In this document: positions 1 through 64,000 of the stretch, one piece after another
How the letters are laid out: each line of letters begins with the position of its first letter
Numbering within the stretch: position 1 is the first letter of the stretch
Source of the DNA: Candidatus Jordarchaeales archaeon
Lineage (GTDB): Archaea > Asgardarchaeota > Jordiarchaeia > Jordiarchaeales > Freyrarchaeaceae
Reading direction: 5' to 3'
NCBI GenBank assembly: GCA_038889235.1
Contig: JAWAHN010000001.1
Coordinates: 468,499 to 532,498, forward strand
Length of the DNA: 64,000 bases
Position numbers and translations under genes: made by a program
The notes under the pieces: model-generated
Databases searched by the model: none
What the model was told of the DNA's origin: nothing
The model's input: only the letters and a program-made list of their open reading frames with translations

Positions 1-3000
1 GACTACCGCCGCTCTTCACGAACGACTCTATCGCTTCCAGCTCTGCCGGGCTGAAAGGTAAATCTGGGTCGCACACGATCAGGGTGTCATATAGCCTTAG
101 GATCGTCTTGTTGATTTCTTGCAGGAAAGGTATCTCGTCAAGCTCATACAGGTTGAGCTTAGCTATTTCGTAGAGGCTGAAGTACCCTGTAAACGTGCTG
201 TCCAATAGTTCTTCAATGTGTTCGACGTCCACCAGGTTGTGGGAGCTGTCAAAAAGTATTCTACCCTGAGGATAATCAATACTGAATGATACTGATACTG
301 GAAGCTTGGCGTCATTCACTGTTACCGCTATAACCCCACTATACCATCCGGGGTTTGGAAAGTTAAAGAATTCGAACGGGAGCTGTATCCCTTCAAGTTT
401 TATATTTGACGGAGTTGTGGTGTTTATCGAGACTTCAACTGTTCCGAAGCGATCGACTTCTACAAGCATCCTATGTACAGTGATAAACTTTGATGCGTTC
501 CCCTCGATCGAAATATTAATTCTGTTTGTGGTACCCGTAAGTATTACACTCAAGTTGTAGTATGCCAGATCTACTGGGAAATTTATTGGGAACGGGTTAC
601 ATGGTATCTTCGCCGGGAACACCAACTGGTCTGGCGGAGGGGAGCCTATAAAGGCATTCCTAGCCATGTAGTTGTCTAGCAAGTAGAACTCTGTCATGTT
701 AAGCTGTTGCAGAAGCTCTGTTGCATTTGTGAGCAAATCGGGGTTTAGCAGGTGTTCTAATGACAATGGAAAGTCACTCCACGCGACCCAGCCGACCGAG
801 TATGCGCCACCGCTGGTCGGGCGCCACACCGCTCTCAGTTTAACCGGTTCGTATGGCTTTAAAGGTGTGATCTTGAACTCTTCAGCATAATATATAGTAC
901 TGCCATCCCCGGACCTGTTTGCGAAGAAGATAGCCGAAGCGTTGACAGCAATGTTTCCCACGTTAAGCAACACGCACTCTGAAGTGTAGTCTGCTCCAAG
1001 CCCGTGTAGGCGAGCCATCGACGGGGCAAGCAAACATAAGTCAGCAATAGACAACTGTTCCTGTGCGGCGACGGCCTCTAATGCTGATTCTCGAGCAGCA
1101 GCCTGGTCCTCTCCAAACGAAAGAGAGGCTGCAAACGAGGACGAGGTGCCTGGCTCGATGAGATCGGAAAGTAGCCATACTGCTGCAAGACCTAAATCAC
1201 CGAAGTACTCCGACTTGTTTGATAAAAGACCGCTTGAAGCAGCACTAAACACTTCGTCTTTTCTACCAACTTCGTAGCCCGCGACGGACAGGTTTCCTTT
1301 GAACGCCAGCCACAGCACTTGGCTTCCGTCTGAACTTGTGTCTCCGACCTCTAACGTTTCAGTTTCACTGTTGAAAAAGCCGTGTTCGTCTGGCGGCCCG
1401 CTTTCGCCCAAGAAAAGGGAAGGATTCCAGAAGAACACAACACGGACATTTGAAACCGCCTTATCACCTGTGTTTAAGAAGGTCACGGTAATTTTAAAGG
1501 CGTTTATGGCGCCGCTCACGTTATAGTTGCTCCAACACTCGAATAGCATGACGACGATGAAGCAATCCACTTTCACTACCGAGACCAGTTTCTCATAACC
1601 AGTGGTCTCATTTATATGGGAAATGTGGAGTTCGCGGAGTATGGTCCCCGTGGTCAGCCAGGTAGTCTTTCCACCGTTGTAGGAGACACCGAACATGCCA
1701 TACAAGATGTGAGACGAGTTGAAGTTAGCCGTCCTGTTAGAGAGGGACATTGCCACGAAGGTTCCATAGCTTCCTACGAGACAATAACTTGAAACTCCCG
1801 TTCCATTAACGAAGAGGGGGGCGGGTGTAAGTCCGGGAGTGTATGTTCTCACATGCAAGTCTAGCGAGATGCCGCCCTTCGACTTAAGGTAGCTGTAGGC
1901 GGAGTACGGGTCAACAAGGCCAGCCCCCTGAACATTTGGGGATTCACCGAGGTCTACTGCCGTTCTCATGAAGGCTATCTTGACGGATTCTGGACTGGCA
2001 TACATTGACAGCTGAAGGAGAATGGCTGCTAGTCCCGCAACATACGCCGCTGCGGCCGCTGTGGACGAAGACACCACATAGTATTCATCTATTGGAGTCC
2101 CGTACCCGCCCGGTTCCAGTTGGGGGATCGAGATGTTAAATCCTAGGTCTGGTGGGCGAGAGCGGCAGGACGCTATGCCGTGTCCAGGGGCGACCACGTC
2201 CGGCTTAGTCCACATGTAAAGGCTTGGCCCTCTCCCGCTGAACGTGCACGTCTTTCCGGACGAGGAGTTATATGCTCCTACAGTTATCGCTCCCAGCGCT
2301 GACCCAGGTGAGCCAATGCTCATGTAGGCTGGCCCCCCGTCACCCGCCGCCGCGACAACCACCACTCCCATGCGAACGGCCGCATCAACTGCTAAGCAGA
2401 GGGGGTCGTCTGGAAGCCCAGGGATTGAAAAGGCGATAAGCACGACATCTGCTCCGTGGCTCACACTCCACTCTAACCCTGAGAGTATCCACGAGTAGAG
2501 GCTCAGTCCCTCAACATCAAAAACTTTCACGTTCATAATTAGAGAGCCAGGCGCCACTCCTTTGTATGAGCCGTTAGAGGCGTATCCTGTTCCAGCAACT
2601 ATGCCAGCCACGTAGGTTCCATGTCCGTTGAAGTCGTAGGGAAATGGGTCGTAGTCGACCATAGAAACCGATGCTATGACCTTGGGGTCCATGGTCGACG
2701 GGTCGTCGTCTAGGTCGTCAAGGTCTGGATGGGAGGAGTCCACGCCGCTGTCCAGAATTGCTACTATTACGCCGCTCCCGTTAAACCCTTCATTCCATAT
2801 TTGCTCGACAGACGACACTTCTACCTCAGATGCCCCGACCATCTGCGAGTCCGATGCAAGCCTTACCTGTCTGTTAAGCCAAATATATCTGACCTCTGGG
2901 AGGCCGGCCACTTTGTAGACGGTTGATGAGGGGATTTTCATGAGCGCGGCGGGGATAATCGTGTAAATTTTTTCGACAGTAGATTCAGGTGAGACATTCC

Positions 3001-3256
3001 TGACTGCGGCACAACCCACTTCTGGGTTCACGTTAAAAACCACTATGACCGGTATGGTCTTCCACCCTGACTTGATAATGCTGAGTATTTCAGGGTCTAT
3101 TTTATTTTCCCAATCAGCAGGGGCTCCGTTCAAAGCATTAGTCGAACTCTCCTGTGAAACACCTTGGGAAAGATTGGTCACGTGGAGAAGCGAGAGAACT
3201 AGAGTGGTGAGCAACAGGGTGATTAAAAGGGCTTTGAAATGTCTCGTAGCAGCCAA
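1..3256 (-). CDS. Secreted subtilisin-fold (S8) protein, probable pseudoprotease, C-terminus cut by window edge
   Basis: The frame is open from a TTG at 3256 to the left edge (at least 1085 codons), with AGGAGG about 8 nt upstream of the TTG. Residues 1-32 look like a signal peptide with a hydrophobic core. The subtilase domain follows: VAILDSGVD holds the expected catalytic Asp (D169) and NGHGTYVAG the expected His (H212). The serine block reads SSSTAAAAAYVAG. Aligned without gaps on its VAG end to GTSMAAPHVAG, the serine position is Ala400. The oxyanion-hole block reads AAAGDGGP where subtilases have AAAGNxGP. The rest is a long extracellular beta-rich region with many N-glycosylation-type NxS/T sites, ending in a segment that looks like a DUF4350/GATase-like fold. 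The fold and export are clear; loss of protease activity is inferred. Confidence 0.85.
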   Translation of the reverse strand, partial: MAATRHFKALLITLLLTTLVLSLLHVTNLSQGVSQESSTNALNGAPADWENKIDPEILSIIKSGWKTIPVIVVFNVNPEVGCAAVRNVSPESTVEKIYTIIPAALMKIPSSTVYKVAGLPEVRYIWLNRQVRLASDSQMVGASEVEVSSVEQIWNEGFNGSGVIVAILDSGVDSSHPDLDDLDDDPSTMDPKVIASVSMVDYDPFPYDFNGHGTYVAGIVAGTGYASNGSYKGVAPGSLIMNVKVFDVEGLSLYSWILSGLEWSVSHGADVVLIAFSIPGLPDDPLCLAVDAAVRMGVVVVAAAGDGGPAYMSIGSPGSALGAITVGAYNSSSGKTCTFSGRGPSLYMWTKPDVVAPGHGIASCRSRPPDLGFNISIPQLEPGGYGTPIDEYYVVSSSTAAAAAYVAGLAAILLQLSMYASPESVKIAFMRTAVDLGESPNVQGAGLVDPYSAYSYLKSKGGISLDLHVRTYTPGLTPAPLFVNGTGVSSYCLVGSYGTFVAMSLSNRTANFNSSHILYGMFGVSYNGGKTTWLTTGTILRELHISHINETTGYEKLVSVVKVDCFIVVMLFECWSNYNVSGAINAFKITVTFLNTGDKAVSNVRVVFFWNPSLFLGESGPPDEHGFFNSETETLEVGDTSSDGSQVLWLAFKGNLSVAGYEVGRKDEVFSAASSGLLSNKSEYFGDLGLAAVWLLSDLIEPGTSSSFAASLSFGEDQAAARESALEAVAAQEQLSIADLCLLAPSMARLHGLGADYTSECVLLNVGNIAVNASAIFFANRSGDGSTIYYAEEFKITPLKPYEPVKLRAVWRPTSGGAYSVGWVAWSDFPLSLEHLLNPDLLTNATELLQQLNMTEFYLLDNYMARNAFIGSPPPDQLVFPAKIPCNPFPINFPVDLAYYNLSVILTGTTNRINISIEGNASKFITVHRMLVEVDRFGTVEVSINTTTPSNIKLEGIQLPFEFFNFPNPGWYSGVIAVTVNDAKLPVSVSFSIDYPQGRILFDSSHNLVDVEHIEELLDSTFTGYFSLYEIAKLNLYELDEIPFLQEINKTILRLYDTLIVCDPDLPFSPAELEAIESFVKSGGS

Positions 3257-3355
3257 TTTTTATTCCTCCTTTTAACCTAAAGGGTGAGGCGTACATGTTA
3301 AATCTTTTGAATGATTCAAGTGTTGATTGAGGGCGAGTGAAGCGGAGGGTGCGGT

Positions 3356-4288
3356 GTGGCCGGGAAGTGCCAGTGGTGTGATGTGACTGCAGAGGTCTTC
3401 CTTCCCTACGCTCGGCTTAAGCTTTGCCGAGACCATTTTAAGGAGTACGTGGTGAAGAGGGTTAAACGTACGGTGGAGAGGTACAGGATGATAGGTGAGG
3501 GGGAAAGGGTGCTCGTAGCTCTGTCGGGGGGTAAGGATAGCCTCGTCCTTTTACACGTCCTATCAGTTATGGCGAACAGCGGCGACCCGAAGTTATCTCT
3601 AAAGTGTGAAGTCGAGGCGGTGACGTTAGACCTCGGTATAAAGGGTTACTCTGAGAAGTGTGTCAGTGTGGCGCGCTGGTACTGCGAAAAGCTTGGAGTC
3701 CCACACCACACTGTAAGGCTTGCCGAGCTGGCTGGGTTCACGATGGACCATGTCGCCTCTAGGAGGGGGAGGCCTACGTGCTCCGTGTGCGGCGCAGTCA
3801 AGAGGTATGTTCTAAACAAGTTCGGCGTGGAAATGGGGTTTGACAGGCTCGCTACGGGGCATAACCTTGACGATGAAGCTGCAGTTCTCCTCTCAAATTA
3901 CTTGTCGGCTAACGTGGAGTTTTTAGCCCGCCAGTACCCTGTCCTGCCTTCAAGGGAGGGAATGATATCACGCATAAAGCCTCTTTTCGAGGTCTCCGAG
4001 AGCGAAACAACGATGTACGCCCAGTTCCAAGGATTGATTCCAGTTGACGGAAAATGCCCCTACGCCACAAACCCGTCAACACACGCGTTTAAAAGAGTGC
4101 TCAATACGCTAGAAGAAGAGGCGCCGGCTACGAAGATAAGGATGGTTCGGGGCTTCTTGGAAAAAGTAAAGCCGTTGCTTGAAAAAACGAGTGTGACGCC
4201 GTTGCGCAAGTGCGCTGTATGCGGTTACCCGTCGTCTTCGGAAGTGTGCAGCTTCTGCCGCATAAAGAGGACTTATGGACCTATGTAG
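3356..4288 (+). CDS. ttuA: tRNA 2-thiolation enzyme, TtuA/Ncs6 (CTU1) family
   Basis: This 310-residue protein belongs to the PP-loop ATPase family that thiolates tRNA uridines using a ubiquitin-like sulfur donor. The N-terminal zinc finger has CQWC near residue 5 and a second Cys/His pair near 24-27. The PP-loop SGGKDS lies near residue 58. A central CSVCG with the later NLDDEA block fits the cysteine-ligated Fe-S active site of TtuA. A C-terminal CAVCG...CSFC zinc finger closes the protein. The start is GTG with GGAGGGTG just upstream. Its 3' end overlaps the convergent nikR-like gene by 16 nt. Function is assigned by family; the tRNA position modified is not visible from sequence. Confidence 0.9.
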   Translation: MAGKCQWCDVTAEVFLPYARLKLCRDHFKEYVVKRVKRTVERYRMIGEGERVLVALSGGKDSLVLLHVLSVMANSGDPKLSLKCEVEAVTLDLGIKGYSEKCVSVARWYCEKLGVPHHTVRLAELAGFTMDHVASRRGRPTCSVCGAVKRYVLNKFGVEMGFDRLATGHNLDDEAAVLLSNYLSANVEFLARQYPVLPSREGMISRIKPLFEVSESETTMYAQFQGLIPVDGKCPYATNPSTHAFKRVLNTLEEEAPATKIRMVRGFLEKVKPLLEKTSVTPLRKCAVCGYPSSSEVCSFCRIKRTYGPM

Positions 4289-4689
4289 CTCAAGGTGAGC
4301 TTCAACTGTTTTACCCCCCTGTTCGCCATGAGCTTCTCCGAAAAGTTCCTTATTCTTTCAGCTTTCCCCTTGACGATTATCACTTCCATGCAATCGTTCT
4401 GAGTAAGGTGAGCGTGAACAGTCGCGATAACTATGTCGCTGTAGCCGTGCTGGACGTCCGTTATAGCGTCCTCTAGTCCCTTAACTTCGTGGTCATATAT
4501 CACCGACACTACTCCTGCAACATCACCGGACTGGGAGAAAGCCTTGTACTCTGTGAGGAAGTTTCTCATAGCGATCTGGATGGCCTTGGACCTATCCATA
4601 CCTATGGAGGAGACAAACTCGTCGAATTCCTCTAAAAGCTCCGGTGGGAGCGAGACGCTAATCCTAGCAACCCCTTTCCCCTCTTCCAC
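4273..4689 (-). CDS. nikR: NikR-like nickel-responsive ribbon-helix-helix regulator
   Basis: The 138-residue protein has an N-terminal ribbon-helix-helix domain (ARISVSLPPELLEEFDEF) and a C-terminal ACT-like regulatory domain. The NikR metal-ligand pattern is present: a His in VQHGYSD, an HxH pair in ATVHAHL, then a Cys in NDCMEV. This matches the His/His/His/Cys square-planar nickel site of E. coli NikR. The start is GTG at 4689 with an AGAGGGG-like ribosome-binding site. It is transcribed towards ttuA and overlaps it tail to tail. Its targets are not evident; no nickel importer or hydrogenase is in the window. Confidence 0.88.
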   Translation of the reverse strand: MEEGKGVARISVSLPPELLEEFDEFVSSIGMDRSKAIQIAMRNFLTEYKAFSQSGDVAGVVSVIYDHEVKGLEDAITDVQHGYSDIVIATVHAHLTQNDCMEVIIVKGKAERIRNFSEKLMANRGVKQLKLTLSYIGP

Positions 4690-4769
4690 GCTCCAGCACG
4701 CCCCTCTAAGCTACTACTAAAATAGTGGGGGAATGGGGCTTTTAAAAAGCGTGCCCCGGAAGGTTTTGG

Positions 4770-5162
4770 TTAAAGTTCTTTTGCAAGCTCTGCGAATTTA
4801 TCGCACGCGTTTACAATAAGGAGGATATAGTTTCTTATTTTCTCAGGTGTTAGCTCGGTGTCTGCTGTCTCTATGCTGACGAATAGAACGTCGCCGTTGT
4901 CCACACCGTACTTGATGCCGTTCTGCCTAAAGTTCTCTTTCAGGAGGTTGTAGAAAAGTTGGGGGCGCAACTCTTCGGGTATGTTTGAGAGATCTGTTAA
5001 CCAAGACACGATGAACAACCACGACTCGTCCGGCGAAGTTAGGATGACTACCGTCAAATCCGAGAAGTACTCAGTCTCCCAGCGCATCACTATGGCGTCC
5101 TTCTCCTTAAAGTACTTGAGGTTCGCCTTATCGAGAAGACCCGCAACCTTATCAAGCAACAA
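4770..5162 (-). CDS. YbjN-like small protein
   Basis: This is an about 130-residue soluble alpha/beta protein resembling the YbjN / type III chaperone-like fold: amphipathic first helix, an acidic beta-sheet around VMRWETEYFSDLTVVIL, then helices around LRPQLFYNLLKENF. The reading frame can start at GTG 5180, but AAGGTGG at about 5170-5175 lies 7 nt before TTG 5162, so I chose that TTG. It sits alone between the nikR-like gene and the Fpo operon, with a hairpin (5189-5218) in its presumed leader. Function is unknown; the family assignment is moderate. Confidence 0.6.
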   Translation of the reverse strand: MLLDKVAGLLDKANLKYFKEKDAIVMRWETEYFSDLTVVILTSPDESWLFIVSWLTDLSNIPEELRPQLFYNLLKENFRQNGIKYGVDNGDVLFVSIETADTELTPEKIRNYILLIVNACDKFAELAKEL

Positions 5163-5188
5163 GTAAATTCCACCTTTCACTCTAGAAA

Positions 5189-5218
5189 GAGTCTAAGGGT
5201 CGAAGAACCCAAAGACTC
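5189..5218 (-). other. RNA hairpin between Fpo operon and YbjN-like gene
   Basis: GAGTCT (5189-5194) pairs with AGACTC (5213-5218), and GGGT (5197-5200) with ACCC (5207-5210). A symmetric AA/AA internal loop separates the stems and the loop is CGAAGA. Read on the minus strand the hairpin is followed by TTTCT. It could help end Fpo operon transcripts or act in the leader of the YbjN-like gene, whose TATA-like TTTTTAAA lies at about 5219-5230. Confidence 0.45.
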
Positions 5219-5301
5219 CTTTAAAAATTTAACAAATTCCCCCATTAAAAAGGGTTTCTACGACGAAGAAACAAAAAAGAAGGGAAAAGAGGAAGAGTTT
5301 C

Positions 5302-7071
5302 CTAGACTATTCCGGCTATGTAGTTCTGGGAGTAGAGTAGGGCCTCCGCGGCTCTGTTCGCAAGGCTGTATATCGGGCTCGGGTACACACCGAAGGCCAC
5401 GCATGCTAGAGCTAGGATAGCTATGGGCACGGCCATGACTAAGGACTCCTTCTTGTTTATCGCTTTAACATGGTCAGACTCTGGGGCGAACCACAAAACG
5501 TACAGTAGTCTCAGGTAGAAGGCTGCAGAGAACGCGCTCGCCAGGACTGTTGCTACTGCCACGGTCACCCACACCCAGCCTTCTGGCACGAATGGAGCGT
5601 ACCATATTGCTGCAAGCACTATCAGCGCCTTGCTCCAGAAGCCGTTGAGCGGTGGGAGCCCCATTAGTGCGAGTGTCCCTATGGCGAAGCTTATGCTTGT
5701 TATGGGTGTTTTGCGTCCTATTCCTGATAGGTCACTTATCATCCTTGAGCCAGTGGCATGTAGGTATACTCCTGAACCTAAAAACAGGAGACCTTTGGCT
5801 ATGGCGTGGTTTACGAGGTGGAAGAACGCTGCAGAGACTCCGACCGCCGTGCCTATTGATAGGCCAAGCATTATGAATCCTATGTTTAGTATGCTGCTGT
5901 AGGCCAGAAGTCTCTTTATGTCTTGTTGCAGGAGCGCCATTATGTTGGCGACTATCAGGGTTATCACGCCGAAGAGCGCTAGGGCGTAGTTCCAGTTGAA
6001 CGGGTAGCTGTATCCGGGGAACCCTGCCGGGAACATTTGCGGAAGGTTGTAGGGTGGAACATTTAGGGGGACTAGCCACGGCCAGGAGAGTGTGATCGGG
6101 AATAGCACGAAGAGGCTTCTCGCCATCGAGTAAACACCGGTTTTTATCACTACACCTGAAAGCATAGCACTTATTCCGCTGGGTGCGGCTGGGTGAGCGT
6201 CCGGAAGCCACGTGTGCACTGGGACTATTGCCGCCTTGACGCCGAAGCCTAAGACTAGTAGCGCGATGATCACGTACAACACTTGGCTCCCGATGAAGAA
6301 GCCCAGTGGGTTAATTGTACGCGAGAGGTTGATCAGGGTTCCAACATAGGCGAAGTTTAGTGTTCCCGTCAATCCGTAGATTAGCGATATGGCGTAAAGA
6401 ATCATGCTGCTGCCTACCGCGCCCATCACAAGGTACTTGAAGCCTGCCTCAACAGGCTCCCATTGTTCCTTCCTGAAGCCGACAAGAGCGTACGCTGAAA
6501 CGCCCATGATTTCAAAGAATACGAAGAGCGTGAACAAGTCTCCTGCAAAGGCGACACCATTCATCGCTGCGACAAGTATGAGGAGGAGCGCGTAGTACTT
6601 TGTTTTACCCGTATCGTGCTCCATGTACTTTATAGAGTATATGCAGACTAGGAGGCCGAGGCCGGTGAATGCCGCAGCCATCAGTATGCTTAGGAAGTCC
6701 ACAGCGAACACTGAGCCTACAGGCGGCATAGTCGCCTTGTAAAGGAGCCAGTTTTGCCCACTTACGAACAGTTGGTACGCGAAGGTGAGCCAGTAGCCTG
6801 CAGGCATATACTCGTAGTAGAGGGCCACCGGTACTAGGATTCCCTGTGTCATGAGCGACCAGTCGGATACCACTTGCAGGTACCTTAGCTGCCAGTATGT
6901 GAGGAATATGTAAAATGAGGTCGCAGCGAAGCCTATGACCGCAACTATCTCCCTGGCCAGTTGCAGTTTTCCGTCTGCGACCTTCTCGAATACTGTTCCA
7001 ACACCTAGCGTTATTAACGCGAAAACTATTGGTATTATTACCGGGTACAGGAGGGTTACATCGCTTAACAT
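5302..7071 (-). CDS. fpoN: Fpo/Nuo-type complex, antiporter-like subunit N
   Basis: This 589-residue polytopic membrane protein belongs to the proton-conducting antiporter-like family (NuoL/M/N). The signature block PVHTWLPDAHPAAPSGISAML lies near residue 280, with a membrane Lys in GVKAAI just ahead and a further ion-path region QQDIKRLLAYSSILNIG near 390. It is longer than usual NuoN (about 480) because of a loop near residues 330-360 and an extended N-terminus. ATG 7071 is preceded by GGAGG. It is the last gene of the J1-J2-K-L-M-N operon and should form one of three ion channels of the membrane arm. Confidence 0.9.
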   Translation of the reverse strand: MLSDVTLLYPVIIPIVFALITLGVGTVFEKVADGKLQLAREIVAVIGFAATSFYIFLTYWQLRYLQVVSDWSLMTQGILVPVALYYEYMPAGYWLTFAYQLFVSGQNWLLYKATMPPVGSVFAVDFLSILMAAAFTGLGLLVCIYSIKYMEHDTGKTKYYALLLILVAAMNGVAFAGDLFTLFVFFEIMGVSAYALVGFRKEQWEPVEAGFKYLVMGAVGSSMILYAISLIYGLTGTLNFAYVGTLINLSRTINPLGFFIGSQVLYVIIALLVLGFGVKAAIVPVHTWLPDAHPAAPSGISAMLSGVVIKTGVYSMARSLFVLFPITLSWPWLVPLNVPPYNLPQMFPAGFPGYSYPFNWNYALALFGVITLIVANIMALLQQDIKRLLAYSSILNIGFIMLGLSIGTAVGVSAAFFHLVNHAIAKGLLFLGSGVYLHATGSRMISDLSGIGRKTPITSISFAIGTLALMGLPPLNGFWSKALIVLAAIWYAPFVPEGWVWVTVAVATVLASAFSAAFYLRLLYVLWFAPESDHVKAINKKESLVMAVPIAILALACVAFGVYPSPIYSLANRAAEALLYSQNYIAGIV

Positions 7072-7089
7072 TTCACCACGCCTCCTTTC

Positions 7090-8976
7090 TTAAACTAACA
7101 TTAGCACGGTCAGCAGGTAGACTATCTGCTCCCACCCGTAAATAGTAGGTAAGTATTGGGTGGCACCGAAGAGCGGCGCGAAGAACTGGGTTGCCATGTT
7201 CGGAGCTATTCCGAGGATCACTGTGAAGACTACCAGTATCATCGCTGGCACCGTGTATTTCAATGGAAGCTCCTTAGCGTTTTCTAGGCCCGGCTTCAAC
7301 GGTCCGAAGAATATGCGGCGTATTGCCCAGAGGTAGTATGCGAGCGTGACGGCGGTGGCCAGAACCATGAGTCCTAGAAGGAGGTACTGGTTGGCTACAG
7401 CTCCTCCAACGAAGATCAACCACTCGCTTGCAAACCCGCTGAGCGGAGGTATTCCTGCGAGCGAGAGTCCAGATATAACTGCAAGCGTTGCCGTCACGGG
7501 CATTCTGCCCGCGAGCCCGCCGAGCTTGTCGAAGTCTATGGTGTTAAACTGTTTGAGGAGGAGGCCTGCGATCATGAACCAGGTAGCTATGCATATCCCG
7601 TGGTTTATTATGTGGAAGAAGGAGCCAGTAACGCTGAAGAACGTGTTCATAGCGTAGCCGAAGAATATGTAGCCCATCTGGCTCATGGAGGAGTATGCAA
7701 GCATAGCTTTCAAGTTCTTCTGTGTTAGAGCCATTATTCCTCCGTAGAAGGCTGTTGCTATGGCGAGTATTCCTAGCCCAACAGTCATCATGGAGACTGA
7801 GGGGGCAAGGTAGAGGGATACCAGCCTAGCTATACCGTAGGCCGCTGTCTTGGTCATCGCAGCACTTAGCAAGAGCGTTACAGGCATTGGGGCCTCCATG
7901 TACGTGTCCGGAAGCCACGTGTGCAGCGGGAATATAGCCATCTTGACGGCGAATCCCACTAGTACAAGTGAGACCGGCAGAACCATCACGGCACCTATCA
8001 GCGCTAGGGATAGCCATTGCTGAACTTGCTGACCTATAACTGTTGACGCAAGCCATGGGATGAGGCTGCCCACCACGTTTGAGTACACTAAGTCCTTGTA
8101 AGCACTTACGATCACTCCCATTTCTTGTATGTTGAAAGTTCCAAGGTTTACTCCGGTCATGAGCATGCCGACCAGCATGAACGCCGAGCCGAACGTGGTC
8201 CAAAGGAAGTACTTGAGAGCCGTTGCGCCACGCCTCTCGGTTAGCCCGTAGCGTGCAACAAGGACGTATGTGGGTATGAGCATCAGCTCCCAGAACACGA
8301 AGAACTCTATTATGTTTGTTGAGAAGACGACGCCCAGCATGCCTCCTATGAAGAGGAGGAGGCAGGCGTAGAACGTCCCGGGGTTCTCTAGGTTCTCCAT
8401 GTGCGTTGCACAGTGGAAGACGACTAGTGCTCCGAGGCCTGATATCAGCATCGCAACGGGGGCGCTTAGTCCATCGGCGACAAATCCTGCATCAATCGGG
8501 AGGAGCAGGAGTGGGTTCATGGATACTACTATCGGGACGTCTATTCTAGGAGCGGGTTGAGGGATGACGTTGTAGAATGGACGGAGCACAAGCCTGTACT
8601 GGAACAGGTGGAAGGCTGGGTAAACCACCGCGCGGTCGAAGGGGTTTGGATAGTATGGAACTGGGCTTTTAAGTAGGGACACTTGCCAAGTTGACAAGTC
8701 GACGCTGAGGGCAGCCTGCTGGAATGGGACGTAAACTAGCAATTGGTAGGTTTTCGTGGCCACGTTGAACGAAATGGATGCCAGGATGTTGTACGACGTG
8801 AGGAGGATGTACGACACATGCATTATCAATATGGCTGAAGCCACTGCTGCAGCCACGGAGAGCCACTTAGCGGCTCTACCCCACTTCTTTCCTAACAGGT
8901 AAACTATCGGGCTTAGCAAGATCAACACTGCTACTGAGGCTGCAAGTTCGTAGCCGGACAACACGTCGAGTATCAT
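7090..8976 (-). CDS. fpoM: Fpo/Nuo-type complex, antiporter-like subunit M
   Basis: This 628-residue polytopic protein has NuoM hallmarks: WELMLIPTYVLVARYG near residue 235 (membrane Glu), FAVKMAIFPLHTWLPDTYMEAP near 345, and LKAMLAYSSMSQMGYI near 435. An N-terminal extension of about 100 residues with a periplasm-like loop between the first helices makes it longer than typical NuoM (about 500). ATG 8976 has GAGGAG upstream. It sits 15 nt after fpoL and 18 nt before fpoN. It couples electron transfer to proton or sodium pumping in the membrane arm. Confidence 0.92.
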   Translation of the reverse strand: MILDVLSGYELAASVAVLILLSPIVYLLGKKWGRAAKWLSVAAAVASAILIMHVSYILLTSYNILASISFNVATKTYQLLVYVPFQQAALSVDLSTWQVSLLKSPVPYYPNPFDRAVVYPAFHLFQYRLVLRPFYNVIPQPAPRIDVPIVVSMNPLLLLPIDAGFVADGLSAPVAMLISGLGALVVFHCATHMENLENPGTFYACLLLFIGGMLGVVFSTNIIEFFVFWELMLIPTYVLVARYGLTERRGATALKYFLWTTFGSAFMLVGMLMTGVNLGTFNIQEMGVIVSAYKDLVYSNVVGSLIPWLASTVIGQQVQQWLSLALIGAVMVLPVSLVLVGFAVKMAIFPLHTWLPDTYMEAPMPVTLLLSAAMTKTAAYGIARLVSLYLAPSVSMMTVGLGILAIATAFYGGIMALTQKNLKAMLAYSSMSQMGYIFFGYAMNTFFSVTGSFFHIINHGICIATWFMIAGLLLKQFNTIDFDKLGGLAGRMPVTATLAVISGLSLAGIPPLSGFASEWLIFVGGAVANQYLLLGLMVLATAVTLAYYLWAIRRIFFGPLKPGLENAKELPLKYTVPAMILVVFTVILGIAPNMATQFFAPLFGATQYLPTIYGWEQIVYLLTVLMLV

Positions 8977-8991
8977 TTCTCCTCGCCTCCT

Positions 8992-11403
8992 TTACCAGAA
9001 CACTAACAAGAGGAACATGAACACCAAGACGCCGAGTAATAGGTACATTACGTTGACGTATGCTATCCCCGTTTGCGTCTTCCTGAACGAGTCGGAAACC
9101 TTGACAGTTACTGTGGCAGCTACGTAGTTCAGGCGGTCGAGCCCTCTTTCCACGTAGTTGTAGAGCGCCGATGCAAGGCTTAGGAAGCCATCAACGAAGA
9201 CCAAGTAGTATATCTGGTTTATGTACCAGCGGTTCCACAGGAACTTCCATATAGCACCGCCAACGCGGTTGCTTGTGACTTTGGACGGGTCTCCGCGCCT
9301 CGCTATGTAGTAGTACCATGCTGGAACAAATCCGACTACGAACATCGCTAAAGACGTCACTATGCTCATCCAGGCGCCAGCGAGCTCAGACATCCAGCCG
9401 CTGTAAGTGGTCAAGTGCAAGTATTCGTAGACTTCAAGTAACACGACTTGCTTGTGTGATAGCATGTGTTCGACGATGAAGTGCGGGTACTCTGAGAACG
9501 AGAGTCCACCTAGAAGGACTGGGCGGATGTACTCTGCGTGGAGCAAGTATGTTCCCAGCGGTCCGAGGAAGAACTGCCTGAAGAGCGGTTCAAGCCACCC
9601 TGCGGCTAACGTTGCCGCTGCTAGGATTACGAGTGGAACCCACATTACTGGCGGCGCCTCCTTGATTGGTCCGTGTTCCTCCTCGATTTTCTTGACGTGG
9701 CTGCTTGGTTCTCCGTGGAATACTAGGCCTATCATCCTGAAGGTGTAGAAGGTCGTTATCGCTACAACCACTGCTGCTAGAGCGTACACGGCTAGCTGGT
9801 TCGCTCTTAATGTAGCGCCGAATATTGCTTCTTTGCTGAAGAAGCCAGCGAAGCCAGGGAAGCCTGCTAGCGATAAGCCGCCGACCACCATGCATGCATA
9901 GGTTATGGGCATTTTCTGTTTGAGACCACCCATCTCGAACATGTCTTTGGTTTCAACTGCGTGAAGCACTGCTCCAGCGCAGAGGAATAGGAGTGCTTTG
10001 AATATCGCGTGAGCCATGAGGTGAAATGTTCCAGCAGTGAAGCCCGCAACGGACATTGTTGAGGAACCTACAACGCCTAGGGCAAGCATCATGTAGCCGA
10101 TCTGGCTTATCGTGGAGTAAGCGAGAACCTTCTTAAGTTCTCTTGAAACAACACCCATGGTTGCCGCTAGGAAAGCTGTGAAGACGCCTATGGACGCCAC
10201 GGTGTTAAAGAATGTGCTCAGGCCGTACTGGGTGGCTGTGTAGAGGAACACCCACTGCCCGGAGGTTAGCACTAGTGTAGACGCGTACTTGGTTGGCTCA
10301 AAAGCGGCTTCTAGTAGTATTTGCTGGGAACCGTAGAATATGGGAAGCATGCGCGCTACGAGATACACGCCTGCCTTAACCATCGTGGCGGCGTGTATCA
10401 ACGCTGAAACCGTTGTTGGACCAGCCATTGCTTCTGGCAACCACTCGTGCAGTGGGAACTGAGCCGACTTAGCTACCGGCCCGCCGAAGAGTAGGAGGGC
10501 TACTGTCGGTAGCAGTCCTCTTAGCGCTAAATCTGTGACCCAGCCTATGCTACCTACACTGTAGTTTATGGCGGCGTTTTGCTGTAACTGGACGAGGTTG
10601 AACGTTCCCGAGAAGAAGAAGATCAGCGCTATGGCGATCAGCAGTGCCACGTCTCCTATTTTCGTCATTATGAATGCTTTCATACCGCAGAGGGCGTTGT
10701 ACTCTCCTTCGGTCGGCCTGTATTCTGGGGTGTCTTTAGGCGCGGTGCATGGCTCCTCTTTCTTGTGCCAGAAGCCAATTAGCGCCCAGCTGCACAGTCC
10801 GACTATTTCCCAGCCTATGAAAAGCTGTAGGAGGTTGTCGGTCACCACCAGCATTGTCATGCCGCCTATGAAGAAGTTCATGAAGAACCAGTACCTCGTG
10901 AGGTCCGGGTCACCGTGCATGTAGCCTAGTGAGAAGACCATTATGAGGAAGCCTATGCAGGTTACAATGCACGCCATGAAGACGCTTAACGGATCGACGA
11001 GTACTCCTGCGTATATTCCCTTAGGTATCATGAAAGCGTATGGGGCCTGCCAGAATTCTATCGGCGGGTTTACTGGGAGCCAGGGTATCCAGAGGATTTT
11101 TGCGTTATATGGTAGGAGCGAGATCCAGCGTAAAGTTATAGGTATGCTTGCCCCTTGAACTGTTAGGGTGAATTTTAGATCCCAAGGTATTGGGCTCTCG
11201 CCTATCAGTATTTCTGGCTGTGAAAGTACCACGAACCCGTTCACCACGTCGGGTATCATTGATACCGCGAAGACTGCGGCTGCTGCCGAGAAGAGGACAG
11301 CCATTATGTCTCTGACCTTCGGGTGTATTTTAGCAAGGGCGGGCGTTAGGGCCGCACCTATCATGGGGATTATCCAGCAGAGCCAGGCGGCGTTGGGCAA
11401 CAT
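8992..11403 (-). CDS. fpoL: Fpo/Nuo-type complex, antiporter-like subunit L
   Basis: At 803 residues this is longer than bacterial NuoL (about 610). Key blocks are FIGWEIVGLCSWALIGFWH near 195 (membrane Glu), AKSAQFPLHEWLPEAMAGPT near 315 and LKKVLAYSTISQIGYM near 430. The C-terminal part carries several extra helices and a final membrane segment (YVNVMYLLLGVLVFMFLLL), as expected for the long lateral helix and anchor of NuoL/FpoL. ATG 11403 follows GGTGGTAG. It lies between fpoK and fpoM in the same operon. Confidence 0.93.
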   Translation of the reverse strand: MLPNAAWLCWIIPMIGAALTPALAKIHPKVRDIMAVLFSAAAAVFAVSMIPDVVNGFVVLSQPEILIGESPIPWDLKFTLTVQGASIPITLRWISLLPYNAKILWIPWLPVNPPIEFWQAPYAFMIPKGIYAGVLVDPLSVFMACIVTCIGFLIMVFSLGYMHGDPDLTRYWFFMNFFIGGMTMLVVTDNLLQLFIGWEIVGLCSWALIGFWHKKEEPCTAPKDTPEYRPTEGEYNALCGMKAFIMTKIGDVALLIAIALIFFFSGTFNLVQLQQNAAINYSVGSIGWVTDLALRGLLPTVALLLFGGPVAKSAQFPLHEWLPEAMAGPTTVSALIHAATMVKAGVYLVARMLPIFYGSQQILLEAAFEPTKYASTLVLTSGQWVFLYTATQYGLSTFFNTVASIGVFTAFLAATMGVVSRELKKVLAYSTISQIGYMMLALGVVGSSTMSVAGFTAGTFHLMAHAIFKALLFLCAGAVLHAVETKDMFEMGGLKQKMPITYACMVVGGLSLAGFPGFAGFFSKEAIFGATLRANQLAVYALAAVVVAITTFYTFRMIGLVFHGEPSSHVKKIEEEHGPIKEAPPVMWVPLVILAAATLAAGWLEPLFRQFFLGPLGTYLLHAEYIRPVLLGGLSFSEYPHFIVEHMLSHKQVVLLEVYEYLHLTTYSGWMSELAGAWMSIVTSLAMFVVGFVPAWYYYIARRGDPSKVTSNRVGGAIWKFLWNRWYINQIYYLVFVDGFLSLASALYNYVERGLDRLNYVAATVTVKVSDSFRKTQTGIAYVNVMYLLLGVLVFMFLLLVFW

Positions 11404-11425
11404 TTTTCTACCACCCCTTCTTAAA

Positions 11426-11863
11426 TCACCATTTCAGTCTTCTCATCTTTTGAACATCCAACGTTCCATAATGCCTGTATAGGGCGATCACGAAGGATAA
11501 CGCTATAGCGGTTACACAGCTTGCCAGTACTATTGATGTCATGACCATGGAGTGGGCGAGCGGGTCCACGAACAACGGGTTAAATTGCACTGCTTCCATG
11601 AGGAAGCTGCCGTAGAGGGCTAAGGCCACCGGGTCGGAGTGGACGACGTTGAGTAGAAGCATGTAGATCCCCTGGATCCATTGCGTTACCCACCGGTATG
11701 CTGAAAGCGCTATCAGATTTAGGTGAGCGGCGTTGATGAGTATTTCTATCCCGATGACTATCTTGATCAAGTTTCTCTTTGTGGCCACAGCGTAGAGCCC
11801 TATTCCGTACAATATCGCTGCTATGCCTAGGTATAGTCCGGGGGAGAGGGGTAGTGCCATCAT
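11426..11863 (-). CDS. fpoK: Fpo/Nuo-type complex, subunit K (with loop insertion)
   Basis: This is a 145-residue membrane protein. The NuoK core is clear: the conserved membrane Glu in KIVIGIEILINAAHLNLIAL near residue 40 and the third helix DPLAHSMVMTSIVLASCVTA near residue 105. Typical NuoK has about 100 residues; here about 40 extra residues lie between the second and third helices (YRWVTQWIQGIYMLLLNVV onward). The start is ATG 11863, with GAGGTGATAA upstream. The gene begins 3 nt after fpoJ2. Confidence 0.85.
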   Translation of the reverse strand: MMALPLSPGLYLGIAAILYGIGLYAVATKRNLIKIVIGIEILINAAHLNLIALSAYRWVTQWIQGIYMLLLNVVHSDPVALALYGSFLMEAVQFNPLFVDPLAHSMVMTSIVLASCVTAIALSFVIALYRHYGTLDVQKMRRLKW

Positions 11864-11866
11864 TTA

Positions 11867-12181
11867 TCACCTCTCTTTTTTCTCCTCTCTAAAGAGTATG
11901 GACGCTCCTATCGCTGCGGCGACTATTGCTACTCCTTGGAAAATCGTGTCGAAAAGCCGCGTGGACCACATGTAGACGCCTTCATAGAAGCCTATTTGAG
12001 CTACTGGAATCATGGTCACGTTTACTGACGGCATAAGTAGTTCTACGGTGCAAGTGAATAACTGGTATGAGAATGGTTTAAGCCAGAGCATGTTTATGAG
12101 GATCACTGCGACGGCGCCAGCGAGGATTATTCCCGACAGTATTCTAGCGGCTTTTAAAACAAGCTTTTTCTTCTCACTCAT
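11867..12181 (-). CDS. fpoJ: Fpo/Nuo-type complex, C-terminal half of split subunit J
   Basis: This 104-residue hydrophobic protein has a first membrane helix near residues 12-32 and a second near 78-96 (FDTIFQGVAIVAAAIGASIL), ending in a charged tail. Its place between the N-terminal J-like protein and K, and its size, match the second half of the split J subunit seen in Fpo operons. Its ATG overlaps the fpoJ1 stop by 4 nt, so translation is probably coupled. Sequence alone gives only weak family signal; the assignment leans on gene order. Confidence 0.75.
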   Translation of the reverse strand: MSEKKKLVLKAARILSGIILAGAVAVILINMLWLKPFSYQLFTCTVELLMPSVNVTMIPVAQIGFYEGVYMWSTRLFDTIFQGVAIVAAAIGASILFREEKKER

Positions 12182-12438
12182 TCCTCTTCACGCTCCACAG
12201 GTTCTTGCGCCACGTTAATTGTTACTAGCAGGAGGACAGCTATGGCTCCAGCAAATATTACTAGTTGGAGCGCGGCGACCCATGGCGCGAAGAGGAGGTA
12301 GAACAGGATCCCCAGTACGATGCACATGCCAGCGAAAGAGATTACAGCGTAGTCGAGGCGTTTGACTTCAACGGCGATCACTGCCAAGACTACTGCTATT
12401 GCCAGAAGCAAGCCGTGAACAATTGTAGGGCTCAACAT
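12178..12438 (-). CDS. fpoJ: Fpo/Nuo-type complex, N-terminal half of split subunit J
   Basis: This is an 86-residue membrane protein with three helices. The segment FAPWVAALQLVIFAGAIAVLLLVTI carries the pattern of NuoJ helix 3 (the conserved AxLQxxIYAGAIxVLFLFVIM region). The frame opens at ATG 12447, but AGAGG abuts that ATG, whereas ATG 12438 has it 9 nt upstream, so 12438 is preferred. This is the first gene of the operon; no A, B, C, D, H or I subunit gene precedes it. Confidence 0.85.
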   Translation of the reverse strand: MLSPTIVHGLLLAIAVVLAVIAVEVKRLDYAVISFAGMCIVLGILFYLLFAPWVAALQLVIFAGAIAVLLLVTINVAQEPVEREEE

Positions 12439-12497
12439 TTTGGGCATCCTCTCTTTTTAGAGAGTTTTAAGGTGACAAAACAGCTTCATGTGTTTTC

Positions 12498-12512
12498 AAT
12501 ATTTAACTTTAA
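12498..12512 (-). promoter_or_regulatory. TATA-like element for the Fpo operon
   Basis: On the minus strand AAAGTTAAATATTG lies 60-75 nt upstream of the fpoJ1 start, a purine-rich BRE-like stretch followed by an AT-rich box. This is the best promoter candidate for the six-gene operon. Confidence 0.4.
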
Positions 12513-12606
12513 CGTTTATCAAGAAGGGAGATTAGGCGAGGAGCTACGAAATCTGCCTAAAAGAATAAATAGGGGTTTTCGCTTAGAGTTTTCCTGGCAT
12601 GGAAGT

Positions 12607-12699
12607 GGGCCCCTAGCTCAGCCTGGTAGAGCTTAGAGCGCTAAAAGCACCCGGTTCGCACCCGGGAGGCCGCGGGTTCAAATCCCGCGGGGTCCACCA
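12607..12699 (+). tRNA. tRNA-Ala(CGC) with a 16-nt insertion between D arm and anticodon arm
   Basis: The acceptor GGGCCCC (12607-12613) pairs with GGGGTCC (12689-12695), followed by A and an encoded CCA. The D arm is 12616-12632. The anticodon arm CCCGG-TTCGCAC-CCGGG (12650-12666) gives anticodon CGC with U33 and A37. The T arm is GCGGG-TTCAAAT-CCCGC. Between the D arm and the anticodon stem lie 17 nt instead of 1, so 16 nt are extra; removing them leaves a standard 74-nt tRNA. The insertion can fold as TTAG-AGCG-CTAA, but I could not draw a strict bulge-helix-bulge. A TATA-like AGAATAAATAGG lies about 35-45 nt upstream. Confidence 0.88.
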
Positions 12700-13054
12700 C
12701 CTTCTACTTCTTAATCTCTGTGCCTTATTAATGCGAATCCTACTTGCGTGTTGTGCCGGGAGGCCGAAGCTTTCGTACAATTTGCTTTTTAGGCTTTTGC
12801 GGATTGGCGGGCTGTAGGGGGAAGAATGAGCTGCGCTTTCGACTAGTGGTTTCATTTCCCAGCTTGGTCCCTTTTGTTGTCGGAAAGTTTAGTTGATTGT
12901 ATCTTGTTGCTTAGATGAGAAACGTTTTTTAGCTTCTCTCTTTTTGTTGCTGGCGAGTGCTGGCTGAAGCCGCGGTTTCACACCATGTCCTCAGAAATTT
13001 AAGGGAGCTCTGAGTTCTTGAAGAGGTTTCCGCTGCGGGTATGAGGTGGGGATA
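12700..13054. other. Intergenic stretch, nothing recognised
   Basis: About 355 nt between tRNA-Ala and the AOR gene. I found no convincing ORF, tRNA or repeat. It should hold the AOR promoter; the AT-rich stretch AGAAATTTAAGGGAG near 12990-13005 is a candidate TATA region. Confidence 0.4.
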
Positions 13055-14971
13055 GTGTACGGATATTCCGGTAGAGTTCTCATTGTCGATCTTTCAAGGG
13101 GGAAAGTGAAGGGTGTTGAGCTGAATAGGTCACTTATCGAGCTTTTTATTGGAGGTCTAGGGGGGAATCTGAAGCTTATAGCTGACTTTAGTGATAGGTG
13201 GGTTCACCCGTACTCCCCTGATGCTTGCCTGGTACTGGGTGCCGGTCCGCTCGTAGGTACTGTAGCTCCGGGTGCGGCGAAGGTTTCGGCTGTCTGTAAG
13301 TTTCCGCTTACCGAAACATATGGTTTCTCTTCTGGAGGGTTTGTTTTCGGGGTGTTGATGAAAGCCGCCGGATATGACCACATTGTTATTAAAGGGCGGG
13401 CTAAAAGGCCGGTATACTTGGATGTCTCCGACTGCGGTGTAGAGATTTGTGACGCAAGAGATCTGTGGGGTCGAGACGTCTACGATGTTACGAGGGAGCT
13501 GCAGGGACGGTATGGAATGTGCGGTGTTCTAACTATCGGGCAAGCAGGAGAGAAGCTGGTTAGATTTTCTGTGGCTATAATGGATTTGTGTTCCAGTCTC
13601 GGAAGGGGGGGAATGGGCGCGGTTATGGGTTCTAAGAACCTGAAAGCGGTGGTTGTTAGGGGAGAAAGAGGGGTGGAGGTTGCCGACGAAGAAGGGTTCC
13701 TCGAGAAGGCTTCAATGGTTGTCGAAAGAATATGCAGCAACCCGCGTTACGATGCTTGGGTTAAGTTTGGCTCTATGACTTGTTGGGAGTTCAGGACGGG
13801 GTTGATAAAGGCGTGGCCTTGCGATGGTTGGAGGGGGCTTATGCCGGGGAGAGAGGCTGAAGCATTGTTCGGACCAAAGGTTTTTGTTGAAAAGGTCAAA
13901 GAGAGAACTTTATCCTGCCCCTCATGCCCCGTTGGAGACAGACTCATTGCCAGATTTGATGATGAAGGAGGGGGGAGCGTTTGCATGTCCCAGTTTTTTG
14001 GGCCAGCTTACGCTTTCGGAGTACGCTGCAAAGTGGGAGATGGTAGAAAGATCGCCTACTGCTACTATTTGGCTAATAAGTACGGGATAGACTACACGAC
14101 TCTGGCTTCTGTCGTCGAGCTAGTTAAAATATTGCGGGAGAGAGGTTACGTGAAGACTAGTTTTGGCAGCGACGAGTTCGAGGAAACAGTGAACTTGATT
14201 AAGGCGGTCTCGCTAAGGGAGAAGTTAGGTGGAATTCTAGCTGAGGGACCTGTAAGGGCTGCAGCGAAGTTTAATGCCGGCCTCCTCGAAGAGATAGTCA
14301 GTATTAAAGGTATGGACCCCCCGCTGGATGGAAGATTTAACTTTGGCACAGAGGCGTTTGAGGTGATAGTTAATCCAATGGGGGGGCATTACATATCGGG
14401 TTTCTCTCCAACGTTCATGATTGGGGCAAGCTTTGGCAAGCTTAAAAAATTCTGCGCCAGGATAGGGGTTCCCAAGGAGGCGATAGATAGAATATTTACG
14501 CCTTCGTTTAACGTTGCAAGGATGACGCGTTATGTTGAGGATTGGTACGCTGTCCTATCTTCGCTGGGGATTTGCTGCCGCCAGCCGGTGGCTCAAGGGT
14601 ATTCGATAGCAATCCTAGCCGAGCTGTATACTCTAGCCACAGGTGTGAAGATGTCCCCTAAGAGACTTATTAAGGTTGGAGAGCGCGCTTGGAACCTTTT
14701 GAAGATCCTCAATGTGAGGGAGGGGTTTTCCAGGAAGGACGACGTTTTTCCTGAAAAGTGGTTGAAGGAGCCTCTTAAAGGGGAGAACATTGTTATGCGG
14801 CTCATGGATTACTACAGGAGTAAAAACATAGGAGTGGACGAGGCGGAGAAGCTTCTCGACGACTATTATGCTGAAAGAGAGTGGAGTATTGAGTGCGGGA
14901 CGCCGACTGAGAGTAAACTCGCTGAACTAGACTTGCTATCTATAGCGAGAAAGATGGGCATTCTAGGGTGA
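13055..14971 (+). CDS. Aldehyde:ferredoxin oxidoreductase family tungstoenzyme, variant cluster motif
   Basis: The protein has about 638 residues. The N-terminal AOR domain has the MYGYSGRVLIVDL start typical of the family, which favours GTG 13055 (GGTGGGG just upstream) over GTG 13046. The pterin-binding block GRGGMGAVMGSKNLKAVVV lies near residue 185. The Fe-S motif, usually CxxCxxxC, reads CPSCPVGD near residue 285, with Asp in place of the third Cys; a late Cys is present in LSSLGICCRQPV. It would oxidise an aldehyde to an acid and reduce ferredoxin, but the substrate cannot be read. The gene after it (6 nt downstream) is probably co-transcribed. Confidence 0.88.
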   Translation: MYGYSGRVLIVDLSRGKVKGVELNRSLIELFIGGLGGNLKLIADFSDRWVHPYSPDACLVLGAGPLVGTVAPGAAKVSAVCKFPLTETYGFSSGGFVFGVLMKAAGYDHIVIKGRAKRPVYLDVSDCGVEICDARDLWGRDVYDVTRELQGRYGMCGVLTIGQAGEKLVRFSVAIMDLCSSLGRGGMGAVMGSKNLKAVVVRGERGVEVADEEGFLEKASMVVERICSNPRYDAWVKFGSMTCWEFRTGLIKAWPCDGWRGLMPGREAEALFGPKVFVEKVKERTLSCPSCPVGDRLIARFDDEGGGSVCMSQFFGPAYAFGVRCKVGDGRKIAYCYYLANKYGIDYTTLASVVELVKILRERGYVKTSFGSDEFEETVNLIKAVSLREKLGGILAEGPVRAAAKFNAGLLEEIVSIKGMDPPLDGRFNFGTEAFEVIVNPMGGHYISGFSPTFMIGASFGKLKKFCARIGVPKEAIDRIFTPSFNVARMTRYVEDWYAVLSSLGICCRQPVAQGYSIAILAELYTLATGVKMSPKRLIKVGERAWNLLKILNVREGFSRKDDVFPEKWLKEPLKGENIVMRLMDYYRSKNIGVDEAEKLLDDYYAEREWSIECGTPTESKLAELDLLSIARKMGILG

Positions 14972-14977
14972 GGAAGG

Positions 14978-15376
14978 GTGGTTGAGGGAGGAGTGTGGTC
15001 AGAGGGGGAGGGAAGGCTAAAGGTATGGTGCACTATGACGAGAATGGGTGAGGGAATTGTCTTCTGTCTAGGGGGAGGGGAGAAGACGCATATTGGGGCT
15101 ATCTCGTTAGCTGTACCATACAAGAAGAAAGACGGCGAGTGGTCTGTTTCGGTTTCGACTATAACGCTTCCAGCTCACAGGGATGATGTACTCACACGCA
15201 TTATCGCCGAGAAAGTCGCCAGGGTGACCGGCAGCGTGGTTGTGGCCGTCGGAGGCGTGCACGTGGAGGCGGCGTCCGAGAAGGAGATAAATGAAATAAT
15301 TAGCAACACTGAGAGGCTCGCTGAAAAAGTTGCAGTAGAGCTAAGGAGGTGTAAAGCTGCTAATCTGGTCGACTAG
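14978..15376 (+). CDS. LpdD-like / PAC4-like conserved small protein
   Basis: This 132-residue protein has a glycine-rich beta motif CLGGGEKTHIGAISLAVPY near residue 30-48, a STITLPAHRDD segment, and a C-terminal helix. The pattern resembles the LpdD-like family of small proteasome-chaperone-fold proteins that accompany UbiD-type decarboxylases in some genomes; no UbiD is nearby here. The start is uncertain: GTG 14978 is directly behind AGGAAGG, and ATG 15035 is also in frame. The 3' end overlaps the convergent deacetylase gene by 36 nt. Family assignment is tentative. Confidence 0.6.
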   Translation: MVEGGVWSEGEGRLKVWCTMTRMGEGIVFCLGGGEKTHIGAISLAVPYKKKDGEWSVSVSTITLPAHRDDVLTRIIAEKVARVTGSVVVAVGGVHVEAASEKEINEIISNTERLAEKVAVELRRCKAANLVD

Positions 15377-16402
15377 GGAGTTGACAAAGCTTTTAAGGTC
15401 TCGGGGTATAGGGCCGGCGCGCTCCACTTCATCAAAGTACTCTATTTTGGCGTCAACTATACGTGAAACTACCGCCGCTATAGAGAGAGGGAGGGCTAGT
15501 AGACTGTAGCCTCCCTCGAGTATGAAAGAAACACGGCCTCTGCAATACTCGTCTGCGGCTGTAATTATGTGACTGGTTATTTCAGCGTGATCCAATGCTT
15601 GAAGGAACATATTTCCAACGGGGTCGTCGTAATGCGTGTCTAACCCGAGGGATACAACTATGATGTCCGGTTTAAACCACTCCGCCGCGCAGTGAAACAC
15701 TCTTTCGAAAACCCACATGTATGGTTCCCCGCGGACCCCCAGAGGAAGCGGAACATTGATGGTATATCCCTCCCCTTCACCGTAGCCGGCTTCGTCCACC
15801 CACCCTGCACCAGCAATCTCCTGGTCGTATTCGTGAAAGGAGAGAAAGAGGACTGAGGGGTCAGAGTAGAATATTTGTTCTGTTCCGTCTCCCGGGTGGG
15901 CGTCTACGTCTACAATCATCACCTTCTTGATTCCTTTACACTGGCAGTACTTTACCGCGATTGCGGCGTTGTTAAAGAAGCATAGCCCGGAGGTGTGACT
16001 CAAACCGGCGTGGTGTCCTGGAGGGCGTAATAGTGCCAGTGAACGGCGGCTTCGTCCTTCGATGATCGCACTGACTGCTTCTATAGCTCCTCCTGCTGCC
16101 AGGCAAGCTAGCCTAAAAGTGTCCTTGGTTGTGAAGCTGGACGATCCAGCTTCGCCTCTCTCAAAGTTCGATAGCTCTCTTACGAGGTCGTAGAGGTAGG
16201 GGGTGTGCACACTTAAAATTTCCTCCTTCGAAGCTGGGCGCGGGGAGACGACTTCTAAGTGTTCTAGGAGGTGGTACTCTTTTAACCGGCGCATTGTTAA
16301 TGAAACTCTTTCGGGACGCTCGAAGCTTTCCATCCAAGGCTTAGTAAAAAATGGAGAGTGGAGGACACCGTATAGTTCATGGTAAACTAGTGTAAGAGAC
16401 AT
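15341..16402 (-). CDS. Histone deacetylase-like amidohydrolase (AcuC/HDAC superfamily)
   Basis: This 353-residue arginase/deacetylase-fold enzyme uses zinc to remove acyl groups from amines. Visible motifs: LLRPPGHHAG near 125 (tandem catalytic His), CFFNNAAIAVKY, IVDVDAHPGDGT near 165 (zinc-binding Asp and His) and VSLGLDTHYDDPVG near 250 (third zinc ligand Asp). The substrate might be an acetylated protein, polyamine or amino acid; sequence does not decide. It is the last minus-strand gene before the tRNA-Arg(GCG)-argS cluster and overlaps the LpdD-like gene tail to tail. Confidence 0.88.
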   Translation of the reverse strand: MSLTLVYHELYGVLHSPFFTKPWMESFERPERVSLTMRRLKEYHLLEHLEVVSPRPASKEEILSVHTPYLYDLVRELSNFERGEAGSSSFTTKDTFRLACLAAGGAIEAVSAIIEGRSRRSLALLRPPGHHAGLSHTSGLCFFNNAAIAVKYCQCKGIKKVMIVDVDAHPGDGTEQIFYSDPSVLFLSFHEYDQEIAGAGWVDEAGYGEGEGYTINVPLPLGVRGEPYMWVFERVFHCAAEWFKPDIIVVSLGLDTHYDDPVGNMFLQALDHAEITSHIITAADEYCRGRVSFILEGGYSLLALPLSIAAVVSRIVDAKIEYFDEVERAGPIPRDLKSFVNSLVDQISSFTPP

Positions 16403-16487
16403 TGAACCACCTTCGAAAATAGAACTTTACAGGTAGATTTTTGAGTAAGTGTGTGGGACGCAGAAAGGTTTTATTAGAAAATGTTGA

Positions 16488-16659
16488 CGGGCCCCGCGGG
16501 ACTTGTTCTGGGAAACCCATTTGAACCCTTAGCCGGGAAGGGTGAACCCCCTTGGACCCTGCGACCACCAGCTTTCTACGCTTAGGGCACCGCAGGCGTA
16601 CGCCTCAAAACGTTGGCGCCCTGTCAGGCATTAATAGATCCTGGCTGGGCGAGGGGCCC
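16488..16659 (-). tRNA. tRNA-Arg(GCG) interrupted by five introns
   Basis: Acceptor GGGCCCC (16659-16653) pairs with GGGGCCC (16495-16489); discriminator G is 16488 and CCA is not encoded. Inferred introns: D loop 16637-16623 (15 nt), position 29/30 16613-16598 (16 nt), 37/38 16589-16574 (16 nt), 50/51 16560-16529 (32 nt), 58/59 16520-16503 (18 nt). Splicing leaves exactly 75 nt with perfect stems: D stem GCCC/GGGC, anticodon stem CCAGC/GCTGG, loop CTGCGGA, T stem GCGGG/CCCGC. Each intron allows a 4-bp central helix between 3-nt bulges, for example GUUC/GAAC at 58/59 with a UGGG-UUU-CCCA intron hairpin, CUGC/GUAG at 37/38 and CAGG/CCUG in the D loop. A TATA-like CTTAATATGC lies at 16682-16691. 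Confidence 0.85.
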
Positions 16660-16722
16660 GTGAAGAAGAAATGTAAGCGCCGCATATTAAGCTTTCCTTT
16701 AGCGGTTGTGCTGGAAGGAGAT

Positions 16723-18609
16723 TTACATTTTCGGCGGTATTTCTATGCCAAGCACTTTCATAGCGTTTTTCAGCGTTTGTAGTGTTACTTGTACTAGTGC
16801 AAGGCGCGCTTTCCTCGTTTCAGGGTCGTCTGCTGAAAGAACGGAGCACTCTTCATAGAACTTGTTAAACTTTACTGCCAACTGGTGGGTGTACTCTGCT
16901 AATATGTTTGGCTTGAGGTTTTCCGCGGAAAACAAGATTACTTCCGGGAACTTTGCTATATGTTTGATTAGGTCGGCTTCTCTTTGCGTTGAGAGCTTTT
17001 CAGGGTTTATCTCCGGGCTTGGAGACTCTCCCGCCCTTTCAAGTATGCTTTTAGCTCTAACCGCCGCGTACTGTATGTATGGCCCTGTTTCCCCGTCAAA
17101 GTTTGTGACTTTTTGGTAGTCGAATATTATTGTTTGCTCTGTGCTGAACTTTGCAAGCCAGTATCTTACAGCACCCACTGCTATTATCTCGGCTATCTGT
17201 CTTTTCTCGAGCTCCGAGGCGTCGGGGATATTCTTGTTCACTTGTTCATAAGCGCACAGCATAGTCTGGTTTATGACGGCGTCGGCGTGATACCCAACCC
17301 AGTTCCCTTCCCTTCCCGAGAACCTTTCCCCCATAAGCTGGACGTGTTTGTATGAAAGGTGTATGGAGTTCTCGGCCTGTTCCAAGTATCCCAGCAGCTT
17401 TAGGCACGCTCTAACAGTCTTCTGCAAGTATTCTTGCTCGTATCCTATGACGTTTATCACCCTGTCTGCTCTCGCGAAGCAAGTCATGGGTGTGGCGAGT
17501 ATTGGAGATGTCGTCCAAAGGTCCTTTCCGTTGAATTGCTTGTGCCAAGGGCGGTACTTCAAGTCTGCTTCAAGAAGGCCGAACTTCCAAAGCTGGTATG
17601 CTATGTCGTGGGCAACGTATGTCGGAACCATGTTAGACCTAACAAGAACCTTGTCGGGGTTCTTTTTGTCTTTAAATTCCTCTAGGCGGCTGAGTTTTGC
17701 CACAAAGCAACCCTTGTATTCCCCTTCAGTTTCCCAGACGAAGTACTCAGACTTTTCGAGGAGTTTCATAGTGCGTTCCCAGAGGCGGGCTTTCGAAATG
17801 TCACTTTCCCAGACAAGTAAATCGTAGGTTATCCCCACTCTAGCGGCTGTCTCAAGGTTTGACTCCACGCATTTCTCGGCGAGCTGCCTGCTGAAAAGTG
17901 AGACTTCACCGTTGCTTAGCATTTGTTTCATGACTTCGTCTACTTCAGCCTCGAGTTCAGGGTTCTTTTCCAGCTTCTGGGCTGCCTTAGCGTAGACCAG
18001 CCCGTACCAAAAGTCGAGTTTCATGTCCCTATCCCTTGGAACCTCTAGGTGCAGGTTGTTTAGGAACGCCCAGACTAGGACCCCCATTTGGCGGCCTAAA
18101 TCGTCTATGTAGTTTTGGACTTCGACATTCCAACCGCAGGCTCTTAAAAGGTTGGCAACTATGTCCCCTAAAACAGCGTTTCTTAGGTGCCCTATGTGGA
18201 GAGGCTTAGTAGGGTTAACTGCAGTGTGCTCGACTACTACTTTCCTCCCCTTTCCTATGTCGCAAAAACCGTACTTGTCCCCTTCCGCCATAACGGTCTT
18301 CACTACAGCACTTGCAAGCCTCACTTTATCGAGGAAAAAGTTCACGTAGCCTGGCTCTACGGCTTCAACACGCTCAACGAAGTCCGGCTTTTCCATGCAC
18401 GAAACGATTTCTCTGGCTATTTCAAACGGTGTACGCCTTAGATGGCGGGCAAGCTTAAACGGGACGGTTGAAGATACATCGCCAAGTTTTGGGTCAGGAG
18501 GCTCAGACAAGTTTGAGACATCGCTCCTTGAAACCGCATTTGAAAAACCAAGCTTTTCCAAAGTCTGCCAAAGAGCGTCTGCAATACTCGCTTTAACCGT
18601 TAGAATCAT
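16723..18609 (-). CDS. argS: Arginyl-tRNA synthetase
   Basis: This class I synthetase of about 628 residues charges tRNA-Arg. An N-terminal Arg-tRNA-synthetase domain precedes the catalytic core with TKPLHIGHLRNAVLGD near residue 135 (HIGH motif). The C-terminal anticodon-binding (DALR-type) domain contains NFDGETGPYIQYAAVRAKSI and ends with KNAMKVLGIEIPPKM. The KMSK-like loop appears as QLMGERFSGREGN, a degenerate form common in ArgRS. ATG 18609 has GGTGG 5 nt upstream and is preferred over GTG 18618. Two tRNA-Arg genes flank it on the same strand. Confidence 0.95.
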   Translation of the reverse strand: MILTVKASIADALWQTLEKLGFSNAVSRSDVSNLSEPPDPKLGDVSSTVPFKLARHLRRTPFEIAREIVSCMEKPDFVERVEAVEPGYVNFFLDKVRLASAVVKTVMAEGDKYGFCDIGKGRKVVVEHTAVNPTKPLHIGHLRNAVLGDIVANLLRACGWNVEVQNYIDDLGRQMGVLVWAFLNNLHLEVPRDRDMKLDFWYGLVYAKAAQKLEKNPELEAEVDEVMKQMLSNGEVSLFSRQLAEKCVESNLETAARVGITYDLLVWESDISKARLWERTMKLLEKSEYFVWETEGEYKGCFVAKLSRLEEFKDKKNPDKVLVRSNMVPTYVAHDIAYQLWKFGLLEADLKYRPWHKQFNGKDLWTTSPILATPMTCFARADRVINVIGYEQEYLQKTVRACLKLLGYLEQAENSIHLSYKHVQLMGERFSGREGNWVGYHADAVINQTMLCAYEQVNKNIPDASELEKRQIAEIIAVGAVRYWLAKFSTEQTIIFDYQKVTNFDGETGPYIQYAAVRAKSILERAGESPSPEINPEKLSTQREADLIKHIAKFPEVILFSAENLKPNILAEYTHQLAVKFNKFYEECSVLSADDPETRKARLALVQVTLQTLKNAMKVLGIEIPPKM

Positions 18610-18651
18610 GGCTACCACCGGCCAGTGCTTGGAAACCTAGCTTATTTAACT

Positions 18652-18683
18652 TGATAATTATCATTATCTTTTAGTTTTAAAAT
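18652..18683 (-). promoter_or_regulatory. argS promoter region with 12-bp palindrome
   Basis: On the minus strand an AT-rich TTTTAAAACT box (about 18671-18683) lies about 65 nt before argS. The perfect palindrome TGATAATTATCA (18652-18663) sits near the expected transcription start, followed by further GATAAT-type half sites. This could be an operator; no cognate regulator is known. Confidence 0.4.
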
Positions 18684-18692
18684 TGAGAAGGT

Positions 18693-18849
18693 TGGCGGGT
18701 CTGGAGGGAGTCTCACCCTTTCAGGTTTTGAACCCTCGATCGCCGGCTTTCCCCTGCAAGGTCCCCCGTTATCGACTAGTTCTTCTCGGTGGAACCGGAG
18801 GCCGGCGCCTGTAGGCGTTTGCAGCATATCCTGGCTAGGCCACAGACCC
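18693..18849 (-). tRNA. tRNA-Arg(CCG) interrupted by three introns
   Basis: Acceptor GGGTCTG (18849-18843) pairs with CAGACCC (18703-18697), then discriminator G and encoded CCA (18695-18693). D stem GCCT/AGGC, anticodon stem CCGGC (18805-18801)/GCCGG (18747-18743), T stem GAGGG/CCCTC. Inferred introns: D loop about 18826-18811 (16 nt), 37/38 18794-18749 (46 nt), T loop 59/60 18726-18710 (17 nt). Splicing leaves 75 nt before CCA. At 37/38 exon CUCC can pair with intron GGGG, and at 59/60 UUCA with UGAG, as a bulge-helix-bulge needs. The loop CTCCGGA gives anticodon CCG. A TATA-like AAGTTTTATTTG lies 27-37 nt upstream. Confidence 0.88.
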
Positions 18850-18931
18850 GCTAAGTAGAATTTAGACGAGAGAACAAATAAAACTTACCGAGAAAGAAGA
18901 CTGTGTCTATTGTAAAAGTTTTTGAGCTGTT

Positions 18932-19144
18932 TTAGCTGCTAGGGGTGTTTGGAGGGTGTATCTCGCCTCGATGACGGTGTGGTAGCCATTGGAGGCGTGG
19001 TACAATGTTCCTCGAGGCGGGCTCTGTGGTGCCCGCCGATGCGGCTCCCGATGACCCTGCAAACGGTGAGCAGGTGACGAGGAAGAAGCCCATAGCTACA
19101 ACACCCAAAACAATCAAAAACACCCAAACAAACAACACGGGCAA
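18932..19144 (-). CDS. Possible small membrane-anchored protein
   Basis: A 70-residue frame starts at TTG 19144, only 3 nt after the stop of the RHH regulator. Residues 3-25 form a hydrophobic helix (LFVWVFLIVLGVVAMGFFLV) followed by TCSPFAG and a Ser/Ala/Gly-rich tail, as in a lipoprotein or small membrane protein. No ribosome-binding site is visible. It may be a chance frame. Confidence 0.25.
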   Translation of the reverse strand: MPVLFVWVFLIVLGVVAMGFFLVTCSPFAGSSGAASAGTTEPASRNIVPRLQWLPHRHRGEIHPPNTPSS

Positions 19145-19147
19145 CCA

Positions 19148-19627
19148 CTAGATATTAAGCCACCATGCTTGCCGTTTGCCTTCCACGCGAGCACGTATGT
19201 AGACTAGCACGGGTTTTCCCAGTTCTCTCTCGGCCCTCGATGCTAGCTCTCTCATCTTGTTAAGAATTTGCCTCCTCTTTAGGCCAACGACTTTTTCTAG
19301 CTCGCGTGTAGTCGCCCCCCTTTCCCTGAGTAGGTATTCAACAATTTTCCGCTCATTTTCGTCCCTGCAAATTTTGTAAAGGGGGTGTGTTTCTACAACA
19401 AGCTTGCCAGAGCTTATGCAGGATAAACCGTTTTCTAGGAAGGCGACCCGTTTTTCAAGCTCTTCCAGCCTACGAAGTAGTTCGTCTCCTACTCCGGTGA
19501 GCTTACCTTGAAGTTTTTCCATTATAGCCTGCCTTATGAATTCCGATCGCTTTCCCCGCCCAACTTCCTTTTCAAGTAACCCTAGTATGTCGCGGGGTAT
19601 CTTAACGGAGACTACTACTTCGTTCAA
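19148..19627 (-). CDS. RHH-wHTH transcription regulator
   Basis: This is an about 159-residue DNA-binding protein. The N-terminal ribbon-helix-helix (VVVSVKIPRDILGLLEKEVG with RSEFIRQAIMEKL) is followed by a short coiled coil (DELLRRLEELEKRVAFLENG) and a C-terminal winged helix (ENERKIVEYLLRERGATTRELEKVVGLKRRQI, residues about 95-155). GGAGGT lies 7 nt before TTG 19627, so this start is preferred over GTG 19642. It is divergent from the M24-like gene. The shared intergenic region has repeats that could be its operator. Confidence 0.75.
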   Translation of the reverse strand: MNEVVVSVKIPRDILGLLEKEVGRGKRSEFIRQAIMEKLQGKLTGVGDELLRRLEELEKRVAFLENGLSCISSGKLVVETHPLYKICRDENERKIVEYLLRERGATTRELEKVVGLKRRQILNKMRELASRAERELGKPVLVYIRARVEGKRQAWWLNI

Positions 19628-19701
19628 AAGTGAGACCTCCACGTTTTAAAGCAAAAGGTTTTCGTAGCGTAAGGTAGGGGGAATGCTGGAAATATTTAAG
19701 T

Positions 19702-19732
19702 TGATATTACTGATGATATTACTTTTGTAATA
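19702..19732. promoter_or_regulatory. Palindrome and half-site repeat in divergent promoter region
   Basis: TATTAC-TTTT-GTAATA (19717-19732) is a perfect inverted repeat. The half site GATATTAC occurs at 19703-19710 and again at 19715-19722. It lies between the RHH regulator and the M24-like gene next to the TATA-like AATATTTAAG (19691-19700). A near-identical palindrome lies upstream of cdc48 (45900-45914). Confidence 0.45.
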
Positions 19733-19765
19733 CTTCACCTACTAAAAACTTTTAATTGAGGTCGT

Positions 19766-20926
19766 GTGTTGTTCGCTGTAGCGAAGAAGGGGTGGCGCTT
19801 TTTGTCTGGGATTTCAACAAGGATGGAGAAGATTTATGGAGTCATAAATGCCTTGAATATCAACGCCATCCTCCTTTTTAATCCAAAAAACATATACTAC
19901 TTGTCCGGTTTTCTTAAATCACTGTTTAGCGAGGAAAGCGCTTTGCTTATTCCCTTAGATGAAGAGCCTGTACTGGTGGTTCCTCGCAGCGAGTTTGATA
20001 GAGCTGCTGAAACAACGTGGATTAAAGATGTAAGGTACTATACTACGTACTCTACTGGAGCAGATGCGAAGAAGATTAACAGCATTCTAGACGTGTTGAA
20101 AGGGGTTTTTGAGGAGAAAGAGCTGCTTGACAAGCTAGTTGGAGTGGAGCTGCAGGACATCAGGGCTGCCTTGTTTGAAGGATTGAAAAAGGAGGTGCCA
20201 AAAATGGGGTTTAGAGACGTCTCAGATAGCATTTGGAGAATTAGAGCGGTCAAAGATATTGCGGAGATAGACAACATAAGGAAAGCTGCAGAGATAGCGG
20301 AGAAAGGATTGAGAACCGCGCTCGAGCTGGCAAGTCCAGGGGTTTCGGAAGTAGAAGTCATGTCTGAGGTCAGGGAAGTTCTCATAAAGTCAGGCTCACA
20401 GAATGGGGAGGGAGAAAACAGAATTGTCTCAGGAGAAAGGTCTGCCTACCCTTATGCTTCTTCAAGCAGTAAAAAGATAGGGGAGAATGAAATAGTCGTC
20501 GTTGTTGTAAGCGCAAACTACAACGGTTACTATGCTCGCCTTTCAAGAACACTTTACACGGGAAAACCTAAGGATAAGCACAAGGAGATATTCGATGTGG
20601 TTAAACGCTCCTTCCTAGCTGCCGTTGGGGAACTTAAGCCCGGTGACGGGCTGAGTAAAGCAGACCAGGCTGCAAGAAAAGTAATCAGGGATTGCGGTTA
20701 CGAGAAGTTTTTCATGTACCCTACTGGGAGCAGTGTAGGGCTTAGCCTTGAGGAACCACCGGTTATAACAGGGAATACCAGTGAGGTGGTGAGGGCTGGT
20801 ATGGTGTTCAGTATTAGGCCCGCAATATACATACCGAGGTTTGGTGGCGTGCGCATTGAAAACATTGTTATAGTTGATGAGAGTGGAGGAAAAGACATAA
20901 TCAAGGTGCCTTTAGAAACCATGTGA
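19766..20926 (+). CDS. M24 (Xaa-Pro peptidase fold) protein lacking metal ligands
   Basis: This 386-residue protein has a creatinase-like N-terminal domain (ILLFNPKNIYYLSGFLKS near 35) and an M24 pita-bread C-terminal domain. The landmarks are alignable but the dimetal ligands are not there: the first Asp region reads VVVVVSANYNGYY, the second ARLSRTL (normally SDITRT), the His block PTGSSVGLSLEEPP (normally TGHGIGLEVHEPP), and IRPAIYIP (normally IEPGIYIP). Only the last Glu in VRIENIV remains. It should not be a metallopeptidase. GTG 19766 has GAGG 5 nt upstream; ATG 19823 is an alternative. It heads a plus-strand group with the DUF89 and TIM genes. Confidence 0.8.
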   Translation: MLFAVAKKGWRFLSGISTRMEKIYGVINALNINAILLFNPKNIYYLSGFLKSLFSEESALLIPLDEEPVLVVPRSEFDRAAETTWIKDVRYYTTYSTGADAKKINSILDVLKGVFEEKELLDKLVGVELQDIRAALFEGLKKEVPKMGFRDVSDSIWRIRAVKDIAEIDNIRKAAEIAEKGLRTALELASPGVSEVEVMSEVREVLIKSGSQNGEGENRIVSGERSAYPYASSSSKKIGENEIVVVVVSANYNGYYARLSRTLYTGKPKDKHKEIFDVVKRSFLAAVGELKPGDGLSKADQAARKVIRDCGYEKFFMYPTGSSVGLSLEEPPVITGNTSEVVRAGMVFSIRPAIYIPRFGGVRIENIVIVDESGGKDIIKVPLETM

Positions 20927-20938
20927 AAGGGTTCTGCA

Positions 20939-22572
<1,634 letters not shown>

Positions 22573-22615
22573 TAAAGCGTGTTTCGATGGTGCCCTTAGT
22601 TCAAGCATTTTTGCG

Positions 22616-23143
22616 TTAAACGCCGAGCAGTCCTCTCACAAACTTGCTGCGCATTATTCCTTTTCTTTCCAGCTCTTCGAGATTCTTCAAGAGTTGAATT
22701 CTGATGTGTGGCGGCTTTTTCAAGTGCTCTTTGTACTTTTCTAGGAACGATGATAAACTGTCGCTTGAAGCTAGTGGTTCTTCCAACTCTGCTGGTATAA
22801 TTATGAGAGCATCATAGGAAACTATTCTTCCCTCCTCCAGCTTGATGGGGCCAACGCTCGGCTTCGAGATGTAAAATGGTATTCCACCAACTTGGAATTG
22901 AAGGGTTAGTGTGTCTATGTATCTTGTAGCTTCTTCAAGTTCGCCGCTTTCAATTCTTTTCTTGAACCACCCAACCAAAACACCTTTACCGACCACTTCG
23001 GGCTTAACAACTACGTTTTTCACAGCTTTAGGCTCCGCGCTGACGGCGGTAGACTTGGGTGGGATAGGGGTGCTTACTTCCTCTCGCGGCGCAGTTTTCT
23101 CAGCGGACTCTTGCTCTTTTTCCTTCCTTCTAAACAACCACAA
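22616..23143 (-). CDS. Uncharacterised protein with charged Pro/Ala-rich N-terminus
   Basis: This is 175 residues long. Residues 1-60 are charged and Pro/Ala/Lys rich and probably disordered. Residues 60-175 form an alpha/beta domain (GKGVLVGWFKKRIESGELEE, YIDTLTLQFQVGGIPFYIS, SYDALIIIPAELEEPL) ending in a basic helix. TTG 23143 has GGAGGT about 8 nt upstream. I do not recognise a family. It converges on tpiA and is followed upstream by an AT-rich region that probably holds its promoter. Confidence 0.6.
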   Translation of the reverse strand: MWLFRRKEKEQESAEKTAPREEVSTPIPPKSTAVSAEPKAVKNVVVKPEVVGKGVLVGWFKKRIESGELEEATRYIDTLTLQFQVGGIPFYISKPSVGPIKLEEGRIVSYDALIIIPAELEEPLASSDSLSSFLEKYKEHLKKPPHIRIQLLKNLEELERKGIMRSKFVRGLLGV

Positions 23144-23285
23144 GAAGGTGACCTCCTAGCTGAAAATTGTTAATCATGAGAGTTTGTGTGCCTGCAAGTT
23201 ATTAAATCTTTTCCAATTTCTCCAAAAAAATTAATCTAAATATGGATAATTATTGCGAAAAGTTAAAATAAAAAGCCGGCGTTTT

Positions 23286-24665
23286 CTATTTAATGCATTG
23301 AATGAATGGACCTTTTGTAAAGTATTCATGTAGAATTACGGTTGTAGGATCTGACCCCAGATAATCTTCTATTCTTTTAAAAGCTTCGTCTGACTTGCTT
23401 AGAGGGATTACCTTAAGTTTCTCTGCGGCTAGCTTAGACCTGCAACCTATAACCATTATTTCTTCTACATATTCCAGGGTGAATGTTGCAGTATAGAGAC
23501 TGAAAAGCGGGTACAGTGGATGAGGCATTAAGCCGTCTTTGTATAGTTTAACTAGTGCCGGTTTTCTGATGTCGTCTTGCCTAGATGCTACTTCCTCTAT
23601 GGATTCCGCCTTGTCAAGGATTCCCAGTACCTCTTTTTCGGCCGGTGTAATCTCCGCCGCAGTGCAATTCGCGGCTGTTAGGAGTAAACCTCCTTTCCGG
23701 ATCACTGGAGAAATACGGTGGTTTCTAAGAACGAACGTTAGAGCTTGAACAAGTGATAGAACGTTGTCCGTAGAGTTGCCTAAGAGCGTCATATTGGGGA
23801 CGCCTATCACAGAAAGATCCCCCTGCCTCTTAAAGTGAACTAAGTACTGCTTGTCTGCCTCTGTCCACACAGCTTTCTCAACAGTACTCAGAGATCCCGC
23901 TTTGACTGAGAGGAGCTGCCCGCTCGTCGTCGCGACTAACTCAACGAAAAATATGGGGGAGCCCTTGACTTCTTCAATCACTTTGACAGATTCGTGGAAG
24001 AGCTTTTGAAGAGGATTTGAGGTTGGGTCACCGTTGCAGGCGGGATTACTTAACAGTTCTATGTCATAGTACTGTGATGTGGTTCTAATTGATGTAAGGT
24101 CGAGTGTCAGCGTTCGGGCACCGGAATTGTACCCCCCTAATGCCCCCCAAGGGAGAACCTTGGAGATGGATATTACGAGGTCTGACTCGGCAATCCATTT
24201 GTTGACTTCCATCGCTTCTCCAAATGGTGTTTCGCCAATTTTTACCATGAAGCCATCTTCTTCGCAGTCATGGACGACTACGTTGCATGCTTTGATCACT
24301 TCTTCTCCTACTAGGGACGCAAGTTCCTTGCGGCTTGGTTTCCTGTAAACACCGGTGGCTACGACAAGGGTTATATCTTTATACTTAACGCCGACGTTGC
24401 GAAGTTCGTTTAGCAAGATGTTGAGGACGCGCTTCCTGTAGCCTCCGGGAACCTGAGGACCGTCCACGAGAATTGCAACTCTACGTCCTTTCTTAACTAA
24501 GACTTGAAGGGGGTCGCTGTCGAGAGGATTTCTGATAGCGTCCATTATGTAGCTGTCAGGATTGTCTACCCCTTTTAGGGGTTCAACTCCAAGTGATAAC
24601 GACGGATAGGGCAGGGTGAGCTTAATGTATGAGTCAGCATAGGGGAGGTGAACGACAGAAGACAA
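23286..24665 (-). CDS. LarA-like (DUF2088) protein with substituted catalytic residues
   Basis: This protein of about 459 residues aligns to the lactate racemase LarA fold: VVATGVYRKPSRKEL near residue 110 (LarA: ATGTHRPxT), VVHDCEEDGF near 135, and PWGALGGYNSGARTL near 180 (LarA: PHxxAGFSGGxK). The His of THR is Tyr, the His of PH is Trp, and the Lys that carries the nickel-pincer cofactor appears as Arg. Racemase activity of the LarA kind is therefore unlikely. GGAGGTG lies 6 nt before TTG 24665, which I chose over TTG 24680. It is divergent from the coiled-coil gene at 24775. Confidence 0.75.
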   Translation of the reverse strand: MSSVVHLPYADSYIKLTLPYPSLSLGVEPLKGVDNPDSYIMDAIRNPLDSDPLQVLVKKGRRVAILVDGPQVPGGYRKRVLNILLNELRNVGVKYKDITLVVATGVYRKPSRKELASLVGEEVIKACNVVVHDCEEDGFMVKIGETPFGEAMEVNKWIAESDLVISISKVLPWGALGGYNSGARTLTLDLTSIRTTSQYYDIELLSNPACNGDPTSNPLQKLFHESVKVIEEVKGSPIFFVELVATTSGQLLSVKAGSLSTVEKAVWTEADKQYLVHFKRQGDLSVIGVPNMTLLGNSTDNVLSLVQALTFVLRNHRISPVIRKGGLLLTAANCTAAEITPAEKEVLGILDKAESIEEVASRQDDIRKPALVKLYKDGLMPHPLYPLFSLYTATFTLEYVEEIMVIGCRSKLAAEKLKVIPLSKSDEAFKRIEDYLGSDPTTVILHEYFTKGPFIQCIK

Positions 24666-24774
24666 TAAAAACACCTCCAACCAGCTTAGGATACAGGTTT
24701 AACATGTTTTCGAAAAATTTTATTAATTTGGGGGAGTTCAATATCCTTGGACTTCTCTAAAAGGAGACGGTAAA

Positions 24775-25230
24775 GTGAGTGACGATATAGGATTTATGCT
24801 GGATTTTGGGGAAAGCAAGAAGGTTAAACAATTAGCTGAAATTATAACTGGTCTTATAAACATAATTCTCAACGCCGTGGGGTTATTAGAGGATAGGATA
24901 AACCAGCTGGAAAGTGAACTAAGAAATTTGAGTAATGAGGTAAAAAGCCTCGAAATGAGGATGAACACACTTGAAACAAAAGCAACCGTACAGCCTCCAC
25001 CTGTAGCGCAACCAGTTATCGAAAGAGAGAGGGAGTATGCTTTCAACCATGATGTGAGACCTCTACAAACCATGCCAGTTAGGACGCCGGTGGCAACAAC
25101 ATCGATGGAGAGACCGGTAAGCGCGCCAAAAGCACCAAGCCCTACAGCACCATTAAACCCTGCCAGCGCACGAATGCAACTTCAATCCGAACTAAAGGAG
25201 CTCTTTAGCAGGCTTAGACGATCAGAATGA
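24775..25230 (+). CDS. Small coiled-coil protein, unknown function
   Basis: This is a 151-residue protein. Residues 18-40 are a hydrophobic helix (LAEIITGLINIILNAVGLLE). Residues 41-75 form a heptad-rich coiled coil (RINQLESELRNLSNEVKSLE). A Pro-rich linker (75-130) and a final amphipathic helix (QLQSELKELFSRLRR) follow. GTG 24775 has GGAGAC upstream. It lies between the LarA-like gene and fwdB, alone on the plus strand. It may be a small oligomeric adaptor; no family recognised. Confidence 0.6.
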   Translation: MSDDIGFMLDFGESKKVKQLAEIITGLINIILNAVGLLEDRINQLESELRNLSNEVKSLEMRMNTLETKATVQPPPVAQPVIEREREYAFNHDVRPLQTMPVRTPVATTSMERPVSAPKAPSPTAPLNPASARMQLQSELKELFSRLRRSE

Positions 25231-25310
25231 TGGGAAATGGATTAAAAACGAGGTAAAAATAAAAGGTAAAACGATTTAAAGAAAAGCCGTGCATGCTGAG
25301 CTACTTCTTT

Positions 25311-26621
25311 TCACTTCTTGAGTCTTCTAACTTCTTCAAGTATCATTTCGAGGATCTCTTTGTCTGGTAGACATCCTTCTGGTGGATCGATAACCTTTCT
25401 CAACCTTATTGGGACACGATCCATTCTGTAGGCCGTTCCTTCCGCTTCTATCCCCACTATTGCCGGTGGGATTACTATTTTTGAGATTTCGACAGTTGGT
25501 GTTGGATGCGGTTCAATGACTGCTACTGGGATCTTAGCAAGGTGCCTTACGGCTGCTGCGGGGAAGTGAGATACTGGGTCACTAGCCACTACTAGTGCAG
25601 CATCGACCTCGCCTCTCATCAACAGGTCTATAGCCGTGGTTTCACCTGGGTTATAGTAGGGGAACCCTCTATGGAAGTCTATGGCGAACGGGTACCCCGT
25701 AACCCACGAGAAAGTTTCACCAGTACCTGTCACATTGTAGTGTCCACGCATGGGCATTAGTATCCATTTCGCGAACAAGTTAAGGTCTGCTATAAGACTT
25801 ATAGCGTTGTCAATGTTTCTATGTTTCCCTCTAGACATCGTAAGACCCATTCCGAAGAAGAGTGCGCCAAAGCCTGCGTTCTTCATTATTTCAACTACTT
25901 CTTTAATCTTTGAGACAGGGACCCCGCCTACCTCACTTGCATTGATAGAGTGACCCTTGAGTATTGCCCGCATAGCAGCTACTAACTCGTAGTCGTAACC
26001 CGGCTTGACTTGGATGAAGTAGTCAGCTAGCTTAGCGGTATCCGTCTTTCGTACATCAACAACTATTAGAGTTCTTTCTTTTCTTCCTTTCTCCCTGAAG
26101 AACCCTCTAGTGAACGCGGTATAGCGCGACATGTGACGTGGGTGAGCGTGAATAGGGTTAGACCCCCAGTAGACCACGACATCCGCTCTGTTTTTGACTT
26201 CCCCTAAAGTGCAAGTTGGGCAACCGACCTCTTGAACTGCAAGAACAGAGGGACCATGGCACACAGTCGTGGTACTGTCTATTACTCCACCTACTTCTTC
26301 AGCCAATTCAAGGCCTACCCTTTGAGCGTCACAATCAGTGTTGCTCCAGCCATAGAGGAGGGGGTGCTCAGCGTTAACTAAAATTTTAGCGGTTTCTTTA
26401 ACAGCCTTTTCTAAGGTGGTTTCCGTGAAAACTCCGTTTTTCTTTATGAGTGGTGTTCTTATACGGTGTTCACTCTGAGCATTGAGGAACTTGCTAGCAC
26501 CAACGGAGCAGACATTTTCAACTTCTATGATTCTTCCAACAGAATCTAATATTACCTTGACGTCATCGCAAAGTGAGCCGCATACAGGGCAAACAACGTC
26601 TGTGACTATTTCTCGAGACAT
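25311..26621 (-). CDS. fwdB: Formylmethanofuran dehydrogenase subunit B
   Basis: This 436-residue catalytic subunit of the tungsten/molybdenum bis-pterin enzyme reduces CO2 to formate before transfer to methanofuran. The N-terminal CPVCGSLCDD (near residue 11-18) binds a [4Fe-4S] cluster. TTVCHGPSVLAVQEVG near residue 120 holds the Cys expected to ligate the metal. WGSNPIHAHPRHMSRY near 155 and MRGHYNVTGTGE near 300 fit the pterin-binding domains. Length matches FwdB (about 430). fwdD lies 63 nt upstream. No fwdA or fwdC is in the window. Confidence 0.92.
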   Translation of the reverse strand: MSREIVTDVVCPVCGSLCDDVKVILDSVGRIIEVENVCSVGASKFLNAQSEHRIRTPLIKKNGVFTETTLEKAVKETAKILVNAEHPLLYGWSNTDCDAQRVGLELAEEVGGVIDSTTTVCHGPSVLAVQEVGCPTCTLGEVKNRADVVVYWGSNPIHAHPRHMSRYTAFTRGFFREKGRKERTLIVVDVRKTDTAKLADYFIQVKPGYDYELVAAMRAILKGHSINASEVGGVPVSKIKEVVEIMKNAGFGALFFGMGLTMSRGKHRNIDNAISLIADLNLFAKWILMPMRGHYNVTGTGETFSWVTGYPFAIDFHRGFPYYNPGETTAIDLLMRGEVDAALVVASDPVSHFPAAAVRHLAKIPVAVIEPHPTPTVEISKIVIPPAIVGIEAEGTAYRMDRVPIRLRKVIDPPEGCLPDKEILEMILEEVRRLKK

Positions 26622-26683
26622 CGTTAAACCTCCAAGTAAGGGCCATCATTCATAGGATTTCAAACGTAATATAATAGTTTTGG

Positions 26684-27082
26684 TTACGATTGAAGATTGC
26701 TTATTAGCGTCCTTATGTTGGGAACCGTTGACTCAAAAACGGGTTCAACAACCACTCGTGTCGCTTTAAACGAAGGCATACCCGTTGAATTTGTTTCGGG
26801 ATTAACTATCTTGTTCCCCCAGGGTCCCAGTGGAACCACAAGTATTCCCTTGTGAGGTTCATCTCTAGACCTTTCCGCCCTGAGAACCACTTCACCGTAA
26901 GGAGATTTCACGAGAACGTAGTCCCCCGGAAGGATGTCTAGTTCTTTCATGTCTTCGTAGTCCATGTAGCACACGCCGCAGGCTCTCTGGTAGCTGTACC
27001 CCATTTTCTCCCCTTCCCTAGCGGCGCCCTGTTCAACGGTTCTACACGTCACGAGAATCATTTCAAGAGACTTCTTAACCAT
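26684..27082 (-). CDS. fwdD: Formylmethanofuran dehydrogenase subunit D
   Basis: This 132-residue molybdopterin-dinucleotide-binding domain protein caps the pterin pocket of FwdB. MILVTCRTVEQGAAREGEKM near residue 8, LDILPGDYVLVKSPYGEVVL near 50 and VVPLGPWGNKIVNPETNSTG near 82 match the FwdD/FmdD pattern. It is upstream of fwdB and downstream of a ferredoxin gene on the same strand, so the three probably form one operon read from about 27480. Confidence 0.9.
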   Translation of the reverse strand: MVKKSLEMILVTCRTVEQGAAREGEKMGYSYQRACGVCYMDYEDMKELDILPGDYVLVKSPYGEVVLRAERSRDEPHKGILVVPLGPWGNKIVNPETNSTGMPSFKATRVVVEPVFESTVPNIRTLISNLQS

Positions 27083-27233
27083 AACATACCCTCCAGAAGG
27101 GTGGAAATGTGCTCGCTACAGGTCACCTACCAGCCGAGCGTTTTTAAGTACTCCAACCTTCACAAGCCGATAATCCAACTATTTCACGCTTAAAAAAGTT
27201 TTTCGCACATAGGTAAAAAGAGGCGTGGAAAAA

Positions 27234-27479
27234 TCAAAGTATTTTCATGGCGCCCGAGGGGCAGGCGTTTTCACACGCTCTACAGCTCGGAAGCAGTTCT
27301 ATACAAGCATTACTCACAACAGTACATACGCCGTTCACAAGCCGTAAGATTGGGGCATATTTCATCCAAATTAATGGGGTGCGCCTGTTTTCGGGGTTAA
27401 ATGGGCAGACTTCAATGCAGTTTCCACAACCCCAGCAGATTGTAGGGTCGACGGTTATTACCTTTTTCTCGCTTGTCAT
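27234..27479 (-). CDS. Two-cluster ferredoxin of the Fwd operon
   Basis: This 81-residue ferredoxin has the motifs CWGCGNCIEVCP near residue 15 and CxxxxxxCRACENACPSGA near 59-77, enough for two [4Fe-4S] clusters; the second starts with a longer Cys spacing (Cx6CxxCxxxC). It resembles the small polyferredoxin partners that feed electrons to Fwd enzymes. It heads the fwdD-fwdB operon and is divergent from the plus-strand ferredoxins at 27686. Confidence 0.85.
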   Translation of the reverse strand: MTSEKKVITVDPTICWGCGNCIEVCPFNPENRRTPLIWMKYAPILRLVNGVCTVVSNACIELLPSCRACENACPSGAMKIL

Positions 27480-27685
27480 GAATTATTCCCCGTGTGGAAC
27501 AGTGATGGGCTCAGCATTTTAAACTTATAGGGGGTCCAGCCCTAGACACTTGCACCGTATCACATGTAAAAGATTGAGGGCTACGCTTTTCCATCCTTTT
27601 ATAGAAACACAATTTTTTTAAGGACTGAAACATTGTAATAACCCGACACAGTTGACGATGTTCCCATCGTTAAGGAGGAGTTCTG

Positions 27686-27940
27686 ATGGAGTCTTATAAG
27701 CTCGCGAACATATACAAGCTGCACATAAACACAGCGCTTTGCGTCGGTTGCAATGATTGCGTCATAGCTTGTCCACATAATGCCAGTCTGCCTCCTGAAA
27801 TGAGGGGGGACGAGAAGAATTATACTATAATAGTCAAGAATGGGAAGGCTGTTGTGTCGAACCAGAGTTACTGTGACGGATGTGGAATATGTATCGAAGC
27901 TTGTGGGCCACGTGCGATAAGCTTGAGAGTTGTCAGGTGA
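27686..27940 (+). CDS. Two-cluster ferredoxin
   Basis: This 84-residue protein has CVGCNDCVIACPH near residue 19 and CDGCGICIEACGP near 63, two classic [4Fe-4S] sites; the second ends CGP rather than CP. GGAGG lies about 8 nt before ATG 27686. The gene is 10 nt ahead of the polyferredoxin gene and likely co-transcribed with it. The position opposite fwdBD points to electron supply for that enzyme. Confidence 0.85.
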   Translation: MESYKLANIYKLHINTALCVGCNDCVIACPHNASLPPEMRGDEKNYTIIVKNGKAVVSNQSYCDGCGICIEACGPRAISLRVVR

Positions 27941-27950
27941 GGTGATTTAA

Positions 27951-28628
27951 GTGTATCCTTACTGTGCATCTGAGATTAAGGAGGACAAAGTGGTCACCCG
28001 AATGAAGACACTCGACATCGACATAACTTTAACTTTAGATTTGAAAAAATGTGTTGGATGCGGAACGTGCGCAGTAGTCTGTCCGAAGGAGGCCATAAGA
28101 AGGGGACCGGTGGGCGCCGTCGAAAAAGGGGAGGCGAAGCTCCCTCCTGTGCTGGTTGACGCGAAAAAGTGCAGCTTTTGCGGTGTTTGCTCGTATATGT
28201 GCCCCTTCGAAGCCTTGGAACTTAGGATAAACGGAGAGCCTAGGTTAATACTGGTCGAGGAGGGGGCGCTTCCACCGCTCAAGTACGACGAGTTCGTCAC
28301 GCTTAAAGGAAACCGCACGGCGAAAAAGTATGCTGAGGGCGAGCTTATTGTTCACTGGGAGCTGTGCCCTGCTGGGTGCTCAACTTGCGCTGACATTTGT
28401 CCAAATGAGGCAATAAAGATACCGAAGCCTGAGAAGCCTTGGGAAAAGGGGCCTAGAGTTCAGGTGGAACAGGAAAAGTGCCTACTCTGCGGTGCATGTG
28501 TCTACGCTTGCCCAGCTCCTGGAGCTCTTGAGCTCAAGAGAACTAAGATAAAGTACGATGAAAAAGCCGAGTATACTTCTCTCTGGAACAGGATAGTTGA
28601 GAAGCTTACCACTAAAATAGTGTCTTAG
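27951..28628 (+). CDS. Four-cluster polyferredoxin, FwdF-like
   Basis: This 225-residue protein has four cysteine motifs: CVGCGTCAVVCP near 36, CSFCGVCSYMCP near 73, CPAGCSTCADICP near 140 and CLLCGACVYACP near 178. It could carry a chain of four [4Fe-4S] clusters. FwdF in methanogens is longer, with eight clusters, so this is a half-size relative. GTG 27951 follows GAGGTGATTT. The 3' end overlaps the convergent phosphodiesterase gene by 4 nt. Confidence 0.85.
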   Translation: MYPYCASEIKEDKVVTRMKTLDIDITLTLDLKKCVGCGTCAVVCPKEAIRRGPVGAVEKGEAKLPPVLVDAKKCSFCGVCSYMCPFEALELRINGEPRLILVEEGALPPLKYDEFVTLKGNRTAKKYAEGELIVHWELCPAGCSTCADICPNEAIKIPKPEKPWEKGPRVQVEQEKCLLCGACVYACPAPGALELKRTKIKYDEKAEYTSLWNRIVEKLTTKIVS

Positions 28629-29203
28629 GGCCGCTGTGCGGCTATTCCTTCGCCTTGTATTTTGAATACTTCTTCTTTTTTCTTTAGCTCTCCCCTTTCT
28701 AACAGAAAGAAGACTACTTTTATCTCGCTTTCAGATAGGGTTAGCGTCATCACGGATGGAAGACCCCAGTCCGATGAGCCACCCCAAGCTCCCGTCGCGC
28801 TTCCCGGATTGAGGAGGAGTGTGTTTTTAGCTAGCTTTACGTCAGGGTGGTGTGTATGGCCTGAAATGAGTATTTTTGTTCCCAGGGTCTCAGCAACTTT
28901 TAGCAGCTGCATCGTGTCCCCCCTCGGCCAGATACCCGTTCCATGTACGAGGCCTATTTTGACTGGCGGCAGGTGTAATACTTCCTTTTCGGGGAGGGGG
29001 AGGTAATCCATGTTTCCTCTTACGACCTTTAATGGTGCTATCTTTTTCATCCACGACAGTACTTCCTGGGAGGTGAGATCTCCTGTTGAGAGAACTAAGT
29101 CAAATGATTCACTTTCTATGAACGATTTGAGCTTGCGCGGGATTTCTGTCACCCTATCGGGTATGTGCGTGTCTCCCAGTACCAAGACTATTTTGTCACT
29201 CAT
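28625..29203 (-). CDS. YfcE/MJ0936-type metallophosphoesterase
   Basis: This 192-residue calcineurin-like phosphodiesterase shows the metal-ligand series in order: GDTHIPDR (residue 10), STGDLTS (40), VRGNMDY (58), VHGTGIWP (85), SGHTHHPD (114). The family hydrolyses phosphodiesters such as cyclic nucleotides in vitro; the in vivo substrate is unknown. ATG 29203 has GGGAG upstream. It is divergent from the MutS-like gene. Confidence 0.88.
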   Translation of the reverse strand: MSDKIVLVLGDTHIPDRVTEIPRKLKSFIESESFDLVLSTGDLTSQEVLSWMKKIAPLKVVRGNMDYLPLPEKEVLHLPPVKIGLVHGTGIWPRGDTMQLLKVAETLGTKILISGHTHHPDVKLAKNTLLLNPGSATGAWGGSSDWGLPSVMTLTLSESEIKVVFFLLERGELKKKEEVFKIQGEGIAAQRP

Positions 29204-29296
29204 GCTCTCCCAATTTCTGAGTAAGCTTTTATCCCCTTTTATGCTTTCTACATCTTGGGTTCCTGATTCGCGTCTTTCTTCGGGGGAGTGTCAGAC

Positions 29297-31462
29297 ATGG
29301 AGAAATTGAGACTCGACGACATAGAGGGCGTGGGCGAGAAGATTAAGGGTAGGCTCATAGAGTTTTTCGGCTCTGAGGACGAGGCTGTCAAAGCTATTTT
29401 GGAGGGGAGGGTCGTAGAGATATCAAGCATACCAGGAGTCGGGCTGGGTAAAGCTTACAACATAGTTAGGAGTGCCTGGGAGCTGGTTGATGGAGTGAAG
29501 TGGGACAGTGTTCTTAGGACTGACGGAGCTAAGAAGATTTATGAGGACATGTTGAAGATAATTCAGAGCTACGCGTTGACAGAGTATGCTAAACAGAAGT
29601 TACGCCTTTTCTGGCCGTACCCTGCTTCGAAGATCGGTAAGGTTATGGAAAGACTTGACGTCTTCTCGGAGGCGAAAAGTGTCGTTGAGTCGGCGAGTCC
29701 TGACGTCTTAGAGAAAATTCGTAATGCACTACGCAAAATCAAATATTTCAGCAAGGCGGCGGTGAAGAAGATTAAGGGAAGGATCATTGTTACAAGGAGC
29801 GAGGCAGAATATGCTAAGTTAAGGGAGGCGGGCATCAACGACTACTGCAATGTCTTACTCCTTGGGGAGGGGGACAGCGTTAGGGATTATGCTGAAGGCT
29901 ACGATTTAGTGATCTTCATCGGAGAGGCTTGGGAGGAGGACTATGTCGGGAACATGGTGGTAGTTTCTAAAGGGTGGAGTATCGAGGACTTAGTACCGGA
30001 GGCGATTATCTCCTTTTACGCTGAGAACTACGAAACGGTCGAGGCTGTATGCGACTTCGCTGAAACAATTTTCAGTCTCCCCGAAGCAAGGCATTTGGAT
30101 GCTCTTAGAAAGGAGCTGGACAAAGAAGCTTTGAAAAGAGTTAAAGAGATTATGAGGAACATCACAGGGGACGGGGAAGTTGCTTGGGGCGTTGATTCTG
30201 AGTTGGATAAATACAGAGGAGCATTGAGGAAACTTAACGGGGCGGTTGCCGAGGTTGAGGCTTGGGTTAACGAGACTATAAGGAGGAGGCTTGAGGAGAG
30301 CGAGGCGAAATTAAGGGGGGAACAAATAGTAAAGATATTGGAGGAGGCGGGGACCTCGGCGCTGGAGGCCAGTAGGCTTAGAAGACTCCTTCCCCCAGAA
30401 GTTGACGAAGTTATAACTCTTACCATAAGTGAAGGTGAGAAAAAATTCTGTGAAATCCTGGGGATATCGGAGAAGGAAATTTTGTGGCTCGACGGAATCT
30501 TTCCAGAAGAACCCATGCTGCCCGTTTCCATGATCCCAAAGAAACTCATAGAGTTCGAAAGCTGGCTTAGCAGGCAGTGCGCCGTCAGAAAGCACAAAGT
30601 CCTGCGTGAGATGGCACGTGAACTTTCAAAGCACATGGACGCGGTTAAGAGGGGGCTGCGGGTGGCCCTGGAATTGGACCTTTATCTTTCGGTGGGATTG
30701 TTCGCGAGGGATTACGGCTTGAACCCTCCAAAGGTTGTTAGCGGCGTCGGCGTGTTTTTCAGAGGCGGGGTTAACATCTTTTTAAAGAGGAAGGAGCTGG
30801 AAGGTGAAGGGACTGTTGTCCCGGTAAACTACGTGGTTGGGGATGTCGGAGTGAGGATTGACGGGGTTGGAGGGGAAAGAGTCATACTTCTTTCAGGAGC
30901 AAATTCTGGAGGGAAAACAACCCTCCTACAGCTCATAGCACAGGTTTGCATCCTAGCTCAGATGGGGTTCCCTGTTCCGGCGGTTGAAGCTGTCATAGGC
31001 CCATTTGAGGAAATATACTTCTTTGAAAAGTCGCAAGGGATGGTTTCTGCAGGCGCACTGGAAACAACACTTAAAAGGTTTGCAGCCATAGCCTCGACGG
31101 ACACCTCGAAACTCGCACTATTCGACGAACTTGAAGCTATGACTGAAACAGGAGCTGCAGCTGCGATAATCGCCAGTCTTTTAGATCTACTGGGGAGACA
31201 GGATAAAACTTGCGTTGTGGTTGTCAGCCACCTCGCTAAAGAAATAATGTCTTTGACGAGGAGTCGAATTCGTGTAGATGGAATAGAGGCGACAGGATTG
31301 AATGAGAAGTACGAGCTGATAGTAGATAGGAATCCTAAGTTCAACTACTTGGCCAGATCAACGCCCGAACTTATCCTGAGAAGGTTGTACGCGCTATCTG
31401 CAGGAAAGGAGAAGGATGTTTTTAGTGAGATGCTTGAAAGACTGGAGTTACTGCGTGGGTGA
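29297..31462 (+). CDS. Archaeal MutS-like ATPase with N-terminal helix-hairpin-helix
   Basis: This protein of about 721 residues starts with two helix-hairpin-helix units (LDDIEGVGEKIKGRLIEFFG and ISSIPGVGLGKAYNIVRSAW, residues 5-65). A long helical core follows, then a MutS-family ATPase domain with Walker A SGANSGGKTTL near 525 and Walker B ALFDELEAMTETG near 600. The MutS mismatch-binding domain is not evident, so this is the MutS2/MutS5-like branch, probably acting on branched or damaged DNA. GGGGGAG lies 8 nt before ATG 29297; GTG 29288 overlaps that site. Its 3' end overlaps the SAM hydrolase gene by 15 nt. Confidence 0.85.
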   Translation: MEKLRLDDIEGVGEKIKGRLIEFFGSEDEAVKAILEGRVVEISSIPGVGLGKAYNIVRSAWELVDGVKWDSVLRTDGAKKIYEDMLKIIQSYALTEYAKQKLRLFWPYPASKIGKVMERLDVFSEAKSVVESASPDVLEKIRNALRKIKYFSKAAVKKIKGRIIVTRSEAEYAKLREAGINDYCNVLLLGEGDSVRDYAEGYDLVIFIGEAWEEDYVGNMVVVSKGWSIEDLVPEAIISFYAENYETVEAVCDFAETIFSLPEARHLDALRKELDKEALKRVKEIMRNITGDGEVAWGVDSELDKYRGALRKLNGAVAEVEAWVNETIRRRLEESEAKLRGEQIVKILEEAGTSALEASRLRRLLPPEVDEVITLTISEGEKKFCEILGISEKEILWLDGIFPEEPMLPVSMIPKKLIEFESWLSRQCAVRKHKVLREMARELSKHMDAVKRGLRVALELDLYLSVGLFARDYGLNPPKVVSGVGVFFRGGVNIFLKRKELEGEGTVVPVNYVVGDVGVRIDGVGGERVILLSGANSGGKTTLLQLIAQVCILAQMGFPVPAVEAVIGPFEEIYFFEKSQGMVSAGALETTLKRFAAIASTDTSKLALFDELEAMTETGAAAAIIASLLDLLGRQDKTCVVVVSHLAKEIMSLTRSRIRVDGIEATGLNEKYELIVDRNPKFNYLARSTPELILRRLYALSAGKEKDVFSEMLERLELLRG

Positions 31463-32254
31463 CAAGACTATTTCTATCACGTCACCTTTTTTCAGGCCAA
31501 ATATCTTGGCTGCATTATCCTGGTTTACTGCAAGCTCTAGAAGACCGTAACTGTTTGTAACAAACACGAAAGAGCCCACGGGAACATATCCATAAGACTT
31601 TTCGAGGGGAGCCTCGATTGTTTCACCTTTCACGATTGCTTTCAGCTTCGAGCCATACGTGACTTTAAGCTTGTAAAGAACTTCCGATGAAACGTTCGTT
31701 ATTACGTTTCCGAAACGGTCTATGTGGAGAATAGTGGAGACTATTTTCGACCCCTGAAGTTGAGGTTTCGGGAGACTTATTTTTACGTAGTCGCTTACTG
31801 GTGGTCCAACGGAGCTTGGCGGTCTACCGTTTGCTATATGCGCTGCGACCGGTGCGAAGACTGTAAGTCCATGGAAGGTTTCGAAGGGCTCATTAAGGGT
31901 GAGGGTTTTATCCCGGATCTCGTAAACTCCAATCAGTCCTTCTGCTTCCATCAGAAGGCTGAATAAACCGTTATCTGGCCCGACAGCTACATGTCTCTTC
32001 GTTTGGACGACTATGCCTCTCCTTTCTGTCCCAACACCGGGATCGACCACTCCGACAAAGATTGTTCCGTTTGGGAAGAACCTTGCAGACGAAGAGAGGA
32101 GGAGGGCGCCGTGGATGATGTCGAAACTATCGACTTCATGCGAAATATCTACGATTGTCGCGTCTGGACATATCGACAAAATAACTCCTTTCATTGAGGC
32201 TACGAATGAGTCTCTAAGGCCAAAGTCGGTCATTAACGCTATTATTTTTCTCAC
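31448..32254 (-). CDS. SAM hydroxide adenosyltransferase (DUF62/SAM hydrolase)
   Basis: This 268-residue protein is of the chlorinase/fluorinase fold family that hydrolyses S-adenosylmethionine to adenosine and methionine. Motifs: ALMTDFGLRDSFVASMKG near residue 6-23, DISHEVDSFDI near 38, VGVVDPGVGTERRGIVV near 66, and VGPDNGLFSLL near 92. A C-terminal barrel contains HIDRFGNVITNVSSE near 178. GTG 32254 has GGAGGG upstream. It is divergent from nadM, sharing a short promoter region. Confidence 0.9.
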   Translation of the reverse strand: MRKIIALMTDFGLRDSFVASMKGVILSICPDATIVDISHEVDSFDIIHGALLLSSSARFFPNGTIFVGVVDPGVGTERRGIVVQTKRHVAVGPDNGLFSLLMEAEGLIGVYEIRDKTLTLNEPFETFHGLTVFAPVAAHIANGRPPSSVGPPVSDYVKISLPKPQLQGSKIVSTILHIDRFGNVITNVSSEVLYKLKVTYGSKLKAIVKGETIEAPLEKSYGYVPVGSFVFVTNSYGLLELAVNQDNAAKIFGLKKGDVIEIVLSPTQ

Positions 32255-32346
32255 TGCGGAAACCCTCCATCTCGTGAAAAGTAGAGGGGGGAAACGTTTA
32301 AGGTTAACTGGTGGAAGTGAAATTTGAGTTCGCGGAGGAAGCGAGA

Positions 32347-32874
32347 GTGTACAGGACTAGGGGTTTGTTCATAGGGCGCTTTCAGCCATTCCACCTAGGA
32401 CACTTGCACGCAGTTAAGACCTTGCTGAGCGAGGTGGAGGAGCTTATCATAGGGGTTGGCAGCGCTCAGTATAGCCACACGCTTAAAGACCCGTTTAGCG
32501 CTGGAGAACGGATACTCATGATAAGGCTTTCACTGGAGGAGGAGGGAATCCCAGCGTCGCGCTACCTAATTATTCCCATACCTGATGTGAACGACAACCG
32601 CCTCTGGGTGGCCCACGTAGTCTCACTTGTTCCTCCCTTTAGGGTGGTTTACTCAAACAACAGTTTGGTAAGAGTGCTCTTCGAGGAGGCTGGGTACGAA
32701 GTTAAACCTGTTCCATTCTATCAAAGAGACAAGTACTGCGCGACGAAAATCAGGGAAAAAATGGTTAAAGGGGAAGAGTGGGAGGATCTTGTTCCACCTG
32801 CAGTCGCGAGGGTTATAAGGGAGATTAAGGGAGTTGAGCGGATAAGACTGGTGTTTGAGGGGGAGCGTCACTAA
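32347..32874 (+). CDS. nadM: Nicotinamide-nucleotide adenylyltransferase, archaeal
   Basis: This enzyme of about 175 residues makes NAD from NMN and ATP. TRGLFIGRFQPFHLGHLHAV at the N-terminus holds the HxGH nucleotidyl-transfer motif, FSAGERILMI and YYxRDKYCATKIREKM-type blocks follow near 60 and 140. GGAGG at 32335-32339 is 7 nt before GTG 32347, giving a start that matches the family; a longer frame from GTG 32311 is less likely. It heads a plus-strand run with the alkyltransferase and rtcA. Confidence 0.92.
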   Translation: MYRTRGLFIGRFQPFHLGHLHAVKTLLSEVEELIIGVGSAQYSHTLKDPFSAGERILMIRLSLEEEGIPASRYLIIPIPDVNDNRLWVAHVVSLVPPFRVVYSNNSLVRVLFEEAGYEVKPVPFYQRDKYCATKIREKMVKGEEWEDLVPPAVARVIREIKGVERIRLVFEGERH

Positions 32875-32887
32875 AGGGGGTAGATAA

Positions 32888-33394
32888 GTGGTTTCAGCTT
32901 CTGTCGTAGAGTGGAGGGGGGCTTTCGTCTCCGTTGCTAGAGGGGAACGAGGGCTACTTGCCGCGACACTTCCATGTAGGAGTGCCGATGAGGCTAAAAG
33001 AAAAATTATGGAGATTGTTCCGAGCGTGGAGACTTGGGACGACGATATGTGCAGAGAGGTTGCTGAGAAGATTTTCAGAGCACTCGAGGGGGAATGCTTA
33101 GACTTTAACTATGAAGTTGACCTTTCGAATCTCACCCCTTTCCAGAGGAAGGTTCTTGAAGAGGTCAGAAGAATACCTCCCGGCGAAACGATAACTTATG
33201 GTGAGCTGGCTAGGAGGATTGGTAATCCTAGGGCTGCGAGGGCTGTTGGGAGAGCTTTAAAGAGGAACCCGCTCCCCATAGTTATACCGTGCCACAGGGT
33301 AGTGGGGGCATGTGGGATCGGAGGCTACACGGGCGGATTAGAAATTAAAGTCAAGTTGCTTATAAACGAGAAAGCCCGGGTGTGTAGAACATGA
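32888..33394 (+). CDS. ogt: Methylated-DNA-protein cysteine alkyltransferase
   Basis: This 168-residue suicide repair protein removes alkyl groups from O6-guanine. The C-terminal domain has LTPFQRKVLEEVRRIPPGET near 80, RRIGNPRAARAVGRALKRNP near 110 and the active-site IPCHRVVGACGIGGYTGG near 133, with the acceptor Cys in PCHRV. The N-terminal domain is short and divergent. GTG 32888 follows AGGGGGT. Its stop overlaps the rtcA start by 4 nt. Confidence 0.92.
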   Translation: MVSASVVEWRGAFVSVARGERGLLAATLPCRSADEAKRKIMEIVPSVETWDDDMCREVAEKIFRALEGECLDFNYEVDLSNLTPFQRKVLEEVRRIPPGETITYGELARRIGNPRAARAVGRALKRNPLPIVIPCHRVVGACGIGGYTGGLEIKVKLLINEKARVCRT

Positions 33395-34458
33395 ACAGGA
33401 TAAGGATTGATGGTAGCTTGGGTGAAGGTGGTGGACAGGTTCTCCGAACCAGCGTCGCCCTCTCAGCTTTATCAGGTAAAACGATTGAGGTATTCAACAT
33501 AAGGGCTAAGAGGCCCAACCCAGGACTTCGAGCTCAGCACATGACCGGAATAAAAGCTGTCGCGGAGATAGCTGGAGCTAAGGTAACTGGCTTGAGCGTT
33601 GGATCAACCACCATAGTGTTTGAGCCAGCTGGGCTAAAGGGAGGAAAGTACAGGTTTGACGTTGGAACTGCTGGATCTGTGACTCTTGTTCTTCAGTCAA
33701 TAATGCCGGCAGCGTTATTCGCCCCCGAAAATATGGAACTGGAGATAAGGGGTGGAACGGACGTCGCATGGAGTCCACCGGTAGACTACTTCATAAACGT
33801 TGTAGTACCCAATCTGAGGCTCATGGGATATGTAGCCGAGATAAAGCTGGAAAGGAGAGGGCATTACCCTAAAGGAGGAGGGCTAGTTAGGGCGGTCATA
33901 ACGCCGGTTAAGAAGCTTAAGGCGATAAGGCTCATGGAAAGAGGAGAGGTAAAATTAATAGAGGGGGTATCTCACGCGGTGAACCTGCCAGCCCATGTAG
34001 CTGAAAGACAGGCCAGAAGTGCGGAAGCAGTACTTAAAAGGGCCGGCTACGATGTTGACATTAAAATCGATGTCCCCCGCGAAGGAGCCCACCTAGGCCC
34101 TGGTTCGGGGATAGTCTTATGGGCTAAAACTAAGGTGGGAAGTGTGATAGGTGCAGATAGTCTTGGGGAGAAGGGGAAGCCTGCGGAGAAGGTGGGCGAG
34201 GAAGCAGCCCAAAAAATACTTGAGGAGCTTGAAAGCGGCGCTCCACTAGACAGGCACATGGGAGATATGATTATACCCTTTATCGCCATAGCTGACGGCA
34301 CCTCGGAGGTTAGAATTTCGAAGATCACTATGCACCTTCTAACGAACATTATGGTAACTGAGAAAATTCTAGGAGTCAAATTCCAAGTTGAAGGAAGGGA
34401 AGGAGAAGTCGGGGTGGTGAAGGTTAACGGTTTAGGGTTGGAGAACCCGCACATATAA
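33391..34458 (+). CDS. rtcA: RNA 3'-terminal phosphate cyclase
   Basis: This 355-residue enzyme converts RNA 3'-phosphates to 2',3'-cyclic phosphates using ATP. DGSLGEGGGQVLRTSVALSA at residues 5-24 and RPNPGLRAQHMTGIKA near 42 are the family opening. FDVGTAGSVTLVLQSIMPAA near 90 is the conserved core, and PLDRHMGDMIIPFIAIADG near 285 holds the catalytic His. The ATG overlaps the alkyltransferase stop. In an organism with many tRNA introns it may bear on RNA end processing, but that is inference. Confidence 0.93.
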   Translation: MNRIRIDGSLGEGGGQVLRTSVALSALSGKTIEVFNIRAKRPNPGLRAQHMTGIKAVAEIAGAKVTGLSVGSTTIVFEPAGLKGGKYRFDVGTAGSVTLVLQSIMPAALFAPENMELEIRGGTDVAWSPPVDYFINVVVPNLRLMGYVAEIKLERRGHYPKGGGLVRAVITPVKKLKAIRLMERGEVKLIEGVSHAVNLPAHVAERQARSAEAVLKRAGYDVDIKIDVPREGAHLGPGSGIVLWAKTKVGSVIGADSLGEKGKPAEKVGEEAAQKILEELESGAPLDRHMGDMIIPFIAIADGTSEVRISKITMHLLTNIMVTEKILGVKFQVEGREGEVGVVKVNGLGLENPHI

Positions 34459-34577
34459 CAAGAATTTTTTCTTTTCAAGACTGGAGTGAGTAAGTTTGTA
34501 TGCTTGACATTGCATTAACGTTGCCGGTGTTGCCCGGCTTCTCGGCTTGTAATTAGGGGGCGTATTTTTCTGCTTCG

Positions 34578-35603
34578 TTAACCTTCACTGCGCTCGCCTT
34601 TCTTTTTTATGGCTTCTACCGCTTTGTTTACCGCCTCTTTAACTCCCAACCCCTCTACCGCTACTGCTTCAATGGCATCCTTGAACATGCTCTTAGCCGC
34701 TGCCAGCTCCTCTTGTTTTGCAAGGTCCACTTTGTTTATAACTGTGATTATTGGTGTGTCTGGGGGCATAAGCTCTCTCACCTCTCTCAGGAGTGAAGCT
34801 TGCTCCTTCAAGGAGTAGCCGCATGAAGGTGTTGGGTCGACGACGAAGATTACTGCTTGAGCCAGCCACTTTATGGCCGCTATCGCCTGCTTTTCTATAG
34901 GGTTCCTTTCGCTCATAGGTCTGTCCAGTATCCCCGGCGTGTCCATTATTTGGAAAAGTTTATCTCCAACTTTGAAGTGGCCTAGTATCACAGTCTTTGT
35001 CGTGAACGGGTACTCCGCTATTTCCGGCTTAGCGCTCGAAGCCGCTCTAACTATGCTGCTCTTACCCGTATTCGGGCAGCCTGCGACCACTATGGTAGGT
35101 ATTTCCGGGTTTATCGAGGGCATTTTAGCCAGTTTTTTGCGCGCATCCTCTAGGAAGAGAAGTCTATCATCGAGCTTCTTTATCATCGAAGTCATCCTAC
35201 CGTAGGCTTCAATCCTAGCTCTAGCGGCATCTTCGGGAGACTGGGCGCTCCTTATCCTGCTTACCGCTTCAGACGCTATTCGGGCAATAACCTTCGCGGC
35301 GCCTTCTAGCGAGGCCAAGTATTTTTTCAGCGTCTGAGTTCCGATAAGGACCTCGCACATCTCACGGTAGAAGGGGTGGAGCTTGTCTATACTTGGGAAA
35401 CTTTTAACAACTTTCATTAACCTGTTCTCGAGAATTTTCGACGCGGTCCTCACTCTAGCCTCTTCCCTCTTCTTTGCCTTCTCTAAAGGGGTGTCGCGGG
35501 AAGATATGCTAACACTGGCTTTTGAAGCTCTATGGAAAGCTATGTCGAGCAACTCCTTAGCGCTGTGAACTTTCTTTATCGTTGCGAAAGGTTGTAGCAG
35601 CAT
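34578..35603 (-). CDS. NOG1-type ribosome-assembly GTPase
   Basis: This 341-residue protein has an N-terminal helical NOG1 domain (residues 1-165) and a TRAFAC GTPase domain: GCPNTGKSSIVRAA near 175 (G1), EYPFTTKTV near 195 (G2), DTPGILDRP near 218 (G3) and TVINKVDLA near 288 (G4). It is the archaeal relative of Nog1, which acts in large-subunit maturation. ATG 35603 leaves about 100 nt to the divergent proteasome gene. Confidence 0.92.
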   Translation of the reverse strand: MLLQPFATIKKVHSAKELLDIAFHRASKASVSISSRDTPLEKAKKREEARVRTASKILENRLMKVVKSFPSIDKLHPFYREMCEVLIGTQTLKKYLASLEGAAKVIARIASEAVSRIRSAQSPEDAARARIEAYGRMTSMIKKLDDRLLFLEDARKKLAKMPSINPEIPTIVVAGCPNTGKSSIVRAASSAKPEIAEYPFTTKTVILGHFKVGDKLFQIMDTPGILDRPMSERNPIEKQAIAAIKWLAQAVIFVVDPTPSCGYSLKEQASLLREVRELMPPDTPIITVINKVDLAKQEELAAAKSMFKDAIEAVAVEGLGVKEAVNKAVEAIKKKGERSEG

Positions 35604-35704
35604 GGATTCGAACGCTCCTCACTTGTTTCACGATAAAGATTTAAGCGTATAAAAAAGGTTTTTATCTAACTCTAGTTTATCCTCCACTCTAGGAGGGAAC
35701 ATTA

Positions 35705-36304
35705 ATGGCTGGATATCCCGACTCAGCTACGTCGGTAGGGATAACTTGTAGCGACGGAGTTGTGCTTGCATCGGAAAAAAGGATAACCTGGGGGGACATT
35801 GTTCTAAGCCGTAAAGGTAGAAAGGTTTTCAAGATAACTGATAGGATTGGGGTTGCATGCGCCGGGCTAGTATCAGACATGCAAGTCTTAGCAAGGCGTC
35901 TAGAGGCGATATCTAACATCTACTTCATGGAGGAGAAGAAGCCTATACCCGTAAGAACAGCCGCAAAAATCCTGGCGAACATACTGTTTGACGCCAGGCT
36001 GTACCCCCTCCTCACGCAGATCATAATAGGTGGCATAGACAAGGAGGGGCCAGTGATCTATGTTTTAGATCCTCTCGGGTCTATTTTGAAGGAGAAGTAT
36101 GCAGCCGTTGGCTCAGGCTCATACATAGCATTCGGGACGCTTGAAAGATTTTACAGGGACGGTTTATCTGTTAACGAGGGAAGGGAGATAGCTATAAGGT
36201 CGATAAGGGCTGCTGCGAGGCGCGACGTCGGCTCGGGAGAAGGCATAGACATAATTATAATCACTAATGATGGTGCTAAAATTGAGTCTATAGAAAAACT
36301 GTAG
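35705..36304 (+). CDS. psmB: 20S proteasome beta subunit
   Basis: At 199 residues this is a standard length. MAGYPDSA is an 8-residue propeptide and TSVGITCSDGVVLASEKR starts the mature chain, with Thr9 as the catalytic nucleophile, an Asp at mature position about 9-10, and the conserved Lys in SEKR. YAAVGSGSYIAFGTLERFY and RAAARRDVGSGEGIDI complete the family signature (Ser, Asp, Ser triad near the end). GGAGGG lies upstream of ATG 35705. The degradation partner Cdc48 is encoded 8 kb away in the window. Confidence 0.93.
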   Translation: MAGYPDSATSVGITCSDGVVLASEKRITWGDIVLSRKGRKVFKITDRIGVACAGLVSDMQVLARRLEAISNIYFMEEKKPIPVRTAAKILANILFDARLYPLLTQIIIGGIDKEGPVIYVLDPLGSILKEKYAAVGSGSYIAFGTLERFYRDGLSVNEGREIAIRSIRAAARRDVGSGEGIDIIIITNDGAKIESIEKL

Positions 36305-36377
36305 TAAGTTATGCATAAACAATCTCTTTAATTATATGAAATTTATGTTTTCATCTTCAACTTGGAGGGTTTTACTT

Positions 36378-37331
36378 TTGGTTAAGAAGTCTTTGGAGGG
36401 ACTTGCTGAGACTGCTGAGAGGGCACTTGTTCTAGGTATAGGTGGGGGAGGGGATATTCTGGGGGCATTTCCAACTGGCAGGTACCTTGAGAAGCTCGGT
36501 GTTGAGGTTATTTTTGGAGGTGTTGTGTGGGAGCGAATAGTTTACGACCCTAAGCCGGGTCCTAGGAGTCTCGATGAAATAATTGGCGTTGAGAGAATTT
36601 CTGAGACCACCGGGCTTGCTGATTGGGACACGCGAACCAGTTATGGTGTTGTCTTCCAGTGTAGTAACATGGCGAGGTTTCTTGGTAGGAAGACGCTTAT
36701 GGTTGACATTACTAAGGGTGTTAGAGGTGTTGTTAGAGGTCTCAAAGAGACCGTAAGGCGCCTAGACGTAGACTTCATCGTCGGTGTTGATGTTGGAGGT
36801 GATGTTCTAGCTCAAGGAGGGGAGAGGGGGCTGAAGAGCCCACTTGCAGACGCTATGATGCTTGCATCGTTACACCAGGTCGACGTGCCAACAGTCACGG
36901 CGGTTTTCGCCCCTTCATGTGATGGGGAGCTAACCACTGAGGAGATTTTGGAACGCATAAGTAGGATAGCCGAAAAGGGGGGCTACTTAGGGGCTAGGGG
37001 TCTCGCTCCCGAGGATTTTGAAGCTATGAGCGAAGCTTTGAAATACGTTAAAACCGAGGCGAGCATGCTACCTTTACTTGCATGGAGAGGGATGAGAGGG
37101 ATTATAGAGATAAGGGGAGGGGAGAGGAAAGTAAACCTTTCTATTCTCTCGACACTAACATTCTATTTCGACACTGACGTAGTTTATTCGCTTAGCTCTC
37201 TTGCGAAAAAGGTGTCAGATACAGAAAGTATTGAGGAGGCAAACAACAGGTTGCATGAGATGAACATAACGACAGAGTACGATTATGAGTTACAGTACGT
37301 TAGCAAGCGTGGAATGACGGGTGGAACTTAA
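36378..37331 (+). CDS. DUF1152 family protein
   Basis: This protein of about 317 residues opens with ALVLGIGGGGDILGAFPTGR near residue 16-35, a nucleotide-binding-like glycine loop, and has VDVGGDVLAQGGERGLKSPL near 138 and FAPSCDGELTTEEILERI near 185. These are the marks of DUF1152, an archaeal family of unknown function. GGAGGG at 36364-36369 is 8 nt before TTG 36378, which I prefer over the upstream ATG 36336. It follows the proteasome gene by about 70 nt. Confidence 0.8.
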   Translation: MVKKSLEGLAETAERALVLGIGGGGDILGAFPTGRYLEKLGVEVIFGGVVWERIVYDPKPGPRSLDEIIGVERISETTGLADWDTRTSYGVVFQCSNMARFLGRKTLMVDITKGVRGVVRGLKETVRRLDVDFIVGVDVGGDVLAQGGERGLKSPLADAMMLASLHQVDVPTVTAVFAPSCDGELTTEEILERISRIAEKGGYLGARGLAPEDFEAMSEALKYVKTEASMLPLLAWRGMRGIIEIRGGERKVNLSILSTLTFYFDTDVVYSLSSLAKKVSDTESIEEANNRLHEMNITTEYDYELQYVSKRGMTGGT

Positions 37332-37408
37332 ACGTAAACTATAACCGTGAAAGCTGGCATGATGAAATTAGTGGATAAAAAACGTATCGTTTGATTGGAG
37401 GGGTATTA

Positions 37409-37987
37409 TTGCCCGGTTGGGAGAAGCGGTTCCAAGATTATGGTGTTGATCTTGAGAAGCTCTTGAACAGCTTTGCGGCGGAATTGGAGAAGGAAGGTTT
37501 TAAAGTCAAGCTTAACAGGAAAAGGATGTCTCTCGAGGCCACATATGAAAGTGATGTCGATAAGAGCTGGGGGCAGATAGTGCTCTCCGGGGAGCCTAAT
37601 AACTTCGTTCTTAGAATCGACTGGGATGCTGATTTGCGAAAGCTTTTCTGGGTTAAGCTGGCATTAAGATCACTGGTTCTTGTAAAGAAGATGAGCGCCG
37701 CCCGTTTAACGTCCGAGAAAATTTCTTGGTCTCCGTCTGAGGAGGTGACTGGTGAGGTAGCTGTTGATGTACCTCCCGAGCTGGCTGAGCTGAAAAGGAG
37801 AGTCGAAGTAGAACTTGATGGTAGAAGGAGCGCTTACCTTGCACAGGCAGATATGCTGGAAAAAGAGGGGAAGTTTGGGGAGGCGGCGAAATTTTACCTA
37901 AAAGCGGCTATCATATCTCAAGAGCTGGGAGAGAAAACATATGCAATCGAGTTCGAGAAAAAGGCCGAGAACCTTAGACGCAAGTAA
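37409..37987 (+). CDS. Uncharacterised protein with C-terminal TPR-like helices
   Basis: This is about 192 residues. The N-terminal part is alpha/beta (ELEKEGFKVKLNRKRMSLEA, GQIVLSGEPNNFVLRIDWD). Residues about 140-190 (YLAQADMLEKEGKFGEAAKF, IISQELGEKTYAIEFEKKAE) look like one to two TPR-type helix pairs or a MIT-like domain. GGAGGGG is 5 nt before TTG 37409, preferred over TTG 37391. No known family recognised. Confidence 0.6.
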   Translation: MPGWEKRFQDYGVDLEKLLNSFAAELEKEGFKVKLNRKRMSLEATYESDVDKSWGQIVLSGEPNNFVLRIDWDADLRKLFWVKLALRSLVLVKKMSAARLTSEKISWSPSEEVTGEVAVDVPPELAELKRRVEVELDGRRSAYLAQADMLEKEGKFGEAAKFYLKAAIISQELGEKTYAIEFEKKAENLRRK

Positions 37988-38024
37988 TCGTTAAACTCTG
38001 AGAGGCGCGGTTTGGACGTTTAAA

Positions 38025-38234
38025 TTAACTTCTTACGGGAGTGTTTCTGCGGCTCTTCTTCGTGCTTTGGATACGAACCCCCTCATTTTTGAATGAAGAC
38101 TCGCCGCTTTCACCATGGAGTTTTATCCATTCGTCGAGAAGCTTAAGAACGTGCATTTCGACGGGCGTGCGACGCATAGCGTTACTTTTAGATTGTACAT
38201 TTATAAAACTTTGAGAGCATACTTTGTAGGTCAC
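38025..38234 (-). CDS. Possible small basic protein
   Basis: This 69-residue frame starts at GTG 38234, overlapping the stop of the membrane-protein gene (GTGA), so it could be translationally coupled. The middle forms a helix (TPVEMHVLKLLDEWIKLHG) and the tail is Lys/Arg/Ser rich. No family match and no independent ribosome-binding site; it may be a chance frame. Confidence 0.3.
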   Translation of the reverse strand: MTYKVCSQSFINVQSKSNAMRRTPVEMHVLKLLDEWIKLHGESGESSFKNEGVRIQSTKKSRRNTPVRS

Positions 38235-38818
38235 TCCATGGCTTTAACAAAGAGCTCTACTTTCTTCCTGAAACGGTAGAAAGAGAGGAAGAGGAAGACT
38301 GGTGTAGATATCAGGGAAGAGATCACTGGGATGATGAACACCGGACTATTGAATATCGAGTAATTTGAGTTTAGGCTTCCCCATAGCAGGCAGATTAAAG
38401 TGACGTATCCAGCGTATAGAAGAGACGCAACACCGTAAACCGTGTACTTCCAGTCCTCCCATAGCTCTCCCTTAGTGAGGGATGCAAGGTTCCATGTTTG
38501 AATAAAAGTTAACGTGAACAGTAGCAGTCCGGTCAGCAGTAGTATGGTTACTGCTGGTTCGAGAATCGGATGAAGCTTGAAAAACTCCCTGAGAGACATT
38601 ATGTCCGTTACGGGGCGGAAAAAGACGGTAAGGTTATTTAATTGCACTTCAATTACTGCGGGTTTTTCAATCGAAACTTCGAACCTTATTGTGGGTGTAG
38701 TGAAAACCCCCACGACAGGAGTAACGATTATTAGAAGTAGGAGTGTTTTTGCCAAAAAGCCACCAGGCTTCAAAGTAACATTTCTTTTTCCTCCAGCCTT
38801 GTCACTTGGAAAACTCAA
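38231..38818 (-). CDS. Uncharacterised membrane protein
   Basis: This is a 195-residue protein with four predicted membrane segments: residues 20-42 (FLAKTLLLLIIVTPVVGVF), 83-108 (PAVTILLLTGLLLFTLTFI), 125-150 (YGVASLLYAGYVTLICLLW) and 158-182 (VFIIPVISSLISTPVFLFL). A 40-residue outside-type loop with NLTVFF lies between the first two. It is 24 nt downstream of the regulator at 38843 on the same strand and probably in its operon. Function unknown. Confidence 0.65.
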   Translation of the reverse strand: MSFPSDKAGGKRNVTLKPGGFLAKTLLLLIIVTPVVGVFTTPTIRFEVSIEKPAVIEVQLNNLTVFFRPVTDIMSLREFFKLHPILEPAVTILLLTGLLLFTLTFIQTWNLASLTKGELWEDWKYTVYGVASLLYAGYVTLICLLWGSLNSNYSIFNSPVFIIPVISSLISTPVFLFLSFYRFRKKVELFVKAME

Positions 38819-38842
38819 CTCTTACTTCCACCCCTCAGCCCA

Positions 38843-39727
38843 TCAGCTTTCTTGTCTAACCCAAGTGACATCCTCTCCTAGTATACTCAGGAGGTATCGC
38901 AGATTATCATAGTTTATCCCTAAGGCGTCAGCAATTTCTTTCACACTTCTCGTGCCATCGCATAGCGCTTTTAAGTTTCTGTAAAACCGGACATATTCAT
39001 CGCGTATGCCGAAGAAGAGGAGTTTTCCAGTGTTTATTTTTCGAATAACCGGGCAAAGCTCCACACGCCCTACCACGCCGTGCTCGAGAAGCATCTTAAT
39101 AATGGAGATGCATTTCTCGAGGGGGACACCGGTTTGCTTGCTTATTACCGTAACGGGTTTTTTTCCGTCAATGGCATTTGCCACCTTAAGCAGATCAGCG
39201 TCATCTCCCAGTTCACCTAGCGCCAGCCCGTCGGCATTTTTAAGATAGAAAACTTCCCAAGCTTGGACATCGAACTCGTCTATAACGGGTGTTTGACTTT
39301 CACTTAGTTCAGACATGGCATCGTATTTTATGTGCTTTACGACTCTCCTAGCGAGCCTTAGAATTAGAGGTGTCCGCGTTATTAATGGTGCAATAGAACT
39401 ATTCGTTTGAGCAGCTAAAACCATGGAGTCTGATACCCTCCAAAGTATCACGGGAGCGGTATTGCTAGGAATAACGTAGCTGCCGACGGGAAGTGATAAG
39501 GAATGTTCTTTAACAAAGTTCGACACAGACTTTAAAACGGAACGGCTGAAGAACTTGTCAGCATATACTATGCGTCCTTTAATGTCGATAAGACACAATT
39601 CTACCATTGTTACGGAGTTCTGAAGTGCCTTCATAAGCTTTGACTTAAACCGCTTAAGAGAGTTAAACAACTTGTTACTACCTTCCTCCCTCCCCCCATT
39701 ATACGTACAATTAGCTGCGTTCGCCAT
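38843..39727 (-). CDS. Roadblock-like plus winged-helix regulator
   Basis: This protein of about 294 residues has an N-terminal domain (35-140: MVELCLIDIKGRIVYADKFF, SMVLAAQTNSS) that reads like a roadblock/LC7 or sensor fold. Two helix-turn-helix-like regions follow: VTVISKQTGVPLEKCISIIK near 200 and VKEIADALGINYDNLRYLLS near 268. It may be a regulator linked to the membrane protein encoded next. GGAG lies 10 nt before ATG 39727; TTG 39736 is too close to that site. Domain calls are tentative. Confidence 0.55.
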   Translation of the reverse strand: MANAANCTYNGGREEGSNKLFNSLKRFKSKLMKALQNSVTMVELCLIDIKGRIVYADKFFSRSVLKSVSNFVKEHSLSLPVGSYVIPSNTAPVILWRVSDSMVLAAQTNSSIAPLITRTPLILRLARRVVKHIKYDAMSELSESQTPVIDEFDVQAWEVFYLKNADGLALGELGDDADLLKVANAIDGKKPVTVISKQTGVPLEKCISIIKMLLEHGVVGRVELCPVIRKINTGKLLFFGIRDEYVRFYRNLKALCDGTRSVKEIADALGINYDNLRYLLSILGEDVTWVRQES

Positions 39728-39847
39728 AGAGATCAAACTCCGTCAAAGTTTTTTGATCGACCGGCTACGACGAGCGACTACACTGTTGCACTAGCGCGTT
39801 GTTTATATTTTTGGATATGGAGCGCTTAAAAATTTTCTCTTGAGTTT

Positions 39848-40243
39848 TTAAACAGACATAGACTTACTCTTTAAAGAGAGAATTTTTTCTAAGAATTTGC
39901 GGCTTATAACGCCGACCACACGCCCATCGTGGCAGACCACGAGGCGTGAAGCATTAGTTTTAAGAAAAACTCTCTTGACTTCTTCCAACGAGTCTTCTTT
40001 ATCCACCATGTAAACGGGCGAGGACATTATTTCTTCAGCTATGGTTTCAGCAGGGTTGCCTCCATCAGCTACGAACTGAAATATCTGCTTATCTGTTATG
40101 ATCCCGACAACGTTGCCTTCTTCGTCTTGTACGAGAACCGAGCCCACTTCTTCTTCAACCATTTTCTTTGCAACTTCACATAGCGAGTCGTCTGTTTTAC
40201 AGAAGACAACATTACGCCTCGCTATATCGTAAGCCCTAGACAC
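39848..40243 (-). CDS. Two-CBS-domain protein
   Basis: This is an about 131-residue protein made of a CBS pair: CKTDDSLCEVAKKMVEEEVG...VVGIITDKQIFQFVADGG and MVDKEDSLEEVKRVFLKTNA...VVGVISRKFLEKIL. CBS pairs bind adenine nucleotides or SAM and regulate partners. GGGGGG about 8 nt before GTG 40243 sets the start; the longer frame to 40387 would run into the divergent TatD gene. Confidence 0.82.
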   Translation of the reverse strand: MSRAYDIARRNVVFCKTDDSLCEVAKKMVEEEVGSVLVQDEEGNVVGIITDKQIFQFVADGGNPAETIAEEIMSSPVYMVDKEDSLEEVKRVFLKTNASRLVVCHDGRVVGVISRKFLEKILSLKSKSMSV

Positions 40244-40363
40244 TTGGTGGCCCCCCACTGTCTGGGAATTATTGCCGTTTAACCCATTAAGACGATGCTT
40301 AATAAATGTTTTATGTTGCCCGTGAACGTTACATGTTTGGAAAGTATGTTTCGAGGTGGGCCC

Positions 40364-41122
40364 TTGATCGCTGATGCTCACTGCCACATGGACCTCTATG
40401 AGGATATCAATAGTGTAGTTGAAAGGGCGAGAGGGGTGGGAGTGAGTAAGATAGTCTCAGTCGCTATCGATTTAGGATCTATGCAAAAGATTCTCGAGAT
40501 AGCCGACACCTTTAGGCCTATAGTTGAGCCTGCACTCGGATTACACCCGATCGCCGTGAATGCAAGTTCAAGGATGAGCGAAGTTTTAGAGGAAAGTCTA
40601 GCCATAATGGAGGAAAACGCTGACAGAATGGTTGCCGTTGGGGAGATTGGACTTGACAGGTACGAATCATGTGAAAGAGAAGTGCGATTAATGCAAGAGA
40701 AAGTCTTTAGAACTATGCTCGACTTCGCAGCCGAGAAAAAACTGCCGGTAATCATTCACTCTTATAAGGCTGAGAGGAGGGTTTTCGATGTACTCGAAGA
40801 ATACGAAGGACTGGTGGTTATCATACACTGGTTTACTGGGCCAGCCGAGCTGCTCGAAAAAGGGATAGAGAGAAACTACTATTTCTCTGTGACGCCCGCA
40901 ATAAAGTACTCTGGCAAGGTTAGAAGGGTAGCACGACGCGTTCCGTTAGACAACCTGTTATGCGAATCTGACGGACCGGTGGAATACAAGGGACTTGTCG
41001 GCGAGCCAGCAGACTGTAGAATGGTGGTTGAGGAAGTGGCCAAGGTAAGAGGGTTAAATTTTGGCGAGGTTGCAGTAGAGCTTCTTAGAAACTTTAAAGC
41101 GGTGTTCAAGAGGGCAAAGTGA
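40364..41122 (+). CDS. TatD-family metal-dependent hydrolase / nuclease
   Basis: This is an about 252-residue TIM-barrel amidohydrolase. IADAHCHMDLYED at the N-terminus is the HxH metal site, ALGLHPIAVN and AVGEIGLDRYE near 65 and 88 hold the bridging Glu, IIHSYKAERRV near 127 a third His, and LCESDGPVEYKG near 203 the last Asp. Archaeal TatD proteins are DNases or exonucleases. GAGGTG is 5 nt before TTG 40364, matching the usual TatD start. Confidence 0.85.
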   Translation: MIADAHCHMDLYEDINSVVERARGVGVSKIVSVAIDLGSMQKILEIADTFRPIVEPALGLHPIAVNASSRMSEVLEESLAIMEENADRMVAVGEIGLDRYESCEREVRLMQEKVFRTMLDFAAEKKLPVIIHSYKAERRVFDVLEEYEGLVVIIHWFTGPAELLEKGIERNYYFSVTPAIKYSGKVRRVARRVPLDNLLCESDGPVEYKGLVGEPADCRMVVEEVAKVRGLNFGEVAVELLRNFKAVFKRAK

Positions 41123-41267
41123 CCTTGAATTACGTGAAAAACCTATTATTTTGTACAAACAAGTATATATGATTACGGGATAAAAATATGACTTTAACAG
41201 ATACTAGTATCTTTGCGGGAGCCTTTAGTTTTTAGAACATTCTACATGTGTCCGGGTGGCAATGCCT

Positions 41268-42800
41268 ATGCTTCCCAGCGAGCTTCTAGTTGTTAAAGTC
41301 CAAGGGAACAGGATTCTTCCCCGTTTCGCTAGGCTTAGCAGGGAGAACATAGAGCTAGCGTCGGAAATCATAGACATTTTTAGGAGTAGTGTTGGAAAGA
41401 AGAGGGAAGAGATAGTTGACATCATCGAGGAGTTTGAGCAAGGCGTAAACTATCGTTTTATTAGGGGCTTAAGGGTGCTGCTTGAGAGGAGGAGCACGTT
41501 CGAAGTCAAAAGCAGGCTTAACCCTGCAGACGTGCGGAAGGCGGTCTTCGAGGAGGCTAGCAAATTAGGTGGGCTCGTAACGAGCACGGAGGAGAGGAAG
41601 AGGATCCTTGAAAGGGTTGCCTCAAAGTTTTCGGCTAGCATTGAGGAAGTAGAGGAGGCACTTTGGGCAGACCAGGAGGGGGAGCACGTTCTAACTGATT
41701 TTAAAGAAGTAGAGCCTGAAGAGCTCCTCAGAATTTACAACTTGTCACTGGCTCAGACATTACTTTTTAATGCGACAAGTATGAGCGTCTACATTGAGGG
41801 GCAGTTCAGAAATGTGCTCAGAGAGGTTAAGTATAGGGGATTGATGTACTTTGCTGAGAAGGCGGGGAGGGGGGTTATGTTGACCATCGACGGGGCTGCA
41901 TCTCTTCTGAAACTAACTGAGAAGTATGGGACGTCTATGGCCAAACTTTTGCCGTCAATAGTTTCCTTGGACAGGTGGGGTTTAAGGGCTAACGTGGTGA
42001 GAAGGGATGTTGACGGAAAGCCTAGGGTTTACGAGTTCCTGTTAAGCCATAAAGATAAGCACCTCTTTAGTGTTAGAGAGGAAGGTGAGGCAGAGAAATT
42101 TGATAGTAGTGTCGAGGAGGAGTTCTACATCTCCTTCCAGTCACTTGGAACAGACTGGAAGATAAGGAGGGAGCCTGAGGCGCTCATTGCAGGTTCCTCG
42201 ATTTTCCTCCCAGATTTTTCGCTAGAAAAGGGAGACGTGAAAGTATACGTGGAAATAGTTGGCTTCTGGACTGAGAATTATGTTAAAAGGAAGCTTGAGA
42301 AGCTCAAGGAGTTAAAGGAGAAAATTATTTTGCTTGTTAACGAGGAGCTAGCGTGTTCATCATTTGAAAAACATCCAAACGTGATATATTACAGGAAGAA
42401 GGTACCGTTGAAAGAGCTCTTGAAAGTGCTTGAAAAACAGGGTGCTGAGGCAACCGTCAAAAAGCTTGAGCCTATAGAAATTGGAATATACAAGCCGAGA
42501 GCAGATGTAGTGTACTTGAGCGATGTTGCAAGCGAATTGGGAGTGAATGTAACAGTGTTGAAGGAAAGACTTAGAATTAATGGTTACTGTCTGCTTGGTG
42601 ACATGCTGGTAAGCGAGGCGCTCCTAAAAAGAGTTGAAGCTGAGCTCGGTAAAGCGGAGGGGGCGACTAGAAGCGATGTGGAAGAAATCCTCAGAAGGTA
42701 TGGCATAAGCGACTTTGACCCGGTGCTAGAATTCCTGGGATTCAAGACCGTGTGGCATGGAGTGGATCCTCGAAAGGCCAAAGTAGTAAGGGGAAAGTAG
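41268..42800 (+). CDS. bax1: Bax1-like nuclease (DUF790), XPB partner
   Basis: This is an about 510-residue archaeal nuclease. MLPSELLVVKVQGNRILPRF is the usual DUF790 opening, supporting ATG 41268 (GGTGG 8 nt upstream) over GTG 41256. A PD-(D/E)XK-type region appears around residues 290-370: SLGTDWKIRREPEALIAGSS, FLPDFSLEKGDVKVYVEIVG and KLEKLKELKEKIILLVN, with the D...ExV pattern. The C-terminus is a helical DNA-binding-like tail. Bax1 works with XPB in opening and cutting damaged DNA; here xpb lies about 6 kb away on the other strand rather than next door. Confidence 0.85.
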   Translation: MLPSELLVVKVQGNRILPRFARLSRENIELASEIIDIFRSSVGKKREEIVDIIEEFEQGVNYRFIRGLRVLLERRSTFEVKSRLNPADVRKAVFEEASKLGGLVTSTEERKRILERVASKFSASIEEVEEALWADQEGEHVLTDFKEVEPEELLRIYNLSLAQTLLFNATSMSVYIEGQFRNVLREVKYRGLMYFAEKAGRGVMLTIDGAASLLKLTEKYGTSMAKLLPSIVSLDRWGLRANVVRRDVDGKPRVYEFLLSHKDKHLFSVREEGEAEKFDSSVEEEFYISFQSLGTDWKIRREPEALIAGSSIFLPDFSLEKGDVKVYVEIVGFWTENYVKRKLEKLKELKEKIILLVNEELACSSFEKHPNVIYYRKKVPLKELLKVLEKQGAEATVKKLEPIEIGIYKPRADVVYLSDVASELGVNVTVLKERLRINGYCLLGDMLVSEALLKRVEAELGKAEGATRSDVEEILRRYGISDFDPVLEFLGFKTVWHGVDPRKAKVVRGK

Positions 42801-42862
42801 TGTTGCGCTTTTCAGCGAAACTTTTCCTGAGCTGAGCTCCCGCTGGAAATGTCGGGCAGAGG

Positions 42863-43534
42863 TTAGGATGCGATACTGTAAACTCCGTCCCGCTTCTCAA
42901 CGAGGTTGCGTTCCTCTAGACGTTTAAGGCAGTTCTCAACAACTTTTTCCCTTAAGTCTAGTTCCTCCGATATTTCTTCTATGTTTGCCTTGCCCTTCAT
43001 TACCAACAAAGACAGGACCAGCTTCTCTAGGTAGTCCAGGCCCAACTGGTTTATGAGATCACTTATCTTAATGTTGACCTTCTGCTTAGCGCTAAGAAGC
43101 TTCACTCTTTCCCTTTCTAAATCCCTCAGCTTACTGTTGATTTCCTCTAGCTTTTTAACAAGCTCTTTAAGCTTGAACGTGAGCTCTTCCAAAGCTCCTA
43201 AAATAGGCTCTGTACTCTCCTTCTCCCTCTTAGCTTCAAGTATTTTGAGCTCGTAGAGTGATGGAGCGACGGAGAAGTCAAGTAGGAGAAAACTGTTGAT
43301 CCCATAGTATGTTCTTTCTGGTCCTACGCTGGACTTTTCGTATCCAAGCTTAACAACGAGACCTTTTTCCTCCAGGACTTTTAAGTGGTCCATCACGGCC
43401 TTCTGGCTTATGTTTAGCAGCCGGGCTAGCTGGAACGGATAGTGAGGGCATATCGACAACAGCTTTAGCAAAAGCCTCCTCGTTGGGTTAGATAATATGT
43501 AGAAAATTTCCTCGACATCTACTGGTTCACGCAA
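42863..43534 (-). CDS. ArsR-type winged-helix regulator with coiled coil
   Basis: This is a 223-residue protein. The N-terminal ArsR-like wHTH (ILSNPTRRLLLKLLSICPHY, LLNISQKAVMDHLKVLEEKG, residues 8-70) is followed by a long coiled coil (LGALEELTFKLKELVKKLEE, 110-160) and a second winged helix (GKANIEEISEELDLREKVVE, 175-220). GGAGGGGGG upstream supports TTG 43534. It is encoded 36 nt after cdc48 upstream on the same strand order (cdc48 follows it), so the two may share regulation. Confidence 0.8.
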   Translation of the reverse strand: MREPVDVEEIFYILSNPTRRLLLKLLSICPHYPFQLARLLNISQKAVMDHLKVLEEKGLVVKLGYEKSSVGPERTYYGINSFLLLDFSVAPSLYELKILEAKREKESTEPILGALEELTFKLKELVKKLEEINSKLRDLERERVKLLSAKQKVNIKISDLINQLGLDYLEKLVLSLLVMKGKANIEEISEELDLREKVVENCLKRLEERNLVEKRDGVYSIAS

Positions 43535-43569
43535 AACGACCCCCCTCCTTTTCCGTCTAAAAAGGAGAG

Positions 43570-45792
<2,223 letters not shown>

Positions 45793-45831
45793 TTAGGATG
45801 TAGCTAGGACCACGGCACACCCATCAGCCAT

Positions 45832-45881
45832 GCCAGCTCCATACTCTCACCCCCTTCGAGTGGTGATGTATGAGAGCTGGC
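45832..45881 (-). other. Large hairpin in the cdc48 leader region
   Basis: GCCAGCTC (45832-45839) pairs with GAGCTGGC (45874-45881). CATAC (45840-45844) pairs with GTATG (45868-45872), leaving one bulged A at 45873. TCACC (45847-45851) pairs with GGTGA (45862-45866), with a 10-nt loop. In total 18 pairs, about 70 nt upstream of the cdc48 ATG and downstream of its inferred promoter, so it would lie in the mRNA leader. It might instead be a small RNA of its own. Confidence 0.55.
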
Positions 45882-45899
45882 AAACTTTACTTGAAGTAT

Positions 45900-45914
45900 A
45901 TTACTTTTAGTAAT
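45900..45914. promoter_or_regulatory. Palindrome near the cdc48 transcription start
   Basis: ATTACT-TTT-AGTAAT is a perfect inverted repeat, located where a start site would fall 25-35 nt from the cdc48 TATA box. It closely resembles TATTAC-TTTT-GTAATA at 19717-19732, so one regulator could bind both. Confidence 0.45.
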
Positions 45915-45938
45915 CTACTTACACTTCTAGCAAAAGGA

Positions 45939-45954
45939 ATTTATAAACTTTTCG
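45939..45954 (-). promoter_or_regulatory. BRE/TATA promoter of cdc48
   Basis: On the minus strand CGAAAAG is followed directly by TTTATAAAT, a strong archaeal BRE-TATA match. Expected transcription start is near 45915-45920. The remaining intergenic bases to 46240 show no gene I can support. Confidence 0.6.
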
Positions 45955-46245
45955 CTTAGTCTCAGACGAGCTTAATTAAGACCACTCATAGTTTCCCGTA
46001 TAGTTCGTTTTTCTAAACATGCGCGCCGCTAAAGCACTTCCAAATCGTAAAAGAGATTTATTTGATTATTCTCAATCATACTTCTCCACTACTGAATCGA
46101 ACATGTCCAACTCTAATTTTTCGTTAACGGCTCTGAAGTGGTGAAAGTTTCAGTATTGCTGGATTAATCGTGGTTTATGAGTGGTGTGTTGAGTTTGTGC
46201 GCTTTGTGTGTTCATCCATCTTACTTATTAGTTTTTCTAATAAAA

Positions 46246-46265
46246 AAATCAAAAAAATTTAAATT
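46246..46265 (+). promoter_or_regulatory. TATA-like element for the double-cubane reductase operon
   Basis: AAAAAATTTAAATT lies about 50-60 nt before the TTG at 46314 and after a purine-rich run, as in a BRE-TATA arrangement. Confidence 0.45.
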
Positions 46266-46313
46266 AAAGGTGCTATCGAGATGCTTTCAGATAACTTTTT
46301 GGTGGTGTGAAGT

Positions 46314-47597
46314 TTGTCTGACGGGTACCGTGAGATGTGGAAAGAGCTCGGATTAGACTTGGAGAGGCACGATGCGCTTTTGGCATCATTACTGCCGGTT
46401 TACCAAGAAGTGTACCTCTCTCAGAAAAACAGGCCCAAGTCGATGGGGTACTATGACTTCGTCGTCTCAGAGATACATGGGTTAAGGGTAAAGGAACTCG
46501 TGGATTTCAGAAAAAAGGGTGGAAAGGTTGTCTCAACTTTCTGCCTTTACGTCCCTGAAGAACTCGTGATCGCCGCGGGAGCGGTGCAAGTTGGTCTCTG
46601 TGGTGGAGCGAATACGACGATTGAGTACGCAGAAAGGGACTTGCCTAGAAATCTCTGCCCGCTGATTAAGTCGTCTTACGGATTCAAGATATCCGCCTTG
46701 TGTCCCTACTTTGCCGTAAGTGACCTTATCGTTGGAGAAACCACTTGTGACGGGAAAAAGAAGATGTACGAGTTTCTCAGCAGACATGCTCCGACTTATG
46801 TTGTCGAGGTGCCTCACAAGCCAAACACTGAGCATGCCAAAATGCTTTGGTTTGAAGAGCTTAAGTTACTTAAGGATAAACTTGAGGAGCTTACTGGGAA
46901 CAAAATTACCGTTGAGAAGCTCAGGAATGCGGTTAACATTGTGAATGAGAAGAGAAACGTTCTCAGGAAGCTTTTTGAGGCAAGGAAGGCCCGTCCCTCG
47001 CCCATAAGTGGTAAGGATGCTATTCTTGTAACTCAAATAAGCTTCTATGATGATCCACGGCGTTTCGTCGAAAAGACAGAAGAACTCGTTAGGGAACTTG
47101 AAGAGAGAATAAAGAACAAGGAGGGCGTCGTAGACGAAGATGCTCCAAGAATAGTAATTAGCGGATGCCCCATGGCTATTCCGAATTGGAAGCTTCACCA
47201 TATTATCGAGAGCAGCGGAGCGGTAGTGGTTGCAGAGGAATCATGTACGGGTTCAAGGTATCTTAGCATCGAAAGCATTAACGCGAACGCCAAAAGCGTG
47301 GATGAGTTTCTCAGGGCGATGGTTGATGCTTACAGCAACATTCACTGCGCTTGTTTTACACCTAATGATGAAAGAGTTAATGACGTAGTGAAGTTGGTCA
47401 AGGAGTTTAGCGCTGATGGTGTCATACACTACAATCTCCACAGTTGCCACCCCTACAGCGTTGAGGCGAACAAGGTGACCAGAGCTCTCAAGGAGAAGGG
47501 TATCCCTGCAATTAGCATAGAGACAGACTACAGCCAAGAGGATGTGGGCCAGCTCACCACTAGAGTGGAAGCTTTCATCGAGATGCTCAAAAAGTAG
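46314..47597 (+). CDS. Double-cubane-cluster reductase, HgdB/BcrC family (YjiM-like)
   Basis: This 427-residue protein is of the 2-hydroxyacyl-CoA dehydratase / benzoyl-CoA reductase superfamily. Conserved cysteines sit in VSTFCLYVPEELVIAAG near 75, LPRNLCPLIKSSYGFK near 115, SALCPYFAVSDLIVGETTCD near 130-145 and VVAEESCTGSRYLS near 310, plus VIHYNLHSCHPYSVEA near 375. The single subunit with an adjacent activase, and the wording of these blocks, fit the double-cubane-cluster proteins (YjiM type) rather than two-subunit dehydratases. Substrate unknown. TTG 46314 follows GGTGGTG. Confidence 0.82.
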   Translation: MSDGYREMWKELGLDLERHDALLASLLPVYQEVYLSQKNRPKSMGYYDFVVSEIHGLRVKELVDFRKKGGKVVSTFCLYVPEELVIAAGAVQVGLCGGANTTIEYAERDLPRNLCPLIKSSYGFKISALCPYFAVSDLIVGETTCDGKKKMYEFLSRHAPTYVVEVPHKPNTEHAKMLWFEELKLLKDKLEELTGNKITVEKLRNAVNIVNEKRNVLRKLFEARKARPSPISGKDAILVTQISFYDDPRRFVEKTEELVRELEERIKNKEGVVDEDAPRIVISGCPMAIPNWKLHHIIESSGAVVVAEESCTGSRYLSIESINANAKSVDEFLRAMVDAYSNIHCACFTPNDERVNDVVKLVKEFSADGVIHYNLHSCHPYSVEANKVTRALKEKGIPAISIETDYSQEDVGQLTTRVEAFIEMLKK

Positions 47598-47707
47598 TTG
47601 ACCACATAAGACCACGATTCACACCAACACTACTCGTCCATTTCATTTTCAACTTATTCTTGAATTTCAGAAAAGGAGTTTTTGATTTCTCTCCTCTAGG
47701 TGAGATG

Positions 47708-48487
47708 ATGGGCTACGTCATTGGGCTTGACATGGGATCAACAACGACTAAGGCATTGCTTCTTGCGGATAAAGAGATGATCTACGAGATTCGCCCAACA
47801 GGAGTGAATCCTCATGAGACAGGGAAAATGCTTCTCTCTCTACTATGTTCAAGGGCTGGGATCAGCTTAGACGATGTAGCCTGCATTGTGGCTACAGGTT
47901 ATGGGCGAGTGAACGCGCCCTACGCCAGTATAAAGATATCTGAGATAGCTTGTCACGCTAAGGGAGCCTATTTCATCAATAGAAACGTGCGTATCGTGAT
48001 TGATGTCGGAGGACAAGATAGCAAGGTGATAGCGGTAGGTAGCGAAGGAGAAGTTGTAGATTTCTATATGAATGATAAATGTGCCGCTGGCACAGGAAGG
48101 TTCCTTGATATTATGGCGTCCACTCTGGAGATGAGCCATGAAGAGATGGCGCATGCCGCTCTCAGCTCACGCAACCCGGCGAAAATATCTAGTATGTGCA
48201 CGGTTTTCGCTGAATCTGAAGTTATTTCTTTAATAGCTAAGGGGGCTAGAAAGGAAGACATTGCCGCAGGACTATGTCATGCTATAGCAGACCGGCTGGC
48301 CTCTATGGTGAGGAAGCTAGGGGTTAAGGGAGTTATCATGATGAGTGGTGGGGTAGCTAAAAACACAGGGTTAGTTAATATTCTAGGGAAGAAACTTGGA
48401 GAGAAAATATACGTGCCAGATGAGCCGCAAATAATAGGCGCACTGGGAGCAGCGCTAATAGCCAAGGAGAAAAATAGGCGATATTAG
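47708..48487 (+). CDS. Activase ATPase for the double-cubane reductase (HgdC/YjiL family)
   Basis: This is an about 259-residue ASKHA-fold ATPase that passes electrons to its partner at low potential. VIGLDMGSTTTKALLLADKE at the N-terminus is the phosphate-1 loop; VIDVGGQDSKVIAV near 100 is the second. FYMNDKCAAGTGRFLDIM near 120 and SSMCTVFAESEVISL near 160 give the two Cys that bind a shared [4Fe-4S] cluster between dimer halves. VIMMSGGVAKNTGLVN near 215 closes the site. AGGTGAG precedes ATG 47705/47708. Confidence 0.88.
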   Translation: MGYVIGLDMGSTTTKALLLADKEMIYEIRPTGVNPHETGKMLLSLLCSRAGISLDDVACIVATGYGRVNAPYASIKISEIACHAKGAYFINRNVRIVIDVGGQDSKVIAVGSEGEVVDFYMNDKCAAGTGRFLDIMASTLEMSHEEMAHAALSSRNPAKISSMCTVFAESEVISLIAKGARKEDIAAGLCHAIADRLASMVRKLGVKGVIMMSGGVAKNTGLVNILGKKLGEKIYVPDEPQIIGALGAALIAKEKNRRY

Positions 48488-48581
48488 AAGTTGTTAATAG
48501 AGGGTAGTCGTTTGGCTGCCTATTAGCAACATTACAGTTACAGGAAATCTTAGAGTATTAGTTCATTCAAAGCTTCTCAAT

Positions 48582-49919
48582 TTATTCTTCCACTCCCTTG
48601 CGCCTTCTTCTGGATATTGCTATCTCAGACGTTTTCGAAACGACCTCGTAGAGTATAGCCTTTTTTCCCTCTCTTTTCCTTAGAAGTCTTCCGAGTCTCT
48701 GGATGAACTCACGTTTGCTTCCACTTCCTCCAAGAATCACGCCAACATTTGCTTCGGGAACGTCTATACCTTCATCTAGTACTTTGCTAGTCACTACGGC
48801 ACGGTAAACTCCTTCCTTAAACTTTCTTAGTATTTCGCGTCTTTCCTTTTTCGGAGTCTTGTGCGTTATCGCCGGGATAAGGAAGGCTGAGCTCACCTTG
48901 TAGACTAGGCTATTGTGCTCCGTGAATATTATGATCCTGTCGTTTGCGTGTTTTTCGAGTATTTTTGCTAGCACGTTGAGCTTGGAGGACGAGTTTATGG
49001 AGATCGTTCTCGCTCTGTGTCTCGCTAGGAGGGCTGCTCTCGCCTTCGGGTCCCTCCCGCTTTTAAGGATAAGCTTTCTAAAGTCTTCAGGGGAGTTCAT
49101 GGAGAGGTTGTTCTCTTTCAAGTAGTTGATGTAGATGTTATAGGCTTCATCGTACGCCTTTCTTTCTTCGGGCGTTAGGTCGACGAGGACGCGTTTTATC
49201 TCGTACTCTGCAAGATGGCGGCCGGTTAGCTCTTTTATGGGAACCTCGTACTTCACTCCGCCCACTAGGCGGCTGAGTTCAACGTGCAGTCCGTCTGAGC
49301 GTTCGGGGGTTGCTGTGAGCCCCATTCTATACGGGGCGGCAGACATCTCGGCGATGTGTGAGTAGCCTGGCGATGGCAGGTGGTGGACTTCGTCAAAGAC
49401 TATGAAGGAAAATTTGTTTCCCAGTTCTTCAATCCTGAGGTACGCAGTGTCGTAGGTTGCTATGGTTATGGGTCCTAGTGTGTGCTCGCCTCCCCCGTAG
49501 AGTCCTACTTCCACGCCGAAGGTGTCTGACACCGCTGTGGCCCATTGATCCATTAGGTCGAGTGTTGGTACGACTACCAACGTCGCCTCGGAGACAATGG
49601 ATATGGCTTTCAGGGCGACGAACGTTTTACCGGACCCTGTCGGCATCACTATGACTCCGCGTTTTCCGGCTTTAACCCATGCGTTCACAGCATCTTCCTG
49701 GTAGTCTTTCAGCTTAGCGTTGAACTTAAGTATAGGGCATGGTATAAGGTCTAAAACGTTGTCGACGAACTTAAGGTTTGACTCCTTAAGAAATTCGACG
49801 ATGTCCCTGTAGTATATTGCAAGCGAGCGGTAGGCGCCTACCCTGTCATCCCACCTCGAGTGGGGGACTTGCATGCCGTAGATCAGTATGGTTCCCTTGT
49901 CATACTCCAGCTTAATCAA
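48582..49919 (-). CDS. xpb: XPB-type DNA helicase
   Basis: This is a 445-residue superfamily 2 helicase. An N-terminal damage-recognition-like domain (1-70) is followed by GVIVMPTGSGKTFVALKA near 90 (Walker A), FIVFDEVHHLPSPGYSHI near 170 (DEVH), MGLTATPERSDGLHVE near 195 and the C-terminal motor with FIQRLGRLLRKREGKK near 415. An insert of helices (240-310) corresponds to the XPB thumb. It converges on the activase gene. TTG 49919 follows AGGTGAA. Confidence 0.9.
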   Translation of the reverse strand: MIKLEYDKGTILIYGMQVPHSRWDDRVGAYRSLAIYYRDIVEFLKESNLKFVDNVLDLIPCPILKFNAKLKDYQEDAVNAWVKAGKRGVIVMPTGSGKTFVALKAISIVSEATLVVVPTLDLMDQWATAVSDTFGVEVGLYGGGEHTLGPITIATYDTAYLRIEELGNKFSFIVFDEVHHLPSPGYSHIAEMSAAPYRMGLTATPERSDGLHVELSRLVGGVKYEVPIKELTGRHLAEYEIKRVLVDLTPEERKAYDEAYNIYINYLKENNLSMNSPEDFRKLILKSGRDPKARAALLARHRARTISINSSSKLNVLAKILEKHANDRIIIFTEHNSLVYKVSSAFLIPAITHKTPKKERREILRKFKEGVYRAVVTSKVLDEGIDVPEANVGVILGGSGSKREFIQRLGRLLRKREGKKAILYEVVSKTSEIAISRRRRKGVEE

Positions 49920-49961
49920 TGAACTTCACCTTTAAGGGATAAGATGGAAACGGTTCTAATT

Positions 49962-50804
49962 TTAGTTTTCCGCCCTTTTTGAGGTGGGCTCACCCGTCTT
50001 TTTGCCCAGGAAGATCCAGACGGGGCAGAGCCACTTGACGTAAAAGTGTTTTAGGATGAATGTTGCAGCGCGCATTACAACTCTGCCTATCCTTGAGTTT
50101 GGTATGAGCCGGCGGAGGGAGCGTATCTTTTCGTCCAAGTTCCAGGAGTATAGGCGTATTCCCACGCTCTCGAATGCTTTCACCAGTTTCGGGTATAGTG
50201 GGAGGAAGAAGACCTCGTTTGTTTCACCTCTCTTAGTCGACTTAACATAGGCCTCAGCGATCCTTCTTGGGAGGAGCGTGAAGAAGGGGAGGAGGTAGTG
50301 GTTGTCTTTCAATATGATTCGGGGGGATATCCTGTTGGGGCACGTTAGGTAGACTATTCCTCCCTTTCTTAGAACTCTAGCTACTTCACCCACCATCTTG
50401 GACGGATTGTTCAGGTGTTCTATTACGTCACTGCAGGCTACGAAGTCAAAAGCCCCGTTCTTGAAGGGCATGCTTTCCCCGCTCGCCACCAGCAGGTTCA
50501 ACTCAACACCCTCCTCTCTCCCCCACGCCGTTGCAACTTTAAGGTACCTTGGGTCCACGTCGAAAGCAACTGTGGCAGAACTTCTCTTGGTGAAAGCTAT
50601 TGCTAGTCCGCCTGCTCCGCACCCGACATCAAGAAAGAACTTTCCTTCAACTGGCAAGAGACGTTCCAGAACTTCTAGGAGCATTTCCCCCCTCCTGACC
50701 CCAAGAAAGGTGTACATGAAGTAGAGGTCGTACAGCTTCTTAGAGCCAGGAACAACCGGCTTTATCAGCTCCCTCCAAAGCGTCTTGGCATCTTTTTCTG
50801 CCAT
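49962..50804 (-). CDS. Class I SAM-dependent methyltransferase
   Basis: This protein of about 280 residues has a Rossmann methyltransferase core: EGKFFLDVGCGAGGLAIAFT near residue 55 (motif I), VAFDVDPRYLKVA near 78, and FDFVACSDVIEHLNNPSKMV near 115. The C-terminal 100 residues are basic and helical with a hydrophobic segment, possibly membrane-associated. ATG 50804 has GGTG upstream and is preferred over the far start at 50879. The substrate is unknown. Confidence 0.8.
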   Translation of the reverse strand: MAEKDAKTLWRELIKPVVPGSKKLYDLYFMYTFLGVRRGEMLLEVLERLLPVEGKFFLDVGCGAGGLAIAFTKRSSATVAFDVDPRYLKVATAWGREEGVELNLLVASGESMPFKNGAFDFVACSDVIEHLNNPSKMVGEVARVLRKGGIVYLTCPNRISPRIILKDNHYLLPFFTLLPRRIAEAYVKSTKRGETNEVFFLPLYPKLVKAFESVGIRLYSWNLDEKIRSLRRLIPNSRIGRVVMRAATFILKHFYVKWLCPVWIFLGKKTGEPTSKRAEN

Positions 50805-50875
50805 TAGAAGCACCACTCTCCGATGCTTAGAATGACAAGATGCAGAAGGCGATATTATAAGAGTTTGGTGGTCTT

Positions 50876-52390
50876 TCATCCGTAGCGCGCTAACCCTTCA
50901 ATGCACGAGTAGTTCACCTTTAACTTGTTTGCCTGCGTCATTTCTCTCATTATTGCTTTCTCGAGCGAGCCGAAGAGCCGTTTAACCTGCTCCTCTACAG
51001 GGACGCACATCTTTATAGCTTCCCTCATGTGGCGCCCTTCTATCAAATCGCTCCCTTCTTCGACCGCTAGGTCTCCGGCCATTCTAACAACGCCGCCGAG
51101 ATCCCTCAACCTTAATGTTATAGCCCCCTTTACTCCATCTATAACTTCAGCCCTCCTTATGGCTTCTCTGATGAGTTCTTCAACAGCCTCCCTCGTGGCA
51201 TGTGGTATCCTTCCGTCGGAAACCACCTCTTGGGCGACAAACTGCGCTATTTTCGCCCTGTTCTCCGGCGTGTCAGGCATCGTGGAGTTTAGGAGAATCT
51301 CGTAGCCGTTCCCTTGAATCCTCGACCTCAGAGGGGACAGTATGGCAGGCAGGTCCTGTATGTTACATGCTCCTATGAACATGAAGTCACATGGCACATC
51401 GTCGACCCTGACGTTTGAACCACTACTCTGAGGGTTACGCCCGGTTATGGGAAACTTCTTGTCCTGCATGGCTGTCAAAAGGAAGCTTTGCAGGTGACCT
51501 AGGTGGGGTAGCTCATCTATGTAGAGGACACCTTCGTGAGCCTCGTGTATGGCTCCAGCAACAACTCTCTTATACGGGGGAGTGCCAAGCTCCGGGTGCC
51601 CCCCGTAAGGGTCGTGAAGCACGTCTCCCAGAAGCTCCGTCTCGCTTGCCCCCGTCGCCTGCACAAAAGTCTTCCTGTTTAGCGGGATCAGGATCTTCCT
51701 CGGCCTGGACTTTTCGAACTCCCCTAGAACTTCCAGGTCTTTTTGACCAAGCACCCTAACAGAGGGGCCATCAGGGTCGTGGCCGACCGCCTCGTAAAAA
51801 ACTACCTCCTCTTTTCCGTCAACCCCTCTGACGGTGTAGGGGACCACCTTCCTACGTCTCTTTTGCTCGATAGGAAAAACGTACTTCTCGTAAAGGTCCC
51901 TAAAAGGGGACGAAAAGTCACCTTTGTCGACCTCCTTGTAACTACCACAGTAGGGGCAAGTAATGTTAGAGGAGGAACTCATCATCCCACAATTCTTACA
52001 CCTGTAGCCCAGCCTGACAGCAACCTCGAAAGGTATGTCTTTCGGTGTGACGAACCGACCCACCTGTTCTTCCCCACGCTTCGTATCCCCTCTAACGACT
52101 TCTACCATTGGTCTTTCAGGGTTCTTGGGGTTATGTACAACCCAGACCTCTTCTTTGGGGGGAGGCAGAAGAAATGCGATGGCTTTAGCTATCATTGACT
52201 TGCCTACACCCGGGTAGCCGACTAGAAGGAGGTGTCTCCTTTGCTTCACAGCCAGCTTAGCCATCTTAACGGCGTGGTCCTGCCCTATGACTCTGTCAAG
52301 TGGATTAGGCGGAATTAAAATGTCCATTGTGGTTTCAAGTTCATCAAGGTAGAAGCCAACTGTGGGGTCGAGAAGGACGCGGCTAGGCAC
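50876..52390 (-). CDS. Lon-like AAA+ ATPase with zinc-ribbon insertion and no protease domain
   Basis: This is an about 504-residue protein. The AAA+ core shows LLLVGYPGVGKSMIAKAIAF near 65 (Walker A), GVLYIDELPHLGHLQSFLLT near 305 (Walker B), CDFMFIGACNIQDLPAILSP near 350 (sensor 1) and SRIQGNGYEI, in the style of archaeal LonB. A zinc ribbon, YRCKNCGM...CPYCGSY, is inserted near 140-160. LonB carries membrane helices inside the AAA+ domain and a Ser-Lys protease domain after it; neither is here, as the protein ends after the helical lid. GTG 52390 has GGGGGA 6 nt upstream. Confidence 0.82.
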   Translation of the reverse strand: MPSRVLLDPTVGFYLDELETTMDILIPPNPLDRVIGQDHAVKMAKLAVKQRRHLLLVGYPGVGKSMIAKAIAFLLPPPKEEVWVVHNPKNPERPMVEVVRGDTKRGEEQVGRFVTPKDIPFEVAVRLGYRCKNCGMMSSSSNITCPYCGSYKEVDKGDFSSPFRDLYEKYVFPIEQKRRRKVVPYTVRGVDGKEEVVFYEAVGHDPDGPSVRVLGQKDLEVLGEFEKSRPRKILIPLNRKTFVQATGASETELLGDVLHDPYGGHPELGTPPYKRVVAGAIHEAHEGVLYIDELPHLGHLQSFLLTAMQDKKFPITGRNPQSSGSNVRVDDVPCDFMFIGACNIQDLPAILSPLRSRIQGNGYEILLNSTMPDTPENRAKIAQFVAQEVVSDGRIPHATREAVEELIREAIRRAEVIDGVKGAITLRLRDLGGVVRMAGDLAVEEGSDLIEGRHMREAIKMCVPVEEQVKRLFGSLEKAIMREMTQANKLKVNYSCIEGLARYG

Positions 52391-52597
52391 GTAAATCCCC
52401 CAAATCAACAATCGCAAATAAAACAATTACAGGGGAAATAAAAAGGCAAGTAATTCCAGAAGGAAACGCCGCAGACCAGCCAGCTTAACCTACACATGGA
52501 AAAGAATTAAAGAGTAGGAGGGGGAAGTTAGACATAGAACAATGCTCCCGCCTAAATGAACCTTTAACGATAATTGCTACTCGCGCGAGGTGGTTTG

Positions 52598-52936
52598 GTG
52601 CTCAAAGAGGCGTTCCTGTTTCTCTCCGGAATATTTATGCTCGTCATAGGACTGCTGATGACCCTATTTGTTTTAACGACACCGATAGGAGTGTTATTCC
52701 TACTTATAGGAATTATATGTATCATAATTGGTATAACGTCAGAAGGGGCCGAGACTGCAACGGGAAGGGTTAAAACGGTCCCACCACCAGTACCCGCTAA
52801 ACCTAAAGTAGCAAGGGAGAAGAAGGAGGAACAGGAAAAGGGTCTTCCCCCAGGATACATGTACTGCCTTTACTGCGGGGAGAAAATACCTAAAGCTTCT
52901 AGGTTTTGCCCTAACTGCGGGGCTGCATTAGAGTGA
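52598..52936 (+). CDS. Small membrane protein with C-terminal zinc ribbon
   Basis: This is a 112-residue protein. Two closely spaced membrane helices (AFLFLSGIFMLVIGLLMTLF and PIGVLFLLIGIICIIIGI, residues 5-48) are followed by a Pro/Lys/Glu-rich linker and a zinc ribbon, CLYCGEKIPKASRFCPNCGA, at the C-terminus. The GAGGTGG ahead of GTG 52598 supports this start. Zinc ribbons on such small membrane proteins are common in archaea; the role is unknown. Confidence 0.7.
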   Translation: MLKEAFLFLSGIFMLVIGLLMTLFVLTTPIGVLFLLIGIICIIIGITSEGAETATGRVKTVPPPVPAKPKVAREKKEEQEKGLPPGYMYCLYCGEKIPKASRFCPNCGAALE

Positions 52937-52976
52937 AAAAGTGAGAAAAGGAGGGGGGAGGGGGTGGTTGGGCGGT

Positions 52977-53366
52977 TTACGACGGAGCGTAAACCGCTCT
53001 CCAGACCAGTTCTCCCAGCTTGCGGGACGAGAAGTAACTTGTTTTTTCTATCTTTACTTGAGCCCCGTACTTCAGTAGGAGAATGTAGAAGTTTTGGAGT
53101 GTTTGTCTGTCTAAGATCAGCGTTATGAAGTTCACTCCTGTCTTGGATACCATAATGCCTTCCCTGATGAGGTTCATTTTCCTTTCAGCTTCTTCTAGGA
53201 AGAGCCTTACTTCCTTCGGTTGGCATGGTAGCCCATTAAACGAGAACGTGACTTTGTATACACCTTCTTTAGCTATGCGGAGGAACTTTGTTCGCAAAGT
53301 CGACACCTTGTCCATTCCCACAAAGTTATCTTTTGGTAGGACTGTCTGTACTGGTGGTCCACGCAT
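52977..53366 (-). CDS. Uncharacterised protein
   Basis: This is an about 129-residue alpha/beta protein with a central strand-helix pattern (GVYKVTFSFNGLPCQPKEVR, LFLEEAERKMNLIREGIMVS, ITLILDRQTLQNFYILLLKY). GGAGG lies about 11 nt before ATG 53366. A longer frame back to 53456 would cover the TATA-like AATATATTT (53415-53424), so the short start is preferred. No family recognised; divergent from purM. Confidence 0.55.
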   Translation of the reverse strand: MRGPPVQTVLPKDNFVGMDKVSTLRTKFLRIAKEGVYKVTFSFNGLPCQPKEVRLFLEEAERKMNLIREGIMVSKTGVNFITLILDRQTLQNFYILLLKYGAQVKIEKTSYFSSRKLGELVWRAVYAPS

Positions 53367-53517
53367 TACTGTTTGTTCCTCCCCTTGTCTTTGAGTAGAA
53401 GAAGGGAGAGCGTAGAATATATTTAGTACTGTGACCCTGATTTCCAGTGTTTCCAATGTTTCCGACGTTGAAGCCTTTCACTGGATGCATGAAAAATACG
53501 GGTTGAGGGGAGCACGC

Positions 53518-54588
53518 TTGAGTAGCGGGATAACTTATAGGAATGCGGGCGTGGACATTAATAAGACGAGAAAGGCACATGAAAAGATTGGTGCGCTCAT
53601 TGAGCGGACTTTTGGTTTCAGAAGGGGACTGTTTGGAGAAGTTTTAGGGCCTTTCGGGCACTATGCTAACCTGATAAGTATCGGGGGCAGTAAGGCGCTG
53701 GCGCTTCACAGCGACGGGGTCGGAACTAAGGTTCTAGTTGCACAGCTCATGGACAAGTATGATACTGTGGGAATAGATTGCGTTGCCATGAACGCTAATG
53801 ACTTGATATGTGTCGGCGCGGAGCCCGTGGCATTAGTCGACTACCTTGCTGTCGAGGAGCCAAGGGAGGATATGATCTCCGAGATAATGAAGGGGCTCGT
53901 GGCTGGAGCGGAGGAGGCTGGGATGGCCATTGTCGGGGGAGAGACGGCCGTAATGCCTGACGTGATAAAAGGTGCTGTCCCGGGAAGGGGGTTTGACCTT
54001 TCAGCGGCCAGTATAGGGGTTGTTGATGTCGACAAGGTTATCACTGGAGCGGCGATGAAGCCGGGGGATTTAGTTATTGGGTTGGAGAGCAGTGGTGTGC
54101 ACTCGAATGGCATAACGCTGGCGAGAAAAGTGCTACTTGAACGTGCAGGCTTAAGTGTTCACGACAGGCTTCCAATATCGGGGGAAAGGGTTGGCGACGC
54201 ACTCCTAAAGCCTACTAGGATATACGTCAAACCTGTTCTAGAGGCTTTAAAGGTTGCCGAGGTTCGCGGGCTAGGACACATAACTGGAGGGGCGTTCAGT
54301 AAGCTTAACAGGATCTGCATGGGGAGAGTTGGTTTGCTTTTAGACCACATGCCTGAACCGCATCCAGTTTTCTTAGACATACAAGAGGCTGGGAACGTGG
54401 ACGACGGGGAAATGTATAGGACGTTTAACATGGGTGTTGGGTTCGTGATCGTGACGAGCAAGGATACTGCCGACGACGCCATTGAGGTTTGCAAGAGACA
54501 TGGAGTTGCTGCGAACGTTATAGGAAGGGTGGTTGAGGGAAAAGGTGTGCGCGTGGTTACCCCTAAGGGGCGCGTAATTGATATGTAA
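53518..54588 (+). CDS. purM: Phosphoribosylformylglycinamidine cyclo-ligase
   Basis: This is an about 356-residue purine-pathway enzyme that makes aminoimidazole ribotide. MSSGITYRNAGVDINKTRKA at the start matches the PurM opening (TYKDAGVDI); GAGGGGAG is 5 nt before TTG 53518. LALHSDGVGTKVLVAQLMDK near 70, DCVAMNANDLICVGAEPVAL near 98 and VGGETAVMPDVI near 140 are the ATP and substrate regions. GLGHITGGAFSKLNRI near 250 completes the fold. It is followed 19 nt later by a permease gene. Confidence 0.93.
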   Translation: MSSGITYRNAGVDINKTRKAHEKIGALIERTFGFRRGLFGEVLGPFGHYANLISIGGSKALALHSDGVGTKVLVAQLMDKYDTVGIDCVAMNANDLICVGAEPVALVDYLAVEEPREDMISEIMKGLVAGAEEAGMAIVGGETAVMPDVIKGAVPGRGFDLSAASIGVVDVDKVITGAAMKPGDLVIGLESSGVHSNGITLARKVLLERAGLSVHDRLPISGERVGDALLKPTRIYVKPVLEALKVAEVRGLGHITGGAFSKLNRICMGRVGLLLDHMPEPHPVFLDIQEAGNVDDGEMYRTFNMGVGFVIVTSKDTADDAIEVCKRHGVAANVIGRVVEGKGVRVVTPKGRVIDM

Positions 54589-54607
54589 CTCGGGGGAAGG
54601 TGGGCCT

Positions 54608-56701
54608 GTGACTAATTGGAATGTTGGGTTGAAGGGATTCGCAGCAAGCCTGCTTGGAAAGGGGGACGTGAAAGTCTGGAGTAAGGATGAGCTTAACGCA
54701 GCACTCATACTTTTCAGCGACGTTCTGGCAAAACTTCTCCTTCTAGGATCCATGCTTCCTATTCTGTTGAGAACCGACTATCTCCCAGCGTGGTACTTTT
54801 CAACAGTTACTGGAATCTACAATGCGCCCTTCACGCTTTTCGGCATGTTAAATATTCATGGAGTGCAAATTCCCACTGTGATTCAAAGGGGGGACCTCAT
54901 TCCACCAGATTTCCAGATCTATGCCCCCCATATCCCGTGGACGCTCGTATCGGCGTTTATCTCGTCGAGCGTGCTCGCGACGCTTATCGGAGGAATAGCC
55001 TACAGTTACTACGCATACGCTAAGACCGTCAAAACTGGAAGCAACTTCACTGCCTTACCTTTTGGTCCAAGTCTCCCCGCAACCTTCCTAGTGATCGCCT
55101 ACATATTGATCGTGGTGAGGAACCTACTAGGACTTGACATCTACACTGCTGTCTCGGTAGCTATAATGGTGAATATAGTGTGTTCAATAACCGAGGTGGT
55201 TCTCGCTCTGACAGTGATCGGACGCGTTAAGGGGCGCCTCCCGCTTCCGGGAGTGCTCGGGGTCTCAGCCGGAATTGGAGTTGCGTGGGCCATAGTCGGA
55301 CTCTTCAGCTTCGTGGCTGGAACACCTGTGGGTGGAGTTTGCGGAGCGCTAAACAATTGGCCCCAAATTAGCCCAGTCGTAGGACTGGTGACGACTGCGC
55401 TGCTACTAGGAGGCCTTGTCCTCAGGCAGTACAGTAGGGTTCCGCCGGCTCTAGCCGCACTGGCTGTTGGAGCATTCTTAGCGTCTTTAAACGCACTATG
55501 GTTGGGGGTCTACTCGGCTACGGGAGACTTACTTTTCTACTTCAGAGAGGTTTGGACTACCGTGTTTGGAGGAATTGGACCACAGTTCTTGCTAGCCTAC
55601 CTGTTGGGGATTAACCCGGCTCCCTATGTTTACTACGGGATCTCCTCTTCATGGCTTCCATCCATTCGCCTCGAAATTCTGGGAAGGGGGCTCGAAATTC
55701 TCCCACTAGTTGCAGCCATAGCGGTTCCAATCCAGGTTTACGACACCGTGGAGAGCTACGCTAACACCATGTCGTGCAACCTCGCGCTGGCGCGCAGAAT
55801 GAACTTCAGTGGAGGAGAAGCCGAGAAGTGGGCTTACGAGGAAGGCTACGATCCATCAGACGTAATGCTCGTGGGCGCGTTTGCGAGCTTGGTGGGAGCT
55901 CTGTTTGGAGGGTGGGCTCCAATGGTTAACTATGTTGGGTCGGCGGGCTACGTTAGGGTTGGAGCTAGAGTCGGGTACCCTGTGTTAGCCAGCTTGCTTC
56001 TAGCGGTTGTAACTTGGATCGGCGTGTTCTACTTAATCCCCTTGCTTTTACCCATATCCGTGACAGCACCTTTCCTTTTGTTCCTCGGGGGGATTACTGT
56101 AGCTCAAGCTTTCATGGAAACCTATGAGTACAACGGTGGAAACTTGGAAACCGTCTGGGGGGACTTTTTGGCGGTGTGCTTGGCCGTTGTTCCACAGATC
56201 TTCTTATGGACGGCCAGCGTGCTGACAGTTAACTTCAGCTTCTTGTTGACAGGTGAAGCTATGAGCGCTGCTCTGTCACCATACAGGTTGCTGAACGAAG
56301 TATTCTATTTCACCTGCCAGCTCGACGGGTTAATAGTCAGGGTTCCTTATGCCAAGCTTCTCGGAGTGTACGGTTACAGTGTAAACCCGACTTTTAGCTA
56401 CGCGTCGCTCGCTTTAGGTTGGTCCGGCGTGTTATTCTTCGGGTTAAATGCAAGCCTAGTGGGACTCGTTTGGGGAAGCATATTTTCAGACGTGAATCAT
56501 AGAAAGACTAAGCGCGCCGCCGCGATAGCGACCGCCGCCGCAGTCCTATCGGTAGCGGGGGTCATGCACTCGTTCTCTGTCCCCTTGAACAGCTTAGAGG
56601 TGCTCTCCGCCATTCCATGGGGGCTGTTTTACCTCGCAATGGCTGTGTTAATTCTCTTGATCGGCCGGCGTCAGGTCGGACACGCCGCCCCTAAGGCCTG
56701 A
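54608..56701 (+). CDS. Polytopic transporter, purine-permease-like (NCS2/AzgA-type)
   Basis: This is an about 697-residue protein with 12 or more membrane helices. The block DTVESYANTMSCNLALARRM near 385 and AFASLVGALFGGWAPMVNYV near 420 followed by GARVGYPVLASLLLAVVTW resemble the substrate-site helices of xanthine/adenine permeases. The position right after purM supports nucleobase transport, but this is inference. It is longer than usual NCS2 proteins (430-480), with an N-terminal extension. GGTGGG precedes GTG 54608. The last 54 nt overlap the convergent gene. Confidence 0.65.
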   Translation: MTNWNVGLKGFAASLLGKGDVKVWSKDELNAALILFSDVLAKLLLLGSMLPILLRTDYLPAWYFSTVTGIYNAPFTLFGMLNIHGVQIPTVIQRGDLIPPDFQIYAPHIPWTLVSAFISSSVLATLIGGIAYSYYAYAKTVKTGSNFTALPFGPSLPATFLVIAYILIVVRNLLGLDIYTAVSVAIMVNIVCSITEVVLALTVIGRVKGRLPLPGVLGVSAGIGVAWAIVGLFSFVAGTPVGGVCGALNNWPQISPVVGLVTTALLLGGLVLRQYSRVPPALAALAVGAFLASLNALWLGVYSATGDLLFYFREVWTTVFGGIGPQFLLAYLLGINPAPYVYYGISSSWLPSIRLEILGRGLEILPLVAAIAVPIQVYDTVESYANTMSCNLALARRMNFSGGEAEKWAYEEGYDPSDVMLVGAFASLVGALFGGWAPMVNYVGSAGYVRVGARVGYPVLASLLLAVVTWIGVFYLIPLLLPISVTAPFLLFLGGITVAQAFMETYEYNGGNLETVWGDFLAVCLAVVPQIFLWTASVLTVNFSFLLTGEAMSAALSPYRLLNEVFYFTCQLDGLIVRVPYAKLLGVYGYSVNPTFSYASLALGWSGVLFFGLNASLVGLVWGSIFSDVNHRKTKRAAAIATAAAVLSVAGVMHSFSVPLNSLEVLSAIPWGLFYLAMAVLILLIGRRQVGHAAPKA

Positions 56702-57565
56702 CAACGTGCACACTCCACCGTTTTTCCCATTCATGACTATGGTTGCCAACGGGTAAACCTCGCTTAGGGCGGCTTCCAGGGTTATGGAATTTATGGGAGT
56801 CATTTTAAGTGAAGGTGAGACTAATCCAGAGGCGATGAGGATTTTGAGCGCGTCTTTCAGTCTAAGGTCTGAGGTTCCGTTGTAGTAAACCTTGGATGGG
56901 TTTCTGAGCAAGTATAGGGCGGCGTCTTGTAACCTCCTTCTTCTCAGTTCTAAGAGGGCGGCGCTGCAGTTTTTCGGAGGGGGCGGGGCAGTCCATACCA
57001 GTGTTTCTTTTCCAACCCCTTGGAGGTACACTATGCGGTTGTCGTAGAGCTTTTTCAGCACCTTTCTCGGGTTCGGCATCACTCTGCATGAAACTTTGAG
57101 AACTAGGTTGGCGTCGATTCCAGGTGGCATGTGTAGGATTAAGTTATAAAGTGTTCTTGCCTCCCTCCAGTCGTCGTGTTCTCCTTTAAGCAGGTTGCTG
57201 TTCGTGGCTGTGACGAAGAGCTTTCCGTCTGAGACTACGAGACCGCCGGCCATTTCTAGGAAAGCCTTAGTTATCTTTTCGGCTTCCCCGTCAGGGATTC
57301 CGGTAACTTCTTTAACGAGCCTCGGTAGCTCGGCTGGAACTTGAAGCACTCTGAGAAGCCTAGCTGTAAGGGCGCTCATCTTTCCAGTATGGAATACGTC
57401 TATGTGCCTCCTGGTCTCGTATGCGGGTAGCAAGGGGATGCCGCAGCCGAACTTTTTATTCAGCGATTCGAGAAAGACCTTTCGCACGGGTTCAGCGAAA
57501 GGAGCGTTGAGCGAGGCTGAGAATGCCATGGCGTCTCTGCAAGCCCTTGTAGGGTTGACGAGCAA
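56648..57565 (-). CDS. Uncharacterised protein of the HerA-NurA operon
   Basis: This is a 305-residue, mostly helical protein. Regions ITKAFLEMAGGLVVSDGKLF near 95 and NPRKVLKKLYDNRIVYLQGV near 165 look like winged-helix units, and DLRLKDALKILIASGLVSPS near 235 may be a third. A Pro-rich APPPPKN linker lies near 192. TTG 57565 has GGGGGG 8 nt upstream. It directly follows nurA, so it may serve DNA-end processing. I recognise no family. Confidence 0.6.
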   Translation of the reverse strand: MLVNPTRACRDAMAFSASLNAPFAEPVRKVFLESLNKKFGCGIPLLPAYETRRHIDVFHTGKMSALTARLLRVLQVPAELPRLVKEVTGIPDGEAEKITKAFLEMAGGLVVSDGKLFVTATNSNLLKGEHDDWREARTLYNLILHMPPGIDANLVLKVSCRVMPNPRKVLKKLYDNRIVYLQGVGKETLVWTAPPPPKNCSAALLELRRRRLQDAALYLLRNPSKVYYNGTSDLRLKDALKILIASGLVSPSLKMTPINSITLEAALSEVYPLATIVMNGKNGGVCTLSGLRGGVSDLTPADQEN

Positions 57566-57568
57566 ATG

Positions 57569-58762
57569 TTAGACCCCCCTCCCCCTCTTTCCCCAAACGC
57601 TCTCCAATCCGTGTTTTGGTTTAAACATCCTGTAGAAAACGTTTGCCTCAACTCCTTCCTTTTTAGCCATTTTAACTATCCTAGCGAAGAACTCGTCTGT
57701 TAGGAAGTCGAGTAGGGTGTCTTCCACGAGGCTGAAAGCGTGTGCGAACTCTAAGGGCCAAGGAACGTTGTTCATGTTACTTGCCTGGTAGTAGAGAGCA
57801 GAGCAGAGGTATTCAAAGAGTCTCTCGTCCTCGACGACGCTGCGGTGGACTTCAACCCTTATAGGCATGGCGTCGTGGGGCTTGAAGTAGAAGAAGCGCA
57901 TGTCCGATATGAAGCCGGCATAGTTCTTGCCGAAAACCTTCCTCTTCGCCAGCTCCCCCCAGAGCTTGCTCTTCCTGGGAGCTGTGATAACCAACTTTCT
58001 TCCACCTTTCTTGCTACATGCGGGCAGTATTGGGTCAAGGAGAGCGACATCGCTCACCCTACCATACAGTCCTATGGAGCTTGGGAGCTGAGAGGAGCTG
58101 GAGACCAACTCGACCGAGCGGGGGGATTTCACCACGCACGCGTGGAGGCGTTCTACAAGTAGCTCTGTCAGCCTGTCAGCTATCCCGCCGTCACCGTAAA
58201 TCCTTCTGAAAACTCGCTCATACTCTTCCCGTACAGCCCTTGATACTTCGTACTCGCGCGAAACAACTCTGTAAGGTGGTAAAAGGTCGTGGTGTGGGAG
58301 TATTGGGCCGTCGAGGAGTATCAAGTCGCAGTTGTGAGAGAGAAGTGCCTCAACGGCTGCCGTTCTCTCGAGATACTGGCGGGAAATTGCTTCGACGCGA
58401 TCCAAGTCTTCGTCAACGAGACCAATTGTGGGAATACACTTAGCGATGACGCGTGGAGCGTAAACTAGGGGGTTGTCACATTTGAAGAAGACCGAGACGG
58501 CTGAAACAACTATGAAAGAAAGGCCAGCCCGCTCACTCCTGTTGGACGAACCGTCGACTCCGACAGTTAGGACGTCTCTAGCTGCAGGGTTAACACTCAA
58601 CTCGACGAGCTCCAGGTTTCCTTCGAAGCACTCGAGTTGCTTCACCATAGAAATGTAGGTCTTATAGAAGCGTTCAGCCTCGTCTCCGAGAATTTTAAGA
58701 GCCTCGTAAAAGAGCTGCCCCCTCTGCAGTTCCCTTTCTTCAAGTATCTTAAGAAGGTTCAA
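57569..58762 (-). CDS. nurA: NurA nuclease
   Basis: This is an about 397-residue 5'-3' nuclease that works with HerA in end resection. VLTVGVDGSSNRSERAGLSF near residue 70 holds the first catalytic Asp, and DLILLDGPILPHHDLLPPYR near 150 the second. LVITAPRKSKLWGELAKRKV near 255 and the C-terminal PWPLEFAHAFSLVEDTLL are family features. GGTGG 6 nt before TTG 58762 sets the start; the 3' end of herA overlaps it by 14 nt, so translation is coupled. Confidence 0.88.
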   Translation of the reverse strand: MNLLKILEERELQRGQLFYEALKILGDEAERFYKTYISMVKQLECFEGNLELVELSVNPAARDVLTVGVDGSSNRSERAGLSFIVVSAVSVFFKCDNPLVYAPRVIAKCIPTIGLVDEDLDRVEAISRQYLERTAAVEALLSHNCDLILLDGPILPHHDLLPPYRVVSREYEVSRAVREEYERVFRRIYGDGGIADRLTELLVERLHACVVKSPRSVELVSSSSQLPSSIGLYGRVSDVALLDPILPACSKKGGRKLVITAPRKSKLWGELAKRKVFGKNYAGFISDMRFFYFKPHDAMPIRVEVHRSVVEDERLFEYLCSALYYQASNMNNVPWPLEFAHAFSLVEDTLLDFLTDEFFARIVKMAKKEGVEANVFYRMFKPKHGLESVWGKRGRGV

Positions 58763-60404
58763 GCCGCGCCACCCCCTCCGCAAACTCCTCATGAAGCTCG
58801 AAGACAGTCTTGTGGCCGTAACCAAGCCGGATGTCGCCTTTATCTATGGCGACGCATATAGGCTCCCTTATGGGAGTAGCCATTCCAGCCACCAGAAACT
58901 CTCCCACCCCGAGCCTTGGCAGAATGCTTTTTATCTCTGGGAAGTCAGTGTAACTCTCTATCGCGCTCATGTCGCTTGCAGCAGTAAGGCAGCCGCAGAA
59001 CAGAGTGTTTAGGTTGGAGAAAACGGCCTTAGATATCCTAGATATCCGCTGGTTAATGACTGTAAGGTTGGCTCCAAACTTCCTCCCCTCCTCAGAGAGA
59101 CTCGTGATCTTCCCAAGGCAGAGGAAAGGCTTGCCGACCACGACCTGCGAATACGCTCCGCCAGTTTCCGGGATGTAGTTCTTGGCCTCATCTATCACTA
59201 GGTGTATTGGAAGACGCTTTCTAAGTATCAAGTCAGCGATGGTTCCCAGCTTCGCCTGCCTCGCCTCTAGCGAATCCTGAGAGGCGTCAATTACAAGCAC
59301 CCTGTTAGCTGCAAGCTTCCAGACCTTCGAGTAATCGTTGATACTGCTTCCGTTGAAAAAGCTTGAGCCGAGCATTTTAACTCGCTTCTCTATAGCAACA
59401 CTCCAGGTCCTAGTCGACTGGTCCTTGCTGTAAAACTCCTTAAGCCACTCATTAACGTAATTCATGAAGACGCGCGCGTCAAGCTCGACCTCGCCCCCCA
59501 AAAAGTCCATTACAAAAAGATCCGCAGCCACCTCGACGGCTTTACGAGCCTGAGAGGGGAGCACGTCAAGCATCAAAAGTTTAACTAAGTCGCTTGCATC
59601 AGTGGGGATAACTGGTAGTTCCGAGCTTTGAAGCACCTCAAACCTGCTACAGAGCTCACCAAGATTGCTGGTAGCATACTCCCCCGTGTGATCCCAGACT
59701 ATAACGTTAATCTTCTTCGACAGGGAAGACAAGCCGACGAGGAAGCAAGCGGCAGTCACACTCTTCCCCATACCTATGCGGGCAAATATGCCGACGCCAA
59801 GCCTCAAAATCGCGGAGGCGTCAACTTCCACAGGATAATCCGCCTCCCTGATCTTACCTATAGCGAAGTACTCGTCCTCCCTTGCGGGGTCCTTGAACAG
59901 CAGACGGTAGTCCTCCTTATTGGCAACGTACACAGGAGAGCACGGCTTCGGAGGATAAGCGATGCTCGTAACACCTGGACCAGCGGGCTTGCCGTAAATC
60001 CGCAACTCACCATACTTGAGGTTTTGCTCAAGATGGGGAATCTCGCCGTAAATACTGGAGAAGTAGTTTAAAACGTCCGTTGTGGCGCCTCGAGTGGCAG
60101 CGTTGAGACTGGTCACCAAACCTATTATTTTAGCTCCCCCATGCTTAACCGTTAAAAGTTGCCCCTCGTAAACATAATCGTCAGCGTAATCAAACACGGC
60201 AAAATTGCAAAGCTTGGTGCTCGTCGGACTCACTATGAACCCGACGGGAGCCTCACCCTTAAGTATCTGGTCCTTGGACCTCATGTAGTCGTACTCGTCA
60301 ACCTGGCAACTCATGAAGGCACGCAGCAACACCGGATCGAAATTATTTTCCAGAGACACACCACCAACCCCAAAAGTCAATATGTAACCGTTCACTAGAA
60401 CCAT
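58749..60404 (-). CDS. herA: HerA DNA translocase
   Basis: This is a 551-residue hexameric FtsK/HerA ATPase. The N-terminal HAS-barrel region (1-190: ILKGEAPVGFIVSPTSTKLC, VYEGQLLTVKHGGAKIIGLV) docks NurA. The ATPase has the P-loop FARIGMGKSVTAACFLVGLS near 210, NVIVWDHTGEYATS near 240, LPIHLVIDEAKNYIPE near 405 and ANLTVINQRISRISKAVFSN near 455. The P-loop reads ARIGMGKS rather than the common GSTGSGKS but fits the A/GxxxxGKS pattern. ATG 60404 heads the operon. Confidence 0.9.
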   Translation of the reverse strand: MVLVNGYILTFGVGGVSLENNFDPVLLRAFMSCQVDEYDYMRSKDQILKGEAPVGFIVSPTSTKLCNFAVFDYADDYVYEGQLLTVKHGGAKIIGLVTSLNAATRGATTDVLNYFSSIYGEIPHLEQNLKYGELRIYGKPAGPGVTSIAYPPKPCSPVYVANKEDYRLLFKDPAREDEYFAIGKIREADYPVEVDASAILRLGVGIFARIGMGKSVTAACFLVGLSSLSKKINVIVWDHTGEYATSNLGELCSRFEVLQSSELPVIPTDASDLVKLLMLDVLPSQARKAVEVAADLFVMDFLGGEVELDARVFMNYVNEWLKEFYSKDQSTRTWSVAIEKRVKMLGSSFFNGSSINDYSKVWKLAANRVLVIDASQDSLEARQAKLGTIADLILRKRLPIHLVIDEAKNYIPETGGAYSQVVVGKPFLCLGKITSLSEEGRKFGANLTVINQRISRISKAVFSNLNTLFCGCLTAASDMSAIESYTDFPEIKSILPRLGVGEFLVAGMATPIREPICVAIDKGDIRLGYGHKTVFELHEEFAEGVARLEPS

Positions 60405-60448
60405 GCATTAAATAAATTTTTCATCAATGGAAGTTTATCCTATCATGA

Positions 60449-60464
60449 TATATAAATTTTTTCC
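60449..60464 (-). promoter_or_regulatory. BRE/TATA promoter of the herA-nurA operon
   Basis: On the minus strand GGAAAAAA is followed by TTTATATAT, about 45-60 nt before the herA ATG. The rest of 60465-60640 has no gene I can support. A plus-strand TATA-like AAAACTTATAAGG at 60650-60663 serves the winged-helix array. Confidence 0.5.
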
Positions 60465-60727
60465 AATCTTTGTGATAGTACTGTCTTAAAAAACATAATT
60501 CTTTCTTCAATTAAGCATGTGGCAGGAAAGTATTTCTTGAAATGGGCTTTGCACAGCGTGATGAAGGCTGACGCTTACGGCTTCATGTCCCCTATCGTAG
60601 GTTATATATGATGATGCTATTTTTGTGGTAGGAGTCGCAGAGTTTAGAGAAAAACTTATAAGGTTTTTTATTTATTAGTTCTATCAAAAAATAACTTCCA
60701 GCATTGTTTCTTCATGTTGAAAGAATA

Positions 60728-61021
60728 ATGGAAGTGAGTGGCTGGTTGGAGGAGGCGTTAAGGGTTCTTATGGATTTGGATAAGGCTAAGACTAGGTTGG
60801 AGGTTTTGAACGCTATAATGGATTATGGCCCGGTGTCTCCGTCGGAGCTTGCTGAAAGGCTTGGTTTGTCCCAGAATGCAGTTAACATAGCTCTCCACTA
60901 CTTGTCTAAGAGTGGTGTTGTGAAGAAGGTTGAGAGGGGGCTTTACGAGGTGAATCACGCTGTTTTCTATAAGGCTTTCCTGGCGCTGGTTTTCAAGTTA
61001 AAGGATGTTGTTGGGAGGTGA
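60728..61021 (+). CDS. Winged-helix protein 1 of a five-gene array
   Basis: This is a 97-residue wHTH protein. RLEVLNAIMDYGPVSPSELA (residues 23-42) and GLSQNAVNIALHYLSKSGVV (46-65) form the helix-turn-helix, KKVERGLYEVNHA the wing, and FYKAFLALVFKLKDVVG a C-terminal amphipathic helix likely for dimerisation. ATG 60728 is chosen; no strong ribosome-binding site is seen. It is the first of five tandem genes 60.7-62.3 kb. Confidence 0.75.
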   Translation: MEVSGWLEEALRVLMDLDKAKTRLEVLNAIMDYGPVSPSELAERLGLSQNAVNIALHYLSKSGVVKKVERGLYEVNHAVFYKAFLALVFKLKDVVGR

Positions 61022-61025
61022 AGGC

Positions 61026-61298
61026 GTGAACAGGCTTTGTGATAACGCTTTGCGGCTTCGTGGGGGTAGCCTTAAGGTTTTGTCTCTTCTCTCAATTTCA
61101 GCGAAGCCTCTTAGGCCCAGTGAGATAGCTGAGATTTTGAACATGCCTTTGAAGGATGTTGGTAAGTACCTTGTCCGGCTTTCTGAGAAGGGGTTGGTTT
61201 CAAAGGTTGAGGTGAATGGTACCCCTGGTTATGTGTCTAACTTGGACTTGTTAGAGATAGTGTTGGACCACGAGAGGCGTTTAAGGAGCCTTGAGTGA
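61026..61298 (+). CDS. Winged-helix protein 2 of a five-gene array
   Basis: This is a 90-residue wHTH protein. LKVLSLLSISAKPLRPSEIA and NMPLKDVGKYLVRLSEKGLV form the DNA-binding unit; VSKVEVNGTPGYVSN is the wing. It ends with a short charged helix instead of the long hydrophobic helix of proteins 1, 3 and 4. GGAGGTGA is 6 nt before GTG 61026 and lies inside the end of gene 1. Confidence 0.75.
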   Translation: MNRLCDNALRLRGGSLKVLSLLSISAKPLRPSEIAEILNMPLKDVGKYLVRLSEKGLVSKVEVNGTPGYVSNLDLLEIVLDHERRLRSLE

Positions 61299-61312
61299 GC
61301 TGAGGGCTTGCC

Positions 61313-61618
61313 TTGAAGGTTGAAGATTTGGAGGAGGCATTCAGGCATATTTTGGGGATGAAGGAGAGCACGCTGCGTGTCTTAACCTATATTTTAGTGA
61401 AGGGGGAGAGAGTTACTCCTAAGGAGATTGTTGAGGAGACTGGGTTGAGCCAGAACAGTGTTTGGAAGGCTGTTAGGCGGCTTGAGGCTTTAGGGGTTAT
61501 AAGGTCTGTTGAGAGGGGGAGCTATGAGGCTAATCATGGATTTATATTGGCTTTACTGCTATTTGAGCTCCAGAAGGTAGCGAGGATGCTTGGAGAGGTG
61601 GGCGTTGAGCGAGACTGA
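61313..61618 (+). CDS. Winged-helix protein 3 of a five-gene array
   Basis: This is a 101-residue wHTH protein. TLRVLTYILVKGERVTPKEI and GLSQNSVWKAVRRLEALGVI match protein 1 closely (GLSQNAVNIAL), followed by the RSVERGSYEANHG wing and the hydrophobic helix FILALLLFELQKVARMLGE. TTG 61313 follows GAGGG. It overlaps gene 4 by 14 nt. Confidence 0.75.
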   Translation: MKVEDLEEAFRHILGMKESTLRVLTYILVKGERVTPKEIVEETGLSQNSVWKAVRRLEALGVIRSVERGSYEANHGFILALLLFELQKVARMLGEVGVERD

Positions 61619-61904
61619 GGGTGATGCAAGGGCGGGGTTTGCAAAATTTTTAAAGCTGGGAGAAGCCTCCATGAAGATAGTGGAGTATGTGTTGCGCTCT
61701 CCAAACCCTGTGACGCCGAAGGAGCTTGTCGAAAAGTTGGGGCTGAGTGAGGGGACTGTGTGGAACGCGCTTAGCAGGCTCAGTAAAACTGGGTTTTTAG
61801 TGTCTACGGGAAGAGGGGAGTATAAGGCAAACTACGGATACATACTTGCTATGGTGCTCTTCGCTTTAGTTGAACTATACGAGAAGAGGGGGAAGGAGAG
61901 ATGA
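61605..61904 (+). CDS. Winged-helix protein 4 of a five-gene array
   Basis: This is a 99-residue wHTH protein. SMKIVEYVLRSPNPVTPKEL and GLSEGTVWNALSRLSKTGFL form the HTH, VSTGRGEYKANYG the wing, and YILAMVLFALVELYEKRGKE the C-terminal helix. It is the nearest relative of protein 3. AGGTGG a few nt before TTG 61605 sets the start; the gene starts inside gene 3 and its stop overlaps the ATG of gene 5. Confidence 0.75.
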   Translation: MSETEGDARAGFAKFLKLGEASMKIVEYVLRSPNPVTPKELVEKLGLSEGTVWNALSRLSKTGFLVSTGRGEYKANYGYILAMVLFALVELYEKRGKER

Positions 61905-61937
61905 GCGGGAAGGAGAGAGAAGGAGAGATGAGCGGGA
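61892..61937 (+). repeat. Tandem duplication of ribosome-binding site plus start codon
   Basis: The 19-nt unit GAAGGAGAGATGAGCGGGA occurs at 61892-61910 and 61919-61937, a 27-nt period (nine codons). Each copy has AGGAG followed by an ATG in the frame of winged-helix gene 5. Confidence 0.85.
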
Positions 61938-62272
61938 GCGTGGAGAAGCAGGCGCCTGAGAAAGTGAACCCTAGGGCTGTGATAGCAGCGCTTATGGGGT
62001 TCAGGGAGAGAGGTTCATCAGTCTTATCATACCTGCTGAGGAAGCAGGAGGGAAAACCTGTCCCCCCATCAGAAATACAAAAGGCGCTTAATATCTCCCC
62101 GTCAAACTTGTCTCACTCTGGTAGGAGCCTCGAGAAGCTTGGACTTATTTCGAGGGGGCCCGACGGCTATACCCCGAAAATAGGAGTGATCATAGACGTG
62201 CTTCTTTCCGTAGTAACAGATCTTGTGAGAAGAGTTGAGGAGCTGGAGAGGGCTGTTGAAGAAAAAAGGTGA
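61901..62272 (+). CDS. Winged-helix protein 5 of a five-gene array
   Basis: This 123-residue protein has a charged 25-residue N-terminal extension, then a wHTH: SVLSYLLRKQEGKPVPPSEI and NISPSNLSHSGRSLEKLGLI, a short wing (SRGPDGYTPK) and the helix VIIDVLLSVVTDLVRRVEEL. ATG 61901 overlaps the gene 4 stop. A 27-nt duplication places a second in-frame ATG at 61928, so two start sites are possible. Confidence 0.75.
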   Translation: MSGKEREGEMSGSVEKQAPEKVNPRAVIAALMGFRERGSSVLSYLLRKQEGKPVPPSEIQKALNISPSNLSHSGRSLEKLGLISRGPDGYTPKIGVIIDVLLSVVTDLVRRVEELERAVEEKR

Positions 62273-62331
62273 AGTGATATTCGCAATGGGACGTTATTGT
62301 GATCCGCTCGGACGCTATGAACATGGGGGAA

Positions 62332-63267
62332 CTAGCTGCTTCTCTTCACTTTTTTGACGTACCTTGACGCGCTTATGGCAGCCATGGCTCCTTCTCCCGC
62401 CGCTGTTACAACCTGCATTCCGCCGCATGTGCAGTCGCCGGCCGCGAAGACACCTTCAACGTTTGTCCTCTGCATTCGGTCTACTTTTATACAGCCTTTT
62501 TCGTCGACCTCCACGCCGGCCTTTCTTACTAGCTCGCTCGTCGGAACACCTCCGAGCGATATGAAAACTCCGTCGATGGGTATGGCGTCCTCTCTGCCGT
62601 CCTTGTACGCCACTTTAACGTGTTCCACCACGTCTCTCCCGGTTATTTCGGTGGCTCGGGCTTCGACCACTTTTACGCCTTTCTCTCTGATTTTCCGCAG
62701 TAGGTCCTCGGCGGCTTCGAGGGGCGCGCCATGCGTGACTAAAACTACTTCGCTTGCCAGGTCTGACAGGAAGAGGGCGTCAACTGCTGCTTCGTCACTG
62801 GAGCCTACGACTACAACTCTCAGCCCCTTGAAAAATGCTCCATCGCACACGGGACAGTAGCTTACACCTCTCCCCAAGAACTCCGATTCCCCAGGTATTC
62901 TTAGCTTACGCCTCTGTGTTCCGGTAGCGATTATAACGCTTAGAGACGAATAGCTGCCCTTCCTTGTTGTTACTTTTTTGAGCGGCGTCTTCAGCTCTAA
63001 GTCGATTGCCTCCTCGAATGTCCGTATCTCTGCGCCGAACTTAGAGCATTGCTTAACCATTCTCTCTACGAGCTCAAGGCCAGCTATGCCGTCGGGGAAA
63101 CCTGGAAAGTTCTCTATGAATGGGGCTTCCCCTGCCCTCCCACCCGGAATCCCGCTCTCCAGGATAACGGTTTTCAAGCCGAGCCTAGAAGCGTATATCC
63201 CAGCTGTTAATCCTGCTGGACCAGCACCCAGTATGACTAAATCGTATACTTGTTCCCCTTCACCCAT
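62332..63267 (-). CDS. trxB: Thioredoxin reductase
   Basis: This is a 311-residue FAD/NAD(P)H flavoprotein. DLVILGAGPAGLTAGIYASR at residues 9-28 binds FAD, SYCPVCDGAFFKG near 132 holds the redox CxxC, RVVVVGSSDEAAVDALFLSD near 149 the nucleotide-binding fold, and GVFAAGDCTCGGMQVVTAAG near 272 the second FAD contact. The nucleotide motif GSSDEA departs from GGGDSA and may change cofactor preference. ATG 63267 starts the gene. Confidence 0.93.
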   Translation of the reverse strand: MGEGEQVYDLVILGAGPAGLTAGIYASRLGLKTVILESGIPGGRAGEAPFIENFPGFPDGIAGLELVERMVKQCSKFGAEIRTFEEAIDLELKTPLKKVTTRKGSYSSLSVIIATGTQRRKLRIPGESEFLGRGVSYCPVCDGAFFKGLRVVVVGSSDEAAVDALFLSDLASEVVLVTHGAPLEAAEDLLRKIREKGVKVVEARATEITGRDVVEHVKVAYKDGREDAIPIDGVFISLGGVPTSELVRKAGVEVDEKGCIKVDRMQRTNVEGVFAAGDCTCGGMQVVTAAGEGAMAAISASRYVKKVKRSS

Positions 63268-63553
63268 GTAGTACCACCAAGAGCTTTAGTTTTCTCATAT
63301 CGAATAGTTAAGGTTGAAGTTCAATTTAGGTTTTGTCGCATAAACCGCCGCTGCGGCCTTCACACTAGTTACTGCTCGTTGGTTGTTTTTGGTGAACGTT
63401 GGATGGTGGGTGAAAAGTTGTCGGGAGTCGCGGTCGATGGGCTTTAAGGGTGAGCGGGGCTTGGTTTGTTGTGTTTTGAAAAATCAAGAGGTAGTCGTCA
63501 TAATATGGAAATCGATAAACGTCTTTAAACCTTGTCTTCTCTTGGGGGTGTTA

Positions 63554-64000
63554 ATGCTTCAACCTAGTGTGAAGGTCAAGGTTAGGAGAGTTGACCTGCT
63601 TAAAGGAGAAGTGGAAGTCGTCGAGGACTGTGTGTCTGTGGAGACTGTCGTAATGCTCTACGTTAACGGGGAGCGTGCGGCCACCTTTCTTTCTCTTCCA
63701 TCGCAGTTGGAGGAGCTTTGCATTGGATGGCTTCTAACACAGTCGATAATAGATTCAGTTAACGATATCGAGAGCGTGCAAGTCGAGAATGGGAAAGTGA
63801 AGGTTTATTGTAGCAAAGACGTTGAAGCTCGCCTGAAAGCTTTAGATTCTATGGCTGCCCCGGCACGTGGCTTCGAGACTCCCTTGAACGTCTACTTCGC
63901 AAACGGACTTGCTAAGCCCTTCGTTAGATCGAAGTATAAAGTTAAAGTGGAGGACATATTGTCGTTTGTGCGAGTTCTCGACGAGAAAGCACAGCTTTTC
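63554..64000 (+). CDS. fdhD: FdhD sulfurtransferase for formate dehydrogenase-type enzymes, C-terminus cut by window edge
   Basis: The 149 visible residues match the N-terminal part of FdhD: EDCVSVETVVMLYVNGERAA, LPSQLEELCIGWLLTQSIID (usual LxGFLxSEGII) and the run to VRVLDEKAQLF, which leads into the TGGxH block beyond the window. FdhD passes sulfur to the molybdenum/tungsten bis-pterin cofactor. The CxxC-type cysteines of FdhD are not in the visible part. ATG 63554 has GGGGGTG upstream. Its client here could be the FwdB-type enzyme encoded at 25 kb. Confidence 0.82.
   Translation, partial: MLQPSVKVKVRRVDLLKGEVEVVEDCVSVETVVMLYVNGERAATFLSLPSQLEELCIGWLLTQSIIDSVNDIESVQVENGKVKVYCSKDVEARLKALDSMAAPARGFETPLNVYFANGLAKPFVRSKYKVKVEDILSFVRVLDEKAQLF

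Follow-up and report, generated by a model that had tools for sequence, protein, structure and literature searches.

A 172-nt locus on the minus strand of the analysed window (the whole stretch of 64,000 nucleotides) almost certainly represents a real tRNA-Arg(GCG) gene of six exons and five introns, which would be the extreme of a trait already known across its lineage and would mature by a known splicing route. It is probably the first tRNA gene with five introns to be described, and it is conserved within one Asgard genus. Reviews put the highest number of introns in an archaeal tRNA gene at three (PMC4033280; PMC8450103; with an example in PMC4090602), and our literature searches found no relevant report of an archaeal tRNA gene with four or five, an earlier listing in a supplementary table of PMC11291895 being possible.

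The class to which the organism belongs is already described as rich in tRNA introns. Specifically, the account in PMC11291895 gives 228 tRNA introns for three complete Freyarchaeia and Atabeyarchaeia genomes, with more than half of the tRNA genes having several introns, 92-95% of them having introns, and many introns at non-canonical positions; Freyarchaeia is there the same group as Jordarchaeia (Valentin-Alvarado et al., 2024). The preliminary description of this locus took two or three introns to be the archaeal maximum and five to be exceptional. The ceiling of three agrees with the reviews, but the surprise is tempered by the published intron richness of the class, and it is the number of introns in one gene, five against the reviews' three, that is the new part.

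Anatomy of the tRNA-Arg(GCG) gene

The gene extends from 16659 to 16488 on the minus strand (the preliminary description named no strand), discriminator base included, and lies 63 nt downstream of the arginyl-tRNA synthetase gene argS (16723-18618, same strand), which was identified from its open reading frame and relatives. To place the introns we used a parser that holds a tRNA template and allows introns anywhere, requiring for each a 4-bp helix with at most two G-U pairs, formed between the end of the exon and the end of the intron, and then a 3-nt bulge on each strand cut NN/N, that is, after its second base. The single best reading scored 44.0 and the second-best parse 20.0. It returned the same introns as the preliminary description (15, 16, 16, 32 and 18 nt), the removal of which leaves a 75-nt tRNA with standard pairs at 21/21 stem positions, and it agreed on their sites at 29/30, 37/38, 50/51 and 58/59 while refining that in the D loop to 20/21. 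The spliced sequence has the conserved bases U8, A14, G18 G19, A21, U33, T54 T55 C56 and A58, and the mature tRNA on its own is predicted to fold into a cloverleaf at -42 kcal/mol.

Read along the minus strand, with exons in upper case, exon 1 (GGGCCCCTCGCCCAGCCAGGAT; 22 nt, 16638-16659) carries the 5' strands of the acceptor and D stems and the D loop as far as ...GGAT, and is followed by intron 1 (ctattaatgcctgac; 15 nt, 16623-16637) at 20/21, with the central helix CAGG/CCTG. Exon 2 (AGGGCGCCA; 9 nt, 16614-16622) provides A21, the 3' strand of the D stem and positions 26-29, and intron 2 (acgttttgaggcgtac; 16 nt, 16598-16613) interrupts the anticodon stem at 29/30 with the helix GCGC/GCGU. 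Exon 3 (GCCTGCGG; 8 nt, 16590-16597) holds the anticodon GCG at 16593-16591, and intron 3 (tgccctaagcgtagaa; 16 nt, 16574-16589) occupies the canonical 37/38 site with the helix CUGC/GUAG. Exon 4 (AGCTGGTGGTCGC; 13 nt, 16561-16573) supplies A38, the 3' strand of the anticodon stem, the variable loop and positions 49-50, and intron 4 (agggtccaagggggttcacccttcccggctaa; 32 nt, 16529-16560) lies in the T stem at 50/51 with the helix GGUC/GGCU, which includes two G-U pairs. Exon 5 (GGGTTCAA; 8 nt, 16521-16528) covers positions 51-58, intron 5 (atgggtttcccagaacaa; 18 nt, 16503-16520) lies in the T loop at 58/59 with the helix GUUC/GAAC, and exon 6 (GTCCCGCGGGGCCCG; 15 nt, 16488-16502) completes the T arm and acceptor with their 3' strands and G73 at 16488.

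The cloverleaf leaves introns 2, 3 and 4 no choice of boundary, whereas introns 1 and 5 each have more than one acceptable register, and since the parser demanded a 4-bp helix these two registers were partly chosen by it. The D-loop cut after ...CAGGAT yields the D arm GCCCAGCCAGGATAGGGC, the same as in a tRNA-Arg(CCG) that has no intron and lies on contig C6 of the same assembly. A plus-strand reading of 16488-16659 was rejected, as its T arm is not sensible, and so was a split or permuted gene, since all six exons are collinear within the 172 nt and lie neither at separate loci nor in swapped order. Upstream, a putative TATA-like element, CTTAATAT, recognised by eye and preceded by AAAG, lies at 16684-16691 on the minus strand, about 29 nt from the 5' end of the tRNA. 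Scans for sigma-70 promoters and terminators gave nothing, as expected for an archaeon.

Conservation and competing readings

The argS product places the window in Candidatus Jordarchaeum (Asgard, class Jordarchaeia), as it shares 84% and 82% protein identity with those of the MAGs JNZ_1113 and LHC_1308, and in both congeners a tRNA-Arg(GCG) gene with five introns at the same positions lies downstream of argS, preceded by the same AAAG-nAAAG-nTTAATA motif as here. In a third congener, 73% complete, no match to the 5' end of the gene was found. Among the three genomes with the gene, exons differ pairwise at 2/75, 2/75 and 0/75 positions, whereas introns differ at 41/105, 34/99 and 24/101 columns (24–39%) with several indels, a disparity for which the Fisher p lies between 1e-9 and 5e-7. 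The introns nonetheless keep their central helices, with 60/60 pairs formed across the three genomes and 5/5 introns paired in each; sliding the helix register lowers the pairing per genome from 20/20 to 3-9 of 20. Within the genus the outer pair of intron 1 is C-G, U-G or U-A (the helix being UAGG/CCUA and UAGG/CCUG in the congeners), and in intron 3 the GCGG and GCAG of the congeners pair too.

In four genomes of the sister family, which would correspond to the 'Freyarchaeia' of the naming note in PMC11291895, tRNA-Arg(GCG) also adjoins argS; its intron count is three, except in one genome where it is four. Introns at 20/21 and 29/30 are common to both families, although in two sister-family genomes the D-loop intron is best placed by hand as an 11-nt CAGG/CCTG version rather than the parser's 13-nt one. 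The 37/38 intron is confined to Jordarchaeum in this comparison, and the sister family's 53/54 and 59/60 introns differ in register from those at 50/51 and 58/59. Because only 20/21 and 29/30 are shared, these two introns look ancestral and would be older than the split between the families, while the other three look to have been gained on the Jordarchaeum branch. When the cloverleaves of Jordarchaeum and of the sister family, after splicing, are aligned together with the C6 tRNA-Arg(CCG), 100% of paired cells are paired, with two-sided changes in 7/21 pairs and no broken pair.

It is very unlikely that this is a genuine tRNA with fewer than five introns, one or two of the segments leaving in some other way (as larger or nested introns) or staying in the RNA. 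Such a reading draws on the folding of the precursor. Inner hairpins are clear in the 50/51 and 58/59 introns (GGG/CCC and UGGG-UUU-CCCA, respectively), as the preliminary description had it, but weak in introns 1-3, with mixed folding probabilities, and intron 4 is without a clear outer helix. Moreover, the predicted fold of the full pre-tRNA does not form all five motifs and leaves some central helices unfavoured, those at 37/38 and 58/59 being near zero in some genomes. The motif first claimed, a 4-bp central helix with 3-nt bulges, is present in 5/5 introns, but several inner and outer flanking helices are weak, so that the bulge-helix-bulge label is strict for the central helix and bulges only. 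Against the loss of any intron, unless each segment is removed a stem or loop of the cloverleaf stays incomplete, the exon stretches between segments are almost invariant across the genus, and a single rule, a 4-bp helix and then a 3-nt bulge cut NN/N, fits all five.

That the locus is a decaying pseudogene, with tRNA-Arg(GCG) supplied by another gene, seems extremely improbable. Neither ARAGORN nor the Rfam tRNA model detects it, and in a genome estimated as 95% complete a second gene could have been missed. However, a pseudogene would hardly keep its exons nearly unchanged across three genomes while its introns drift and yet retain their helices, nor would it show compensatory stem changes relative to the sister family. 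The question of a second tRNA-Arg(GCG) gene, raised in the preliminary description, was addressed with pattern and BLAST searches of the genome, which found no other copy; the only matches were to the C6 tRNA-Arg(CCG) that lacks introns and, in two cases, to an Ala T arm. The codons CGC and CGT account for 29/116 of the arginine codons in four neighbouring genes of the window.

Chance can be dismissed: freedom to delete five segments might let random sequence form a cloverleaf, and 4-bp helices do give 319 candidate introns in this stretch at a 12-nt minimum length, but only 127 of 1200 dinucleotide shuffles gave any parse, the top score was 19.7 against the real 44.0, and the five-intron layout recurs in congeners. 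When intron interiors were scrambled with boundaries fixed (200,000 trials), 4/4 central pairs arose in at most 3/5 introns, compared with 5/5 in the gene.

Proposed splicing route and its machinery

Our preferred reading is that of a working gene for the tRNA-Arg(GCG) that reads CGC and CGU codons. Transcription from a promoter of its own would give a pre-tRNA of some 172 nt that carries five short introns of the bulge-helix-bulge kind, a heteromeric (alpha/beta) splicing endonuclease would cut each 3-nt bulge after its second base, and RtcB would join the exons into the 75-nt tRNA that is then charged. As the predicted fold of the pre-tRNA does not favour every central helix, the five introns may have to be cut in a set order or by a permissive enzyme; the folds predicted for subsets of the precursor were mixed and gave no consistent splicing order.

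The genome contains two genes for splicing endonuclease subunits (PF01974) together with RtcB. One subunit (L066) has the histidine motif PGIDHAP and aligns over its length to chain B of 3p1z, the catalytic subunit of Aeropyrum pernix (E 4e-47), while the other (L067) lacks the catalytic histidine. The Crenarchaea-specific loop is described as having a lysine, K44 in the A. pernix enzyme, with P/V and then K/R after it (PMC12397907), and the loop of the catalytic subunit aligns with that of A. pernix without gaps (GQPLGIRKPKTPQF vs GQPLDVEKPRGADF), reading K51-P-K here where A. pernix has K44-P-R, a motif of importance to that enzyme. A catalytic subunit of the Tyr/His/Lys type, a second without the histidine, and the loop lysine together point to an (alpha-beta)2 endonuclease with this loop. 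The K-P-K/R motif is found in 30/30 Asgard catalytic subunits examined (query residues 42-66) and, judged by sequence, the lysine motif of the 'Crenarchaea-specific loop' is not confined to Crenarchaeota. It also occurs in Asgard genomes with many tRNAs visible to the Rfam model, up to 39 in some; we therefore reject the loop as the cause of the intron load and suggest that it may at most be permissive for intron gain.

Intron load of the genome and its wider meaning

Twenty-three confidently parsed tRNA genes, a set biased toward genes partly visible to Rfam, contain 42 introns in total (mean 1.8): one gene has none, ten have one, six have two, five have three and one has five. Three of the 23 (L008, L062 and a tRNA-Arg(CCG)) came from a relaxed version of the parser. 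All of the window and the intergenic stretches of a genome sample of 400 kb were scanned, apart from the last 19 of 560 chunks, and no second five-intron gene was parsed there. Several apparent introns with only partly placed boundaries are seen in the tRNA genes at L056 (G000:C1 near 1,074 kb), L059, L052 and L010, of which at least the last three come on top of the 23. At 12607-12696 on the plus strand, what ARAGORN calls tRNA-Leu(taa) becomes tRNA-Ala(CGC) with G3-U70 once a 16-nt D-loop intron is removed.

The only intronless tRNA gene parsed is the tRNA-Arg(CCG) on C6 (L001), a contig of 5713 bp on which it adjoins a broken-looking tRNA-Met-like sequence; this small contig may be foreign or misbinned. 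Another tRNA-Arg(CCG), at 18849-18696 on the minus strand and undetected by ARAGORN and Rfam, lies just upstream of argS and has three introns, namely one of 16 nt in the D loop, whose helix is 3-of-4, one of 46 nt at 37/38 and one of 17 nt at 59/60, so that argS stands between two multi-intron tRNA-Arg genes, as it does in JNZ_1113. In the sister family a two-intron Arg(CCG) gene lies upstream of argS and Arg(GCG) downstream. Adjacency of tRNA-Arg genes to argS is seen in many Asgard genomes (L024-L027, L028, L031, L039, L041, L043 and L045), one of which (G011) has one-intron Arg tRNAs at both sides and others intronless ones. In a tRNA-Arg(CCT) gene (L055/L008; G000:C2 near 110 kb) the D loop seems to hold an intron of 11 nt, GTGTTCCTGAG, which shares its CAGG/CCTG helix with intron 1 of tRNA-Arg(GCG), hinting at intron copying between tRNA-Arg genes.

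One close known system is that of the intron-rich tRNAs of Freyarchaeia and Atabeyarchaeia (PMC11291895), which are of the same class and likewise have multiple introns at non-canonical positions, although they come from other species and the main text of that paper names no five-intron gene. Multi-intron tRNA genes of the Thermoproteales (Pyrobaculum and relatives; Sugahara et al., 2008, via PMC4033280, PMC8450103 and PMC4090602) are likewise associated with a heteromeric splicing endonuclease, but in the reviews none of them exceeds three introns, whereas five are found here in an unrelated Asgard lineage. Several very short introns per tRNA also occur in tRNA-Ile(UAU) of the red alga Cyanidioschyzon merolae, as described in PMC9602550, and in nucleomorph tRNA-eMet and tRNA-Cys (PMC4090602); these cases are eukaryotic and, in those accounts, have three introns at most.

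Standard tRNA finders overlook such genes, and the genome, with its 12 Rfam tRNA matches, seems for that reason far poorer in tRNAs than it is. If our reading is correct, archaeal splicing can mature a single tRNA by making ten endonucleolytic cuts and five joints, introns can lie in all three hairpin arms, and there is no limit near three introns per gene. Five introns kept genus-wide would thus lift the ceiling of three given in reviews and provide a clear test of the number of cuts and joinings that a single tRNA tolerates and of their order. Lastly, the splicing endonuclease of the Asgard archaea is relevant to how the eukaryotic enzyme arose, as the loop motif of the Asgard subunits may too.

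Follow-up and report, generated by a model that had tools for sequence, protein, structure and literature searches.

A tRNA-Arg(CCG) gene with three introns beside argS in a Jordarchaeales genome, and its predicted splicing

Some archaeal lineages interrupt their tRNA genes with more than one intron. The Thermoproteales have multi-intron tRNAs that are interrupted in the D and T loops, and 59/60, 20/21 and 29/30 are known intron sites (PMC4090602). The same paper, citing Sugahara 2007 and 2008, gives Pyrobaculum islandicum tRNA-Pro(UGG), whose introns lie at 25/26, 37/38 and 56/57. For Atabeyarchaeia and Freyarchaeia, the main text of PMC11291895 reports introns in 92-95% of tRNA genes, often several per gene and non-canonical; it also gives 'Jordarchaeia' as a later name that has been applied to Freyarchaeia-like genomes as well. 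(alpha-beta)2 endonucleases with a Crenarchaea-specific loop (CSL) have a broad specificity and cut relaxed motifs (PMC6379350, PMC12397907). The published genome of Ca. Jordarchaeum madagascariense lists 6 tRNAs at 95% completeness (PMC9723677).

Here we describe a tRNA-Arg(CCG) gene of a Ca. Jordarchaeum genome, found in a window of 64,000 nt (the whole stretch of DNA that was analysed). We consider it very likely, at roughly 93%, that this gene encodes a functional tRNA whose three short bulge-helix-bulge (BHB) introns are cut by an (alpha-beta)2 endonuclease and whose exons are joined by RtcB.

The tRNA-Arg(CCG) gene and its orthologues

The minus strand from 18849 to 18696 is a tRNA-Arg(CCG) gene, and it is followed directly by an encoded CCA end (18695-18693). 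When 16, 46 and 17 nt are removed, a 75-nt cloverleaf remains, including G73 and with the anticodon CCG. Its stems are 7, 4, 5 and 5 bp long, and T8, A14, G18G19, A21, T33 and T54T55C56 are all present. As the reverse complement of 18693-18849, the locus reads GGGTCTGTGGCCTAGCCAGGATA, the D-loop intron tgctgcaaacgcctac, AGGCGCCGGCCTCCGG, the 46 nt of the anticodon-loop intron, AGCCGGCGATCGAGGGTTCAAA, the T-loop intron acctgaaagggtgagac, TCCCTCCAGACCCG and CCA. Exon 1 (18827-18849; GGGTCTG TG GCCT AGCCAGGATA) covers tRNA positions 1-21 and was defined by intron-aware search and orthologues. The intron-aware search also placed exon 2 (18795-18810; positions 22-37, with the anticodon), exon 3 (18727-18748; positions 38-59) and exon 4 (18696-18709; positions 60-73).

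The best intron-aware score was 25.5; 500 dinucleotide-shuffled versions of the 261-nt stretch reached at most 16.5, so that 0/500 scored as high. This result bears out the sequence-only reading, which had proposed these three introns and a 75-nt tRNA plus CCA. An intron-free reading of the locus found no tRNA, and the gene was missed by ARAGORN and by Rfam, both at the gathering threshold and at E values up to 10.

Upstream, a probable TATA-like promoter box, TTTTATTTG, lies at -34 from G1 (18875-18883, minus strand). Each of the three Jordarchaeum copies of the gene has the box, at -34/-35, suggesting that tRNA-Arg(CCG) has its own promoter.

We found orthologues of tRNA-Arg(CCG) beside argS, in the same order, in two other Ca. 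Jordarchaeum genomes (ArgRS identity 82-84%) and in four sister-family genomes. Among the three congeners, exon identity is 96-99% and intron identity 26-81%, and the D, anticodon and T sites are all kept. Across 16 spliced tRNA-Arg sequences, 99.7% of cloverleaf cells are paired, 11 pairs have changed on both sides and 0/500 shuffles did equally well, a control that is not a strict probability because the aligned genes are related. Alignment with orthologues had been proposed earlier as the check on the exon assignment, and the assignment came through it: the exons are conserved far beyond the introns, and the spliced cloverleaf covaries.

Intron sites shared among tRNA-Arg genes

A second tRNA-Arg gene, for anticodon GCG, lies on the minus strand at 16488-16659. 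It is 172 nt long, gives a 75-nt mature RNA and does not encode CCA. Between the two tRNA genes lies argS, which encodes the 631-aa arginyl-tRNA synthetase (16723-18618, minus strand). The order tRNA-Arg/argS/tRNA-Arg also occurs in a Jordarchaeum congener, in four sister-family genomes and in a distant Asgard genome (G011), where the tRNAs are TCG and CCG; this arrangement may reflect co-regulation.

In tRNA-Arg(GCG), BHB junctions place introns at 20a/21 (16637-16623), 29/30 (16613-16598), 37/38 (16589-16574), 50/51 (16560-16529) and 59/60 (16519-16502), and a congener (G001) has the same five sites. Five introns are most likely the best explanation of this gene; they fit better than the intron model first suggested for it, which we have replaced. 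An automatic model that read the locus as a four-intron 'AGA' tRNA was rejected because the 29/30 and 37/38 junctions are BHB-competent and the five-intron GCG gene matches its orthologues. A narrow check of the literature found no earlier report of five introns in one tRNA.

The D-loop introns of tRNA-Arg(CCG) and tRNA-Arg(GCG) are one nucleotide apart (21/22 vs 20a/21), and both T-loop introns are at 59/60. The near-equivalence of these sites, as claimed in the sequence-only reading, therefore holds. That reading went on to suggest common descent or spread of introns between the two genes. Such direct movement, whether through gene conversion or through transposition, between the genes on either side of argS would account for the matching sites and for a D-loop intron that is limited to the genus in CCG but found across the order in GCG. 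The two D-loop introns also have CCT-(G)-AC in common beside the 3' junction. However, this motif is just the stretch that has to pair with exon CAGG, and the sites are still one nucleotide apart. When the similarity of the CCG and GCG introns was ranked among 528 intron pairs of the genome, the T-loop pair came 517th and the D-loop pair 56th (z 2.4), in a test that is weak because it uses mononucleotide shuffles of short sequences. In similarity, the CCG and GCG introns thus do not stand out from the remaining intron pairs of this genome, and their T-loop introns are unrelated in sequence.

The body of tRNA-Arg(CCG) is nearest to tRNA-Arg(TCG), with 87-89% identity, compared with 77-79% to tRNA-Arg(GCG). 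The T-loop intron follows the same pair across two families. A 59/60 intron interrupts the CCG gene of 7/7 Jordarchaeales genomes. Each of the seven TCG genes modelled, four from Jordarchaeum and three from the sister family, has one too, although its BHB helix is weak in the sister-family genome G004. In the more distant G011, no 59/60 intron was found in CCG or TCG. Judging by this distribution, the tRNA-Arg T-loop intron goes back a long way in Jordarchaeales. The CCG D-loop intron occurs in 3/3 Jordarchaeum genomes that yielded the gene and is absent from 4/4 sister-family genomes, and the GCG D-loop intron occurs in both families. The AGCCAGGAT match between the CCG and GCG D loops, also pointed out earlier, is real; as a link between these two genes it fails, since it is a general tRNA-Arg trait: other tRNA-Arg genes have AGCCAGGAT or AGTCAGGAT in D loops that lack an intron, and the CCT gene has it as well.

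With CCG nearest to TCG, T-loop introns that are dissimilar and a D-loop likeness that is weak, the two genes do have sites in common, but direct transfer of introns from one to the other is unsupported, and we consider it unlikely. We favor a history in which the T-loop and anticodon-loop introns of tRNA-Arg(CCG) would have been inherited vertically from before the split of the two Jordarchaeales families. Its D-loop intron would have been gained at the genus level, or would be older and lost in the sister family.

Other tRNA genes of this genome also carry introns. The tRNA genes modelled were the Rfam-seeded ones and those for tRNA-Arg, and in the class II models (Ser, Leu) the long variable arm is probably counted as intron. 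tRNA-Ala(TGC) and tRNA-Ala(CGC) have an identical 16-nt intron, and tRNA-Val(GAC) and tRNA-Val(TAC) have near-identical introns, which suggests gene duplication or transposition in this genome. In the window, 12607-12699 (plus strand) was called tRNA-Leu(TAA) by ARAGORN and is really tRNA-Ala(CGC), with the 16-nt intron of the tRNA-Ala(TGC) gene at G000:C1:1088344. Three introns, at 9/10, 37/38 and 59/60, interrupt tRNA-Arg(TCG) at G000:C1:1074217 (L089). The one at 9/10 is 19 nt long and does not fit a strict BHB, although its end, AAGGGGGATAA, is kept in genomes G000-G003. A probable tRNA-Cys(GCA), at G000:C2:264905 (L093, L116), has a 59/60 intron, ACCTTCAAAAGGTGAAAA, like the T-loop intron of tRNA-Arg(CCG), and appears to contain further inserts.

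BHB motifs at the intron junctions

In tRNA-Arg(CCG), 11/12 of the cells in the BHB helices between exon and intron are paired; over 54 introns in 19 tRNAs, the count is 190/216 (88%). When the junctions were shifted by up to 4 nt, pairing averaged 38% and never exceeded 80%, in a control that somewhat favors the assigned positions because junction registers were partly picked by BHB pairing. Energy folding of the arms gave the H helices unreliably, and standard folding did not form the T-loop H helix, so the case for BHB motifs is built on the junction-shift controls and on conservation.

The anticodon-loop intron (18749-18794, 46 nt) lies at the canonical site, 37/38. It has a 4-bp helix, CTCC/GGGG, and 3-nt bulges GG^T and AA^A, with the predicted cut following the second nucleotide of each bulge, forming a canonical BHB. 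The corresponding introns of the congeners are only 15-17 nt long, indicating that this intron grew or was replaced here, or that it shrank in the congeners. The T-loop intron (18710-18726, 17 nt, 59/60) also forms a textbook BHB, with the helix TTCA/TGAG (one G.U), bulges AA^A and AC^T, and both inner and outer helices. The intron partner TGAA/TGAG (TGAR) is retained in 7/7 CCG orthologues, although the intron interiors diverge.

The D-loop intron (18811-18826, 16 nt, 21/22) has the weakest BHB of the three, a relaxed motif. AGG/CCT gives 3 bp plus an A.G mismatch between 3-nt bulges TA^T and AC^A, and this pairing is kept in all three Jordarchaeum genomes. The inner helix is only 1 bp, and minimum-free-energy folding favors other pairings there. 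Because the limits of this intron are set by the BHB register, a different exon assignment could be considered, in which the D-loop intron is 15, 17 or 18 nt long and the mature D loop is slightly altered; the tRNA scores of these options lie within 1 point of each other. However, the 16-nt register after GGATA alone gives 3/4 BHB pairs with 3-nt bulges and retains A21, and under the other registers position 21 would fall on a nucleotide that is C, A or G depending on the congener. We therefore regard a shifted assignment as quite improbable and keep the intron at 16 nt.

The same assembly contains a second tRNA-Arg(CCG), intact and intron-free, on a 5.7-kb contig (C6; L096). Were this contig native, it would make the window gene redundant. 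A CofE-like protein encoded on C6 is ~33-43% identical to the genus, compared with 82-84% for ArgRS, and the contig is probably foreign, a contamination of the assembly. Despite that intact copy, it is most improbable that the window gene is a decaying pseudogene with insertions and that decoding relies on an intron-free tRNA-Arg(CCG) from elsewhere, since C6 has no orthology to the genus, the congeners yielded no near-identical copy free of introns, the well-conserved exons of all three congeners keep every stem intact and retain CCA, and the TGAR end of the T-loop intron persists in seven genomes.

Predicted splicing enzymes and comparison with known systems

The genome encodes two PF01974 (tRNA_int_endo) proteins, which we call alpha (C1:1056473) and beta (C3:444309), as well as RtcB. 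In alpha the Tyr/His/Lys triad is intact, and the whole protein aligns with Aeropyrum pernix EndA (3P1Z). In the pairwise alignment to 3P1Z (GIRKPK vs DVEKPR), a lysine of alpha matches K44 of the A. pernix CSL. Beta lacks the catalytic His. An alpha with the triad and a CSL lysine and a beta without the His fit a predicted (alpha-beta)2 endonuclease. A narrow literature search found no paper describing CSL-type endonucleases from Asgard archaea.

With these enzymes, we infer the following splicing route and order of events. The precursor of tRNA-Arg(CCG) would most likely be transcribed from its own promoter. At each junction, exon nucleotides would pair with the intron end to form a 4-bp helix (3 bp in the D loop) between 3-nt bulges. 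The heterotetrameric (alpha-beta)2 endonuclease would cut all three introns, its broad specificity probably aided by the CSL-type lysine loop, and RtcB would ligate the exons into the 75-nt tRNA-Arg(CCG) with its encoded CCA.

For Asgard tRNAs, the orthologues add sequence-level evidence that non-canonical D- and T-loop introns are real, conserved and of BHB type, with only a relaxed motif in the D loop. They also suggest a reason why draft Asgard genomes seem poor in tRNAs, namely that intron-split genes are missed by annotation. With an Asgard endonuclease that has a CSL-type lysine, a connection of enzyme to intron load could be tested directly, close to where eukaryotes are rooted. As a more tentative proposal, for which we would put the odds at somewhat below even, Jordarchaeales tRNA genes may be among the most fragmented contiguous ones known, with five introns in GCG and three in CCG, and may be cut by an Asgard heterotetrameric endonuclease with a loop lysine that was supposed to be specific to crenarchaea. 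If so, broad-specificity cutting and tRNA intron expansion would be coupled in the archaeal branch nearest eukaryotes, either independently of Crenarchaeota or from a shared ancestor.

The locus had at first been placed in a Thermoproteales frame. ArgRS relatives place the genome in Asgard, as a Ca. Jordarchaeum, ruling out a Thermoproteales origin, so the frame serves as an analogy only. The likeness is that Thermoproteales pre-tRNAs can also have three BHB introns in a single tRNA, canonical and non-canonical (PMC4090602), and a heterotetrameric endonuclease of broad specificity. They differ in belonging to another phylum and in their combination of sites. The intron transposition described for Thermoproteales (Fujishima 2010, cited in that paper) puts similar introns into matching positions in different tRNAs, for which the Ala and Val pairs of this genome, and the likeness of the CCG T-loop intron to that of tRNA-Cys(GCA), may be compared; in contrast, the intron sequences of CCG and GCG give no support for transfer. 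As in the crenarchaeal (alpha-beta)2 EndA with CSL (3P1Z, 2ZYZ), alpha and beta are separate genes here, the alignment of alpha to 3P1Z runs from end to end and the CSL lysine is kept; the Asgard proteins would assemble and act in the same way.

The nearest comparison is with the tRNAs of Atabeyarchaeia and Freyarchaeia, likewise Asgard and very closely related, in which non-canonical introns are frequent and more than half of the tRNA genes are multi-intron (main text of PMC11291895). Those counts come from three wetland-soil genomes, and that main text does not cover the present locus, its Ca. Jordarchaeum orthologues, BHB anatomy or the endonuclease. Multi-intron tRNA genes have thus already been reported in sister lineages, and tRNA-Arg(CCG) is a well-supported new example.
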